53,233 bases of DNA from an uncultured Bacilli bacterium (GTDB lineage: Bacteria; Bacillota_I; Bacilli_A; ML615J-28; CAG-313). Under the pieces are notes generated by a model. The model ran no database searches and was not told where the DNA came from. It worked only from the letters and a program-made list of their open reading frames with translations. The stretch is taken from the NCBI GenBank assembly GCA_944326155.1, contig CALVCV010000009.1, positions 1 to 53,233 of the forward strand. Direction: 5' to 3'. Of this stretch, positions 1 to 53,233 are shown piece by piece. The position numbers were made by a program, and so were the translations under genes. How positions within the stretch are numbered: the first letter of the stretch is position 1; each line of letters begins with the position of its first letter.

Positions 1-18
1 GCACTTTTTTTCCATATT

Positions 19-42
19 AAAAGGAGTGGACTTTTCCACTCC
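19..42 (-). terminator. intrinsic terminator downstream of pdaA
   Basis: A perfect 8-bp stem (GGAGTGGA 23-30 with TCCACTCC 35-42) and a 4-nt loop is followed on the minus strand by TTTT, giving a terminator for the pdaA transcript about 60 nt after its stop codon. Confidence 0.6.
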
Positions 43-50
43 CTAATTAG

Positions 51-89
51 GACTCACGAGACTTTTTCAGCAGCCTCGAAATACCCTAC
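51..89. repeat. possible insertion-sequence end remnant
   Basis: Between the terminator at 19-42 and the pdaA stop lies a GC-richer patch containing GACTTTTTCAGCAGCCTC, unlike the surrounding AT-rich DNA. Motifs of this shape recur at the ends of IS1182-type elements; that link is from memory. No transposase is visible because the window starts here, so this could be an IS end, a solo repeat, or nothing special. Confidence 0.2.
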
Positions 90-102
90 TCTTTTTTCAA
101 CT

Positions 103-855
103 TTATATTTCATCTACTGTCTTGAACGTGTATCCTTCTTGCGTAATTTTATCAATTACAATAGGCAAGGCTTCTTGATTACTACGTGATACACTATGCA
201 TTAAAATTATTGCGCCATTATGTAAATTATCCATAATCGTCTTTACACAATAATCTACACCTTTTTGCTCATTTTGATTCCAGTCCACATAAGCAATTGA
301 CCAAAAAATCGTTTTAAATCCTAAACTCTTAACATTTAATAATGATGTTCTATTAAACAAACCTTCAGGGGGCCTAAAATATTTTGCCATTTTTGTGCCT
401 GTTAAAAGATAAAATTCATCTTCTAGTTTTGTTAAGTCTTTTTCCAAATCGCTTAAAGATAGTGTCATAATATTTTTGTGGGCATACGAATGATTACACA
501 CCAAATGACCTTCATCTACAATTCTTTTGGTTAACGAGGAAAATCTTTTTACAAAATCTCCTGTAATAAAGAATGATGCCTTTACATTTTTTTCTTGTAA
601 AGTGTCTAAAATTTTGGGCAAATTATCATTGTCATAGCCAGCATCAAAAGTTAAATAAACACTTTTTTCATCTGGACCTACATAAAAGCTATTTGTACCA
701 TCAATTTCTTCTTGGTATTTACCAATTTCTGGTACTTGGTGATTTTTATTTTTTCGAAAACCCCACCCACTAGCATTTGATGTAATATAAGTTGATGTGA
801 AAAATATGGTGAACATGACCATTGCAAAAATTAAAAATTTATGTATTTTTTTAAT
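103..855 (-). CDS. pdaA: PdaA-type polysaccharide deacetylase (spore cortex delta-lactam pathway)
   Basis: Secreted NodB-fold deacetylase. Counted from the ATG at 822, the catalytic motifs are TFDAGYD (about 58), HSYAH (about 111), RPPEG (about 150), DWNQN (about 180) and LMH (about 207). The TFDxGY form is typical of PdaA, which deacetylates muramic acid residues for spore cortex delta-lactam formation, rather than of general chitin deacetylases (TFDDG). Start choice: the first ATG (822) lacks a nearby Shine-Dalgarno and cuts into the signal peptide. AAAGAGGT (862-869) sits 6 nt before an ATT codon at 853-855, which would give a classical KKIHKFLIF signal peptide. I therefore extend to 855 with a rare ATT start; 822 is the conservative alternative. 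A candidate prespore promoter lies upstream. Family confident, start less so. Confidence 0.8.
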   Translation of the reverse strand: MKKIHKFLIFAMVMFTIFFTSTYITSNASGWGFRKNKNHQVPEIGKYQEEIDGTNSFYVGPDEKSVYLTFDAGYDNDNLPKILDTLQEKNVKASFFITGDFVKRFSSLTKRIVDEGHLVCNHSYAHKNIMTLSLSDLEKDLTKLEDEFYLLTGTKMAKYFRPPEGLFNRTSLLNVKSLGFKTIFWSIAYVDWNQNEQKGVDYCVKTIMDNLHNGAIILMHSVSRSNQEALPIVIDKITQEGYTFKTVDEI

Positions 856-881
856 AATTACACCTCTTTCATGTCCAAAGA

Positions 882-910
882 TATTATATGCTTTTTTTTT
901 TGTTTTATAC
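882..910 (-). promoter_or_regulatory. candidate prespore (sigma-G/F type) promoter of pdaA
   Basis: GTATA (906-910), 17-nt spacer, TATAATA (882-888). This fits sigma-G GHATR-N17/18-CATNNTA except for the first base of the -10, but TATAAT could equally serve sigma-A. It overlaps the last base of the yihY stop codon. AT-rich sequence makes a chance match plausible. Confidence 0.35.
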
Positions 911-1641
911 TATTTTTTAAATAAAAGCATAGCAATTCCCACAAGAAAAATATAGCAATTTAAATATAACCAAACAAGTAGAGTAATAATAGTTGATAAA
1001 TTACCATAGACAAACATATATTTATTTACCATCATTTGATTAATTATATTTTGATATAAAATGCTAAGTATAAAAAGAATGCTTGTTATAATAATAGCAC
1101 TTTTTAATGTTTTTTTAATTGTAATCTTTATTGGAATAATATATTTATAAATTATAGCAATATATAAGGTTATAAAAATAAACGGACAAATAAATTGTAA
1201 AATATTGACTATTATAAAATAGGGTGATGCAAGTCTAGTTTTTACATATCCCAAATACATAACGGCAACAATCATAATAATCGCAACAAATAAAAATAAA
1301 ATAGTTAAAATTATTGAAATGATTCTTAATTTCAATCTTGGTCTATATTTTATATTATAATATATTTCATCGGCAATAATTAATAAATGATGTGTTAATT
1401 TTGAACTTGTCCAAAGTAAATTAATGGTAAAAATTATAATATGAAACAATTGATTTTTTAAATTTAAATCTATCTTTGTTTCTACTAAATCCAAATGAAT
1501 TAAAATATTAAAAATTAAATATAATAAAGGAATTATACTAAGTAATAAATAAAAGGCAAAAGATGAAGCCAAAATAGTGGGATTGATTTTGGCATTTAAA
1601 TAACTTATTTTTTTGAACAATTGTTTTATGCTATCTATCAT
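910..1641 (-). CDS. YihY/BrkB family inner-membrane protein
   Basis: A 243-residue polytopic membrane protein of the YihY (former 'RNase BN'/BrkB) family, recognised from the N-terminal segment NPTILASSFAFYLLLSIIPL and about six hydrophobic helices spanning the protein. The molecular role of the family is not established, and this copy is somewhat shorter than usual. The ATG at 1641 has no Shine-Dalgarno. Instead a consensus-like sigma-G promoter ends six bases upstream, so the mRNA probably starts at the ATG. The gene ends next to pdaA, itself a sporulation gene, so a role in the developing spore is an inference from context. The family call is fairly secure; the function is unknown. Confidence 0.75.
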   Translation of the reverse strand: MIDSIKQLFKKISYLNAKINPTILASSFAFYLLLSIIPLLYLIFNILIHLDLVETKIDLNLKNQLFHIIIFTINLLWTSSKLTHHLLIIADEIYYNIKYRPRLKLRIISIILTILFLFVAIIMIVAVMYLGYVKTRLASPYFIIVNILQFICPFIFITLYIAIIYKYIIPIKITIKKTLKSAIIITSILFILSILYQNIINQMMVNKYMFVYGNLSTIITLLVWLYLNCYIFLVGIAMLLFKK

Positions 1642-1646
1642 ATTAC

Positions 1647-1675
1647 TATTATGACAATTTTTTTATCATTCATAC
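1647..1675 (-). promoter_or_regulatory. sigma-G-type promoter of yihY, leaderless arrangement
   Basis: GTATG (1671-1675), 17-nt spacer, CATAATA (1647-1653), a full match to GHATR-N17/18-CATNNTA. A start site about 7 nt downstream falls at 1640-1641, the first base of the ATG, which agrees with the absence of a Shine-Dalgarno. Confidence 0.55.
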
Positions 1676-1706
1676 AAAAAAAAAGCAACCTCAATTAGTT
1701 GCTTTT
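1676..1706 (-). terminator. intrinsic terminator overlapping the end of pepP
   Basis: AAAAGCAAC (1681-1689) pairs with GTTGCTTTT (1698-1706), 8-nt loop, with further T residues on the minus strand. The upstream arm encodes the last pepP codons, so the terminator is embedded in the coding end. It also separates pepP from yihY. Confidence 0.75.
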
Positions 1707-2960
1707 CATCATTTTTTCTATATCTTCTACTTCTTTAATTACATCTTTGGAAAGTACAATTGCTTTATCTTTTGTTACAACAACATCATCTTCAATACGA
1801 ATACCAATTCCTTCTTCTTCAATATATAGACCAGGTTCAATTGTAATAACCATACCTTCTAAAATACCCATGTTATCAAGTGATGGATCATGCACGTCAA
1901 GTCCTAAAGAGTGACTAATTGAATGAAAATAATATTTTGATAATTCACTATCTTCTTTAATCAGGCCTAATTTCTTGCAGCCATTTGCAAGAATTTTTTT
2001 AGCATAATCATTTAATTCTTTCCAACTCATACCATCTTTTACATATTCGATACATTTTTTATTACATTCAAGTACAACTTCATAAACGGCTTTTTGACGT
2101 GGTGTAAAATTACCAGTTGTGGGGAAAGTTCTTGTAATATCAGATGAATAATGTTCAGTATAACAACCTACATCCATCAATAATAGACTATCTTTTTCAA
2201 TTTTTTTATTATTATCATCATAGTGTAATATTGTAGCATTTTTACCTGAAGCAATAATGCTATTAAAAGAAACTTGTTTATTTTCTTTAGTTAAAATAAA
2301 ATCATAATAAGCTTCCGCTAAAGTTTCCATATCAAGTTCTTTACTATGATTCATAACATTATAAATTGCTCTTTTAGTTGTATCAATTGATTTACAAATT
2401 AAATCAATTTCTTCTTTATCTTTAATCATACGCATTTTTAACATCATAGTATATAAATTTTCTATTTTTACACTAGGATATTCTTTGCGTAATGTGCGAG
2501 ATAGCACTAAAGCAAAGGTGTTATAAAGTGCTTGTGGTCTTTTTTCTAAATCTAAATAAATTGTCTCTGCAACATCAACAAAATGTCTTGTTGGTTGTAG
2601 ACGATTGGTTAAAAATTGATGGAAACTACCATTATATAAAATATTATCAGTAAGGATACCACTAATATTAGCAGCTTCTTCTTTATATAAAGTTCTACCA
2701 ACCCATTTAGCCATTACTTCATCAATTTCATCTAAAAATAACCATTCGCGATATTCTCCATTAAATTTGCCTACTACTAATGTAACATCAGTTTGATCAA
2801 TACCTGTTAAATAATAAAAGTTATTATTTACTACAAATGGATATTCAGAATCAGCACTTTTAAATTGATGAAATCCTGAATGCAAAATAGCCATTGAATT
2901 ATTATTTAATTTTTCAAATAATTTTTTTCTTCTACTTATATAATTTTCTTTTGAAATCAT
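1695..2960 (-). CDS. pepP: Xaa-Pro aminopeptidase (M24 aminopeptidase P)
   Basis: Cytosolic dinuclear-metal peptidase that removes N-terminal residues preceding proline. Residues 1-140 form the AMP_N (creatinase N) domain and about 170-415 the pita-bread catalytic domain. Expected metal ligands are visible: D263 and D274 (in MDVGCYTEHYSSDITRTF), H350 (SISHSLGLDVHD), E375 (ITIEPGLY) and E390 (GIRIEDD). Length (421) is normal. The start codon overlaps the stop of the upstream fabT-like gene by one base (TAATG), so the two are translationally coupled. The operon ends at a terminator built into the last codons. Confident. Confidence 0.93.
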   Translation of the reverse strand: MISKENYISRRKKLFEKLNNNSMAILHSGFHQFKSADSEYPFVVNNNFYYLTGIDQTDVTLVVGKFNGEYREWLFLDEIDEVMAKWVGRTLYKEEAANISGILTDNILYNGSFHQFLTNRLQPTRHFVDVAETIYLDLEKRPQALYNTFALVLSRTLRKEYPSVKIENLYTMMLKMRMIKDKEEIDLICKSIDTTKRAIYNVMNHSKELDMETLAEAYYDFILTKENKQVSFNSIIASGKNATILHYDDNNKKIEKDSLLLMDVGCYTEHYSSDITRTFPTTGNFTPRQKAVYEVVLECNKKCIEYVKDGMSWKELNDYAKKILANGCKKLGLIKEDSELSKYYFHSISHSLGLDVHDPSLDNMGILEGMVITIEPGLYIEEEGIGIRIEDDVVVTKDKAIVLSKDVIKEVEDIEKMMKSN

Positions 2961-3919
2961 TATTTTCTCTCCTTTTTGTTTGTCTTTTCATCATTTGCGA
3001 TGGAAGGATCATAATATAATTCTAAAACATAAGCCAATTGATTCATTACTTTTGTAGCCTGAGCAAGAGGAATCGCATCTAACATAAGGCCTAAAATATC
3101 GTCATGAAATTTATCATGGAATTTTAAAACTTTCTTTCCTTGTTGCGTAATACTAAGTAAAATGACACGACGGTCCATTTCATCACGAATTCTTAATAGA
3201 TAACCTTTTTGTACTAAGCGATTGACACCTATTGTAAGGGAACCAACTGTAACATGCATCTTTTTTGCAATTAAAGTCATCGGTTTATTGTTATATTTAT
3301 TGACCATTTCAATGACATGTAGTTCACCAATTGTAAGATCAGGAATATTTTTGGTATCCATAGTTCTTTCTTCAATTACGTTTGTCATATTAGCAATGAT
3401 ATTAAAAGCATCTTCTAAATTTTTATATAAAACTTTTTCTTCTTTTGTCCATTGTTTTTGTTTTTTAGGAGTCGGTCTTACAATTTCTTTCGGTTTATTA
3501 TCGCGAGGTGCTGGTTCAATTGTTACATCTGCACTTTTTATTGAAGGTTTTTTAACTTTCTTTTTAACTTCTTTTTTAACATTTTCTTGTTCAATTAAAA
3601 CAGGATCAGGTTTTAATTCTTTAACCTTTTTTTCTTTAGTTTGTCTAATTGTACCTGTTCTTGGATCAATTTTGGTTGAAGTAATCTTCTTTTCGTCAAT
3701 TTTAACCTTTTCTTGCTTTTGTATTTTTGTCTTAGTTGTTTGTTTGGTTTTAGATGTACTAGTAGTTTTACTTTTGGCTACTTGTTTCTTAGTATCTTTG
3801 TTTGAATCAACTTTAGGTTTTTCCAAAACTACTTTTTTCTCTTCAATATCATCACTTGGTAATACAATTGGACTAACTCTTTTTTTTGGTTTTTTAATTT
3901 CTTGAGTTTGCTTTTCCAT
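2960..3919 (-). CDS. fabT: FabT-like MarR regulator with lysine-rich N-terminal extension
   Basis: Residues about 165-310 form a winged-helix MarR domain with the features of FabT, the fatty-acid synthesis repressor that uses acyl-ACP as corepressor: DLTIGELHVIE, MHVTVGSLTIGVNRLVQKGY, RDEMDRRVILLSIT and KFHDKFH. Residues 1-165 are a low-complexity, Lys/Thr/Pro-rich, probably disordered basic region that ordinary FabT proteins (about 150 aa) do not have. Two observations support the FabT assignment: acpP lies directly upstream, and a FabT-type palindrome covers this gene's own -35 box, implying autoregulation. GAGGAG sits before the ATG. The extension might raise nonspecific DNA affinity or tether the protein; its role is unknown. 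MarR is certain, FabT likely. Confidence 0.8.
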   Translation of the reverse strand: MEKQTQEIKKPKKRVSPIVLPSDDIEEKKVVLEKPKVDSNKDTKKQVAKSKTTSTSKTKQTTKTKIQKQEKVKIDEKKITSTKIDPRTGTIRQTKEKKVKELKPDPVLIEQENVKKEVKKKVKKPSIKSADVTIEPAPRDNKPKEIVRPTPKKQKQWTKEEKVLYKNLEDAFNIIANMTNVIEERTMDTKNIPDLTIGELHVIEMVNKYNNKPMTLIAKKMHVTVGSLTIGVNRLVQKGYLLRIRDEMDRRVILLSITQQGKKVLKFHDKFHDDILGLMLDAIPLAQATKVMNQLAYVLELYYDPSIANDEKTNKKERK

Positions 3920-3939
3920 AAAATCTCCTCTATATATAT

Positions 3940-3971
3940 ATTATAAAACAAAATATTTTGAAAGTCAAACT
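3940..3971 (-). promoter_or_regulatory. fabT promoter with overlapping FabT-type operator
   Basis: Minus-strand TTGACT (3963-3968), 17-nt spacer, TATAAT (3940-3945). The palindrome AGTTTGACTTTCAAAAT (3955-3971; core TTTGA-N3-TCAAA) covers the -35. It closely matches the FabT box known from streptococci (AGTTTGACTGTCAAATT). Binding here would block RNA polymerase. Confidence 0.7.
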
Positions 3972-3986
3972 AAATATATTTTTTTT

Positions 3987-4014
3987 GAAAGCCTGCATAA
4001 ATGTGCAGGCTTTC
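3987..4014 (-). promoter_or_regulatory. GC-rich stem-loop 3' of acpP, no U-tract
   Basis: An 11-bp perfect stem (GAAAGCCTGCA / TGCAGGCTTTC) with a 6-nt loop begins 4 nt after the acpP stop. On the acpP mRNA it is followed by a run of A, not U, so it is a poor intrinsic terminator and a better candidate for a 3'-end stabiliser or processing site that lets acpP mRNA accumulate independently of fabT. Confidence 0.55.
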
Positions 4015-4018
4015 ACTA

Positions 4019-4246
4019 CTATTTATTTTCTTCAATATATTGTACTAAATCTTTAACGTATTTAATGTTTTGCGCTGATTCATCATCAATTTCAATACCA
4101 AACTCATCTTCAATTGCCATGATTAATTCAACAGCATCTAAAGAATCTGCACCTAAATCATCTACCAAATGTGTATCCATTGTTATTTTGTCTAGTGATA
4201 CGTTTAATTCTTTAGCAATAATTTCTTGTACTTTTTCGAATACCAT
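4019..4246 (-). CDS. acpP: acyl carrier protein
   Basis: A 75-residue acidic carrier protein of fatty-acid and phospholipid synthesis. The phosphopantetheine attachment site is Ser35 in DDLGADSLDAVELIM. AGGAGG lies 8 nt before the ATG. It is 14 nt downstream of tex in a likely shared transcript and is followed by a stem-loop and then fabT, whose product is expected to sense acyl-ACP. No other fatty-acid synthesis genes are in the window. Confident. Confidence 0.97.
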   Translation of the reverse strand: MVFEKVQEIIAKELNVSLDKITMDTHLVDDLGADSLDAVELIMAIEDEFGIEIDDESAQNIKYVKDLVQYIEENK

Positions 4247-4260
4247 TTTTTTCCTCCTAA

Positions 4261-6696
4261 TTAATTTCCAAATTTATTTTTTAAAGCCTGTAATTGACGT
4301 TCAAATCTTTCCTCTTGACGTCGCTTATATTCTTCACGTTTTGCTTTTTGTTCCTGGCGTTCTTTTCTTTGCTTTTCAGCAATAGGGTCTATTGGTTTTT
4401 TATTCATTTTAGGTTTATTAGTATATTTCTTTTCTTCTTTTTGTGGTTTTGGTTCATTTGGATCAATCATTGTAAGTTGAAGACGTCCTTTGTTTAAATC
4501 AACATCTAAAACCCATACTTTTACAATTTGTCCAACATGAACAGCCTCTAATGGATGTTTAATAAATTTATTTGACATTTTTGATACGTGAACAAGTCCA
4601 TCATCATGAAGTCCACAATCAACAAAGGCACCAAAATCAGTAACATTACGAACAGTACCTTGAAGTTCCATGCCCGCAGATAAATCTTTGAGTTCTAAAA
4701 CATCACTTCTTAAAACTGGAGCTTCAATAACATCACGTGGATCACGAAGAGGTGAAACAAAAGCTTCAAGAATATCATTAAATGTATATTCACCAACATT
4801 TAATTCAACAATCATATTTTTCTTTTCATCATCAGTTAAATCTTTAATTTTTTCAACTAATTCTTCTTTACCAAGATCGTTTGAAGTAAAGCCTAATTTT
4901 GTTAAAATAGCAATTGCTGTCTCATAACTTTCGGGATGAATACCAGTCATATCAAGTGGTTCATTACCATCTACAATTCTTAAAAAACCTATTGCTTGTT
5001 CTAAGGCCTTAGGTCCAACACCTTTTACTTTAATTTCATTACGATTTTCAAAACGACCATTTGCTTCACGATGTGCAACAATTTTCTTAGCTGTACCAGC
5101 GTTTAAGCCTGCAACATATTTTAATAAAGAATAAGATGCTGTATTAATATTTACACCAACTTGATTAACTGCCGTTTCGACAACAAAATCTAGCGAATCT
5201 TCAAGTTTTGATTGACTAACATCATGTTGATATTGTCCTACACCAATTGATTTTGGATCAATTTTAACAAGTTCAGAAAGAGGGTCTTGAAGACGTCTTG
5301 CAATAGATACGGCTGAGCGTTCTTCTACTGAATAATCAGGAAACTCTTCTCTTGCAAGATCTGATGCTGAATATACAGAAGCACCAGCTTCATTTACAAT
5401 AATATATTTCACATCACGATCAATTGTTTTTAATGTATTAGAAACAAAAGCTTCAGTTTCACGACTTGCGGTACCATTTCCCATAGCAACAACTTCAACA
5501 TTATATTTGTTAATTAATTCACAGAAAGTATCAACAGCAGCTTGGTATCGTGCTGGTGGTACAACCTCACCTTTTTGTTTTTGGTGTGGATACATTACAT
5601 TTTTTTCTAATACTTTACCTGTAGCATCCACAACAGCGAGTTTACAACCTGTTCTAAATGCAGGGTCAACACCTAAAACAACTTTACCTTTCATTGGTGG
5701 TTGCAATAAGTAGTTACGTAGATTTTCACCAAAAATATGAATTGCTTGATCTTCTGCTTTTTCTTTTAATTCAGAACGAATTTCTCTAACTATCGCAGGT
5801 TTAATTAATCTATCATATCCATCTTGACATGCGTCAAGTACATAAGGCGCAGTAATTGATTCTTTCACTTTTACAACATCACCAGTTATATATTCTAATA
5901 CTTTGGCATAATCTTCAACTAAAGTAATTTTAACTACTTTTTCCGCTTCTGCCCTATTCAAAGCAAGAATACGATGAAGTTTAATTGTTTTAAGTGGTTC
6001 TTCGTAAGCATAGTACATTTCATATACTTTCTTTTCATCTACTGCATCTTCTTTTACTTCTGATTTAATCTTTGCTTCATTCTCAAAATTTTCTCTAATC
6101 CAAGAACGATATTTTGGTTCATCTGATACCATTTCCGCAATTATATCTTTGGCACCTTGAAGAGCTTCATCTACATTTTTAACAATTATGCCTTCTTTTT
6201 TCATTGCTTCAATTTCTTCTTCAGTCTTTCCTTCTAAAGATGTAACATATTGACCTGCGACTTCTTCAACATTACCTTCAAGTGGAAATGAAAGTAAATA
6301 TTCAGCTAATGGTTCTAATCCTTTTTTCTTAGCATCAGTAGCACGTGTTTTCTTTTTTTCTTTAAATGGGCGATAAATATCTTCAATCTCAGAAAGTTTT
6401 GTTGCATTGATAATACCCATTTTGATTTCATCAGTAAGTTTTCCTTTTTCTTCGATAAGTCGCATTACATCTTCTTTACGAGCTGAAAGTTTTTGGCCAT
6501 AATCCCATTCTTGATATATTGCACGGATTTGTTCCTCATCTAGATTGCCTGTTACTTCTTTACGATAACGGGCAATGAACGGAACAGTTGCTCCACCTTC
6601 AATTAAGTCTAAAACCGCTCTAATTTGACCAATACGCACATTTTGTTCACGGGAAATTTTTCCTAAAAGAGCGTCATTCATGTAATTATTTTCCAT
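4261..6696 (-). CDS. tex: Tex/YhgF family S1 RNA-binding protein
   Basis: Nucleic-acid-binding protein of the Tex family (transcription accessory factor). Order: N-terminal helical Tex region (1-330), YqgF/RNase H-like domain (from VVLGVDPAFRTG near 345), helix-hairpin-helix motifs (about 490-570; VAGLNAGTAKKIVAHRE) and one S1 domain (about 655-725; LQGTVRNVTDFGAFVDCGL). At 811 residues it is longer than usual because of a highly charged 65-residue C-terminal tail rich in Lys, Arg, Glu and Gln. Strong Shine-Dalgarno TGGAGGA. A sigma-A promoter lies about 80 nt upstream, and acpP follows. Family confident. Confidence 0.95.
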   Translation of the reverse strand: MENNYMNDALLGKISREQNVRIGQIRAVLDLIEGGATVPFIARYRKEVTGNLDEEQIRAIYQEWDYGQKLSARKEDVMRLIEEKGKLTDEIKMGIINATKLSEIEDIYRPFKEKKKTRATDAKKKGLEPLAEYLLSFPLEGNVEEVAGQYVTSLEGKTEEEIEAMKKEGIIVKNVDEALQGAKDIIAEMVSDEPKYRSWIRENFENEAKIKSEVKEDAVDEKKVYEMYYAYEEPLKTIKLHRILALNRAEAEKVVKITLVEDYAKVLEYITGDVVKVKESITAPYVLDACQDGYDRLIKPAIVREIRSELKEKAEDQAIHIFGENLRNYLLQPPMKGKVVLGVDPAFRTGCKLAVVDATGKVLEKNVMYPHQKQKGEVVPPARYQAAVDTFCELINKYNVEVVAMGNGTASRETEAFVSNTLKTIDRDVKYIIVNEAGASVYSASDLAREEFPDYSVEERSAVSIARRLQDPLSELVKIDPKSIGVGQYQHDVSQSKLEDSLDFVVETAVNQVGVNINTASYSLLKYVAGLNAGTAKKIVAHREANGRFENRNEIKVKGVGPKALEQAIGFLRIVDGNEPLDMTGIHPESYETAIAILTKLGFTSNDLGKEELVEKIKDLTDDEKKNMIVELNVGEYTFNDILEAFVSPLRDPRDVIEAPVLRSDVLELKDLSAGMELQGTVRNVTDFGAFVDCGLHDDGLVHVSKMSNKFIKHPLEAVHVGQIVKVWVLDVDLNKGRLQLTMIDPNEPKPQKEEKKYTNKPKMNKKPIDPIAEKQRKERQEQKAKREEYKRRQEERFERQLQALKNKFGN

Positions 6697-6776
6697 AAAA
6701 ATCCTCCAACACCTATGCTTAAAATCAAGTTTTATTATTTATTTTTTCACAACTTTTTTAAAGCATATTCTTAATT

Positions 6777-6805
6777 ATTATATCACAAATACCACTTTTT
6801 AGCAA
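6777..6805 (-). promoter_or_regulatory. sigma-A promoter of tex-acpP
   Basis: TTGCTA (6800-6805), 17-nt spacer, TATAAT (6777-6782) with TG one base upstream (extended -10). Confidence 0.65.
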
Positions 6806-6818
6806 ACAAAATAACCAT

Positions 6819-7286
6819 TTATATTCGCTCTAATAAGTCATAAATTCTTTTTAAAATATGCCTTGTTTGAAAAACTCTAACCTCGTTTCTTAGTCCTATA
6901 AATTCTACATCTTCAAGATATATTTTGTTATTTATGATTATACAATAGTAGCATTTACAAATATTTTGCTCATTCTCTGCTTCTCCTGTCACGCTAATGC
7001 AAATATTTGCATGTGTAATTTTAACTAACCCTTCTGCCATTTCTTGTGCTACTTCTTTTGAATAAACGCTATACTTATTTAATGTTTCTTTTTTCACACC
7101 TAATATTTTTCTTTTGGCAGTTTCTGAATAAGTCACATAGCTTTCCGAAAGAACTTTTGATGCACCACTAGCATTAATCAATGTAGCTACAATTAATCCA
7201 CCCGTACATGATTCAGCAGTACTAATTTGCCAATTCTTAGCAGTTAACAAATTGACAATTTGTTGTTCTAAACTCAAATTCATCAT
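6819..7286 (-). CDS. CinA C-terminal-domain protein (PncC-like), degenerate motif
   Basis: A 155-residue stand-alone CinA C-terminal domain, the family of nicotinamide-nucleotide amidohydrolases (PncC). Family features are clear in the first half: AESCTGGLIVATL (about 24-36) and the SYVTYSETAKRKILGV helix. The usual TGIAGPxGG loop reads TGEAENEQ and is followed by a Cys-rich strand (ICKCYYCIII), so part of the active-site region is altered and activity is doubtful. GGTGAT precedes the ATG; a good promoter (TTGCAA-N17-TATAAT) is upstream, divergent from yigZ. Family likely, enzymatic function uncertain. Confidence 0.7.
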   Translation of the reverse strand: MMNLSLEQQIVNLLTAKNWQISTAESCTGGLIVATLINASGASKVLSESYVTYSETAKRKILGVKKETLNKYSVYSKEVAQEMAEGLVKITHANICISVTGEAENEQNICKCYYCIIINNKIYLEDVEFIGLRNEVRVFQTRHILKRIYDLLERI

Positions 7287-7301
7287 TTAATCACCAAAAG
7301 T

Positions 7302-7330
7302 ATTATATCTTTTTTCTTCATATTTTGCAA
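7302..7330 (-). promoter_or_regulatory. sigma-A promoter of the CinA-like gene
   Basis: TTGCAA (7325-7330), 17-nt spacer, TATAAT (7302-7307), 15 nt upstream of the ATG. Confidence 0.6.
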
Positions 7331-7356
7331 ATAATTTCTTCTTTATAATGAAATAG

Positions 7357-7385
7357 TTGTTATTTTTATTAAAAAATGTTATAAT
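7357..7385 (+). promoter_or_regulatory. sigma-A promoter of yigZ
   Basis: TTGTTA (7357-7362), 17-nt spacer, TATAAT (7380-7385). The predicted start site leaves a leader of only about 10 nt that still contains GGTGAT. Confidence 0.65.
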
Positions 7386-7401
7386 TGAAGATGGTGATAC
7401 T

Positions 7402-7989
7402 ATGAATACAATCAAAAAAGAAGTTAGAACCACATATGAAATTAGCAAAAGTCGTTTTATTACATCCTTAAAACCAGTAGAAAGCATTGATGATGCAAAA
7501 CTTTTTTTTGCACAAATTAAAGATGAATTTGATGATGCAACTCATAATGTTACCACCTATATTATTGGTAAAACAGGTGAGGCTGGGCATTATAGCGATG
7601 ATGGTGAACCAAGTGGTACAGCTGGACTTCCTGCTTTAGACGTTTTCCGTAAAAATAAAATCACCAATTTTGCTTGCGTAATAACTAGATATTTTGGTGG
7701 TATCAAACTAGGAGCTGGTGGTCTTATTAGAGCATATAGTACTGCTGCAAGTCTTGCATTAAAAGAAGCAGGAATTTCTGAAATTATCGAATATATGCAT
7801 TTGGAAATAGAATTTGCTTATCCATTTCATGATATCATTGAAAATCGCTTGCAAAATGTTACAATTATTTCTAGAGAATTTTCAACCAATATTAAAATGA
7901 TTATTAAAATTAATCGTAATAATTTTGAAAAAGTTAAAGATATGCTTATTTATACGACCAATAATATGATTAAAATTACAATATTATAA
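7402..7989 (+). CDS. yigZ: YigZ/IMPACT family protein
   Basis: UPF0029/IMPACT family protein, identified by ATHNVTTYIIG, YSDDGEPSGTAGLPALDV and VITRYFGGIKLGAGGLIRAY. Bacterial members have a UPF0029 N-terminal domain and a ferredoxin-like C-terminal domain; the biochemical role is unsettled. I start at the ATG at 7402 (MNTIKKEV), with GGTGAT just upstream, because the reading frame's earlier ATG-like start (7357) lies inside the -35 box. Length 195 aa is normal. Divergent from the CinA-like gene. Confidence 0.9.
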   Translation: MNTIKKEVRTTYEISKSRFITSLKPVESIDDAKLFFAQIKDEFDDATHNVTTYIIGKTGEAGHYSDDGEPSGTAGLPALDVFRKNKITNFACVITRYFGGIKLGAGGLIRAYSTAASLALKEAGISEIIEYMHLEIEFAYPFHDIIENRLQNVTIISREFSTNIKMIIKINRNNFEKVKDMLIYTTNNMIKITIL

Positions 7990-8004
7990 TATTTAAAAAG
8001 TAAA

Positions 8005-8035
8005 AAAAGAATGATTTTCATCATTCTTTTATTTT
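8005..8035. terminator. bidirectional terminator between yigZ and DUF1295 gene
   Basis: AAAAGAATGAT (8005-8015) pairs perfectly with ATCATTCTTTT (8020-8030) across a TTTC loop, with T-rich tails in both directions. It overlaps the stop codon of the minus-strand gene and serves the convergent pair. Confidence 0.8.
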
Positions 8036-8937
8036 TCATCTTTTGTACCGGGTGCAAAAATAGGCAGTAATGCATTGGTTTCTTTTTGATATACATCATA
8101 ACCGCTTTTACTTTTTAATAGTTTTTTATCTAGCATTGGAATACTGATAAAAACAAACATTAAAAAGATGATAAGTGGAGAAAAGATAAGTATCCATAAA
8201 TCTGTTCTAACGGCTAAGCAGAATAAAAACATACTAAACCAAAAAATGATTTCACCAAAATAATTGGGATGGCGACTTTTTTTCCAAAGACCACTACGAT
8301 TAATCTTTCCTATATTTGATGAATCTTTCTTAAATTTTTCCATTTGAACATCTGCTATCATTTCAATCACAATCGCAAAAATTGAGACAGCGATGGATAT
8401 TACATATGTACCATTGATTTCAACACTATTTCCTTCGCTAAACGCATCTATATAAGCAAAAACAGGTAATAGTCCTATAAAAACAACTAATGTCGGAAAC
8501 ATATGAATGCCAAAATAGGATATAATTGGCCATAATTTAGGATATTTAGTTTGAAATTTATTATATCGCCAGTCTTGAATCGTCAAATTTTTGAATCTAA
8601 TTAAGCAGTTTGCGGTTAAACGAATTGCCCATATTGCAATGATTACCAAAATAATAATATTATATACATTAAAACCTGTTGTTTCTAAAATAAAAAAAGG
8701 TACAATAAAAATAGGAAAAACACTCCAATATGGATCATAGATAGAAGAATTATTAAATAGCATACTGCCTAAAAAAACAAGTGTTGTCGCAATAACATCA
8801 AATAGAAACATTTTTAATAATACATTGTCAAAAATTAAATATCTGTAGCATAGATAACTAATTGCAAATGCAATTACATAAATGATTATTATCACAATGA
8901 TACTTAAAGTTTTATTGTGTTTAATTTTTTCTATCAT
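8029..8937 (-). CDS. DUF1295 / steroid 5-alpha-reductase-like membrane protein
   Basis: Polytopic membrane protein (302 aa) of the DUF1295 family, related to steroid 5-alpha-reductases and isoprenylcysteine methyltransferases. Diagnostic C-terminal segment: GLWKKSRHPNYFGEIIFWF followed by SGYDVYQKETNALLP. Several transmembrane helices precede it. Substrate unknown. The frame is open further upstream, but AAAAGGTGAT directly precedes the ATG at 8937 (MIEKIKHNK), and upstream codons look like translated noncoding AT-rich sequence. Divergent from mnmL. Confidence 0.85.
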   Translation of the reverse strand: MIEKIKHNKTLSIIVIIIIYVIAFAISYLCYRYLIFDNVLLKMFLFDVIATTLVFLGSMLFNNSSIYDPYWSVFPIFIVPFFILETTGFNVYNIIILVIIAIWAIRLTANCLIRFKNLTIQDWRYNKFQTKYPKLWPIISYFGIHMFPTLVVFIGLLPVFAYIDAFSEGNSVEINGTYVISIAVSIFAIVIEMIADVQMEKFKKDSSNIGKINRSGLWKKSRHPNYFGEIIFWFSMFLFCLAVRTDLWILIFSPLIIFLMFVFISIPMLDKKLLKSKSGYDVYQKETNALLPIFAPGTKDEK

Positions 8938-8997
8938 TTTATCACCTTTTATAATTATATCATAAATGCAATTTTTATAAAAGTTAAAACACCAAAA

Positions 8998-9026
8998 ATG
9001 ACAAAAAAAATAAAATATAGTAAAAT
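8998..9026 (+). promoter_or_regulatory. candidate promoter of mnmL-mnmM
   Basis: ATGACA (8998-9003), 17-nt spacer, TAAAAT (9021-9026), just before the GGTGA ribosome binding site. Moderate match in AT-rich DNA. Confidence 0.4.
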
Positions 9027-9043
9027 ATATATTGGTGAAAGTT

Positions 9044-9991
9044 ATGAACATATTGATCAATGATGAAAAACATTATCTTACGCTTAATAATTATTTAAAA
9101 GCGTTGTATCATAAAAAAGTATTTAAAATTCCTTTGAACGGCAATTTTTCATGTCCAAATCGCGATGGTACAATTAGTAAAATAGGATGTCTTTTTTGTT
9201 CAGAAAAAGGTAGTGGAGACTTTGCAGGAGAAAAAAATTTACCAATAAAAACACAATTTACAACTATTGCTAATATGATGAAACAAAAATGGCCTAATGG
9301 ATATTATATTGCTTATTTTCAGGCTAATACCAATACGTATGATACTTTAGAAAATTTAAAAAAGCGATATAGTCAAATTGTTCAAGACAATTATATATTA
9401 GATAAAAATATTAAAATTTTAAGTATTGCAACAAGACCTGATTGTATAAATGAAGAAATTGTTCAATATTTTGCGAAGATTAATCAAACTCTTCCAGTAT
9501 GGATTGAACTAGGTTTTCAAACCATGCATCAACATACAGCTATTTTAATGAATCGTGGCTACCTAAATGATATTTTTGAAAAGGCCATTCAGTTATTAAA
9601 AAAATATCACTTAACAACTATTGTCCATATTATCAATGGATTACCTGGTGAAACAAAAGTTGACATGATTCAAACTGCTCAATACCTCAATCACTTTGGT
9701 ATTGATGGTATTAAAATTCATATGCTTCATATTATGAAAAATACACCTTTAGAAACCTATTATACACTTCATCCCTTTCATATTTTAACAATAGAGGAGT
9801 ATGTTGATATTGTTGTCAATCAACTTAGATATTTGAATGATAATATTGTCATTCACAGAGTTACTGGTGATGCACCAAAAAATTTATTGATAGAGCCAAA
9901 ATGGACATTAAAAAAATTTGTTGTTATCAATGAAATTGATAAATTTATGCGTAAAGAACATATTTTTCAAGGTGACTTATGTTTAAAATAG
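9044..9991 (+). CDS. mnmL: radical SAM protein MnmL (YtqA; tRNA wobble uridine modification)
   Basis: TIGR01212/YtqA radical SAM enzyme. The iron-sulfur cluster motif is CPNRDGTISKIGCLFC (C-x11-C-x2-C, near residue 27), followed by YFQANTNTYD and IATRPDCI, typical of the subgroup. YtqA was renamed MnmL after it was shown in Bacillus and Streptococcus to act in converting cmnm5s2U to nm5s2U in tRNA, without MnmC. I use the ATG at 9044 (GGTGAA upstream) rather than a TTG at 9032. The 13-nt overlap with mnmM indicates coupled translation and supports the assignment. Confidence 0.9.
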   Translation: MNILINDEKHYLTLNNYLKALYHKKVFKIPLNGNFSCPNRDGTISKIGCLFCSEKGSGDFAGEKNLPIKTQFTTIANMMKQKWPNGYYIAYFQANTNTYDTLENLKKRYSQIVQDNYILDKNIKILSIATRPDCINEEIVQYFAKINQTLPVWIELGFQTMHQHTAILMNRGYLNDIFEKAIQLLKKYHLTTIVHIINGLPGETKVDMIQTAQYLNHFGIDGIKIHMLHIMKNTPLETYYTLHPFHILTIEEYVDIVVNQLRYLNDNIVIHRVTGDAPKNLLIEPKWTLKKFVVINEIDKFMRKEHIFQGDLCLK

Positions 9992-10575
9992 TAGAATTTT
10001 CTCATTTTTTAATTACAGAATTTTATCAAAAAAACAAAGAAAAATACTTAACTTTTATTGACGCAACTTGTGGTAAAGGAAATGATACTCTATTTTTAGC
10101 TGAAACTCTTAATCACAATGGAACTGTGGTTGCTTATGATATTCAAGAAGAAGCAATCGATATTACCAAAAGATTGTTATTAAAAAATCATTTTAAAAAT
10201 TGTATTTTTCATCTTTCTAGCCATGAGAAAATTTTAGAAGAGAATTTTGATTTAATCATTTATAATCTTGGATATTTACCTGGTTCTGATAAGACTATCA
10301 CAACAACAGCTAACTCAACTTTAAATAGTATTAAATTGGTTCTTTCTAAAATTTCAAATAAAGAGGATTATTTAATTATAATTGTTTTATATCCTGGACA
10401 TGAAAATGGTTTAATTGAAAGTCAAATTATAGATGATTTTTGTTATCATTTACCGAGTAATTTTTATTTAGTTTCTAAATATCAAAACTATAATCGATTA
10501 AATGCACCTTATATCATAACCATTAGTAAAAATAAAAAGAGTTTAGTTAATCATTCAAAATTAATGATTAACTAA
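9979..10575 (+). CDS. mnmM: tRNA (mnm5s2U34) methyltransferase MnmM (YtqB)
   Basis: Class I SAM-dependent methyltransferase of the YtqB/rRNA methylase-like family, now MnmM, which methylates nm5s2U34 to mnm5s2U in tRNA. Visible: SAM-binding FIDATCGKGNDTLFLAE (about 22-38), and the family motif NLGYLPGSDK (about 96). Length 198 aa is typical. GGTGA precedes the ATG inside the end of mnmL. The last eight or so codons form part of a 22-bp terminator stem. With mnmL it makes a complete MnmLM pair. Confidence 0.92.
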   Translation: MFKIVEFSHFLITEFYQKNKEKYLTFIDATCGKGNDTLFLAETLNHNGTVVAYDIQEEAIDITKRLLLKNHFKNCIFHLSSHEKILEENFDLIIYNLGYLPGSDKTITTTANSTLNSIKLVLSKISNKEDYLIIIVLYPGHENGLIESQIIDDFCYHLPSNFYLVSKYQNYNRLNAPYIITISKNKKSLVNHSKLMIN

Positions 10576-10584
10576 ACTCTTTTT
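10534..10584. terminator. 22-bp perfect bidirectional terminator embedded in mnmM 3' end
   Basis: Arms 10534-10555 and 10563-10584 are perfectly complementary over 22 bp with a 7-nt loop and T-rich flanks on both strands. The arms include the last mnmM codons and its stop. It serves the convergent mnmM and spoIIQ genes. Confidence 0.85.
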
Positions 10585-10606
10585 AATATCTAATTTTATT
10601 ACTCAA

Positions 10607-11251
10607 CTATATTTCGGATAGTTTTTTGCCAACTAAAACTTCAGGATTTACATATTTACCATCTTTTAATACTTGAAAGTAAACATGGTTGCCAGCTTCT
10701 TTATCAATGTCTGTATTACCACTTGTACCAACTTTATCACCTTGAGAAACTTCTGCACCTAGGGTTACGGTTACCTCACTTAAACCATAGTAACAGGTTT
10801 TTACTTTATCACTATGTTCAATTACAACATAATTGCCATAAAGAGGACTTTCTTTGATTTCAATAACCTTCCCACTTAGAGCTGCTAAGACTTCAAATGA
10901 AGTATTATCTTTTTTCGCATAACCTGTTCCACTGCTAGTACGATATGTATTACCATATTTAATCAATGCTTTTAATTGATCTTCCTTTGAAGCATTTTTA
11001 TCATAAAATTTTCTAACAACTTGATATTCTAGATTTTCATCAAATGGGAGTATTAACACTTCTTCAGGCTTAGTATCCACATTCTCATCATCAATCGGTG
11101 GAGTTACAACTGGTGGGTTATCATCAACTGGTTCTTCTTGTCTATTAATTGAAGCAGATATTGTAAGTGCTACTAATAAAACTGCCAAGACACCGACAAA
11201 GAAGAAAAATTGAAATTTATTTTGGCCAATTTTTTTAATCCAATTCTTCAC
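10607..11251 (-). CDS. spoIIQ: SpoIIQ-like degenerate LytM (M23) protein
   Basis: One N-terminal transmembrane helix (about 14-33), a Pro/Asp linker (35-65), then a LytM-type domain (about 95-205): FEVLAALSGKVIEIKESPLYGNYVVIEHSD, TCYYGLSEVTV, GNHVYFQVLKDGKYVNP. This is the SpoIIQ pattern; in Bacillus SpoIIQ is made in the prespore and docks with SpoIIIAH during engulfment. The zinc/catalytic residues are lost: the first motif lacks the expected His and Asp (SSGTGYA), and HxH reads HVY, so it is a structural, non-enzymatic version. GTG start with GAGGTGA upstream. The location next to DUF1146 and the atp operon matches Bacillus order. A prespore promoter precedes it. Confidence 0.82.
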   Translation of the reverse strand: MKNWIKKIGQNKFQFFFFVGVLAVLLVALTISASINRQEEPVDDNPPVVTPPIDDENVDTKPEEVLILPFDENLEYQVVRKFYDKNASKEDQLKALIKYGNTYRTSSGTGYAKKDNTSFEVLAALSGKVIEIKESPLYGNYVVIEHSDKVKTCYYGLSEVTVTLGAEVSQGDKVGTSGNTDIDKEAGNHVYFQVLKDGKYVNPEVLVGKKLSEI

Positions 11252-11267
11252 TGTATCACCTCGTAAT

Positions 11268-11296
11268 TAGTATGATACAATTCAATTTTTTTATAC
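11268..11296 (-). promoter_or_regulatory. sigma-G/sigma-F-type promoter of spoIIQ
   Basis: GTATA (11292-11296), 17-nt spacer, CATACTA (11268-11274), a full match to GHATR-N17/18-CATNNTA. It lies between the DUF1146 stop and the spoIIQ ribosome binding site. Bacillus spoIIQ is mainly sigma-F dependent; the two factors share the -35 preference. Confidence 0.6.
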
Positions 11297-11301
11297 ATTC
11301 A

Positions 11302-11523
11302 TTATTTTAAAATTATCGTATAAATTTCTTCTATAATTCTTACTACACCATATGCAAAAATAGTAGCTAGTATAAAAGTCACAACTACATATCCTACTCT
11401 TATTTCACCAATTTTTCCTTGCTTAAAAACTTTTTCAAAATTTGATTTTATTAAAAGATAAAAAATCAATGCGCATGCTAAGATAAAAATAATAAAATAC
11501 AAAAAAGCAATATATTTTTCCAT
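11302..11523 (-). CDS. DUF1146 (YwzB-like) small membrane protein
   Basis: A 73-residue protein with two transmembrane helices (about 5-25 and 45-65) separated by a short basic loop. Size, topology and position between the atp operon region and spoIIQ match the DUF1146/YwzB protein found at this place in Bacilli. Function unknown. It starts 14 nt after the pyk stop, so it is probably co-transcribed with pyk. The assignment rests on topology and synteny more than on motifs. Confidence 0.6.
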   Translation of the reverse strand: MEKYIAFLYFIIFILACALIFYLLIKSNFEKVFKQGKIGEIRVGYVVVTFILATIFAYGVVRIIEEIYTIILK

Positions 11524-11537
11524 CAGTTACCACAATT

Positions 11538-12947
11538 TTATTTTACAATCTGAACATTTAAAATATTGGTAATGCCATTTTCACCTGCTGTAATTACAAC
11601 ACGATCATTTTTACTAACATAGCCATTCATCTTAGCACAAGCAATAGCATGATCAAACAATAAATTGGTATTAGTTTGTAGTAAAGCCCTTACTGGATAT
11701 ACACCCCAATTGAGTGATAATTGATGATATGTTTTACTATTTGGTGTAGGAGCAATAATGGGTACATTTGGGCGATATTTTGAAACACATCGTGCAGTAT
11801 GTCCAGATTGCGTTACTGCAATGATTACTTTTGCATTTAAATCACGAGCTGTTGTGCATGCTGCATCGCAAATCGCATTGGTTGTATCTTCAATATTTGT
11901 ATCATGAGATACGTTTTCGTTCATTTTTAAACTCAATGCGTCATTTTCAGCTTGACAAGCAATTCTTGACATTGCTTTAACAACTTTATCTGGATGATCA
12001 CCCATAGCCGTTTCGCCAGATAACATTATAGCGCTTGTACCATCAAAAATAGCATTAGCAACATCAGTAATTTCAGCCCTTGTAGGCGTAACACTATGAA
12101 TCATGGACTCCAACATTTGGGTTGCAGTAATAACAAGTCTTCCTTTTTGATAACATTTATGAATAAACTTCTTTTGTAAACCTGGTAGCCTTTCATATTC
12201 AACTTCAACACCCATATCACCCCTTGCAACCATAATACCATCAGATACTTCTAAAATTTCATCAAAGTTTTCAACACCTTCAATATTTTCAATTTTAGAA
12301 ATAATTTTGATATTTTTTCCTCCTACAAAATCTAAATAATTACGAAGAAGTTTTACATCCTCTTTTGATCTAACAAACGATGCCGCAACATAATCTACAT
12401 CATTTTCGACACCAAATTTTAAATCTTCTTTATCTTTTAAACTTAAATATTCAAAATTTAAATGGACATTGGGTACATTTACACCTTTATGATTGGATAT
12501 TTTACCTCCAACTAAAACCTTACAAAGGATATCTGTTTTGAAAATACTGACAACTGATAAAGATACTTTACCATCATCAATTAAAATTGTGTTTCCTTCA
12601 TTTAATTGTAATGGTAATTCTTTATAACTAATACTAACCCTTTCTTGGTTACCAAGTATATCATTAGTTGTTAGCGTAAATGCATCACCTTTGGAAAGGG
12701 TAATTTCGCCGTTGGTAAAGTCACCTAGTCTAATTTCTGGTCCTTTTGTATCAAGCATAACAGCTGCTGGTATTTGTAATTTATCTCTTACTTTTCTAAA
12801 CATTTCAATTGTTTCTTTATGATATTCATGCGTACCATGCGAAAAATTTAATCTTGCAACATTCATACCATTTAATAACATTTTCTCTAACATTTTTTCG
12901 TCACGTGATGCAGGGCCAAGTGTACAAATAATTTTAGTTTTTTTCAT
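11538..12947 (-). CDS. pyk: pyruvate kinase
   Basis: Glycolytic enzyme converting phosphoenolpyruvate and ADP to pyruvate and ATP. N-terminal TKIICTLGPAS, the catalytic lysine in KIISKIEN, MVARGDMGVE, and ATQMLESMI with TRAEITDVANAIFDG are all present. At 469 residues it is the short form without the extra C-terminal PEP-utilising-like domain of many Bacillus enzymes. AAGGTGA precedes the ATG. It is separated from atpC by a terminator and a TATAAT element, so it has its own promoter. Confident. Confidence 0.96.
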   Translation of the reverse strand: MKKTKIICTLGPASRDEKMLEKMLLNGMNVARLNFSHGTHEYHKETIEMFRKVRDKLQIPAAVMLDTKGPEIRLGDFTNGEITLSKGDAFTLTTNDILGNQERVSISYKELPLQLNEGNTILIDDGKVSLSVVSIFKTDILCKVLVGGKISNHKGVNVPNVHLNFEYLSLKDKEDLKFGVENDVDYVAASFVRSKEDVKLLRNYLDFVGGKNIKIISKIENIEGVENFDEILEVSDGIMVARGDMGVEVEYERLPGLQKKFIHKCYQKGRLVITATQMLESMIHSVTPTRAEITDVANAIFDGTSAIMLSGETAMGDHPDKVVKAMSRIACQAENDALSLKMNENVSHDTNIEDTTNAICDAACTTARDLNAKVIIAVTQSGHTARCVSKYRPNVPIIAPTPNSKTYHQLSLNWGVYPVRALLQTNTNLLFDHAIACAKMNGYVSKNDRVVITAGENGITNILNVQIVK

Positions 12948-12976
12948 TTTTTCACCTTTAATTATAACTTATTTTA

Positions 12977-13001
12977 CCAAAAAAGGGTATTATATACCCT
13001 T
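12977..13001 (-). terminator. terminator of the rpiB-atp operon
   Basis: AAGGGTAT (12983-12990) pairs with ATACCCTT (12994-13001), followed on the minus strand by a T run. It lies about 110 nt after the atpC stop. Confidence 0.7.
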
Positions 13002-13109
13002 ATTTTGTCAAAATTCAACATTTTCTAGCATTTTTTTACTATTTTTTTAATTAAATTATATTTATTTAATATATTATTTGTCAAAAATAATTTATTAAAC
13101 CATTTATTT

Positions 13110-13499
13110 TTATAATTTAGAAGCTTTGATTTCTTTTAAATTTAATGCTAAATCTTTTTCCATTTCTGAAAAATCAAAGGCTTTTTGACGATTGCTTTCT
13201 TTTTGTAATTTTCGAAGATCATCTAATGCCTCCTTAGCATCTTCAAAAGTCTTACCGGTGACGGTTTCTTGAGCAATAACTGTTGCAACATTATTGCAAA
13301 ATTCCAATAAACCGCCAGAGATAATATGAAAGGTTTCTACATCATTATTTACTCTTTTGACAAAGCCAAAACGAATTGACGAGACGATTGGAATGTGATT
13401 TGGATAAATAGCAAATTGGCCATTATCACCATCAATGACAATGTGATCAACTTCACCCTCAAAAGACATCCCTTTTGGTGTTACAATTGATAATTTCAT
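13110..13499 (-). CDS. atpC: ATP synthase F1 epsilon subunit
   Basis: A 129-residue epsilon subunit with an N-terminal beta-sandwich (LSIVTPKGMSFEGEVDHIVIDGDNGQFAIYPNHIP) and a C-terminal helical hairpin (about 90-129). It belongs to the rotor stalk and regulates ATP hydrolysis. It is the last gene of the operon, two nt after atpD. Slightly shorter than usual. Confidence 0.95.
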   Translation of the reverse strand: MKLSIVTPKGMSFEGEVDHIVIDGDNGQFAIYPNHIPIVSSIRFGFVKRVNNDVETFHIISGGLLEFCNNVATVIAQETVTGKTFEDAKEALDDLRKLQKESNRQKAFDFSEMEKDLALNLKEIKASKL

Positions 13500-13501
13500 A
13501 T

Positions 13502-15792
<2,291 letters not shown>

Positions 15793-15828
15793 CTTTTTTC
15801 CTTTCCTTAATTCTAAAATTCAAAAGAA

Positions 15829-17337
<1,509 letters not shown>

Positions 17338-17877
17338 TTACCAACCTTTCTTCAATTCATTTTTTAAATTTACAATTTGGTTTAATGCAGAAGCATCAAT
17401 GACCTTCCCATCAATATCCACAATTATCCCACCTAGTAAATTTTCATCTAATTGATATTTTAAATTTATTTTTTTATTAAAACGCTTTTCTAATGCTTTT
17501 ATTAAATTCTTTTTTTCCTCTTCAAGCATCTCATATTTGCTAAAAACAATTGCATTACAAACATTATTAGATTGATTTAAATAATATTCATAACAATCAA
17601 AAATATCAGTAATTTCTTCTAAGCGAAAATTATCTACTAAAACAAAAAGAAAATGTAAAAATTCTTCATGAACACTATTTTGAAAAATATTTTTTAATAT
17701 ATTTTTTCTTTCTTCTAAATTGATAAGCGGATTAGATAAAACTTTCCATATCTTATTATTTTCATTTAAAGCCTCACAAACCATTTTTAAATCAGCATAA
17801 TAAATATCTTCAAGTTGTTTTTCTTTTCCTAAATCAAATAAAGCTTTAGCATATTGTAAACTAACTGATGTAATCAT
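17338..17877 (-). CDS. atpH: ATP synthase F1 delta subunit
   Basis: Peripheral stalk subunit linking F1 to the b subunit, 179 aa. N-terminal helical domain (SLQYAKALFDLGKE) and the C-terminal DENLLGGIIVDIDGKVIDASALNQI signature are typical. Starts 7 nt after atpF. Confidence 0.94.
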   Translation of the reverse strand: MITSVSLQYAKALFDLGKEKQLEDIYYADLKMVCEALNENNKIWKVLSNPLINLEERKNILKNIFQNSVHEEFLHFLFVLVDNFRLEEITDIFDCYEYYLNQSNNVCNAIVFSKYEMLEEEKKNLIKALEKRFNKKINLKYQLDENLLGGIIVDIDGKVIDASALNQIVNLKNELKKGW

Positions 17878-17884
17878 AATTCAC

Positions 17885-18445
17885 CTAATGTTTATCTTTT
17901 AATTTAGACAAAGTTTGTTCAATCATATCTTTATTTGCTTCTTTATCAATTTCGTGATTAACTATCTTTTCTGCCATTAAAAAAGCAATATCAACGACTT
18001 CATCTTTAATTCCTTCTTGCATTAATCGACGTTCTCTTTCAATTAAGTCTTGAGCACTATCTTTTTCTTTTTGAATTTGATTTTTTGCAGATTGAATCAT
18101 TTCATCAACTTCAATTTGTGATGTTTTTTTAGCTTCTTCAATAATTAAGTTTGCTGTTTTCTTAGAATCTATTTTTACTTGTTCTATTTCTTTTTTAACT
18201 TCTGCTAATTCGTTTAAAGCGTCTTCTTTTGCTTTTAAACTACTTGCGATTTGATTTTCTCTTTTTTCAATCATAGAAGTTATGACATTCCAAAACTTGA
18301 AACGTATAACAAGAAATAATACCAATGTTGCAAGTAATTGCAAAACAAATGTAACTGCCATATGCGATATTGCTTGTGAGGTACCAAGATCTTCATTTAG
18401 AAATTCAATAGCTTGATTTAATAAATTTCGAATCTCTTCACTCAT
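17885..18445 (-). CDS. atpF: ATP synthase F0 b subunit
   Basis: Peripheral stalk b subunit, 186 aa. One transmembrane helix near the N terminus (about 28-50; VLQLLATLVLFLVIRFKFWNVI) follows a 25-residue extracytoplasmic leader, then a long charged coiled coil (SMIEKRENQIASSLKAKEDA onward). The N-terminal leader is somewhat longer than in most b subunits. Confidence 0.95.
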   Translation of the reverse strand: MSEEIRNLLNQAIEFLNEDLGTSQAISHMAVTFVLQLLATLVLFLVIRFKFWNVITSMIEKRENQIASSLKAKEDALNELAEVKKEIEQVKIDSKKTANLIIEEAKKTSQIEVDEMIQSAKNQIQKEKDSAQDLIERERRLMQEGIKDEVVDIAFLMAEKIVNHEIDKEANKDMIEQTLSKLKDKH

Positions 18446-18461
18446 AATGTTATCCCTTTAA

Positions 18462-18743
18462 TTAAAATACAAATATCAATAAGATGGCTACAATTAAACC
18501 ATAAATACCAGCAGTTTCAGCAACAGCTTGACCAACAATCATTGTTGAACGAATCGCATCAACAGCCTCCGGTTGACGACTAACAGCTTGTGCACCAAGA
18601 CCAGCTGCTAAGCCTTGTCCAATACCTGAACCAAAACCTGTAAATACGGCAATACCAGCTCCAATACCAGCACCCAATTGTTTTAACCCTTCATCGGTAA
18701 TTGCCACTTCTAAAAAAGTAAATAATTCAATTAATAAACTCAT
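18462..18743 (-). CDS. atpE: ATP synthase F0 c subunit with Na+-type ligand pattern
   Basis: Rotor ring subunit, 93 aa, two transmembrane helices joined by the polar loop SRQPEA. Helix 1 carries Gln43 (GSGIGQGLAAG) and helix 2 carries Glu76-Thr77 with Tyr81 (GQAVAETAGIY). In the Na+-driven synthase of Ilyobacter tartaricus the ion is held by the equivalent Gln32, Glu65, Ser66 and Tyr70, whereas proton-type Bacillus c subunits lack this Gln and the hydroxyl residue. The sequence therefore suggests a Na+-translocating enzyme; this is inference. A short N-terminal extension (about 15 residues) precedes helix 1. AGGAGG upstream. Confidence 0.95.
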   Translation of the reverse strand: MSLLIELFTFLEVAITDEGLKQLGAGIGAGIAVFTGFGSGIGQGLAAGLGAQAVSRQPEAVDAIRSTMIVGQAVAETAGIYGLIVAILLIFVF

Positions 18744-18797
18744 AAAATCCTCCTATTTTTAAATTATTTATTATTTAAATTGTTTCTAATTTTTTGT

Positions 18798-19487
18798 TTA
18801 TTCTTCATCAGGTAATTTTCCTGCAATAAAAATAACTGTTAATATCATAAATACATAAACTTGAATTAGTCCTAAAAATACATCAAATATCGCATGTAAT
18901 ATTGGAGTAATAAATGGTGTAATAATATATCCAGCAGGAACTATCCAAAGCCATATTTGTCCTAAAACATAATATATTAATGTCATTACTACTGTTCCAC
19001 TAAAAATATTGCCAAAAAGACGTAAACCCATTGAAATTGGGGTTACAAGTTCACTAAAAATATTAATTGGTAACATAATAGGAATGGGATCTAAAAATCC
19101 TTTTAAATATGCCTTAATACCATTATACTTAATAGATGATATATGCATAATAACTCCCGTTACAATTCCTAAAGCAATTGGAACACAAATATTTGCCGTG
19201 GGAGGTGTTAAGCCTAATAACCCACTTAAATTAGCAACAAGTAAAAACATACCTTCAAATAATACATAAGGAGCAAACTTTTTCCATCTCGAACCAAGTG
19301 CTTCTTTACATATATTATTGGTAAAAGTAACTAACATTTCAGCAAGAAGTAAGATACCTTTTGGTGGTTTGTTGGAATCATGTTTATTTAATTTTATACC
19401 AACAATTATAATAAATGTTAAAATAATAATTGTAGTTGCGATAATAGCAAAGTTTGAACTTTTATAAATACTTAAAATTTCATCCAA
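18798..19487 (-). CDS. atpB: ATP synthase F0 a subunit
   Basis: Stator ion-channel subunit, 229 aa, polytopic. The essential arginine is in PISMGLRLFGNIFSG (about residue 157), followed by the conserved C-terminal helix region FDVFLGLIQVYVFMILT. First of the structural F0F1 genes, 2 nt after the atpI-like gene. Confidence 0.95.
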   Translation of the reverse strand: MDEILSIYKSSNFAIIATTIIILTFIIIVGIKLNKHDSNKPPKGILLLAEMLVTFTNNICKEALGSRWKKFAPYVLFEGMFLLVANLSGLLGLTPPTANICVPIALGIVTGVIMHISSIKYNGIKAYLKGFLDPIPIMLPINIFSELVTPISMGLRLFGNIFSGTVVMTLIYYVLGQIWLWIVPAGYIITPFITPILHAIFDVFLGLIQVYVFMILTVIFIAGKLPDEE

Positions 19488-19489
19488 TC

Positions 19490-19882
19490 CTATTTCCCTC
19501 CTTTACTTGATTGCTTACCAAAAAGAATAATAATTATAATTTTAATAATTATTATGCCTAAAAAACATAAAAAAATGTTAAAAATTGGTATTAATACATT
19601 AACTAATAAAACAATAAAATATACCAATAGGCTTGATATATTATTTAAGATAAATACTTTTTTAGGATTATGATAAACAAAATTAGTCACATTTGTAACG
19701 ATATATACTAATTTAACATAATTCAAAACACTAGCCAAATAACCGATTAAAATACTCAAAGCCCAGCTAAATTGCCAACAATTAAAGCATAAGGCAAGAC
19801 ATAATGAGAAAATGATTAAAAAAAGCATTACAATAAAAGATATTTTTAATATTTTAAAATCATCATTGCTTAGATACTTCAT
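19490..19882 (-). CDS. atpI: AtpI-like membrane protein
   Basis: A 130-residue protein with four predicted transmembrane helices and a basic C terminus, placed directly before atpB. Size, topology and position fit subunit I of F-type synthase operons, an assembly factor for the c ring in some bacteria. The sequence itself is too hydrophobic and divergent for strong motif evidence. It overlaps the upstream atpZ-like gene by 20 nt. Confidence 0.7.
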   Translation of the reverse strand: MKYLSNDDFKILKISFIVMLFLIIFSLCLALCFNCWQFSWALSILIGYLASVLNYVKLVYIVTNVTNFVYHNPKKVFILNNISSLLVYFIVLLVNVLIPIFNIFLCFLGIIIIKIIIIILFGKQSSKGGK

Positions 19883-20177
19883 CTTTATTTTCTAGACTTT
19901 CACTAATTGCTTTTTCTCGTTCGTCTTTTTCAGTATTCTTTTTTTCGAGTTTTTTAACTCCTCTAATAATACTTACAAAAAAGTTAATTATACCTATAAT
20001 TGCAAATAAAATAATAGAAAAAGCCATGTAATTAATACTTTCATTAGTAGCATATTTATCGAATAAATATCCGGCTAAAACACCTATTAAAATAATCGTC
20101 AAAAGTTGCCAAATATTTGTCATTACTAGGTTATATACTTTTAAATCTTTGAACAAATTATCTTTCTTTTTTTTCAT
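19863..20177 (-). CDS. atpZ: AtpZ/AtpI family protein
   Basis: A 104-residue protein with two transmembrane helices (about 20-38 and 50-70) and a charged Lys/Glu C-terminal tail. The segment ILIGVLAGYLFDKYATNES has the small-residue helix plus Asp typical of AtpZ, which associates with the synthase and has been linked to Mg2+/Ca2+ transport. It overlaps the end of rpiB by 20 nt and the start of atpI by 20 nt, so all three are translationally coupled. Confidence 0.75.
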   Translation of the reverse strand: MKKKKDNLFKDLKVYNLVMTNIWQLLTIILIGVLAGYLFDKYATNESINYMAFSIILFAIIGIINFFVSIIRGVKKLEKKNTEKDEREKAISESLENKDEVSKQ

Positions 20178-20613
20178 TTTTTTCTATATTCATCACTTTC
20201 TGAACGCGAGTTGCATGCCTATCGCCTAGAAAACTAGTACTTAAAAAAGTGTCAACGAGCAGTTTTGCTTGTTCAAAATCAACATCTTTTGCACCTAAAC
20301 ATATAACATTGGCATCATTATGTTCTCTTGTTAATTTAGCATTTTCAACATTGTCTATTAGAGCTGCACGAATACCTTTTACTTTATTAGCCGCCATACT
20401 CATTCCAATACCTGTATAGCAAATTAAAATACCATAATCACTATTATCTCTTGTTACGGTTTGACAAACTTGCACTGCATAATCAGGATAATCTACAGAT
20501 TCTTTATTAAAAGTCCCCATATCATGGACTTCAATTTTTTTATGTTGTAAATATTTTACTAAATTGCTTTTTAATTCATAACCAGCATGATCAGAACCTA
20601 TTGCGACTCTCAT
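20158..20613 (-). CDS. rpiB: ribose-5-phosphate isomerase B
   Basis: Pentose-phosphate isomerase interconverting ribose 5-phosphate and ribulose 5-phosphate, 151 aa. RVAIGSDHAGYELK, the catalytic cysteine in ILICYTGIGMSMAANKVKGIRAAL (usual form ICGTGIG, here Tyr replaces Gly) and LTREHNDANVICLGAK are present. It heads the atp transcript, as rpiB lies near the atp locus in Bacillus. GGGGATGAT precedes the ATG. Confidence 0.95.
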   Translation of the reverse strand: MRVAIGSDHAGYELKSNLVKYLQHKKIEVHDMGTFNKESVDYPDYAVQVCQTVTRDNSDYGILICYTGIGMSMAANKVKGIRAALIDNVENAKLTREHNDANVICLGAKDVDFEQAKLLVDTFLSTSFLGDRHATRVQKVMNIEKNEKKER

Positions 20614-20637
20614 ATAATCATCCCCTTCATGTTATGT

Positions 20638-20666
20638 ATTATACCATATTTTGCACCTTTTAACAA
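20638..20666 (-). promoter_or_regulatory. sigma-A promoter of the rpiB-atp operon
   Basis: TTGTTA (20661-20666), 17-nt spacer, TATAAT (20638-20643) with an upstream TGG (extended -10). No other promoter of similar quality was noticed inside the operon. Confidence 0.7.
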
Positions 20667-20677
20667 GTTGAAAGATT

Positions 20678-20711
20678 AAAAAAATATTTAGATTTTCATC
20701 TAAATATTTTT
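20678..20711 (-). terminator. terminator of the ywlB-like gene
   Basis: A perfect 14-bp stem (20680-20693 with 20698-20711), TTTC loop on the plus strand, and T run on the minus strand. It insulates the rpiB-atp operon from the upstream prfA-spoIIR block. Confidence 0.8.
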
Positions 20712-21147
20712 ATTCTATATCGAATTTTAAAATTTGAGCATCTTCTAATTCGGTCCCCTTAATATTTTGTCCATTTATCAAAAAATTATCTTGATCAATT
20801 TGATAAAAAGCCAAACTTTGAAATAAGGAAATCACTTCTTCTGTCTTACCAATCGAAACAAAGCTTTCTATTTCATCAGCCTTAGCTTTATTTATAAGGG
20901 CTAAAAACATATCATTAATTAAAGTAGGAGATAAATTTTTTTGAAAAATGAAATATCTAATTAAACCATACTCACAAAATTTTTCGTATGTAATATACCC
21001 CTTTACAAGATTTTCATCTAGAATAGCCACACCATTTGTTAAAATTTCTTCGTCAATTTCGGTTACAGAGTTTATATTTAACAAAAACTGAATAATATCT
21101 TTTTTTAAATCTTCATTTATATTAATTACTTGCAAAATCATCACCAT
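20710..21147 (-). CDS. YwlB-like small protein (possible GNAT fold)
   Basis: A 145-residue protein not recognised with certainty. Its place between spoIIR and rpiB corresponds to YwlB in Bacillus, an acetyltransferase-like protein, and the spacing of strands (NGVAILDENLVKGYITYE, FVSIGKTEEVISLFQSLAFYQ) is compatible with a divergent GNAT fold, but no acetyl-CoA loop is obvious. The start is uncertain: ATG GTG ATG follow one another at a TATAAT-like site, and no clear Shine-Dalgarno precedes the first ATG. Confidence 0.5.
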   Translation of the reverse strand: MVMILQVININEDLKKDIIQFLLNINSVTEIDEEILTNGVAILDENLVKGYITYEKFCEYGLIRYFIFQKNLSPTLINDMFLALINKAKADEIESFVSIGKTEEVISLFQSLAFYQIDQDNFLINGQNIKGTELEDAQILKFDIE

Positions 21148-21169
21148 TATATTATAGAAAAAAATGGTG

Positions 21170-21649
21170 TTAAATATGCTTTTTCTTTTTTAATAAATCC
21201 CAAAAAAAACTATGATATTCTACTTCATGATTATCTTCAAAAGATATATTGAAAAAATCAGGATAAAGAAGTGTCCAAAAGTTATTTCCTTTACCCATTC
21301 CAATTGTAATTAAAATCGTATCATATATACCTGCTTGGACAATTTTACCTTGATAGGCTTTGGCTTCATAGTTGGATGCCGTTTTTTTAACTGTTATTTG
21401 GTCTTTTGGAAATTTTTGATTTAAAATTATTTCTAAATCTGCTAAATCAAAATCGATAGGATTATGATTGACTAAATAATTTTTAACCACCTTTTTTACC
21501 GCTAATTTTGTTTCTTGATCAGCTTCACTATTTGAATTGGCAACTATTCGTAAACGTAATTCTTTTTCTTTTGGGTTACAACAAGTTAACAAACATAAAT
21601 ATATGATAATTACCAATAATTGAAGAATTCTTTTTTTCATTTTTTTCAT
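21170..21649 (-). CDS. spoIIR: stage II sporulation protein R
   Basis: SpoIIR is the prespore signalling protein, secreted across the septum, that triggers SpoIIGA processing of pro-sigma-E. The family hallmarks are present: LRLRIVANSNSEADQETKLAVKK (about 31-53), then GIYDTILITIGMGKGNNFW with LLYPDFF (usual form NWWCVLYPPLC), and EVEYHSFFWDL at the end. An N-terminal hydrophobic signal segment (about 7-24) ends in Cys-Cys. Length 159 aa is short for the family. The order prmC-spoIIR-ywlB-tsaC of Bacillus is kept with small changes. GGTGAT precedes the ATG. Confidence 0.88.
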   Translation of the reverse strand: MKKMKKRILQLLVIIIYLCLLTCCNPKEKELRLRIVANSNSEADQETKLAVKKVVKNYLVNHNPIDFDLADLEIILNQKFPKDQITVKKTASNYEAKAYQGKIVQAGIYDTILITIGMGKGNNFWTLLYPDFFNISFEDNHEVEYHSFFWDLLKKKKHI

Positions 21650-21656
21650 TATATCA

Positions 21657-21692
21657 CCAATATTATTATTGGTAAATTTTGGCTAGTTATAC
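21657..21692 (-). promoter_or_regulatory. weak prespore-type promoter and dyad upstream of spoIIR
   Basis: GTATA (21688-21692), 17-nt spacer, AATAATA (21664-21670), one mismatch to the sigma-G -10 and a poor match to sigma-F. A 6-bp dyad CCAATA-N4-TATTGG (21657-21672) overlaps the -10. Chance is plausible. Confidence 0.3.
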
Positions 21693-22274
21693 CTATTTAT
21701 TATAAATTTTTATTTCTCCATTTCTAATAATTTTTATTTCATTAGAAGTTGCATCAATTATAGTTGAAGAAACTTTAGAAGAACTCACATTTTTACAAAA
21801 TAAATAGTCGATGGTATCACCAAAACAATCCGCAATTTCTTGGTAGGTATTAATAGGCTTATCACCACTAATATTTACGCTAGTTGTAGCAAGTGGACCT
21901 GTTTTTTCTAAAATACTTAAAGCAATTGAACTATTAGGTATTCTAAAAGCAATCGTATCTATATCATTATTTAAAATCAAGTGAATAGATTTTTTCTTTT
22001 GAAAGATAATCGTTAGCGCTCCTGGCCAATATTTTTTCATAATATCAATTACTTTATCAGTTGGTCTTTCAATATATGGTAGAATATCTTCTACTTTGGA
22101 AGCGAGTATGACAAGTGGTTTATGTAAATCACGTTTTTTTAATTGGTATATCTTAGAAATTCCTGCGCTATCATCAATTTTGGCACCAATACCAAAAACC
22201 GTATCAGTTGGAAAAGCTATTACTTTTCCTGTTAATTTTTCTTTAGATATTTGATCAATACTTTCTATAAACAT
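21693..22274 (-). CDS. tsaC: threonylcarbamoyl-AMP synthase (Sua5/YrdC/YwlC)
   Basis: Makes threonylcarbamoyl-AMP from threonine, bicarbonate and ATP for tRNA t6A37. YrdC domain throughout: GKVIAFPTDTVFGIGAK, YQLKKRDLHKPLVIL, WPGALTIIF, IAFRIPNS, LATTSVNISGDKP. At 193 aa it lacks the C-terminal Sua5 domain. It starts one nt after the prmC stop with no Shine-Dalgarno of its own, so its translation is likely coupled to prmC. Confidence 0.93.
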   Translation of the reverse strand: MFIESIDQISKEKLTGKVIAFPTDTVFGIGAKIDDSAGISKIYQLKKRDLHKPLVILASKVEDILPYIERPTDKVIDIMKKYWPGALTIIFQKKKSIHLILNNDIDTIAFRIPNSSIALSILEKTGPLATTSVNISGDKPINTYQEIADCFGDTIDYLFCKNVSSSKVSSTIIDATSNEIKIIRNGEIKIYNK

Positions 22275-22275
22275 T

Positions 22276-23124
22276 TTATTGATTAATTATTATCGTAAAA
22301 CGATCCTTTCTATTTAAATCTTTAATTACTTCAACATTAGCTTTTGGAAAATATTTCCTAGCAAGATGTTCCATTTCTTTTTTTTTCGAGTAGCTATGTT
22401 CAAATAAAATAATATTTTTGCTTTTTAGTACTTTACTTGCATTTGATAAAATGACATCGTAAAAATGCATGCCATCCAATCCGCCAAAAAGAGCAATATT
22501 AGGTTCATTATTTTTAACAATATCTTCAACATACTCATTATCGGGAATATATGGAGGATTTGAAACTAAAATATCAAATTTAAGACCTCTTTCAATTAAA
22601 GGATCCAGCATATTCCCCTCTAAAAATTCAATATGTACACCATTTAAAGCCGCATTTTCTTTGGCCACATCCAAGGCTTCACTTGAAATATCTGTTGCGA
22701 CCACCTCAAACTTTGGTTCTTCTTTAGCAAGTGCTATAGCAATAGCTCCACTACCAGTTCCTACATCAACAATTTTGACTACTTGACTGCCAAATACATC
22801 ATCATATGTTTGCATAACGTAACTCACTAATTCTTCCGTTTCGGGACGTGGAATTAATACTTTGTCACTAACTTTCATCTTATAACCATAAAAGTATGTA
22901 TAACCAATGATATGCTGAACAGGTAAATGTTCATTTAAATATAAATTAATAGCTTTATCAAAAACGGCTTTTTGTTCTTCAGGTATTTGATCATTTAATT
23001 TTGAAAAGAAAGTTGCGCCATCCATTTGTGATAATTCTAACACCAATAGTTTAATCGCTTCTTTTTCTAAATTTTGTTCTAAGGCTTTTTTCCCCATGAT
23101 ATTTAAATATTGATGGTAAGTCAT
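22276..23124 (-). CDS. prmC: peptide chain release factor N5-glutamine methyltransferase
   Basis: Methylates the Gln of the GGQ motif in release factors. SAM-binding IVDVGTGSGAIAIALA (about 121-136) and catalytic NPPY (about 189), with the N-terminal helical domain and PVQHIIGYTYFYG, are present; 282 aa is normal. The start is fixed by AGAAGGAG 5 nt before the ATG at 23124. The first 74 nt overlap the 3' end of the upstream alanine racemase gene. Its substrate gene prfA is in the same block. Confidence 0.95.
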   Translation of the reverse strand: MTYHQYLNIMGKKALEQNLEKEAIKLLVLELSQMDGATFFSKLNDQIPEEQKAVFDKAINLYLNEHLPVQHIIGYTYFYGYKMKVSDKVLIPRPETEELVSYVMQTYDDVFGSQVVKIVDVGTGSGAIAIALAKEEPKFEVVATDISSEALDVAKENAALNGVHIEFLEGNMLDPLIERGLKFDILVSNPPYIPDNEYVEDIVKNNEPNIALFGGLDGMHFYDVILSNASKVLKSKNIILFEHSYSKKKEMEHLARKYFPKANVEVIKDLNRKDRFTIIINQ

Positions 23125-24145
23125 AATTACTCCTTCTTATATAATTCTTTGGCATTTTATCAAGTGATGTCAAAATATGATACCAATTCAAATTATAATT
23201 ATAATCATTAGTAGTTACTATTATACCATTAGTAGGAAAAATCGACAACCAACTTAAATAATTAATTTTATCACTCGCTATAAAATGAGTATGATGCATA
23301 CAGTTTTTGCCAACAATCGGATATTTTTGACCATTTGCATAAATATTTTTAATCCCATCTAAATCAAAATCAGCATATCCAAATGGCAAAACACCAATTA
23401 TATTCGAACCAACTTTTTGTTGTGCATAACTGATTCGATCTTTTGCTTGTACTCTAAAAATATGACAAGGCAAAACATTTAAACTTACAGTTCGATGCAA
23501 TTTTAAATAAGGTTGATGATATCCATATAGTGCCATACCTACTCTAACATAATTACCAATTATTTCTTTATGTAAACTTTTTGTTGCATTGGCATGAATA
23601 ATGGAAAAAGAACATAGTTTTAAATATTTTTTAAAATCTTTTACTTGTCTTTCATAATATTTCGACTCAAAGACATCTGAGGAAAAATGAGTGTAAATTC
23701 CTTCTATCTTTATATTTTCATGTTTCTCTAGAATATTTATAATTTTTTTTGCCTCATCAATACTTCTTATGCCAATTCGGTTCATGCCTGTATCTATTTG
23801 CAAATGAACTTTAATTTTTTGAGTTATGGTTTTTAATTTTATTGCATCAATAATTGAATTAATCGAAAATGCAACATTTTGAGGTATTATTTGTATATGG
23901 GAAAAATCAACACTTTCTAGTATTAATACCCTATTTTTCTTTAGCATATCTTGACACTCTAAATATTCACAATATTTTTCAAAAACAAAAAAATTAACTG
24001 ATGCTTTTTTTAAAATTGGAATCATCTTTTTAACATTTAAACCATATGCATCATTTTTTACAACTGCCATAATTTGGCGATTTGTATATTGTATAATTTT
24101 TTCGACATTTTTTTCCACTAATTCTTCATAAATAAAAAGTGGCAT
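23051..24145 (-). CDS. alr: alanine racemase, extended C terminus overlapping prmC
   Basis: PLP enzyme making D-alanine for peptidoglycan. The PLP lysine is in AVVKNDAYG, with HLQIDTGMNRIG, IYTHFSSD, the catalytic tyrosine region DRISYAQQKVG, VLPFGYAD, and NCMHHTHF (usual form CMD). The family normally ends at RVPRxY, here KMPKNYI; about 28 further residues are read through the prmC ribosome binding site and first codons, which suggests loss of an ancestral stop. I start at the ATG at 24145 (GGTGATGAG upstream) instead of the GTG at 24157. A 9-bp hairpin encloses this start. Position between prfA and prmC is unusual. Confidence 0.85.
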   Translation of the reverse strand: MPLFIYEELVEKNVEKIIQYTNRQIMAVVKNDAYGLNVKKMIPILKKASVNFFVFEKYCEYLECQDMLKKNRVLILESVDFSHIQIIPQNVAFSINSIIDAIKLKTITQKIKVHLQIDTGMNRIGIRSIDEAKKIINILEKHENIKIEGIYTHFSSDVFESKYYERQVKDFKKYLKLCSFSIIHANATKSLHKEIIGNYVRVGMALYGYHQPYLKLHRTVSLNVLPCHIFRVQAKDRISYAQQKVGSNIIGVLPFGYADFDLDGIKNIYANGQKYPIVGKNCMHHTHFIASDKINYLSWLSIFPTNGIIVTTNDYNYNLNWYHILTSLDKMPKNYIRRSNYDLPSIFKYHGEKSLRTKFRKRSD

Positions 24146-24163
24146 TCTCATCACCACTTTTTT
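24135..24163 (-). promoter_or_regulatory. hairpin enclosing the alr ribosome binding site
   Basis: On the minus strand AAAAAGTGG pairs with CCACTTTTT (9 bp); the loop holds GGTGATGAG and the start ATG. It could modulate initiation, or the downstream T run could act as a weak attenuator. Structure seen, role inferred. Confidence 0.35.
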
Positions 24164-24183
24164 ATATTCTTTATATTTAATTT

Positions 24184-25254
24184 TTATGCATTATTATCAA
24201 CACTTAATTGTTGTTTTTGATAATAGCTAATTAATGCTTCAAATAACCCATCCAATCGTCCTTCCATAATACGATCTAATTGTTGAACTGTGTAACCAAT
24301 TCTGTGATCTGTTACGCGATTTTGTGGATAATTGTAAGTTCTAATTTTTTCGCTACGATCACCATGACCAATTTTAGCTTGACGCTCTGCTCCTTCTTCT
24401 TTTTCTTTTTCTTGAAGCATATGATCATAAAGTCTTGCTCTTAAAACCTTTAAAGCACTCGCTTTATTTTCATGTTGGCTCTTACCATCTTGGCAAGATA
24501 CAACAATTCCTGTAGGAATATGTGTAACACGAATTGCGGATTTCGTGGTATTAACGCATTGTCCTCCTGGTCCTGATGCACAAAATGTATCAATTCTAAC
24601 ATCATTCATATCTAAATCAACTTCAATTTCTTCAGCTTCTGGCATGACAAGAACTGTTGCGGTAGAAGTATGTATTCTACCTGCTGATTCGGTTGATGGA
24701 ACTCTTTGTACACGATGGGAACCTGATTCATACTTCATAAAAGAATATACCGATTCACCACTAATCATAAAACTGATTTGGCTAAATCCTCCAGCTTCAC
24801 ATGGTAAAGAGTCGACAACTTCAACTTTCCATCCTTTTGATTCTGCATATTTGATATACATTCTATATAAATCTCCAGCAAAAATATTGCCTTCATCTCC
24901 TCCCGCAGCACCCCTAATTTCAACTATAACATTTTTTTCATCATTAGGATCTTTAGGAAGTAATAAAATTTTAATTTCTTCTTCTAATTGTGGAAGTTTT
25001 TCATGGGCTATCTCTAATTCGGATTCAGCCATCTGTCTAATTTCTAATTCAGGATCATTTACCATTTCTTTTAAATCTTCAATTTCTTTTTGAAGTTTCA
25101 TTAATTCGTCATATTTACTGACAATTTTTTCTAGTGATCTTTGTTCTTTAGAAAGAGCAGTCATTTTTTTGATATCCGATACGATATTTAAGTCAGTAAG
25201 TTGTTCGCCAATTTGATTGTATCTTTGACGAATTACTTCTAAACGATCTATCAT
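24184..25254 (-). CDS. prfA: peptide chain release factor 1
   Basis: Class I release factor for UAA and UAG, 356 aa. The GGQ motif is in SGPGGQCVNTTKSAIRVTHI (about 228-247); RVPSTESAGRIHTSTATV lies in the stop-recognition domain; the N-terminal coiled coil is present. RF1 rather than RF2 by length and TESAGR context. Followed by alr and prmC, the latter methylating this protein's GGQ glutamine. Confidence 0.97.
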   Translation of the reverse strand: MIDRLEVIRQRYNQIGEQLTDLNIVSDIKKMTALSKEQRSLEKIVSKYDELMKLQKEIEDLKEMVNDPELEIRQMAESELEIAHEKLPQLEEEIKILLLPKDPNDEKNVIVEIRGAAGGDEGNIFAGDLYRMYIKYAESKGWKVEVVDSLPCEAGGFSQISFMISGESVYSFMKYESGSHRVQRVPSTESAGRIHTSTATVLVMPEAEEIEVDLDMNDVRIDTFCASGPGGQCVNTTKSAIRVTHIPTGIVVSCQDGKSQHENKASALKVLRARLYDHMLQEKEKEEGAERQAKIGHGDRSEKIRTYNYPQNRVTDHRIGYTVQQLDRIMEGRLDGLFEALISYYQKQQLSVDNNA

Positions 25255-25274
25255 TTTATTATCTCCTTGTATTA

Positions 25275-26708
25275 CTAATTTAATTGTTTGGTTTTAGCTA
25301 AACGTGCTTTTTTCTTCGTTACGGAAATTGGCTTTTTAACTTTTTGTTCGCTAAAACGTGAATATGCGCCATAGAAATGATAATCAATATAGTCAAGAGG
25401 TCCTTGACGATTTTTAGCAATGGATAAGATTAACTCTTGATATGCTTTTTTATCTTTTAGTTCAGTAGTTTTATCCAAAGATTCTTCTTCATTAGTATCA
25501 CTGCTTTCAATGTCACTTCTACGATATAAAAACATTACTAAGTCGGCATCTTGTTCAATACTACCTGATTCACGAAGATCGGCCAAAACTGGTCTTTTAT
25601 CTTCACGAGTCTCAATAACACGAGATAATTGCGACAATGCTAAAATTGGAACATCTAATTCTCTTGCTAAAATTTTTAATTGTCTGGAGATTTTAGATAC
25701 TTCTTCTTGACGATTTCCTCTATTATTCGCTAGTGTAATTAATTGCAAATAATCAATAATAACAAAATCTAGCTGGTTTGACTGTTTAAGTTGACGACAT
25801 TTTGATCTAATATCAGCAATATTAGTTGAACTATTTTCATCAAAATGCAAGTTTAATTTGCTTAAATCTTGTTTAGCAATTGATAATAGCAAAAGTTCAT
25901 CACTTTCAAGATGGCCACTTCTAATATTTGAAAGCTCTATATTGGCTTGATAACTAAATATCCTCATCATAATTTGTTCAATACTCATTTCCAAAGAAAA
26001 TATAGCAACATGTTTATCCTTATTCATATTGGCAACGTTTAAAGCAAGATTAATTGCAAATGATGATTTTCCAACAGAAGTTCTAGCTGCTAAAATAATG
26101 AAATCGCCTTTTTGAAAGCCAAGTGTTGTTTTATTAAGAAGTGGATATCCTGTATTTAAACCTGTTAAATCAGATTTATTGCCAACATATCCTTCAATTT
26201 GTTCATATACTTGTTTTGCCGCTTCCGCAATCGTCATAAAATCAGAAGTTCTTCTTTTTTTAATGACTGTTAAAATTGTATCTTCAGCCTTATCTAGGAT
26301 ATCATTGAAATCATATTTTGAAGTTAAAATATCATTGGATAACTCTTGCATATTAGCTAAAATTTTTCTTTCAACGGCCTTTTCTTCAACAATATTAATA
26401 TATAAATCTACTGAGGAAGTAGATGGTACCCTATCTAAAAGTTCAATTAGATATGTTTTATAGTGTTCAATATCAGCTACTTTATCACGAACAAGTTGTT
26501 CAGTTAAAGAAATAGTTTCCACTTTAACTGAATCATTAAATAATGTCATCATTGCTTTAAAAATTATTGCATTTTCTGGATTATGAAAATCTTCTGCTGT
26601 TATTTTTCCTACTAATTGATTAATGATGTTATTATCGAGTAGGATGCTTCCTAAAACATACATTTCTGCATCATTATTATAGGGTACAGATTTCGTGCGA
26701 TTTTCCAT
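25275..26708 (-). CDS. dnaB: replicative DNA helicase DnaB (Bacillus DnaC)
   Basis: Hexameric replication-fork helicase, 477 aa. N-terminal collar domain (AEMYVLGSILLDNNII) and RecA-like C-terminal domain with Walker A ARTSVGKSS (about 210; usual ARPSMGKT), Walker B FVIIDYLQLI, and LRESGSIEQDADLVMFLYR. A basic C-terminal tail ends the protein. The gene follows gdpP-rplI by 10 nt, the conserved gdpP-rplI-dnaC order of Bacilli. Confidence 0.97.
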   Translation of the reverse strand: MENRTKSVPYNNDAEMYVLGSILLDNNIINQLVGKITAEDFHNPENAIIFKAMMTLFNDSVKVETISLTEQLVRDKVADIEHYKTYLIELLDRVPSTSSVDLYINIVEEKAVERKILANMQELSNDILTSKYDFNDILDKAEDTILTVIKKRRTSDFMTIAEAAKQVYEQIEGYVGNKSDLTGLNTGYPLLNKTTLGFQKGDFIILAARTSVGKSSFAINLALNVANMNKDKHVAIFSLEMSIEQIMMRIFSYQANIELSNIRSGHLESDELLLLSIAKQDLSKLNLHFDENSSTNIADIRSKCRQLKQSNQLDFVIIDYLQLITLANNRGNRQEEVSKISRQLKILARELDVPILALSQLSRVIETREDKRPVLADLRESGSIEQDADLVMFLYRRSDIESSDTNEEESLDKTTELKDKKAYQELILSIAKNRQGPLDYIDYHFYGAYSRFSEQKVKKPISVTKKKARLAKTKQLN

Positions 26709-26718
26709 GAGATTCTCC

Positions 26719-27165
26719 TTAACGTTCTTCTACAACAAACAATTTAATCTTTGCGACAATATCTTTGTGTAATTGAATAGGAATATCGTAAGATCCTAAA
26801 ACTGAAATAGGATTTTCTAATTCTAATTTACGCTTATCAAGTTTAATATTTAATTGTAAAGAAATTGCATCAATAATTTGTTTACTGCTAACTGAGCCAA
26901 ATAACTTACCATCTTTACCTACCTTTACAGGAATTTTGACAATCGTATTTTCAATTTTGATTTTTAGTTCATTCATTTCTTGAACCAATTCAGCCTCACG
27001 TATGGCGGCTTGGTGTTTTTCATTTTCAATTGCTTTTAAATTTTCTGGTGATGCAACAATAGCGTTATCATTGCGAATTAGATTATTACCATACCCGGCT
27101 GCCACTTCAATGATATCGCCTTTTTTTCCTTTACCTTTTAAATCCTTGATTAAAATGACTTTCAT
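26719..27165 (-). CDS. rplI: ribosomal protein L9 (internal start within gdpP-rplI)
   Basis: A 148-residue L9, the normal full length, beginning at an ATG at 27165 with GAGGAGG (27171-27177) 5 nt upstream. The N-terminal rRNA-binding lobe ([28 protein letters not shown]), connecting helix and C-terminal lobe ([12 protein letters not shown]) are complete. The ribosome needs soluble L9, so internal initiation is probably the main source, with the GdpP-linked copy a by-product or a membrane-attached form. Confidence 0.85.
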
Positions 27166-29205
27166 ATTTTCCTCCTCTGATAAATATTCATCGAGCTTTC
27201 CCTTTAGTATTGCAATCGTTTCTTCTATTGTTTCATTTTTTCTTTGTGCAGCAGCATTATTTAAATGGCCACCACCACCCATTTTTTCCATAATAATTTG
27301 ACAGTTAATTTTACCAAGACTTCTAGCACTTAAACCAATTTGATTTTCATCAATTCTACCAATTGTTACTGCTAATTCAATTTCTGATATAGAAATTAAT
27401 TCATCAGAGATTTTGGCTAAAGTAGCCCTTTCAACAATCTTATCACCATCAGTATGTGCTATTGCAATTTTTTTATTATTAGTTTCATAAATTTCAGTCG
27501 TCGATATTGCATTTTGTCTAGCTATCTTTTCATCTAAATCTTCTTTTAAATAAGCTTTTACCTCATTCATATCCGCACCATATTTTTTAAGGGTTGAGGC
27601 TACATCAAATGTAGTTGAAGTTGCACGATAAACAAAGTTATTGGTATCAACTACAATTCCAAGTAACATCCATGTTGCTTCTAATTCGGAGAATTCAACT
27701 GGTTCTTTTAGAAAAGACATTAATTCAAAAATCAATTCAACACTAGATGAAGCAGACGCTTGTGAGTAATAAAATTTAGGATGTTCAATACTTCCTGCCC
27801 CTTTTCGATGATGGTCAATAATACCAATCTTTTCAAAATGGTTAAAAATACGATTATCAATAGCCTGATAAATAGTTTGGAAATCAACTAACATCAATAA
27901 ACTCTCTTTATTGGATAACCCTTTCATTTTATCATAAGTAATAAAAGCTTCCATAAAAGAAATATATTCTTTCTTTATGGTTTTAAAAATTTTTTCGACA
28001 GTTGAATCAATGCTTTTTGGATCATAAATAATATAAGCATTTTTACCTAATTTTTTTGCCCAGCGATAAATTGCAATTGTCGCAGCAAAGCCATCGGCAT
28101 CAATATTTTTATGGCCTAAAACAAAAACGTTTGAGGAATTTAACATTAAATTAGTAAGTTCTTCACTTTTTACGCGAATTTCAACTTTTGATTCTTTAAC
28201 AATCGGATCTGTTTTAGCACCAAAAAATAAAATTTCACTATTTTTTTTCACGACTACTTGATCACCACCTCTACTTAAGGCAAGTTCAAGTTGTGCTTGT
28301 GCTTCATCAGATAGTTCATTTACATTCACATCATTACAAGCAATTCCCATGCTTAAGGTAACACGTACGACTCTTGAATTAAATAATACTTTCACATCAT
28401 CAAGAATCGTAAAATTAGATTTAATTAATTTCTCTAAATGTTCTTGATCTGTAATTAACAAATATCTAGTTGATGTAAGTGCACGTACAAATACTCCATT
28501 TTCAATTGCCCACTTGGCAATCGCACCTATAATTTTACCTTCATATTCAGCTTTGGTTTGAACATCAAATTCTTGTAAAGACTCTTCTAAATTATCAACA
28601 TTAATATACCCTAATACTTCAATTCTATTATAATATTTAGTTTGTAATAATTCATAATTTGTAATATCTGTTAAATACATAACATTATATTTTACTAAAT
28701 ATTCAATATAATAAATTTTACCATAAATATCAGTATTAAAGGTAATTTTTTTATCTTCTTCAATATTTTCTCTAGGAACTTCTTTTAAATTTTCTTCTAA
28801 TTGTGCGTATAAAGAAGAAGACAATTCTTTTAAGTAAATATGTTCTAAAGGACTCATAAAAATTGTTCTAGCGTTTTGATTGGACCAAACAATCTTTGAA
28901 TCACTATCAACAACAATAATACCTATTGGTAATTTATTAAATGCTGTTTCACCAGCTTTTTTCACTTTATATGTGATAGAGTTCCACATCTTTAAACGAT
29001 TTTGTAAGGTGAAAGAAGCTCTAGCATTTTTAATATTAATAGCAATTGAAATAAGAAATGCTAAAGAAATAATAAAAATTATAATAGGAATATATTGTAG
29101 ATAATTCTCAATGTTCAATTGAATTAAAACTGAAATTGAAAAATATGCTGATGCCAAAATAATGAAGGATAATAATATAATAAAAACTGTTCTTCTTTTT
29201 TCCAT
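26719..29205 (-). CDS. gdpP-rplI: GdpP c-di-AMP phosphodiesterase fused in frame to ribosomal protein L9
   Basis: Residues 1-680 form GdpP: two transmembrane helices (about 5-55), PAS-like domain (80-165), degenerate GGDEF (170-305), DHH domain with [14 protein letters not shown] and IIDHHRKG, and DHHA1 with [13 protein letters not shown]. It hydrolyses the second messenger c-di-AMP. Without a stop codon the frame continues through EEEN into a complete ribosomal protein L9 ([17 protein letters not shown] to the end). GAGGAGG, read in the fusion as Glu codons, lies 5 nt before the L9 ATG, so free L9 can be made as well. I start at 29205 (AGAGGT upstream), not the ATG at 29226. The 10-nt gap to dnaB is the usual order. 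Confidence 0.9.
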
Positions 29206-29238
29206 GTTACTACCTCTTTTAGGCATAATCTTTATCTT

Positions 29239-29267
29239 ATTATACCATATTTGCTTTTTTTATTCAA
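29239..29267 (-). promoter_or_regulatory. sigma-A promoter of gdpP-rplI-dnaB
   Basis: TTGAAT (29262-29267), 17-nt spacer, TATAAT (29239-29244) preceded by TGG. Confidence 0.7.
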
Positions 29268-29337
29268 CTTTATCAATATATTTTTTGTTTTTTATAAGTT
29301 TTACTAAACAAAAAATTCCTAAACAAAAAGAGAAAAA

Positions 29338-30225
29338 TTAATTTTCCCTTTTATCTCCCATAAAAAATAAAGCCACCGTTCCTGGCCCTGTATGTGAACC
29401 AATTACTGTTCCTATACTATGAATTTTAATTTTCCCTTTTAAATTAGGAAAATTTTTTTCTACCATTTGTGCTACTTTTTGGGCATCTTCTAAACATGCT
29501 GAGTGACACATATAACATTTTCCACTATAATTAGTACCCTCTTGCGCATGTAATACCATTTGTCTAACAATTTCTATCATTGTTTTTTCTTTTGTTCTAA
29601 TTTTTTTACGTGGTATTAGTCGTCCTTGATTATCCATATTTAAAAGCGGACAAATTTTTAATAATTGACCAAGAAAAAAACTAGTTGAAGAAATTCTTCC
29701 GCCTCTTCTATAACTTGTTAAGTCTGTTGAAAAAAACCAATGATGAACATTTAATTTATTTTCTTCAACCCATTTATAGCATTCCTCAAAACTTTTGCCT
29801 TCGTCTCTTAAATCTGCTAAGTAACTCATTAGCATACCATATCCACTAGAGGCACCTAATGAATCTACTACCTTAATCTTTTGATTTGGATATTTTTCTT
29901 CTAAATATCTTTTTGCTAAATAAGCAGAATTGTAAGTTCCGGAAATACCAGATGAAAGTGTTACGTGTAAAACATTTAGTCCTTGTTTTAAATAAGGTTC
30001 CCAAAATTCAATGTATTGTTCACTATTTATTTGTGATGTTGTTGGAGTTGCACCTTTGGAGATTTTAGCAAAAAAATCATCAGCCGATATAGTCTTACCC
30101 AAATCGTCATCATATACAACACCATCTAATGTATAATGAAAACAAACATAAGGAATATTTCTTTCTTCTAAATACTCTTTTTCTAAATCTACTGTTGAAC
30201 AACAAGTGATAACAAAATTATTCAT
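29338..30225 (-). CDS. DegV family fatty-acid-binding protein
   Basis: A 295-residue DegV protein, the FakB-type family that presents fatty acids to the FakA kinase. Seen: VITCCSTVDLEKEYLEE, TPTTSQIN (fatty-acid head-group region), LNVLHVTLSSGISGTYNSA, DSLGASSGYGM, LTSYRRGGRISST, and HTGPGTVALFF near the end. No fakA lies in the window. AGGAGG precedes the ATG. Monocistronic by spacing. Ligand specificity cannot be read from the sequence. Confidence 0.92.
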   Translation of the reverse strand: MNNFVITCCSTVDLEKEYLEERNIPYVCFHYTLDGVVYDDDLGKTISADDFFAKISKGATPTTSQINSEQYIEFWEPYLKQGLNVLHVTLSSGISGTYNSAYLAKRYLEEKYPNQKIKVVDSLGASSGYGMLMSYLADLRDEGKSFEECYKWVEENKLNVHHWFFSTDLTSYRRGGRISSTSFFLGQLLKICPLLNMDNQGRLIPRKKIRTKEKTMIEIVRQMVLHAQEGTNYSGKCYMCHSACLEDAQKVAQMVEKNFPNLKGKIKIHSIGTVIGSHTGPGTVALFFMGDKREN

Positions 30226-30367
30226 TTTATTAATTCCTCCTTAAATCTATGTATATATTTATATCATACATATAAATATATTCTACATTTTATATTATAC
30301 TATTATTTATCGTTTTTTCTATCTCTATTTTATGATTAACGCTATCAAAAATAGCACTATTAGATAG

Positions 30368-30398
30368 AATTCAATTCTCTAAATAAGAGAATTGAATT
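30368..30398. repeat. perfect 13-bp inverted repeat in the degV-rpsR gap
   Basis: Arms 30368-30380 and 30386-30398 are perfectly complementary with a 5-nt loop. Only the plus strand has a following T-rich tract (TTTTAATTTT), yet no plus-strand gene lies upstream. The rest of this 245-nt gap holds AT-rich degV promoter sequence and the rpsR terminator; no ORF is seen. Confidence 0.5.
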
Positions 30399-30406
30399 TT
30401 AATTTT

Positions 30407-30439
30407 AAAAAAGAACCTGATTAATTCAAGTTCTTTTTT
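30407..30439 (-). terminator. terminator of rpsF-ssb-rpsR
   Basis: AAAAAAGAAC (30407-30416) pairs with GTTCTTTTTT (30430-30439), giving a minus-strand terminator about 32 nt after the rpsR stop. Confidence 0.75.
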
Positions 30440-30470
30440 AACCTACTAAAAATAATATTTTTACGTTAAC

Positions 30471-30692
30471 TTATTCTTTTACAAATGGTAATAATCCCAT
30501 ATGACGAGCACGTTTAATAGCTATTGCAAGTTCACGTTGGTAAATTGCTTTAGTACCAGTTATACGACGAGGTAAAATTTTTCCACGATCAGAAATAAAT
30601 CTCTTTAAAAGTTCAGCATCTTTCCAATCAATTTTTTTTACTTTATTGTCTGTAAAATAACAAGTTTTTTTACGTCTTTTAAAAGTTGCCAT
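30471..30692 (-). CDS. rpsR: 30S ribosomal protein S18
   Basis: A 73-residue basic protein: [37 protein letters not shown] and [12 protein letters not shown] are the S18 hallmarks. Third gene of the conserved rpsF-ssb-rpsR operon; it binds S6 on the small subunit. AGGAGGAAAAA precedes the ATG. Confidence 0.98.
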
Positions 30693-30707
30693 ATATACTT
30701 TTTCCTC

Positions 30708-31220
30708 CTAGAATGGTAAATCATCATCAGAAATATCAAATTGTTTTTTCACTTCGTCATATTGATTTGTTTTGTTATTGCTATTATCTGATGAGTAGTA
30801 ATTATTTTGAGGTTGAGGAGTTGAGGATTTTGGTTGTGATTGCATATATGAATTTTCGTATGATGCATAATCATTATATGCAACTTGCGTGCTTTGTGTA
30901 GTACCTTTTGGTTCAAGGAACGTAATACTATCACAAATTACTTCTGTTGCAATTCGATTAGAACCATCTTGAGCAACATATTTTCTAGTTTGTAGTTTGC
31001 CCTCTACCCCTATTTGTCCACCTTTTCTAATAAATCTACATAAATTTTCTGCTTGCTTATTAAAAGCAACACAATTGATAAAATCAGCTTCACGTTCTCC
31101 ATTTGCAGAAGGAGCGAAGCGATTTACAGCAATTGAAAATGTTGTAAACGGAACATTATTAGGCGAAGTTCTAAGTTCTGGATCCCTAGTAATCCTACCT
31201 ACTAAAATGACTCGATTCAT
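30708..31220 (-). CDS. ssb: single-stranded DNA-binding protein
   Basis: A 170-residue SSB. The OB fold spans about 1-105 (MNRVILVGRITRDPELRTS, FINCVAFNKQAENL), then a Gln/Asn/Ser-rich flexible linker, and the acidic tip DDDLPF that recruits partner proteins. Between rpsF and rpsR as is usual. AGGAGG upstream. Confidence 0.97.
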   Translation of the reverse strand: MNRVILVGRITRDPELRTSPNNVPFTTFSIAVNRFAPSANGEREADFINCVAFNKQAENLCRFIRKGGQIGVEGKLQTRKYVAQDGSNRIATEVICDSITFLEPKGTTQSTQVAYNDYASYENSYMQSQPKSSTPQPQNNYYSSDNSNNKTNQYDEVKKQFDISDDDLPF

Positions 31221-31230
31221 AATATTCCTC

Positions 31231-31512
31231 CTATTCGACTACAGTAATAAAACGAATAATATTTTCTTTAATATTAGCTACACGTTCAAATTCTTTGACT
31301 GCTTCAGGTGTTGCAGTAACATTTAAAAGCACATAATAGCCTTTTGTTTCACCTTTAATTTCGTAAGCTAATTCTCTCATACCCCATTCTTTAACATTGT
31401 CAACTGTAGAATCTTTTGCTGTAAAAACAGCATTAATTTCTTCAATTAAAGCTTTTCTAGCATCTTCTTCAACATTAGGGCGAACGATATACATAACTTC
31501 GTATTTTTTCAT
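31231..31512 (-). CDS. rpsF: 30S ribosomal protein S6
   Basis: A 93-residue S6: MKKYEVMYIVRPNVEEDARKAL and ELAYEIKGETKGYYVLLNV are typical. The frame is open upstream, but AAGGAGG sits before the ATG at 31512 and the upstream part belongs to the structured leader. First gene of the operon. Confidence 0.97.
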   Translation of the reverse strand: MKKYEVMYIVRPNVEEDARKALIEEINAVFTAKDSTVDNVKEWGMRELAYEIKGETKGYYVLLNVTATPEAVKEFERVANIKENIIRFITVVE

Positions 31513-31524
31513 CCTTTGCACCTC

Positions 31525-31583
31525 CTTTTGGTCTAACGGCCTTATACTCAAATAAGGCAAGGCTTGAGTATATTACTCATGCT
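31525..31583 (-). promoter_or_regulatory. rpsF leader, candidate S6:S18 autoregulatory RNA
   Basis: Between the start site and the Shine-Dalgarno the leader folds GCCTTAT (31552-31558) with ATAAGGC (31539-31545), followed by CCGTTAGACC. An alternative ACTCAA/TTGAGT pairing also exists. S6:S18 leaders of other bacteria use a stem next to a CCG box bound by the S6:S18 complex; this resembles it, but I cannot align it to the family model. Confidence 0.5.
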
Positions 31584-31588
31584 TTGTT

Positions 31589-31617
31589 ATTATACCATAT
31601 TTTTAATATTTTGTAAA
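31589..31617 (-). promoter_or_regulatory. sigma-A promoter of rpsF-ssb-rpsR
   Basis: TTTACA (31612-31617), 17-nt spacer, TATAAT (31589-31594) preceded by TGG. Confidence 0.75.
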
Positions 31618-31621
31618 GTCT

Positions 31622-32434
31622 TTAATTCTTTTTATTTATCAAAAAATATTCAATGGCTTGTGCAACGCCACTATCATTATTTGATGTTGTAATATAACTA
31701 GCATGGGCTTTAATAGACACACTAGCATTTCCCATTGCCACTTTTACCTTCGCATATGAAAACATTGATAAATCATTTTCTTCATCACCAATAACCATAA
31801 TTTCATTTTTACTAATCTTAAACATAGTAGCTAATTTTTTAATTGCAATTCCTTTAGAAACTTTTTTGGGTAAAAATTCCAAAAAATTATTTGTGCTTCT
31901 AACAATATTATAGTTCTTTTTAAATTTTTTTGGTAATTTTTCTTTCACTTTATCAATCAAAGCACCATTATCTGCTAAAATAATCTTATTTGCCATATTC
32001 TTACTTTTTAGTTTTTCTACTGTTTGCTCTTCAAAGTTAATACCCGCAAAAACTTTAAGACTTGCAATATTCTTATCAAAGTGAAAACAAAAAATATGAT
32101 CATCTTGATATAAAAGAATACCTCCATTGTATTTGTTGATAAAATCAATAGTTTGAATAATATCTTTATTTTTTAATTTGCTTTCATAAATTTTTTTACT
32201 ACCATCACCAAGTAGGATTGCCCCACCATTATAAGTAATAACATAATCTAAAGGTTCATTTAATGTTAATTTTTTAAGAATCTCTTTAACCCGAAAGTAA
32301 GGTCTACCACTTGCAATAATAATTTTAGCTCCCATATTTTTTGCTTGTTTAATTGCTATTTTATTTTGCATACTAATTTTTTTATTATCGTCTAATAACG
32401 TTCCATCTAAATCTATTGCAATCATTTTTATCAT
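31622..32434 (-). CDS. Cof-type HAD family phosphatase
   Basis: Cytosolic HAD hydrolase of the Cof (HAD-IIB) subfamily, about 270 aa. Catalytic DLDGTLL near the N terminus (nucleophile Asp), ASGRPY (motif II), a C2-type cap, Lys in KGIAIKKL (motif III) and MVIGDEENDLSMF (motif IV). Members dephosphorylate sugar phosphates and similar metabolites; the substrate cannot be told. I start at the ATG at 32434, 6 nt after AGAGGT; the ATG at 32440 directly abuts the Shine-Dalgarno. Confidence 0.92.
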   Translation of the reverse strand: MIKMIAIDLDGTLLDDNKKISMQNKIAIKQAKNMGAKIIIASGRPYFRVKEILKKLTLNEPLDYVITYNGGAILLGDGSKKIYESKLKNKDIIQTIDFINKYNGGILLYQDDHIFCFHFDKNIASLKVFAGINFEEQTVEKLKSKNMANKIILADNGALIDKVKEKLPKKFKKNYNIVRSTNNFLEFLPKKVSKGIAIKKLATMFKISKNEIMVIGDEENDLSMFSYAKVKVAMGNASVSIKAHASYITTSNNDSGVAQAIEYFLINKKN

Positions 32435-32454
32435 GAACATACCTCTATTTTTAG

Positions 32455-33228
32455 TTAGTGATTCATTTCAATAATTTTACCAGCCATTTTTAATCCTTCT
32501 TGATATCCTATTTCTAAAAGACGCATCTTTTCATCTACACTCATTTTAAAATTTAATATTTTGTATCCCATCGTATTCATTTTAATCATATTAATATTAC
32601 TTGGAATATTTTTTAATCCTTTTTTTAATATTTGAAAACCTATTACCAAATCAGTATTTTGATACTGAAAGGCGTTGTAGGGAAAGTTATTACATATTCC
32701 ACCATCTAGAATATAATCGTTTCCTAGTTTTAAGGGTTTGAAGTATCCCGGATAAGATGAACTCATAATAATTGCCTTTGATACTGGAAAGAAATCCGGA
32801 TTTATTTGATATTGTAGCAAATCATCCGGAAAAATAATTTGTTGATATCTCGTTGCTTTAGTTGCTACAGTTTTTAGTATGTAATCATTGTTCACTTTCA
32901 AACTTTGAAATGTATTGATACCTTTATTATTTAACAACATAGCAATTTCTTTTTCTAAATATGAACTTGAATAAAGGCCTTTTTCGTTAAAAAAGTTTTT
33001 TAATTTATTGGGTTCATTTTTTATTAATGATTTTAAATCTAGATAATTGATAATATCCATCATTTCTCTACCATTATATCCGGCAGTTACCAGTCCCGCA
33101 ATAATCGCTCCTACGCTTGTGCCAGCAGCTTTTTTACATAAAAAGCCATTTTCTTCTAATGCCATATATGCACCAATATGCGCTATGCCCTTTATACCTC
33201 CACCTTGAAAAATTCCTATATATTCCAT
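32455..33228 (-). CDS. patatin-like phospholipase family protein
   Basis: A 257-residue patatin-like serine hydrolase. Oxyanion glycine loop GGGIKGIAHIGA (about 9-20), nucleophile motif GTSVGAI (about 39; Ser), and the catalytic dyad Asp in LDGGICNNFP (about 175). No signal peptide, so it likely acts on membrane lipids or acyl esters from the cytosol. GGTGAT precedes the ATG. It sits 20 nt upstream of the HAD gene, probably in one transcript. Confidence 0.9.
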   Translation of the reverse strand: MEYIGIFQGGGIKGIAHIGAYMALEENGFLCKKAAGTSVGAIIAGLVTAGYNGREMMDIINYLDLKSLIKNEPNKLKNFFNEKGLYSSSYLEKEIAMLLNNKGINTFQSLKVNNDYILKTVATKATRYQQIIFPDDLLQYQINPDFFPVSKAIIMSSSYPGYFKPLKLGNDYILDGGICNNFPYNAFQYQNTDLVIGFQILKKGLKNIPSNINMIKMNTMGYKILNFKMSVDEKMRLLEIGYQEGLKMAGKIIEMNH

Positions 33229-33265
33229 ATGATCACCACTTTATTATATGATTAAAAAATTTTTT

Positions 33266-33306
33266 AATTAAAATGATATTAACATGTTGTTAATATCATT
33301 TTAATT
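33266..33306 (-). terminator. 19-bp palindrome overlapping the DJ-1 gene stop
   Basis: Arms 33266-33284 and 33288-33306 are perfectly complementary with a 3-nt loop; the stop codon of the DJ-1 gene is in the arm. On the minus strand a T run follows only after several A residues, so termination is likely but not textbook. Confidence 0.55.
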
Positions 33307-33847
33307 CATAATATATATTATTGATAACATCTTTCGCAAGTTTTTCGCCTGCTAAATATTTTATAATTTCATAAGCAAAATCAAAAGTTGTACCAGCTGC
33401 CTTGGACGTAATCAAATTACCCGTTACTACAACTTTTGCATCACCTTTTAAAATACCATCTACATCTTTTTCTAAGCCTGGAAAACAGACATATTCTTTG
33501 TTTTTTAATAATCCTAAGGCATTAAGAGTAAGAGGTGCTGCACAAATTGTTGCAACAAGTTTGCTATTTTGATGGAAGAGTTGTATGCAACTTTTCGTTA
33601 TATCTGAATGTAGATGTGTTTCATATACTGCTTTACCACCAGGAATCACTAAGAAATCATATTCATCAAGTAAAATTTCATCAATTAAATAATCTGATTT
33701 TAGTTGAACGCCTGATTGCGTAACCAATTGACAACTTTTTTCTATACTAACTAAATCAATTTGTATTTTTGCTCTACGCAATAAATCAATAGTGATTAAA
33801 GCCTCAACATCTTCAAAATGATTGGCTAATAAAATTAATCCTTTCAT
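33296..33847 (-). CDS. DJ-1/PfpI family protein
   Basis: A 183-residue class I glutamine amidotransferase-like protein of the DJ-1/YajL group. GLILLANHFEDVEAL at the N terminus (the conserved Glu), VIPGGKAVYET, and the nucleophile elbow VATICAAPLTL (Cys near 101). Proposed activities in the family include glyoxalase III and deglycase-type protein repair, which are debated. AAAGGA precedes the ATG; 12 nt downstream of trmB, so co-transcribed. Confidence 0.92.
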   Translation of the reverse strand: MKGLILLANHFEDVEALITIDLLRRAKIQIDLVSIEKSCQLVTQSGVQLKSDYLIDEILLDEYDFLVIPGGKAVYETHLHSDITKSCIQLFHQNSKLVATICAAPLTLNALGLLKNKEYVCFPGLEKDVDGILKGDAKVVVTGNLITSKAAGTTFDFAYEIIKYLAGEKLAKDVINNIYYELK

Positions 33848-33859
33848 ATTTTTTCCTTT

Positions 33860-34492
33860 CTATTTTTTTACTTTTAAATAATAAATTTTATTTCCTTTAG
33901 CTACAAACTTGTCTTCATATTCTGTTGTAATAATCTTTTCTTCTAGACTACGATTGTGTAAATCTAGACTAATATCAAGGAAAGTCCATTTATTTATATT
34001 AAAAGAAATTAGACTATATTCAAATAATCCTTGATTATCAGTTTTAAATTCAATATCACCTTTTAAAATTATATCGTATTTATCTAAAAAACTTTGATAA
34101 GTTAAACGTCTTTTTTCATGACGATTTTTAGGCCATGGATCACTAAAATTTAAATATATTTTTTGAATTTCTTTTGGTGCAAAAAAATCAATAATTTTAT
34201 TTGCGTCATTATTAATCAATTTTATATTAGATAAGTTTAAAACAGTTATTTTATCCACTGCTTGGACAATGACACTATTATATTTTTCTAAGCCAATATA
34301 ATTTATATCAGGATGATTGATAGCATTTTCTAATAAGAACTTACCTTTTCCCATTCCTATTTCTAAATAAATAGGATTGTTGTTATAAAAAAGAGTATTC
34401 CACTTGCCTTTATAGACTTCTGGATTTTGAATCACTAAATCAAAATGGCTATTAATCCTGCTTTGAGCGTTTTTAACATTGCGTCTACGCAT
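33860..34492 (-). CDS. trmB: tRNA (guanine-N7-)-methyltransferase
   Basis: Methylates G46 of tRNA to m7G, 210 aa. LEIGMGKGKFL (SAM site), NYIGLEKYNSVIVQA, and the catalytic segment LNFSDPWPKNRHEKRRLTYQSFL are diagnostic. It overlaps the end of pepV by 8 nt, so the two are translationally coupled. Confidence 0.95.
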   Translation of the reverse strand: MRRRNVKNAQSRINSHFDLVIQNPEVYKGKWNTLFYNNNPIYLEIGMGKGKFLLENAINHPDINYIGLEKYNSVIVQAVDKITVLNLSNIKLINNDANKIIDFFAPKEIQKIYLNFSDPWPKNRHEKRRLTYQSFLDKYDIILKGDIEFKTDNQGLFEYSLISFNINKWTFLDISLDLHNRSLEEKIITTEYEDKFVAKGNKIYYLKVKK

Positions 34493-35849
34493 CTAATTCT
34501 CCTAATGCTATAATGGCATCAATATAAATCAAAATACTATTCAACAAATTTTTAATTAAAACATTTTCGTCTTTTTGGTGGGCAAGTTCAATTTCGCCAG
34601 GAAAACCCATGCCATATGCTACACCTTTTTTTAAAAATCCTGCATATGTTCCTCCACCAATTGTAAATGGTTTATTAATGATATCACCAGTATTTTTAAC
34701 ATATGCTTCATATAATGATTTTACGAGTTGATCATTTGGCGATACATAGTGTGGCGCTTTAAATGTTTGTTCACGAACAATAACATAATTTTTTGCAAGT
34801 GTATCCTGAAATACTTGATTAAATTTATCTACATCATATCGTACAGGGAATCGAATATCCAAAGTCACTCTAACATCATTTACTGAAATATCCATAATTC
34901 CTACGTTGACTGTGATAGGTCCCATTTCATAATCTGTATAATTTAATCCCATATTCGCAAAGTTTGAATCATTATAAAAATATGTAGCTAAGAACTGAAT
35001 TAATGAATTGTTTGTATATTTTTTTAAGAAATTACACATGTGTAGACCAGCATTAATGCCTTTTTCTGGTTCCATAGCATGGGCTGCTAAACCTTGAATA
35101 ACATATTTATTGTTTTCTACGTACCCTTTTAAATCTTTTTCCTTAAGATATGACATAAATTCAAATTCTAAATTTACTTTTAAGATTGCTTCTACTTCAT
35201 CCATAACAACATTATAACGTTCGCCACCTCGAATGGATTCTACTACATCATCAGTAAATCTTTCAAAGGATAAATCAAAAGACATCCGTCCTTTTTCACC
35301 ATATACTAAAGGAAAACTAGCATCTGGTGCAAATCCTATTTCTGGCATCGAATATTTCTTAACATAATATCCTAATCCTCGCCAATCTGTTTCTTCATCA
35401 GTACCCAAAATAATCTTAACTTCTTTTTTTAATTTAATATTAGCGTCTTTAATAAATTTTAAAGCAAAATAACTTGCAATAGTAGGCCCCTTATCATCTG
35501 AAGCACCTCTTGCAAATACTTTACCATCAGCAATTCTAGCTTCAAATGGTGGATAAGTCCAATTATTACCCGCTGGAACAACATCTAAGTGGCATAATAA
35601 ACCTACAGCATCTTTAACATTAGAAGTTTTATAACTAATTTCTCCTGCATAGCCATCAACATTTTTAACATCAAATCCATCTTTTTTTGCAAGATTTAAC
35701 ATATACACTAATGCTTCATTAATATTTTTGCCAAATGGCATTTCAGGGGTAGCCGAAGAATAGTCTAAAACACTTGGAATTCTCAATAATTCTTGAAATG
35801 TTTGAATAATTTTATCTTCATTCTCATAAACTATCTTTTTAAAATTCAT
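34485..35849 (-). CDS. pepV: M20 family dipeptidase PepV
   Basis: Zinc dipeptidase acting on Xaa-peptides, 454 aa. Seen: VGLLCHLDVVPAG (metal His and Asp), GASDDKGPTIASYFAL, GTDEETDWRGL (catalytic Glu-Glu), and FTIGGGTYAGFLKKG toward the C terminus. The lid domain lies in between. The open frame runs on upstream, but the ATG at 35849 with AAAGGA is the family start; upstream sequence holds the divergent sspI promoter. Confidence 0.93.
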   Translation of the reverse strand: MNFKKIVYENEDKIIQTFQELLRIPSVLDYSSATPEMPFGKNINEALVYMLNLAKKDGFDVKNVDGYAGEISYKTSNVKDAVGLLCHLDVVPAGNNWTYPPFEARIADGKVFARGASDDKGPTIASYFALKFIKDANIKLKKEVKIILGTDEETDWRGLGYYVKKYSMPEIGFAPDASFPLVYGEKGRMSFDLSFERFTDDVVESIRGGERYNVVMDEVEAILKVNLEFEFMSYLKEKDLKGYVENNKYVIQGLAAHAMEPEKGINAGLHMCNFLKKYTNNSLIQFLATYFYNDSNFANMGLNYTDYEMGPITVNVGIMDISVNDVRVTLDIRFPVRYDVDKFNQVFQDTLAKNYVIVREQTFKAPHYVSPNDQLVKSLYEAYVKNTGDIINKPFTIGGGTYAGFLKKGVAYGMGFPGEIELAHQKDENVLIKNLLNSILIYIDAIIALGELDA

Positions 35850-35866
35850 ATTATTAATATCCTTTC

Positions 35867-35896
35867 GTATAAAAATTATTAATTTTGACCATAATA
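35867..35896 (+). promoter_or_regulatory. sigma-G promoter of sspI
   Basis: GTATA (35867-35871), 18-nt spacer, CATAATA (35890-35896), a full match to GHATR-N17/18-CATNNTA; the start site would fall about 10 nt before the AGGAGG at 35905-35910. Bacillus sspI is sigma-G dependent. Confidence 0.75.
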
Positions 35897-35916
35897 AATT
35901 TACTAGGAGGTAGATT

Positions 35917-36123
35917 ATGGATATCAGTATTAGAAAATCAGTTATTGATAACTTAAAAAATGCATCAAGCGATGAAATATTTAAAACAATTGAAGACGCC
36001 ACAGTAACTACTGAAGAAAAAGTATTACCAGGTCTTGGTGTTTTATTTGAAGTATTATGGAAATCATCTGATGCAACTTTTAAACAAACATTAGCAACAC
36101 AAGTAGCTAAAAATTTAAATTAA
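35917..36123 (+). CDS. sspI: small acid-soluble spore protein SspI
   Basis: A 68-residue SspI family protein: ISIRKSVIDNLKNASSDEI followed by TVTTEEKVLPGLGVLFEVLW. EEKxLPGLGVLFExxW is the signature of SspI, a minor small acid-soluble protein found only in the spore core and made in the prespore. Strong AGGAGG and a sigma-G promoter precede it. It is one of few plus-strand genes here and overlaps the convergent EIIB-like gene by 4 nt. Length matches Bacillus SspI (71). Confidence 0.93.
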   Translation: MDISIRKSVIDNLKNASSDEIFKTIEDATVTTEEKVLPGLGVLFEVLWKSSDATFKQTLATQVAKNLN

Positions 36124-36482
36124 TCATTTTTAATTTGATTAGCAAAAGTTTGTGAAGAACATTTGATAGTATTACCTGTAATCATCACACCAATACCCTC
36201 GCTTTTTAAGCCTTCTAAGTTTACTAAATCAACATCTTTAACAACAATTGTAACTCTTGATAAATTTTTATCAACTGAAATAATATTATCATTGCCACCA
36301 AAAAATTCCAAATACTCAATATTAGTATTTTTTTTACTTTGAACAATACGTTTTTTTTGTTTCAATAAAAATTTGATAAATGTTACGATAACCAAAACAA
36401 AAATAGGGATGAAACAACAAAAAAATACAATAAAAAATACAAGCCTCATTTGAGGATCAGTTGCTAAATTTAAATGTATCAT
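36120..36482 (-). CDS. membrane-anchored degenerate PTS EIIB-like protein
   Basis: A 120-residue protein: one transmembrane helix (about 12-38), a short basic stretch, then an EIIB-glucose-like fold (EYLEFFGGNDNIISVD, LSRVTIVVKDVDLVNLEGLK, GVMITGNTIKCSS). In genuine EIIB the phosphorylated Cys lies in a D-x-CxTRLR motif; here the motif reads DKNLSRVTI, so it cannot carry the phosphate. It may be a regulatory or structural relative. I start at the ATG at 36482, with AAAGGA upstream. Promoter TTGCAA-N17-TATAAT. Function unknown. Confidence 0.7.
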   Translation of the reverse strand: MIHLNLATDPQMRLVFFIVFFCCFIPIFVLVIVTFIKFLLKQKKRIVQSKKNTNIEYLEFFGGNDNIISVDKNLSRVTIVVKDVDLVNLEGLKSEGIGVMITGNTIKCSSQTFANQIKND

Positions 36483-36510
36483 GGCAAAACATTCCTTTCC
36501 ATATATGTAT

Positions 36511-36539
36511 ATTATACGATAATTTACTTTTTTTTGCAA
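36511..36539 (-). promoter_or_regulatory. sigma-A promoter of the EIIB-like gene
   Basis: TTGCAA (36534-36539), 17-nt spacer, TATAAT (36511-36516). Confidence 0.6.
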
Positions 36540-36570
36540 GCAACATGTGATTTATAGGTAATAAAACAAA

Positions 36571-36597
36571 ACTTTTTATATATTTATTCATACTATA
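36571..36597 (+). promoter_or_regulatory. sigma-K-type promoter of the coat gene
   Basis: AC (36571-36572), 16-nt spacer, CATACTATA (36589-36597), matching the late mother-cell pattern AC-N16/17-CATANNNTA. The leader to the GTGAGGTG ribosome binding site is only a few nucleotides. Confidence 0.6.
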
Positions 36598-36618
36598 CAT
36601 TGAAAGTGAGGTGCAAAT

Positions 36619-37053
36619 ATGGCTTGTTTTGGTAATGGAACAAATGTCACAAATACTACGACAACTACCATTAATAATAATGGTACAATTGCTCAATTAT
36701 TAAAGAAAATTGATCAGTTACAAAAAGAAGCAATTATTGCAAATGCTACTAACCAATGTGATAATTGTATGATTTCATCAATGTTTAATACAAAACCTAT
36801 TGCTATCTATTTGTGTGGAAATGGTGCTAGATTTGAAGCAAATTTAGGTACCACTGAAGAAACTACTAATTTATTTAGAATAGAAGAAATCAGAAATAAT
36901 GAAACAGTAATTTTACGATTACTTGTTGAAGATGATGGTACAGGTGAAATTACTTGTACGGCTTTTACCATTGTAATGAAGATTTCTTGTATTGGGGCCG
37001 TTCAATGTTTTGATCCAATCAACTGTGATACCCTTTGTTCAACATTTATGTAA
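36619..37053 (+). CDS. CotY/CotZ-type spore coat protein
   Basis: A 144-residue Cys-rich protein. After an Asn/Thr-rich N terminus and a short helix, residues about 46-140 match the CotY/CotZ/ExsY coat and crust family: CDNCMISSMFNTKPIAIYLC, NLFRIEEIRNNETVILRLLV, and CIGAVQCFDPINC near the end (in CotZ: FFRVERVHGSCATLSLLI and CFCAINCLNP). These proteins self-assemble by Cys cross-links on the spore surface. The sigma-K-type promoter directly upstream supports mother-cell expression. Family likely; which paralogue cannot be said. Confidence 0.85.
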   Translation: MACFGNGTNVTNTTTTTINNNGTIAQLLKKIDQLQKEAIIANATNQCDNCMISSMFNTKPIAIYLCGNGARFEANLGTTEETTNLFRIEEIRNNETVILRLLVEDDGTGEITCTAFTIVMKISCIGAVQCFDPINCDTLCSTFM

Positions 37054-37063
37054 CATAGATAAA

Positions 37064-37105
37064 GTACCAGTAGTAAGATTTTGCAATATTTTCTACTACT
37101 GGTAC
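37064..37105 (+). repeat. 12-bp stem-loop after the coat gene
   Basis: GTACCAGTAGTA (37064-37075) pairs perfectly with TACTACTGGTAC (37094-37105) across an 18-nt loop, 10 nt after the coat gene stop. It lacks a U-tract; it may protect the 3' end of a long-lived mother-cell mRNA. Confidence 0.5.
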
Positions 37106-37138
37106 CCATTCTTGCCATATTCCTTATTTCAAAAAAGA

Positions 37139-37165
37139 TAAACTGCTGTAAACAGCAGTTTTTAT
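37139..37165. terminator. bidirectional terminator, coat gene / ZIP gene
   Basis: AAACTGCTG pairs with CAGCAGTTT (37140-37161) followed by TTATTTT on the plus strand and by a T-rich tract on the minus strand, between two convergent genes. Confidence 0.8.
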
Positions 37166-37166
37166 T

Positions 37167-37958
37167 TTATCCTAAAGCAATATCTAATATCATCATTAAA
37201 ATAAATCCTATCATTACACCAATGGTACCAAATTTATCTGCCTTAGAAGTTTTCCCCGACGGAATTAACTCTTCTGCAACAACATATATCATAGCACCTG
37301 CAGCTGCTGCTAATACAAAAGGCATCATTGGTCTAATAATAGTAACCAAAAAAGCACCTATTACAGCACTTATAGGTTCAACCATTCCACTTGCTTGGCC
37401 ATAAAAAAAGGCTTTTTTTCGTGAAAAATTTTCACTTCTGAGCGGTACACTTACCGCCATTCCTTCAGGAAAATTTTGTAAACCTATGCCAATAGCTAAA
37501 ATCCAAGCTGATGCAATTGTCAGTTCATTGGTACCTGTAGCAATACTTCCAAATGCAACACCTACCGCTAAGCCTTCTGGAATATTATGTAACGTAATAG
37601 CTAAAATAAGTAAAATTTTTCTACTCCAAGATGAATTAATTCCTTCTTTTGTTTCTCTATTAATATGCATATGTGGAATAGTTATATCTACAAGAAAAAT
37701 AAATATACCACCAAACAAAACACCCAAGCCAACTATTAAATAACTATATTGATAAATTTGATCAGCTAATTCAATAGCTGGTAATAATAAACTAAAAAAT
37801 GATGCAGCAATCATAACTCCTGCCCCAAAACCAAACATTAACGACATCATTTTATTAGAAACTTTTTTAAATAAAAAGACCATTGCTGCTCCTAAGGCAG
37901 TAACAAACCAAGTAAATATTGATGCATAAAATGCCATTTTAATATAATAAAAATCCAT
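37167..37958 (-). CDS. ZIP family divalent metal transporter
   Basis: A 263-residue ZIP permease with about eight transmembrane helices. The metal-site helices read HNIPEGLAVGVAFG and NFPEGMAVSVPLR (first with the canonical His-Asn-x-x-Glu), then GQASGMVEPI. It imports zinc or related ions (ZupT group). AGGAGGTG precedes the ATG. Apparently monocistronic; no metal-dependent operator was recognised. Confidence 0.93.
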   Translation of the reverse strand: MDFYYIKMAFYASIFTWFVTALGAAMVFLFKKVSNKMMSLMFGFGAGVMIAASFFSLLLPAIELADQIYQYSYLIVGLGVLFGGIFIFLVDITIPHMHINRETKEGINSSWSRKILLILAITLHNIPEGLAVGVAFGSIATGTNELTIASAWILAIGIGLQNFPEGMAVSVPLRSENFSRKKAFFYGQASGMVEPISAVIGAFLVTIIRPMMPFVLAAAAGAMIYVVAEELIPSGKTSKADKFGTIGVMIGFILMMILDIALG

Positions 37959-38015
37959 ACTACACCTCCTAAGATATAATATGGATTTATAACTATAAAT
38001 GTTTGGATTTTTAAA

Positions 38016-38804
38016 CTATTTTGTCAAAATCTTTTTAACCGCACTTTCAATTGGAATAAAGATTAATAAAACAATGGCAAGCGTAATTGCACCATTAATC
38101 AATGTTGCTGGAATACTCAAAAGACCAATTCCTACTGAATATGAAAAATTACTACCACCTAAGGTCATTTGTTTTAATACTTTATAAATAAATTCCCCTA
38201 AAATATTTACAACAATAGCAATCGAAGTAGCGATGCTTACTACTTTTAAGTTGCTAGGCATCTTATTGGCAAAGATACCAACAAAAAGAAGAAAAAGACC
38301 ATTAATAATACTAAATACATAACTTGGCCATTCAATAGTTTTTTCCCCAATATTATTAATTTCTAATAAACCACCCTTAGCAATAGCAATAACCATTAGT
38401 GTAATTCCACCTGCTAGCAATAAACTCCCAAGCAAAATTAATATATAATTATTTTTAGAATCTTCTTTTTTAATTAATTTATTATAAATTATACCTACTA
38501 TCAAACCCATTAATAATTTTAAAATTATCGTTCTTGTAATTGACCAAATATCATATCCTGCAATAGTATCATACAACCCCATACCAATAGCTCCAGAAAT
38601 ACCTCCTATTGAACCACCAAATAAAAGTGCCGCAATAATAACAATTAGATTACCAAAATGAATCATTGGTTTACCCATAGGCGATGGAATAGGAATAGAA
38701 AACATGACCGCAATATAGCAAAGAGCACTAAGTACTCCAATTAATGCAATCTTAATAATGATTCTTTGATTATAAGTCATTTTTTTTAGTCGTTCATTTA
38801 ACAT
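38016..38804 (-). CDS. ECF transporter S component (substrate unknown)
   Basis: A roughly 260-residue membrane protein with six or more helices. MIHFGNLIVIIAALLFGGSIGGISGAIGMGLYD is the typical ECF S-component segment for vitamin or precursor uptake. The ECF energising module (two ATPases and EcfT) is not in the window. No riboswitch was recognised in the 96-nt AT-rich gap upstream, so the substrate stays open. I start at the ATG at 38804, which has GGAG upstream; a closer in-frame ATG at 38819 lacks one. Confidence 0.8.
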   Translation of the reverse strand: MLNERLKKMTYNQRIIIKIALIGVLSALCYIAVMFSIPIPSPMGKPMIHFGNLIVIIAALLFGGSIGGISGAIGMGLYDTIAGYDIWSITRTIILKLLMGLIVGIIYNKLIKKEDSKNNYILILLGSLLLAGGITLMVIAIAKGGLLEINNIGEKTIEWPSYVFSIINGLFLLFVGIFANKMPSNLKVVSIATSIAIVVNILGEFIYKVLKQMTLGGSNFSYSVGIGLLSIPATLINGAITLAIVLLIFIPIESAVKKILTK

Positions 38805-38915
38805 GTTCATCATCTCCATATATAATATTTTTTAATTCTATATTATATTCTTTTTTTACAATTATATCATAGAATACAAATATATTTTTATGATAATCAC
38901 AATTTATGGTTGTAA

Positions 38916-40229
38916 TTATTTTTTATTTAACTTCACAATATCTTTTACTAAAGCACGATAGAAGACGTCACCTAATTGGAGATAACCACTCATATTAGGA
39001 TGTACACCATTTGTACCTACTCTTTCCATAATTGTCGATCTAATATTTACAGGTTTCTCAATACTTGGTAAATTATATTCACTATCAAACTGAGCTTTAC
39101 AATCTATATAACGACAAAAGTCTTTATAATTTTCTTCTTTTACCAATTGTTCTAAACATTCATTGTAATGAAAAGCTGTTGAAATTGTACCAAAAGTATC
39201 ACTATATGGACCTTTTGCACCATAGTTTGCAGCAATACCGCCATTCACTGAACAAATGGGAATACCTAATAAAGCGACATGTGCATCAGGAAAAGCCTGA
39301 TGAATTTTATCAATTAAATATTTTGCATAATCAATATGCCGATTAAACTCTGTATCATAAGGACGATATAATCCATTCCAAGTAAGTAAGATATAAACAA
39401 GATCAATTTGACTAGTACCTTGTTTTTTGGCATAGGTTAGAAAATCAATATCTCCTAATTCTTTATTCCAAAATGGATTACCAATTTCAAAATAACAATC
39501 ATCAATTACAATAGAATCGTGATGAATTCCTCCATTGATATTCACAAATTCTTTTTCAATTGTAGGACTTGGTGAATAATTGTTATTACCTCTTTTAAAT
39601 TTTAATCTTTTTGGTTCAATACTTTCTAAAATCCATTCTAAATTTCCTGATTTCCATACACTATGTTGATCATTTTCATCTAAATTATGGCTTTCTACAG
39701 TAACCCAAACTGGTGATTTTGTACTTACCAAATCATTTGTACAAAAAGATTTCCATGTCCAAGAACCATATCCCTCATAACCAACTTCATCCTCTTCGAC
39801 ATTTTTTTTACAACTACCAATCATCTTTAATGTATCACTAAATCCATTACCAAGAGGCATGCCACCTTCTTTAGTAAATCTTCTATAACCTTCGCTTGGC
39901 CAAACTCCATTAAATGTAATGCTATCTCCTATACATAAGACATTTAATGGTGTTTGAGGCCTTTGAGGATTTACGACATGTAAAGTCGTCGTTTTTTCTT
40001 CAATCATTTGGTTATTATTATCAAATAAAGCAATCGTTAAAGGATAATCTCCCACTTCATCTACTTTTGGTGTATATGTAAAATATCTTGGATAGGGATT
40101 ACCTTTTTCACATCTTACCAAAATATAATATTGATAAGGATTATATAAGCAAATAACGCCACGATAAAATAACTCAAAGGTGTCTCCCACAACTAAGTCA
40201 TAAGATTCAGCTAAAAATAGATATTTCAT
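38916..40229 (-). CDS. SGNH/GDSL-type hydrolase
   Basis: About 437 residues. An N-terminal beta-rich domain (about 1-90) is followed by an SGNH hydrolase with LCIGDSITFNGVWPSEGYRRF (catalytic Ser), the block III region (VYILLTWNGLY) and the catalytic Asp/His segment TNGVHPNMSGYLQLGD. SGNH enzymes of this type often deacetylate carbohydrates. No signal peptide is visible. The ATG at 40229 (GGAGGG upstream) is 1 nt after the upstream lipoprotein gene's stop, so it is the last gene of the envelope operon. Confidence 0.85.
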   Translation of the reverse strand: MKYLFLAESYDLVVGDTFELFYRGVICLYNPYQYYILVRCEKGNPYPRYFTYTPKVDEVGDYPLTIALFDNNNQMIEEKTTTLHVVNPQRPQTPLNVLCIGDSITFNGVWPSEGYRRFTKEGGMPLGNGFSDTLKMIGSCKKNVEEDEVGYEGYGSWTWKSFCTNDLVSTKSPVWVTVESHNLDENDQHSVWKSGNLEWILESIEPKRLKFKRGNNNYSPSPTIEKEFVNINGGIHHDSIVIDDCYFEIGNPFWNKELGDIDFLTYAKKQGTSQIDLVYILLTWNGLYRPYDTEFNRHIDYAKYLIDKIHQAFPDAHVALLGIPICSVNGGIAANYGAKGPYSDTFGTISTAFHYNECLEQLVKEENYKDFCRYIDCKAQFDSEYNLPSIEKPVNIRSTIMERVGTNGVHPNMSGYLQLGDVFYRALVKDIVKLNKK

Positions 40230-40230
40230 T

Positions 40231-43200
40231 TTATCCCTCCACAATCTGTTTTACATAATCAAATTCTTTTAATAGTCTATTTCTTACTCTCTCATTTTCA
40301 ATTTTAGCAAGTTCATTTCTTATGGCATCTAATTCTACTAAATCACTATATAATAAATTATATAATCGTACCAATTCAGCACTATTTGGCATAATAATTG
40401 TATATTGATAGAAATTGGTAATTCTATCTAACATAGATTCGGCATATTTTTGACGAATAAGAATAGGACTTGCGTAAATTGTTATATTGTAATCACGTTG
40501 TAACATCGTAAAGCCATTCATGGTTTCTACTGATGAGAAAATATTTCTAGATGAAAATTCATTAAATCCTAAATCAACATATTGAGAAATCATTTCAATT
40601 TGTTCACTAATCGTAATAAAATTACCGCCTGAATTATCAGGAGAAATACCAATAACAATTGTCGCATCATTACCTATAGTTTCAATAAATGAATCAATTC
40701 TAGATTGAACATAAGAATTTGAACCACTATACATCATTGGATCTAAATTATCAACATATCCCTCTTTGACCCAAGTACCAAAGTCTTGTGAATACGTTTG
40801 GATTGCACCGGATAATCCTGACATGACAGCAGCACTAATCATAATATCGGGATTACTTTCTTTTATCGCAGTTGATATCATGCGTACCATATTTGTTACA
40901 TTAGAAACTTTAAACGATTGCCACTTATTTCTAATATCCTCACTAGTTAAAATCAAGGATTTTACATCGCCCGTAATACCATATTGTTTTTTAAACTCAT
41001 TTATTGATGTTTCAGTATAGCAAAAATCATCAATTAAACTACTATTAGTAATAGTACCAGAAAAAGTATAAATATTACTAGCAGGATATCTAACAAAATC
41101 ATATTCAATACCATCTAATTCATATTTACTTGCAAGTTCACTATATACATTGACTAATAGTTCTTGCACTTCTGAATTAGTAATATCATAAAAATAAATA
41201 TTACCACTATTATTTTTACCATGATAATCTAATGCTACAAGTCTACTAGGGCTATGACTTGGTAGGTAACCATCTCCACAAACAAAAGTATTTGTCCAAG
41301 CAATTACACGAAGATTTCTTTTATGGGACTCAGCAATAAAACATTCTAAATAGTCATTATAGCCATCATATGACAAATCATTTGCTCTTAATTGGCGTAA
41401 ATATGCAGATGGGTAAATACTACCACCATTAAAATTTGTATTGATATAAATTGTATTAAAACCCATTCTAGCCACATCATCTAAGAAACGGCATACTTCA
41501 TCTTTATTATTTTCTGGATAACCATTCACACGCAATGGGTAATGCCAAAAAGCTTTTACTTCTAAAAATTTATTTTCTACTACACCAAAATGAAGTTTTG
41601 CAACATTATTTTTAATTTTTGTTACTACTACTTCATCATAGTTTTCAACAATAGTTTTAAAATCTTCAATTACTTGATTATATAATTCAAATAAAGTTTG
41701 ATAATCAATTGCTAATAATTCATTATAGGCATTAATAAGACGCGTTTTTGCTAAAGAAATATTTTCTCTTAATGTAATCAAATTACTAATCATACTACTA
41801 CGATAAACTTCAGCTATTTGATTTTCTTGATTATAAATAATATAATCACCAATAGCAATATTATTTTGTAGAAGATTTGCTGACACGCCATGGCCAGATA
41901 AAATATAGCCACCTTCTGGTAGATCAACTAATGTTTTAGAATCAATTACAAAGCCGTTTGCGTCAATCGCAACTTCATGACCATATGAATTGCGGCTACG
42001 ATAGTTTGTCGCATCATAAGCATGTAATTCATCTGTATTACGAAAGCCACCATAAATAATATTATTTAAAGTTGTAATGTAATTTTCTGTAGGATTGATG
42101 GTTTGAAGAATGTCACTAATATCAGTCGGATCACTTAAATTTAAAGTATCTACATAACTTATATGATTAGATGTTGATATTTCAACATACATAAGATATT
42201 CCTCTTCCAATATTTTTATCAAATTTTGATCAACTAATTCAACATAAACTGTAAGTTGAATCATCGTTGATGCTTCTAATTCCATTTGAATTGCTACATC
42301 AAAAATAGCATCGCCATCTAATTCACAATTAGTACGGTCTCCATTGATATCAATAATCACATTTTTGATATTTTCATTTGAATTATTAGCAATCACCCCA
42401 TTGATTAAAAAAACATCTTGTGCATTTGAAATAGCATAATTTGTTAAATTAACATCAACATTATTTTTTTCATAAATGGCATGAATGCTTGTATTTTGTT
42501 TAACACCAGTTGTACTTAAATCTTGATCCCAGCCAATAAAAGTATACCCCTCAACAATAGGCGCTTCAACATACATAAATGGTTTCATATAATTAACAGT
42601 TGTATAACCGAGCACAACATTATTTAAACCATAAAAGGTAACTGTAAATTGCATGATATTATAAAAGGCAACAATTTCAAGATTACTTGTTGCATAATCT
42701 TGAATAAGATCCCAAGAGACAAAATTATATCCTTCTACTACTAATGGTTCAGGATATATAATGGTATCTAAATACTCATATTCTTCTTCTGAAATAATAT
42801 CCCCAAATTGCGTTTTAAAAACAATTTTAAAGGTTTGTTTTTCGTATAAAGCAACAATTGTTTTATTTTCATCAAGATATTCTTCATTATAATCCCAACC
42901 TACAAACTCATAGCCTTCTATAATAGGCGCTTTTGGATAAGTAATTTTTTCATTGCTATCAAAAGCAGCTTTTTCTATTACATCACCAAATTGAGTCTCA
43001 AATGTTACTGTATAAGATATCGGTTGATAAAGAGCTGTAATGGTTGTATCTTCTTTAATGTGCGTTAAATCTTGATCCCAACCTATAAATGTATAACCTT
43101 CTACAATAGGCGCTTCTGGATAAGTAATTAAATCTTGATAAGCTATTTCTTTTGTTTCAATTATGGTATCAAAAATGGTTTTAAAAGTAATTTTATAAGA

Positions 43201-43452
43201 ATTTTTTTCATAAATAGCATGAATGTTTAAATTCTCAGTTACCATTTGAATATCTTGATCCCAACCCATAAATGTATAACCTTCTATATTTGGTGGTGTA
43301 GGATATACTAATGTATCATTTTCGTCATAATTTTTTTCTTGAATAATTGTATCATTTATACCTAAAAATTTTACGGTATAAGTTGGTGTTTTTTTACAAC
43401 TTGTAATTATAAATAAACATAATAATAATAATAAACTAATTAATTTTTTCAT
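40231..43452 (-). CDS. GHL10-type glycoside hydrolase lipoprotein with five InlB-type repeats
   Basis: A 1073-residue surface protein. The signal peptide ends in a lipobox (FIITSC, Cys19). Residues about 23-330 hold five tandem Listeria-Bacteroides (Flg_new/InlB B) repeats of about 61 residues, each ending in EGYxFxGWD and a short IxAxYEK strand; then an Ig-like region (about 335-430) and a GHL10/DUF187 TIM-barrel catalytic domain (about 620-960) with YPLRVNGYPEN, ARMGFNTIYINTNFNGG and the acidic DGIEYDFVRYP. GHL10 proteins are presumed glycan hydrolases. The start overlaps the epimerase stop (ATGA). Confidence 0.87.
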   Translation of the reverse strand: MKKLISLLLLLCLFIITSCKKTPTYTVKFLGINDTIIQEKNYDENDTLVYPTPPNIEGYTFMGWDQDIQMVTENLNIHAIYEKNSYKITFKTIFDTIIETKEIAYQDLITYPEAPIVEGYTFIGWDQDLTHIKEDTTITALYQPISYTVTFETQFGDVIEKAAFDSNEKITYPKAPIIEGYEFVGWDYNEEYLDENKTIVALYEKQTFKIVFKTQFGDIISEEEYEYLDTIIYPEPLVVEGYNFVSWDLIQDYATSNLEIVAFYNIMQFTVTFYGLNNVVLGYTTVNYMKPFMYVEAPIVEGYTFIGWDQDLSTTGVKQNTSIHAIYEKNNVDVNLTNYAISNAQDVFLINGVIANNSNENIKNVIIDINGDRTNCELDGDAIFDVAIQMELEASTMIQLTVYVELVDQNLIKILEEEYLMYVEISTSNHISYVDTLNLSDPTDISDILQTINPTENYITTLNNIIYGGFRNTDELHAYDATNYRSRNSYGHEVAIDANGFVIDSKTLVDLPEGGYILSGHGVSANLLQNNIAIGDYIIYNQENQIAEVYRSSMISNLITLRENISLAKTRLINAYNELLAIDYQTLFELYNQVIEDFKTIVENYDEVVVTKIKNNVAKLHFGVVENKFLEVKAFWHYPLRVNGYPENNKDEVCRFLDDVARMGFNTIYINTNFNGGSIYPSAYLRQLRANDLSYDGYNDYLECFIAESHKRNLRVIAWTNTFVCGDGYLPSHSPSRLVALDYHGKNNSGNIYFYDITNSEVQELLVNVYSELASKYELDGIEYDFVRYPASNIYTFSGTITNSSLIDDFCYTETSINEFKKQYGITGDVKSLILTSEDIRNKWQSFKVSNVTNMVRMISTAIKESNPDIMISAAVMSGLSGAIQTYSQDFGTWVKEGYVDNLDPMMYSGSNSYVQSRIDSFIETIGNDATIVIGISPDNSGGNFITISEQIEMISQYVDLGFNEFSSRNIFSSVETMNGFTMLQRDYNITIYASPILIRQKYAESMLDRITNFYQYTIIMPNSAELVRLYNLLYSDLVELDAIRNELAKIENERVRNRLLKEFDYVKQIVEG

Positions 43453-44396
43453 TTTTCTTCTTGTTCCTTAAAAAATTTTATTGTCTTTTCGATGGTATCA
43501 TCAAAATTGGTTAAATTAAGTCCTAAAACATTTTTTAATTTATGATTGTCATAATTATAATTTTCATTGATAGTTTTTAAAACAAATTTAGATAAATAAG
43601 GTACAAATGGAATGGATAGGCGAGCAACAAAAAGTGGTATTTTCCAAATTCTTCTTTTTCTACCTAAATGGCGATTTACAATATTATAAAATTCATAAAT
43701 GGTAACCGGAAAGCCAGTTAATAAGAAATCACCATCAATTTTTTTATCAATAATAATTTCGGTCGCTTTGACAACATCATCTACGTCAACAAAATTATAG
43801 CCACCCTTTACACCAAACTGTCTTTTTTTAGCAATGATATCTTTTACTACTTTACCAATATACGATGGTTTAAAATCATTTTTACCAATAACAGCAGATG
43901 GATACAAAATATTAATTTTCATCTTAGGATGTGATAATCTTGCATTAAAAATATATTGCGTAGCAAGAGCCTTTGTATGACTATAATTATCTATAAATCG
44001 GTCAGGAAATATTGCAACCGGTTCATTTATTATTTCATCTGCTTTTTTGTATATGCAGTCCACACTGCTAAAGTAAATAAATCTAGCAATTTTTTTGACT
44101 TCACATACTTCGAAAAGAGTTTTTGTAAGTTCATAATTGATTTGATAGGTTTCCTGTGGTTTGTTGTTTTTAATATCAATTACTCCAGCAAGATGTAAAA
44201 CAACATCGTCTTCATGAATATTCTTTTCCAAAAAAGATTTATCTGAAAGATTACCTATTACAATTTTTGCATTTAAATTCGCTATTGATTCATCAATTTT
44301 TCTTACTAAAATAACAACATTTTTACCATGATTTATTAAATCTTTAGCAAGATTATTTCCAATATGTCCTGTCGCTCCTGTTATGATATATGCCAT
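43449..44396 (-). CDS. NAD-dependent epimerase/dehydratase (extended SDR)
   Basis: A 315-residue extended SDR. Nucleotide-binding ITGATGHIGNNLAKDL (TGxxGxxG), and the catalytic pair in DNYSHTKALATQYIF (YxxxK). Likely acts on a nucleotide sugar or similar substrate, unknown here. It ends with TGA overlapping the start codon of the lipoprotein gene, which also shows that TGA is a stop in this organism. 8 nt downstream of the amidase gene. Confidence 0.9.
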   Translation of the reverse strand: MAYIITGATGHIGNNLAKDLINHGKNVVILVRKIDESIANLNAKIVIGNLSDKSFLEKNIHEDDVVLHLAGVIDIKNNKPQETYQINYELTKTLFEVCEVKKIARFIYFSSVDCIYKKADEIINEPVAIFPDRFIDNYSHTKALATQYIFNARLSHPKMKINILYPSAVIGKNDFKPSYIGKVVKDIIAKKRQFGVKGGYNFVDVDDVVKATEIIIDKKIDGDFLLTGFPVTIYEFYNIVNRHLGRKRRIWKIPLFVARLSIPFVPYLSKFVLKTINENYNYDNHKLKNVLGLNLTNFDDTIEKTIKFFKEQEEK

Positions 44397-44404
44397 ATTT
44401 ACTC

Positions 44405-45550
44405 CTATTTTACAATTTTTACTTGATAATCAAAAATGCATTGTTCTGTTTTATCTTCTAATTTAATTTGATACTTTATTATTTTGTTATCAAAGCTATC
44501 CTTTTGAATAAGTCCTTCCGCATCAACTGCCTCATCATTACAAATAAGGGTGATTTTTACATCACTAAAATCTTTCAATATTTGATATTCTATGAGAACT
44601 AAATTCATAAAATAATCCCACAAATGATTACTTCTTAACGTCATAGGACAAGGTTTACCACTAAAGAAGTGATGTGGTTTTACTCTATCCACTCCTAAAT
44701 GATTTTCTAACAATAAGTGAGCTACAAGTTTAGCACATCGATGCCAAGTTCTTATTAAATTAGAACCTTCATTCACCATCGTTTCAATACCTATACTATG
44801 TAGATTGCCACCCCGGTTAGCAATAAATCCATAAGTTGCATTATAATATGTAGGTCCAATATAGTATTTCCCATCAATTAAATCAATCCTAATTCCTGCA
44901 TCATTGATATGATTAGTGGTAATATTTTGATATTTTTCACCTTCTATGGCTCCAAATGGTGCCAATTTTGTTTGTTTAATACCATCTGATGCATAAACTA
45001 ATTTATCATTTACTTTTTCAAAAGTAACACTTGGTATTGAAACCTTTGTCTTTTTACCATCAATTGCATAAAAACCATCTATAATACTTAAAACTGGTGT
45101 AGGATTATCACCCATAAGCGTTGTATCCATTAACTTAAATTCTACTTCAAGCCCATCGCCGGCATGATAAGCAACTTCATTGTTTGGTATTTGATGGCAA
45201 GCCATGTTACTACCTACTGAATAATGCCAACTTGTTCCTCCGCCACCATTTGCTACATATTTGGCATGTGCATATTCATCAGCTGATTTTGCAGTAGAAG
45301 CCGTATCATGAATAGTAATATACTCTGTGCTCTTTTTGATTCTACCTGAACGATTATGATGATTGCTATCTTCATTTAAAGGAGCAATATATTCTTCTAC
45401 TACATTATCACCAAACCAAAACTTTGAAATACTTTTAATAAAAGGCACTTCATAATTATATTGATAGCCATATACTTTTATATTTTGCCAAGATATTTCT
45501 TTTTCAGCTGCTGCATCTAATATAATTTTTAGACGTTCTAATTTCGTCAT
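44405..45550 (-). CDS. N-acetylmuramoyl-L-alanine amidase (Amidase_2)
   Basis: A 381-residue zinc amidase, cleaving the lactyl-amide bond of peptidoglycan. Zinc-ligand regions: YITIHDTAST (His), WHYSVG, and KPHHFFSGKPCPMTLR (His and Cys). Between them is a long insertion (about 125-235) with a second substrate-like segment. No signal peptide or transmembrane helix is visible, which is odd for a wall enzyme; it may act inside on recycled muropeptides or be exported by another route. First gene of the envelope operon; AGAGGT precedes the ATG. Confidence 0.85.
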   Translation of the reverse strand: MTKLERLKIILDAAAEKEISWQNIKVYGYQYNYEVPFIKSISKFWFGDNVVEEYIAPLNEDSNHHNRSGRIKKSTEYITIHDTASTAKSADEYAHAKYVANGGGGTSWHYSVGSNMACHQIPNNEVAYHAGDGLEVEFKLMDTTLMGDNPTPVLSIIDGFYAIDGKKTKVSIPSVTFEKVNDKLVYASDGIKQTKLAPFGAIEGEKYQNITTNHINDAGIRIDLIDGKYYIGPTYYNATYGFIANRGGNLHSIGIETMVNEGSNLIRTWHRCAKLVAHLLLENHLGVDRVKPHHFFSGKPCPMTLRSNHLWDYFMNLVLIEYQILKDFSDVKITLICNDEAVDAEGLIQKDSFDNKIIKYQIKLEDKTEQCIFDYQVKIVK

Positions 45551-45668
45551 CTTTTTTACCTCTTCATAGATTTTTATTACTATTATTATACTATGGTTTA
45601 CTAAAAAAAGAAAGAAAAAAGAAGTAATAAATTTTTATTACAAATTTTAACAATTTTTTTCATTATTA

Positions 45669-45677
45669 TGCTATAAT
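45669..45677 (+). promoter_or_regulatory. extended -10 promoter of udk
   Basis: TGCTATAAT is a perfect extended -10. A TTAACA at 45647-45652 lies 19 nt upstream, a poor spacing for a -35, so the extended -10 is the main evidence. Confidence 0.55.
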
Positions 45678-45713
45678 AACACAAGATTGATTAGAAAAGG
45701 AAGATATCTGTTT

Positions 45714-46331
45714 ATGAAACCAACTATTATTGGAATTGCTGGAGGAACAGCTTCAGGGAAAACGACTATTGCAAAGCGATTATACGAAGAAGCATTAAAA
45801 AATGGATCTGTATCATTAATTAGAATTGATGATTACTATTATGATAAAGAACGTATTCCGCTAAGTGAAAATGGTAAAAGAAACTATGACCATCCTGACT
45901 CTTACGATTCAAATTTAATTTATGAACATTTATTAGCCCTTAAAAAAGGTATGAGTATCAACAAACCTTTATATGACTTCATCAGTCAATCACGAATTAA
46001 CAAAACTGAAACAGTTCAACCATCAAATGTCATTATTGTTGAAGGAATTATGGCTTTTGCTATTGATAAACTTTTAAATCTGTATGATATTAAAATTTTT
46101 GTTGATACGCCAGATGACATTCGCTTTATTCGTAGATTACAAAGAGATATGGTGAATCGTGGTAGAAGTATCGACTCCGTTATTAGTCAATATTTAGAAT
46201 CTGTAAGGCCAATGCATCATGCTTTCGTAGAACCCTCTAAAAAATTTGCTGATATTATTATTCCTGAAGGTGGCTATAATGATGTTGCTTTTGATATCTT
46301 AATGAGTAAAATTGAAAAATTGCAAAAATAA
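45714..46331 (+). CDS. udk: uridine kinase
   Basis: Phosphorylates uridine and cytidine (pyrimidine salvage), 205 aa. P-loop GIAGGTASGKTT (about 6-17), DDYYYD, YDHPDSYDSNL, VIIVEGIMAF, and RRLQRDMVNRGRS are diagnostic. I start at the ATG at 45714, not the TTG at 45687. The C terminus is a few residues shorter than Bacillus Udk: its last codon and stop fall inside the inverted repeat of the adjoining IS element. Confidence 0.93.
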   Translation: MKPTIIGIAGGTASGKTTIAKRLYEEALKNGSVSLIRIDDYYYDKERIPLSENGKRNYDHPDSYDSNLIYEHLLALKKGMSINKPLYDFISQSRINKTETVQPSNVIIVEGIMAFAIDKLLNLYDIKIFVDTPDDIRFIRRLQRDMVNRGRSIDSVISQYLESVRPMHHAFVEPSKKFADIIIPEGGYNDVAFDILMSKIEKLQK

Positions 46332-46348
46332 TAAAAAATGTAGACACT
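46326..46348. repeat. left terminal inverted repeat of the IS
   Basis: Perfect 23-bp partner of 47685-47707. A further GTAGACACT copy lies at 46372-46384, so the end carries two transposase-type motifs. Confidence 0.8.
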
Positions 46349-46394
46349 TTTTTAGTGTTGAAATAGTCAAGTAAAAGTAGACACTAAAAGAGAG

Positions 46395-47216
46395 TTATAT
46401 AAATCCCAGTTCAGTTCTATACTGAATTGGGATTTTATATTTTAAAGTATACGCTAATCTTTGCGTATTAAAGTATTTAATGTAATTTTCTATAGCTGTA
46501 TTAATATCATCTTCTCTATAAATTTTAAAATCTATATATAACTGTTCTTTTATCCAACCATTTAATGATTCAATTACAGGATTATCTGTAGGTGTTCCTG
46601 CTCGACTCATCGATCTTTTTATGGTATAATTTTCATGAAGCTTGTTGAAAGCTGTTGAGGAGTATATAATACCTTGATCAGAGTGGACAATCGTCTCAAG
46701 GTCTTTATATCCTCTTTTTATTTTCTCTTTTAAAAACGATTTATAAGCTTCAAAATGATTTTTAACATTATTACCGTGTTTTGATGGCATTACATTAGAA
46801 GAAATCATCTCATTATTAAAAACATCAATATATAATGTCCAATCATAAAGTCTGCCATGATTGTAAATCATCGTTGTATCTGTCACAATTATTTTCATAG
46901 GTCTAGATGGATAAAAGTTTCCTTTAACAATATTAGGGTATGTTATACTTTCATTACCTCTTTTAAACTTAACGTACGTTTTACGTGCTTTTGAGCGTAT
47001 CTTTAATGATTTACATACTTTATGACATAAATTATCACTTAAATACCAACCAGTTAAATTTCTTATATTAGCTGTGATAGCTCTATATCCATAAGTAGAA
47101 TGATGCTTATGGATATTTTTTATTTGTTCAGCTAGCTCTAATCGATTCTTTTGTTTATTATTTAATTTTCCTTTTCTATTAATCCATTTATAGAATCCGC
47201 TACGAGAAACATTCAT
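46395..47216 (-). CDS. IS3-family transposase OrfB (DDE integrase)
   Basis: Catalytic half of the transposase, 273 aa from the ATG. HTH_21 region HHSTYGYRAITANI and the rve DDE core: IVTDTTMI (first Asp), IVHSDQGIIYSS (second Asp) and NPVIESLNGWIKEQL (Glu). The frame is open upstream of the ATG across the end of OrfA (reading EVIRKEYEIVLSLSG), so the true product is probably an OrfAB fusion by -1 frameshifting. No disruption; likely active. Confidence 0.92.
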   Translation of the reverse strand: MNVSRSGFYKWINRKGKLNNKQKNRLELAEQIKNIHKHHSTYGYRAITANIRNLTGWYLSDNLCHKVCKSLKIRSKARKTYVKFKRGNESITYPNIVKGNFYPSRPMKIIVTDTTMIYNHGRLYDWTLYIDVFNNEMISSNVMPSKHGNNVKNHFEAYKSFLKEKIKRGYKDLETIVHSDQGIIYSSTAFNKLHENYTIKRSMSRAGTPTDNPVIESLNGWIKEQLYIDFKIYREDDINTAIENYIKYFNTQRLAYTLKYKIPIQYRTELGFI

Positions 47217-47263
47217 TATCTTACATAATGACTTAATATTATATTCCCCAGAAAGACTTAATA

Positions 47264-47629
47264 CTATTTCGTATTCTTTTCTGATAACTTCTTGTGTGCT
47301 ATAAGAACATCCTCCTGGGTGTAACCTTTTTTTAATCGTAAGTTCTCGATTCTTAATAACATATTTTCATATTCTAACTGTTCAAGTTCTGATAATTCTT
47401 TACGTCTGGAATATTTAGCTAATGGATTTCCTAGTTTACGTTTATTTTTAAGAGCTTCTATTCCACCTTCATTATATTTTTTTACCCAAATACTAAGCAT
47501 ACCACTACTTATTCCATCTTCACGTTGAATTTTATGTGCTGTTTTTTCTCCTGATAAAATTAAATTAACGTAATACAATTTTTCTTCCTTTAACCATTCT
47601 TTATTTTTACCACCTTTTGGTCTTCCCAT
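47264..47629 (-). CDS. IS3-family transposase OrfA (helix-turn-helix)
   Basis: A 121-residue DNA-binding protein from the ATG at 47629 (GGAGATGA upstream). A helix-turn-helix (ISSGMLSIWVKKYNEGG) is followed by a leucine-zipper-like coiled coil (LEQLEYENMLLRIENLRLKK). It ends inside the OrfB frame; near the end A-AAG in GAAAAG is a plausible -1 slip site. Confidence 0.9.
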   Translation of the reverse strand: MGRPKGGKNKEWLKEEKLYYVNLILSGEKTAHKIQREDGISSGMLSIWVKKYNEGGIEALKNKRKLGNPLAKYSRRKELSELEQLEYENMLLRIENLRLKKGYTQEDVLIAHKKLSEKNTK

Positions 47630-47664
47630 AAAATCATCTCCTTTTATAAAGTATATCATAAAGT

Positions 47665-47699
47665 AAAAATGTAGACACTTTTTTAGTGTCTACATTTTT
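47665..47699. terminator. palindromic hairpin at the IS right end
   Basis: AAAAATGTAGACACT (47665-47679) pairs perfectly with its complement (47685-47699) across a 5-nt loop, T-rich on both sides. It lies upstream of orfA and could stop transcription entering the element from outside, as known for other IS families. Confidence 0.6.
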
Positions 47700-47707
47700 T
47701 ATTATTT
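47685..47707. repeat. right terminal inverted repeat of the IS
   Basis: Perfect 23-bp partner of 46326-46348; forms one arm of the palindrome at 47665-47699. Confidence 0.8.
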
Positions 47708-47734
47708 CAAATATTAACTTTTTTTGCTCTGCAA

Positions 47735-48280
47735 TTATTTTTTAATTTTTAAAATACCTAAAATAATCATAGCTATACTTGCAATTACAAATATAACAGC
47801 TAAACTCCATACCAAAATTAAATTTGATATGATATTAGAAATAAAAAACCATGTACCTAGTGTTATTAAAATCACATTTAAAATTACTTTATATACTGGA
47901 TATTTAGTTGTATTTCCTTTATAGTAATACGCTCTGAATGATTCCACAACACCTCTAATCCAAAAAGCAAGGCCAAGAATTTTCATTCCTTCACCTATGA
48001 TAGTCTTATTTAATATTTCTGATAATATACAAGTAACCGCAATAATGGTAAGTACTATCATTTCGATTAAAGTTAATATTAATATGATACCACTAGACTT
48101 TTTAGCTACCTTTACAAGAAGATAGTAATAAACATATACAAGTAATAACGCACCTATTACAATTAATAAAATAATATTACCAACATCTGTAACTTCTGGT
48201 ATCATTACAATACCTAAACCTAGTAATAATCCTGCAAGTATAAAATCTACTACTGCTATAAATATATTTTTTTTCCTCAT
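47735..48280 (-). CDS. HdeD/DUF308-like six-helix membrane protein
   Basis: A 181-residue protein of six hydrophobic helices arranged as three similar pairs, with IRGVVESFRAYYYKGN in the middle. This layout resembles the HdeD/DUF308 family, a group of unknown mechanism linked to acid resistance in E. coli; the match is by pattern only. It lies 33 nt downstream of the ABC exporter gene and 27 nt from the IS. Possibly co-transcribed with the exporter. Confidence 0.5.
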   Translation of the reverse strand: MRKKNIFIAVVDFILAGLLLGLGIVMIPEVTDVGNIILLIVIGALLLVYVYYYLLVKVAKKSSGIILILTLIEMIVLTIIAVTCILSEILNKTIIGEGMKILGLAFWIRGVVESFRAYYYKGNTTKYPVYKVILNVILITLGTWFFISNIISNLILVWSLAVIFVIASIAMIILGILKIKK

Positions 48281-48312
48281 TTTATCACCTCAATTTTATT
48301 ATAAACATTTTT

Positions 48313-50061
48313 TTAATCTTTAAACTGATATTGGTACAAATTTGCATAAATACCATTTTTCTGAATCAATTCTTCGTGATTTCCTTGTTCTATAATGCCA
48401 TTTTTATCAATAACGATGATATTGTCAGCATTTTTAACTGTTGATAAACGATGAGCAACAACAATAGTCGTTCTGCCTACGCTTAACTGTTCTAATGCTT
48501 GTTGAATTTGCATTTCTGTTACATTGTCTAAAGCACTTGTTGCCTCATCTAAAATCAAAATCGGCGGATTTTTCAAAAAAGCTCTAGCAATCGAAATACG
48601 TTGTTTTTGACCTCCAGAAAGTTTAATACCACGTTCACCTACATAAGTATCTAATCCATTTGGTAGTTCTCGAATATAGTCCCAAATATTGGCTTTTTTA
48701 GCGGCATCTATTATTTCTTCATCTGTGGAATTTATCTTTCCATATGCAATATTTTCCCTAATGCTTCCCGCAAAAAGAAAGACATCTTGTTGAACAATAC
48801 CAATATTTTCTCTTAACGAATAACGATTATAATTTCTAATATCATGATGATCAATTTCAATACTACCACTATTGATTTCATAAAATCTTGGTAGCAAATG
48901 ACAAATAGTGGATTTGCCACCACCTGATGGTCCCACTAAAGCAACAGTTGTTCCTTTTTTAATACTAAAGGTAAGATGCGATAAGATTAAACTATCACTT
49001 GTCTTCTCTTCATGATTAATATAACTAAAATTAACATCGTTAAAACTAATTTCTTTATGAAAATCTTTTAAATCAATCGCATTTGGATTTTCTTCTTCCA
49101 CCTTACAATTTAATACTTCCATAAATCTTGCAAAACCTGTCATACCACTTTGAATTTGTTCAAAAATAGCAATGATGGTGCGAATTGGCATAATAATATT
49201 ATTAATATAAAGAATGAGAGCTGTAAATTCGGCTCCATCGATATAATCTTGTGAATAAAAGATTCCTCCTGAAACAAGGGCAAGTAAATACAAAAAATCA
49301 GTAAGAAATGTCATTCCTGACCCAAAAATACCCATTTGTTTATATGCACCAGCTCTTGCTTTTTTAAATTCAGTGTTTCGCTTAGCGAATTTTTCATTCT
49401 CATAACTTTCTGTCACATATGCTTTGGATACCCTTATTCCTGATACACTACTTTCTACTTGCGCATTAATTTTACCGGTTTCTTCACGCATCTTTGTAAA
49501 TGCATTACGCATTCCTTTTCTTGTAAAAATCGCATAAAAAACAATGAAAGGTACAACTGAAAAGATAATTAATGTTAACCATGGATTAACCGAGAATGCC
49601 ATCAATATACAAGAACCAACAAGAGTAATACTCGCAATGAAAATATCTTCAGGTCCATGATGTGCAAGTTCAGAAATATCCATTAAATCATTGATTAATC
49701 TTGACATAATAGTACCAGTTTTATGTTCATCAAAATAAGCAAATGGTAATTTTTGAAGATGTTCAAACATTTCCCTTCGCATGTCACCTTGAATTCTAAC
49801 ACCTACAATATGACCCCAATATTGAATAATAAAATTTAAAATAGCTTTAACGATATAAATACCCAATAAAAGTAATCCTAAAATAATGATTAATTTGATT
49901 TTTTCTGGTTGTCCTGCTAGTTCTTCAATAATGTATTTTGCAATTAGTGGATAAATTAAATTGCATACTGATAATAACAACGCACAAAATAAGTCAAACA
50001 AAAATAATTTTAAATGCGGTCTGTAATATGAACAAAATTTTCTTAACATATAATTCTCCAC
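48313..50061 (-). CDS. ABC exporter, fused permease and ATPase
   Basis: A 582-residue type IV (MsbA/LmrA-like) half-transporter. Six transmembrane helices in residues 1-305, then an ATPase domain: Walker A GPSGGGKST (about 375), signature LSGGQKQR, Walker B ILILDEATSALD, His switch VVAHRLST. It would homodimerise. A substrate cannot be assigned; family members export lipids, drugs or peptides. No partner half-transporter is adjacent. Confidence 0.93.
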   Translation of the reverse strand: MENYMLRKFCSYYRPHLKLFLFDLFCALLLSVCNLIYPLIAKYIIEELAGQPEKIKLIIILGLLLLGIYIVKAILNFIIQYWGHIVGVRIQGDMRREMFEHLQKLPFAYFDEHKTGTIMSRLINDLMDISELAHHGPEDIFIASITLVGSCILMAFSVNPWLTLIIFSVVPFIVFYAIFTRKGMRNAFTKMREETGKINAQVESSVSGIRVSKAYVTESYENEKFAKRNTEFKKARAGAYKQMGIFGSGMTFLTDFLYLLALVSGGIFYSQDYIDGAEFTALILYINNIIMPIRTIIAIFEQIQSGMTGFARFMEVLNCKVEEENPNAIDLKDFHKEISFNDVNFSYINHEEKTSDSLILSHLTFSIKKGTTVALVGPSGGGKSTICHLLPRFYEINSGSIEIDHHDIRNYNRYSLRENIGIVQQDVFLFAGSIRENIAYGKINSTDEEIIDAAKKANIWDYIRELPNGLDTYVGERGIKLSGGQKQRISIARAFLKNPPILILDEATSALDNVTEMQIQQALEQLSVGRTTIVVAHRLSTVKNADNIIVIDKNGIIEQGNHEELIQKNGIYANLYQYQFKD

Positions 50062-50102
50062 TTGTTTAATATAAGTATTTGTATTTATTATACCATATTA
50101 TG

Positions 50103-50130
50103 AAAAAAACTGCGCAAAATAGCACAGTTT
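50103..50130 (-). terminator. terminator of malQ
   Basis: AAACTGCGC (50107-50115) pairs with GCACAGTTT (50122-50130), one wobble, followed on the minus strand by TTTTTTT. It overlaps the malQ stop by two nucleotides. Confidence 0.75.
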
Positions 50131-51634
50131 AATTAGATTCTACTTGGTTTGGATAGCGTTTATATAACTTACTTAAAAAAGCCATGTATAAAGCAAGCTC
50201 ATTGGAAAGATATTTTTTCTCAATTCGGTATGTCCAATTGCCCGTAGTTGTAGAAGGTGTATTAATACGGGTATCAAGGCCAAGACCTAAATAATCCTGA
50301 ATGGGAATGATTGCTAAATCACTCACACTAGCAAGTGCAACTCTTATTAATTGATCACAAATTTTATCCTCATTTTGAAGCATAATATATTCCTTTAAGC
50401 GATGCTTACTTTCACCATTAAGCATATTATACCAAGCGCGAACTGGCATATTATCATGAGTTCCAGTATAGACAACACAATTCTTACTATAATTATGTGG
50501 CAAATACATATTATCCTCATCACTGTCAAAAGCAAATTCTAAAACTTTCATACCTGGAAATCCAGTCTTTTTTAATAATTTTAAAACTTTATCAGTTAAA
50601 AAACCGAGATCTTCAGCAATTATTCGTACATTTGGAATTTCTTTTTTGATAATGTTAAAAAAGTTAATTCCCGGTCCTTTTTCCCATTTGCCATATTTTG
50701 CGATTGCATGGGTTGCATCAATAGCATAATAAGATTCAAAGCCTCTAAAATGATCCATTCTAATCACATCGTATAATTTTTGAGCTTTTTTAATTCTATT
50801 TATCCACCATTTGTAATTGTCACGTTTCATTACTTTATAGTCATATAATGGATTGCCCCAAAATTGACCATCTTCACAAAAAGCATCAGGTGGACAACCT
50901 GCTACTTTAGTTAATCTAAGATTTTTATCAAGTTGAAAAAGCTTTGTATTTGACCATACATCACTGCTATCTAAAGATACATAAATAGGTACATCACCAA
51001 TAATTTCAACATTATGTTTATGAGCATAATCTTTTAAAGCTTGCCACTGCTTATTAAATTGATATTGTAAAAAAAACCAAAAATCGACATCCATTTTATA
51101 ATTTTTATAATATTGATCTACTACTTCTTTATTATAATAACGATATTTTACATCCCAATTTTGCCATGCAAGATCATTTTGTAATGACTTTATACTCATA
51201 AAAATTGCATAATCTTTAATCCAATCTTGATTGGCACTTATAAATTTAGTCATTTCTAATTTATCATAACAATATGTATCAGTATTTAAAAAATTAGAAT
51301 AAGCTTTTCTTAAAATATCATATCTTTTTTGATATAAATTAGCGTAATCAATTCTAAGTGGTGCATCAATTAAGATTGATAAATCCTCTTTTTCTAATAA
51401 ACCTTCTTGCACTAATATTTCTAGATCAATAAAATATGGGTTTCCCGCAAAAGCACAAAATGATTGATAAGGTGAATCGCCATAAGAAGTGGGTCCAAGT
51501 GGTAAAACTTGCCAGAAACTTTGATTAGCTTTTTGTAAAAAATCTATAAAATTATATGCTTCTTGGCCAAAAGTACCGATGCCATATTTACTTGGAAGCG
51601 AACTAATAGGTAATAAAATTCCACATTTTCTCAT
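50129..51634 (-). CDS. malQ: 4-alpha-glucanotransferase
   Basis: GH77 amylomaltase that rearranges maltodextrins, 501 aa. SSLPSKYGIGTFG at the N terminus, WQVLPLGPTSYGDSPYQ, GDVPIYVSLDSSDVW, nucleophile region IRMDHFRGFESYYAI, acid/base IIAEDLGFL and the third acid in YTGTHDNM are all seen. GGTGAT precedes the ATG. No glycogen or maltose transport genes are in the window, so its partner enzymes lie elsewhere. Confidence 0.96.
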   Translation of the reverse strand: MRKCGILLPISSLPSKYGIGTFGQEAYNFIDFLQKANQSFWQVLPLGPTSYGDSPYQSFCAFAGNPYFIDLEILVQEGLLEKEDLSILIDAPLRIDYANLYQKRYDILRKAYSNFLNTDTYCYDKLEMTKFISANQDWIKDYAIFMSIKSLQNDLAWQNWDVKYRYYNKEVVDQYYKNYKMDVDFWFFLQYQFNKQWQALKDYAHKHNVEIIGDVPIYVSLDSSDVWSNTKLFQLDKNLRLTKVAGCPPDAFCEDGQFWGNPLYDYKVMKRDNYKWWINRIKKAQKLYDVIRMDHFRGFESYYAIDATHAIAKYGKWEKGPGINFFNIIKKEIPNVRIIAEDLGFLTDKVLKLLKKTGFPGMKVLEFAFDSDEDNMYLPHNYSKNCVVYTGTHDNMPVRAWYNMLNGESKHRLKEYIMLQNEDKICDQLIRVALASVSDLAIIPIQDYLGLGLDTRINTPSTTTGNWTYRIEKKYLSNELALYMAFLSKLYKRYPNQVESN

Positions 51635-51661
51635 ACGATCACCTTTTTCATTTACTATATC

Positions 51662-52054
51662 CTATATTTTTAGAATAATGATATCTCTTATATCATTTAA
51701 TAAAATATGGATTGTATTTTGATTTTGTATAGTTACTAATTCATCACCTTCAATTTTGGTTGGTATCGCTTCAAAAGATTCATTTTTTCTTGTCTCAATT
51801 AAACAAGGTATTTGATAACCTTTTTCATTCATTTGAACAATATTTTGTATTTTTTGCAAAAGTATCTGATCAATTTTATGATTTCTATCATGTATGAATT
51901 CATTTTGCAAATTTTCTTCACTTTTTGCTTTTTGATATTTTTGTCGACTATCAAAATATCGTTTAGAACCATTACTCAATATCGGTGTTGAAACAGTATG
52001 AATAAACATTAGTGGTTCTGGTATAATTTTTCCAACATTTTTATTATTTTCCAT
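51662..52054 (-). CDS. possible CotO-like spore coat protein
   Basis: A 130-residue protein without clear transmembrane segment. It starts with KIIPEPLMFIHTVS and ends with a small beta domain, YQIPCLIETRKNESFEAIP then HILLNDIRDIIILKI. CotO coat morphogenetic proteins share this layout: PLMYI-type N terminus, low-complexity middle, C-terminal domain ending in an IRDIxLL-type strand. The resemblance is by eye and short. GGTGAT precedes the ATG. It is downstream of coaX by 67 nt; a poor mother-cell -10 (CATATATA) lies between. If wrong, it is simply a hypothetical protein. Confidence 0.45.
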   Translation of the reverse strand: MENNKNVGKIIPEPLMFIHTVSTPILSNGSKRYFDSRQKYQKAKSEENLQNEFIHDRNHKIDQILLQKIQNIVQMNEKGYQIPCLIETRKNESFEAIPTKIEGDELVTIQNQNTIHILLNDIRDIIILKI

Positions 52055-52121
52055 CTAATCACCACTAATATATATGAAAGTAATACAACAATTATTAATT
52101 ATAATACTTAGTTTTGCCTTT

Positions 52122-52889
52122 TTATTGGCTATTTTTTTGATATATATAAAATAAACCCTCTAATAATATATTTTCATCATAAATATAATTTATTTCTAGT
52201 AAATCTTTAATCACTTTCGCATAACCACCAGTTAAGATAACATTTATTTCCATAACTTGCAATGCTTTTTTAAATTTTTTCACAAGTCCTTCAATCATAG
52301 CAACATGGCCAAATACAATGCCACTTTGAATACAAGTAATCGTTTCGTTGCCTATAACATTAATAGGTGCCTCAATCGATGGTCTAGTTAATTTAGAAGT
52401 TGTATGAATTAAACTATCTAAGCTTCCTTTAATACCTGCACAAATAGCTCCTCCAATAAATTCTTTATCTTTGGTCACAACTAAAACTTTTGTAGCTGTA
52501 CCCATGTCAATAATAATAGATGTTCCAGGGTATTTAATATATGCTCCAACAGCATCACACAATAAATCAGCACCGAGTTGTTTAGGATTTTCAATTTTAA
52601 TTTTTAAACCACTTTTAAGACCAGGTCCTACAATAATTGGTTCAATTTGATAATACTTTTTAATCATATTTTTAAAAATATGGTCTAATTGAGGAACAAC
52701 ACTTGAAATAATCGCTCCTTCAATTTTTTCTAGTGCTAATTCTCTACTAATAGAAACATTAATTTTTTGATAATAATCGTCTTCTGTTAAAGTTGGGCTG
52801 GTCATATACCGATAGGTTTTACAAATTTTTTCATTCACTGATAAACCCAAAACAATATTTGTATTGCCAATATCAAATAATAATACCAT
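52122..52889 (-). CDS. coaX: type III pantothenate kinase
   Basis: First step of coenzyme A synthesis from pantothenate, 255 aa. ASKHA-fold features: LLFDIGNTNIVLGL (phosphate 1), the catalytic region KQLGADLLCDAVGAY (usual GxDR; here GADL), SIIIDMGTATKVLVV, and GGAICAGIKGSLDSL. AGAAGG precedes the ATG; promoter TTGATA-N17-TATAAT. Confidence 0.95.
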   Translation of the reverse strand: MVLLFDIGNTNIVLGLSVNEKICKTYRYMTSPTLTEDDYYQKINVSISRELALEKIEGAIISSVVPQLDHIFKNMIKKYYQIEPIIVGPGLKSGLKIKIENPKQLGADLLCDAVGAYIKYPGTSIIIDMGTATKVLVVTKDKEFIGGAICAGIKGSLDSLIHTTSKLTRPSIEAPINVIGNETITCIQSGIVFGHVAMIEGLVKKFKKALQVMEINVILTGGYAKVIKDLLEINYIYDENILLEGLFYIYQKNSQ

Positions 52890-52926
52890 ATTTATTTACC
52901 TTCTTATTATTTATTTTATTAAAATC

Positions 52927-52955
52927 ATTATACACCATTTTTGCTTTTTTATCAA
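52927..52955 (-). promoter_or_regulatory. sigma-A promoter of coaX
   Basis: TTGATA (52950-52955), 17-nt spacer, TATAAT (52927-52932) with GTG just upstream. Confidence 0.65.
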
Positions 52956-52997
52956 CAAAATAACGATTTGCTATTTTAAAATAAAAGTATTCTTATT

Positions 52998-53233
52998 TGA
53001 AGTGAACCCCATTTAGTTCACACTTATAATAAGACTATATTTCCTTATGATATAATGATATCGTAAAGAGGTTTTTTTTATGGCAAGAAAAGTAATTAAA
53101 GACAATAATTATACAGTTGAGTTTATACAAGAAGTTTTGGAAAAATATTATTCTGTCCAAGGTCGATTCACTTCTCTAGCTAATGAGTATAAAATTCCAA
53201 TTAAAACCATTAAAACATGGGTTTATAGGACGA
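52998..53233 (+). mobile_element. left end of a second IS3-type element (cut by window edge)
   Basis: TGAAGTGAACCCCATTTAG followed by GTTCACACTT has the look of an IS3-group terminal repeat (TGxxCTGxACCCC-type). A TATAAT at 53051-53056 and AAAGAGG precede a transposase-like ORF. The exact left boundary is uncertain and the right part is outside the window. Confidence 0.55.
53080..53233 (+). CDS. transposase OrfA-like helix-turn-helix protein, partial
   Basis: The first 51 residues are visible: MARKVIKDNNYTVEFIQEVL, then FTSLANEYKIPIKTIKTWVY, a helix-turn-helix of the kind opening IS3-family OrfA proteins. It differs from the OrfA of the complete IS at 46.3-47.7 kb, so it is a separate element. 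The reading frame runs off the window. Confidence 0.6.
   Translation, partial: MARKVIKDNNYTVEFIQEVLEKYYSVQGRFTSLANEYKIPIKTIKTWVYRT

Follow-up and report, generated by a model that had tools for sequence, protein, structure and literature searches.

A forespore-type promoter and a predicted leaderless start at a yihY gene adjoining pdaA in a genus of uncultured Bacilli

Known systems and the yihY-pdaA locus

In the sigma-G regulon of Bacillus subtilis and Clostridioides difficile, boxes of the GnATR-N17/18-CATnnTA type precede the SASP, spoVT, spoVA and pdaA genes, the Bacillus-type consensus being GHATR-N17/18-CATNHTA. spoIIQ and spoIIR are sigma-F genes in B. subtilis. In C. difficile, the consensus sequences of sigma-F and sigma-G overlap (PMC7438776). 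Leaderless genes having a -10 element a few nucleotides before the start codon, a predicted transcription start at the ATG and no Shine-Dalgarno sequence are described for Deinococcus-Thermus, Actinobacteria and some Firmicutes (PMC12340547, PMC3160421), the Firmicutes genes showing promoters of sigma-70 type with the -10 element about 12 nt upstream (PMC3160421). The YihY/BrkB family (PF03631, TIGR00765) occurs in many non-spore-formers, and our literature search returned no link of substance between YihY, YfkH or BrkB and sporulation. Sporulation genes were noted in many Anaeroplasmataceae genomes in a published survey (PMC10868615).

We analysed a stretch of 53,233 nt from an uncultured Bacilli bacterium, a spore-forming relative of the mycoplasmas, here called the window, in which a yihY gene adjoins a pdaA-like gene. 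Its features relevant to this locus, all on the minus strand, are:

103-855: pdaA-like muramic-acid lactam deacetylase gene (TIGR02884)
810-877: stem-loop of the pdaA leader, left arm TGGACATGA (869-877), right arm TCATGTTCA (810-818)
861-867: pdaA Shine-Dalgarno sequence AGAGGTG, lying between the stem arms together with the start region
882-910: pdaA promoter GTATA-N17-TATAATA, the first base of its -35 element being also the last of the yihY stop codon
910-1641: yihY, encoding a YihY/BrkB-family membrane protein of 243 aa (PF03631, six predicted helices)
1639-1641: yihY ATG
1641: predicted transcription start on the A of the yihY ATG, placed by a 5-nt rule calibrated internally on the pdaA stems
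1647-1653: -10 element CATAATA (AATACTA or AATAATA elsewhere in the genus)
1671-1675: -35 element GTATG (GTATG, GCATT or GTATT in the genus)
1680-1707: intrinsic terminator of the upstream M24 peptidase gene, its U-run abutting the yihY -35 element
1695-2960: M24 peptidase gene, upstream of and collinear with yihY

The yihY gene resembles the described leaderless genes in the short distance between -10 element and start codon, the start predicted at the ATG and the lack of a Shine-Dalgarno sequence, whereas those genes have housekeeping-type TANNNT boxes and yihY has a promoter of forespore type including a -35 element. Unlike them, the layout is found at one conserved gene, in a Bacilli lineage carrying sporulation genes. 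The genus has the same type of boxes as the known sigma-G regulon before the corresponding genes, but differs from it in that the -10 element may begin with A or T, in that the spoIIQ-like gene and spoIIR share the box and in that yihY is predicted to join without a leader.

As is usual for its family, the window's YihY exceeds the Pfam cut-off (84.9 bits against PF03631, cut-off 33.7), while it stays below the curated cut-off of TIGR00765 (35.7 against 73.15 bits). The AlphaFold model was weak (pLDDT 65), and Foldseek returned nothing below an E-value of 0.4. The neighbouring product reaches 268.2 bits against TIGR02884, its best family by about 100 bits, at a cut-off of 298, and the gene is therefore called pdaA-like. 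In contrast to the wide distribution of the family, yihY is restricted to sigG-bearing genomes in this order, being present in 19 of 20 genomes with sigG and in 0 of 23 without it (Fisher p 2.5e-11, ignoring phylogeny), where sigG was counted as a strong full-length match or, in one genome (G037), as a fragment at a contig edge. The sole sigG genome without yihY, G020, is a fragmented assembly. That yihY lies next to pdaA, as the initial annotation had noted, is borne out in the window and for the yihY genes detected in the order, and also in two sporulating genomes at class level (G044, G056). Five class-level genomes (G043, G046, G049, G055, G058) encode BrkB proteins without having sigG, showing that the link to sigG belongs to this yihY clade and not to BrkB at large. 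The present genome itself encodes sigG (L003; spore_sigG model, E 4.8e-106, 353 bits, below the curated cut-off of 457 bits) adjoining sigE, the sigG call resting on a genome search and the calls of SigF, SigE and SigK on neighbourhood and sequence. Connecting one YihY/BrkB clade with the forespore, with sigG and with PdaA, a cortex enzyme, would provide a testable setting for the function of this widespread family.

Promoter layout at yihY and its conservation

Read from position 1675 to 1639 on the minus strand, the window sequence is GTATG AATGATAAAAAAATTGT CATAATA GTAAT ATG, with a spacer of 17 and 5 nt from the -10 element to the ATG, confirming the GTATG-N17-CATAATA box reported initially (1647-1675). 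This box fits the Bacillus-type consensus exactly in the -35 element (GnATR), the -10 element (CATnnTA) and the spacer (17-18). The initial claim of a full match to sigma-G thus holds for the Bacillus consensus but not for the local one, from which yihY departs at the fifth -35 base: it is G or T at yihY in all five species of the genus and A at all 17 sites of the training set described below, all other positions agreeing. Four of the five species have A as the first -10 base at yihY, as also seen at spoVAC.

Conservation in relatives, on which the initial annotation had made its proposal depend, is found throughout the genus. The arrangement G[TC]AT[GT]-N17/18-[CA]ATA[AC]TA-N5-ATG is kept at yihY in 5/5 species, always with exactly 5 nt to the ATG; the four other genomes show GTATG-N18-AATACTA-N5-ATG (two), GCATT-N18-AATAATA-N5-ATG and GTATT-N17-AATAATA-N5-ATG. 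Their YihY proteins are only 38-52% identical to that of the window, indicating that the shared promoter spacing is not merely a product of low divergence. A -10 box with the 5-nt gap also precedes yihY in G006 (there TATAATA), G007, G029 and G030, and [ACT]ATA[AC]TA lies exactly 5 nt before the ATG in 9 of 22 yihY genes compared to 2 of about 300 other ORFs (p 2.8e-10, ignoring relatedness).

No Shine-Dalgarno sequence precedes the yihY ATG, neither in the window, as initially stated, nor in any of the five genus species; no in-frame start exists upstream of this ATG in the window, and the first methionine of YihY is invariant in the alignment. GAGG or GGTG motifs do occur before the yihY start in several relatives outside the genus (G008, G019, G032, G034, G038), suggesting that leaderlessness of yihY is not universal.

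The box alone is weak evidence, since strict matches occur near chance level in this AT-rich DNA: GHATR-N17/18-CATNHTA has 3 matches in the window, where about 2.9 are expected, and 75 in the genome, compared with 55 matches of the reversed pattern. An argument resting on the bare motif was therefore rejected, and it is position and conservation that make the yihY promoter convincing as a sequence-based prediction. Among the intergenic genome matches, a selection of which was inspected, are sites preceding the known forespore genes spoVT, sspI and an M23 (SpoIIQ-like) gene, as well as a small heat-shock protein gene and a VanY-type gene. As a local yardstick we used the upstream regions of spoVT, sspI, spoVAC and pdaA from species of the genus, yielding 17 sites at four forespore loci, all of which read G[TC]ATA-N17/18-[CAT]ATA[AC]TA. 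When any base is allowed at the fifth -35 position, the motif lies at most 90 nt upstream of 6 of the 58 window genes against 0.15 expected, i.e. pdaA, yihY, the SpoIIQ-like gene, spoIIR, the pantothenate kinase gene and one unnamed ORF, although neither yihY, having been seen before the motif was relaxed, nor pdaA, being a training locus, should count in this enrichment. The full arrangement of -35, -10, N5 and ATG gives 15 matches in the five genomes against 11 for the reversed control, yihY being the only gene matched in all five. Forespore-type boxes before known sporulation genes of the window are:

11268-11296, minus strand: box before the M23 peptidase gene (SpoIIQ-like, 10607-11251)
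21664-21692, minus strand: box before spoIIR (21170-21649)
35867-35896, plus strand: box before sspI (35917-36123)

The pdaA leader and the predicted transcription start

In about 20 of the 23 loci read, the Shine-Dalgarno sequence and start of pdaA are enclosed by an inverted repeat whose arms differ between genomes while staying complementary, as exemplified by AAGATGAATACAAAAA/TTTTTGTATTCATCTT in G019 and AGATACACCAA/TTGGTGTATCT in G056. Support for the stem comes from per-sequence codon shuffles (combined p 6e-16, ignoring relatedness; individual p 0.001 to 0.3 at stem-bearing loci), a covariation count being set aside, as MAFFT had misplaced two short rows. A search of positions 600-1900 against Rfam gave no match. 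Judged from its sequence, the repeat could act either as an RNA stem or as a DNA operator.

Of the 13 genomes whose -10 element can be recognised, 11 have the left arm of the stem starting exactly 5 nt after it, the exceptions being G029 (2 nt) and G056 (0, 3 or 6 nt, depending on the choice of box). If the pdaA stem starts at +1, the same 5-nt distance places +1 of yihY on the A of its AUG. The coincidence of predicted start site and ATG proposed initially is thus reproduced by this rule, and the yihY mRNA would be leaderless. As a leaderless mRNA that is conserved and driven by a sporulation promoter, it would bear on the use of non-Shine-Dalgarno translation in developing spores, for which our literature search found no reported case.

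The start codon of pdaA itself appears to be unusual. Neither ATG, GTG nor TTG is present at the start of the signal peptide (window 853-858, minus strand); ATT follows the AGAGGTG sequence in G000, G003 and G004, in place of which G001 and G002 have ATG. The window's pdaA probably starts with AUU at 853-855 (or 856-858), and in G009 the gene appears to use ATC.

Forespore sigma factor and alternative readings

We favour a model according to which RNA polymerase with a sigma-G-type factor would transcribe yihY in the forespore from G[TC]ATN-N17/18-HATAMTA, generating a leaderless mRNA with +1 on the A of AUG that would be translated without a Shine-Dalgarno sequence. yihY would be expressed alongside the adjoining pdaA, which is preceded by a separate promoter of this type, and YihY would reside in the inner forespore membrane while germ-cell wall and cortex are built. 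We assign a probability of roughly 0.75 to yihY being a forespore gene with a forespore promoter and a leaderless start, and less to sigma-G specifically being its factor. In the genus, sigF (spoIIAC; L144-L148) comprises region 2 only in G000, G004 and G003 (101, 98 and 79 aa), whereas in G001 and G002 it has 169-174 aa and region 3 is absent, spoIIAA and spoIIAB looking intact where read. Since the box is shared by the SpoIIQ-like gene and spoIIR and sigF is here reduced to region 2, the term sigma-G is better read as forespore (sigma-F/G); the initial interpretation is otherwise largely upheld, the forespore type of the claimed sigma-G promoter standing but not the assignment to sigma-G alone. 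More tentatively, and rather doubtful as a whole, a single class of forespore promoters might be read by sigma-G alone, sigma-F having degenerated to a remnant of region 2 in three of the five species; yihY would then have a dedicated leaderless mRNA, whereas the pdaA mRNA would carry at its 5' terminus a conserved stem enclosing the Shine-Dalgarno sequence and, in some members of the genus, be translated from AUU, so that two unusual 5' ends would control the pair while the cortex forms. Sigma-E and sigma-K readings of the yihY box were dropped on the basis of their known consensus.

Alternatively, the promoter might be one of sigma-F, the early forespore factor, or part of a single merged forespore programme. 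The SpoIIQ-like gene and spoIIR carrying the same box as sspI and spoVT, and the overlapping consensus sequences in C. difficile (PMC7438776), speak for this possibility, which we nevertheless consider unlikely because regions 3 and 4 are missing from the sigF of this genome, of which region 4 would read the -35 element, while sigG is intact.

A vegetative sigma-A promoter, composed of a -10-like AATAAT/CATAAT box and a weak -35 element, would leave yihY leaderless but not forespore-specific. The yihY -10 element does resemble TATAAT, G006 having TATAATA, and the Firmicutes leaderless genes mentioned above provide a precedent (PMC3160421); yet GTATGA matches TTGACA at only 2 of 6 positions, no sigma-70-type site with at least 9 of 12 matches was found having its -10 at the yihY box, the -10 element begins with C or A in the genus rather than with T, the box matches those of six known forespore genes and yihY co-occurs with sigG, rendering a sigma-A promoter improbable. 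Still harder to reconcile with the locus is expression by read-through from the M24 peptidase gene with the box being a chance match in AT-rich DNA, as might be suggested by the near-chance frequency of the strict pattern in window and genome and by the collinearity of the genes: the intervening terminator ends 4 nt ahead of the yihY -35 element, the four genus relatives have a terminator-like stem with a T-run in the corresponding position, box and exact 5-nt gap are retained despite divergence of the protein down to 38% identity, and no Shine-Dalgarno sequence is present to serve a read-through mRNA. We regard it as very improbable.

Other sites of this promoter type were observed besides those at known sporulation genes. 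The gene for a type III pantothenate kinase (52122-52889) is preceded, at a distance of 15 nt, by a forespore-type box (52905-52933, minus strand). Another box, at 21150-21179 (minus strand), lies 2 nt before the first and 8 nt before the second ATG of the ORF at 20710-21147, possibly a second near-leaderless gene as judged from this spacing. At spoVT, the -10 element CCATAATAA is mirrored by TTATTATGG overlapping the Shine-Dalgarno sequence, most clearly in G003 and G004 (L103, L104, L105), a repeat that might represent an autoregulatory operator.
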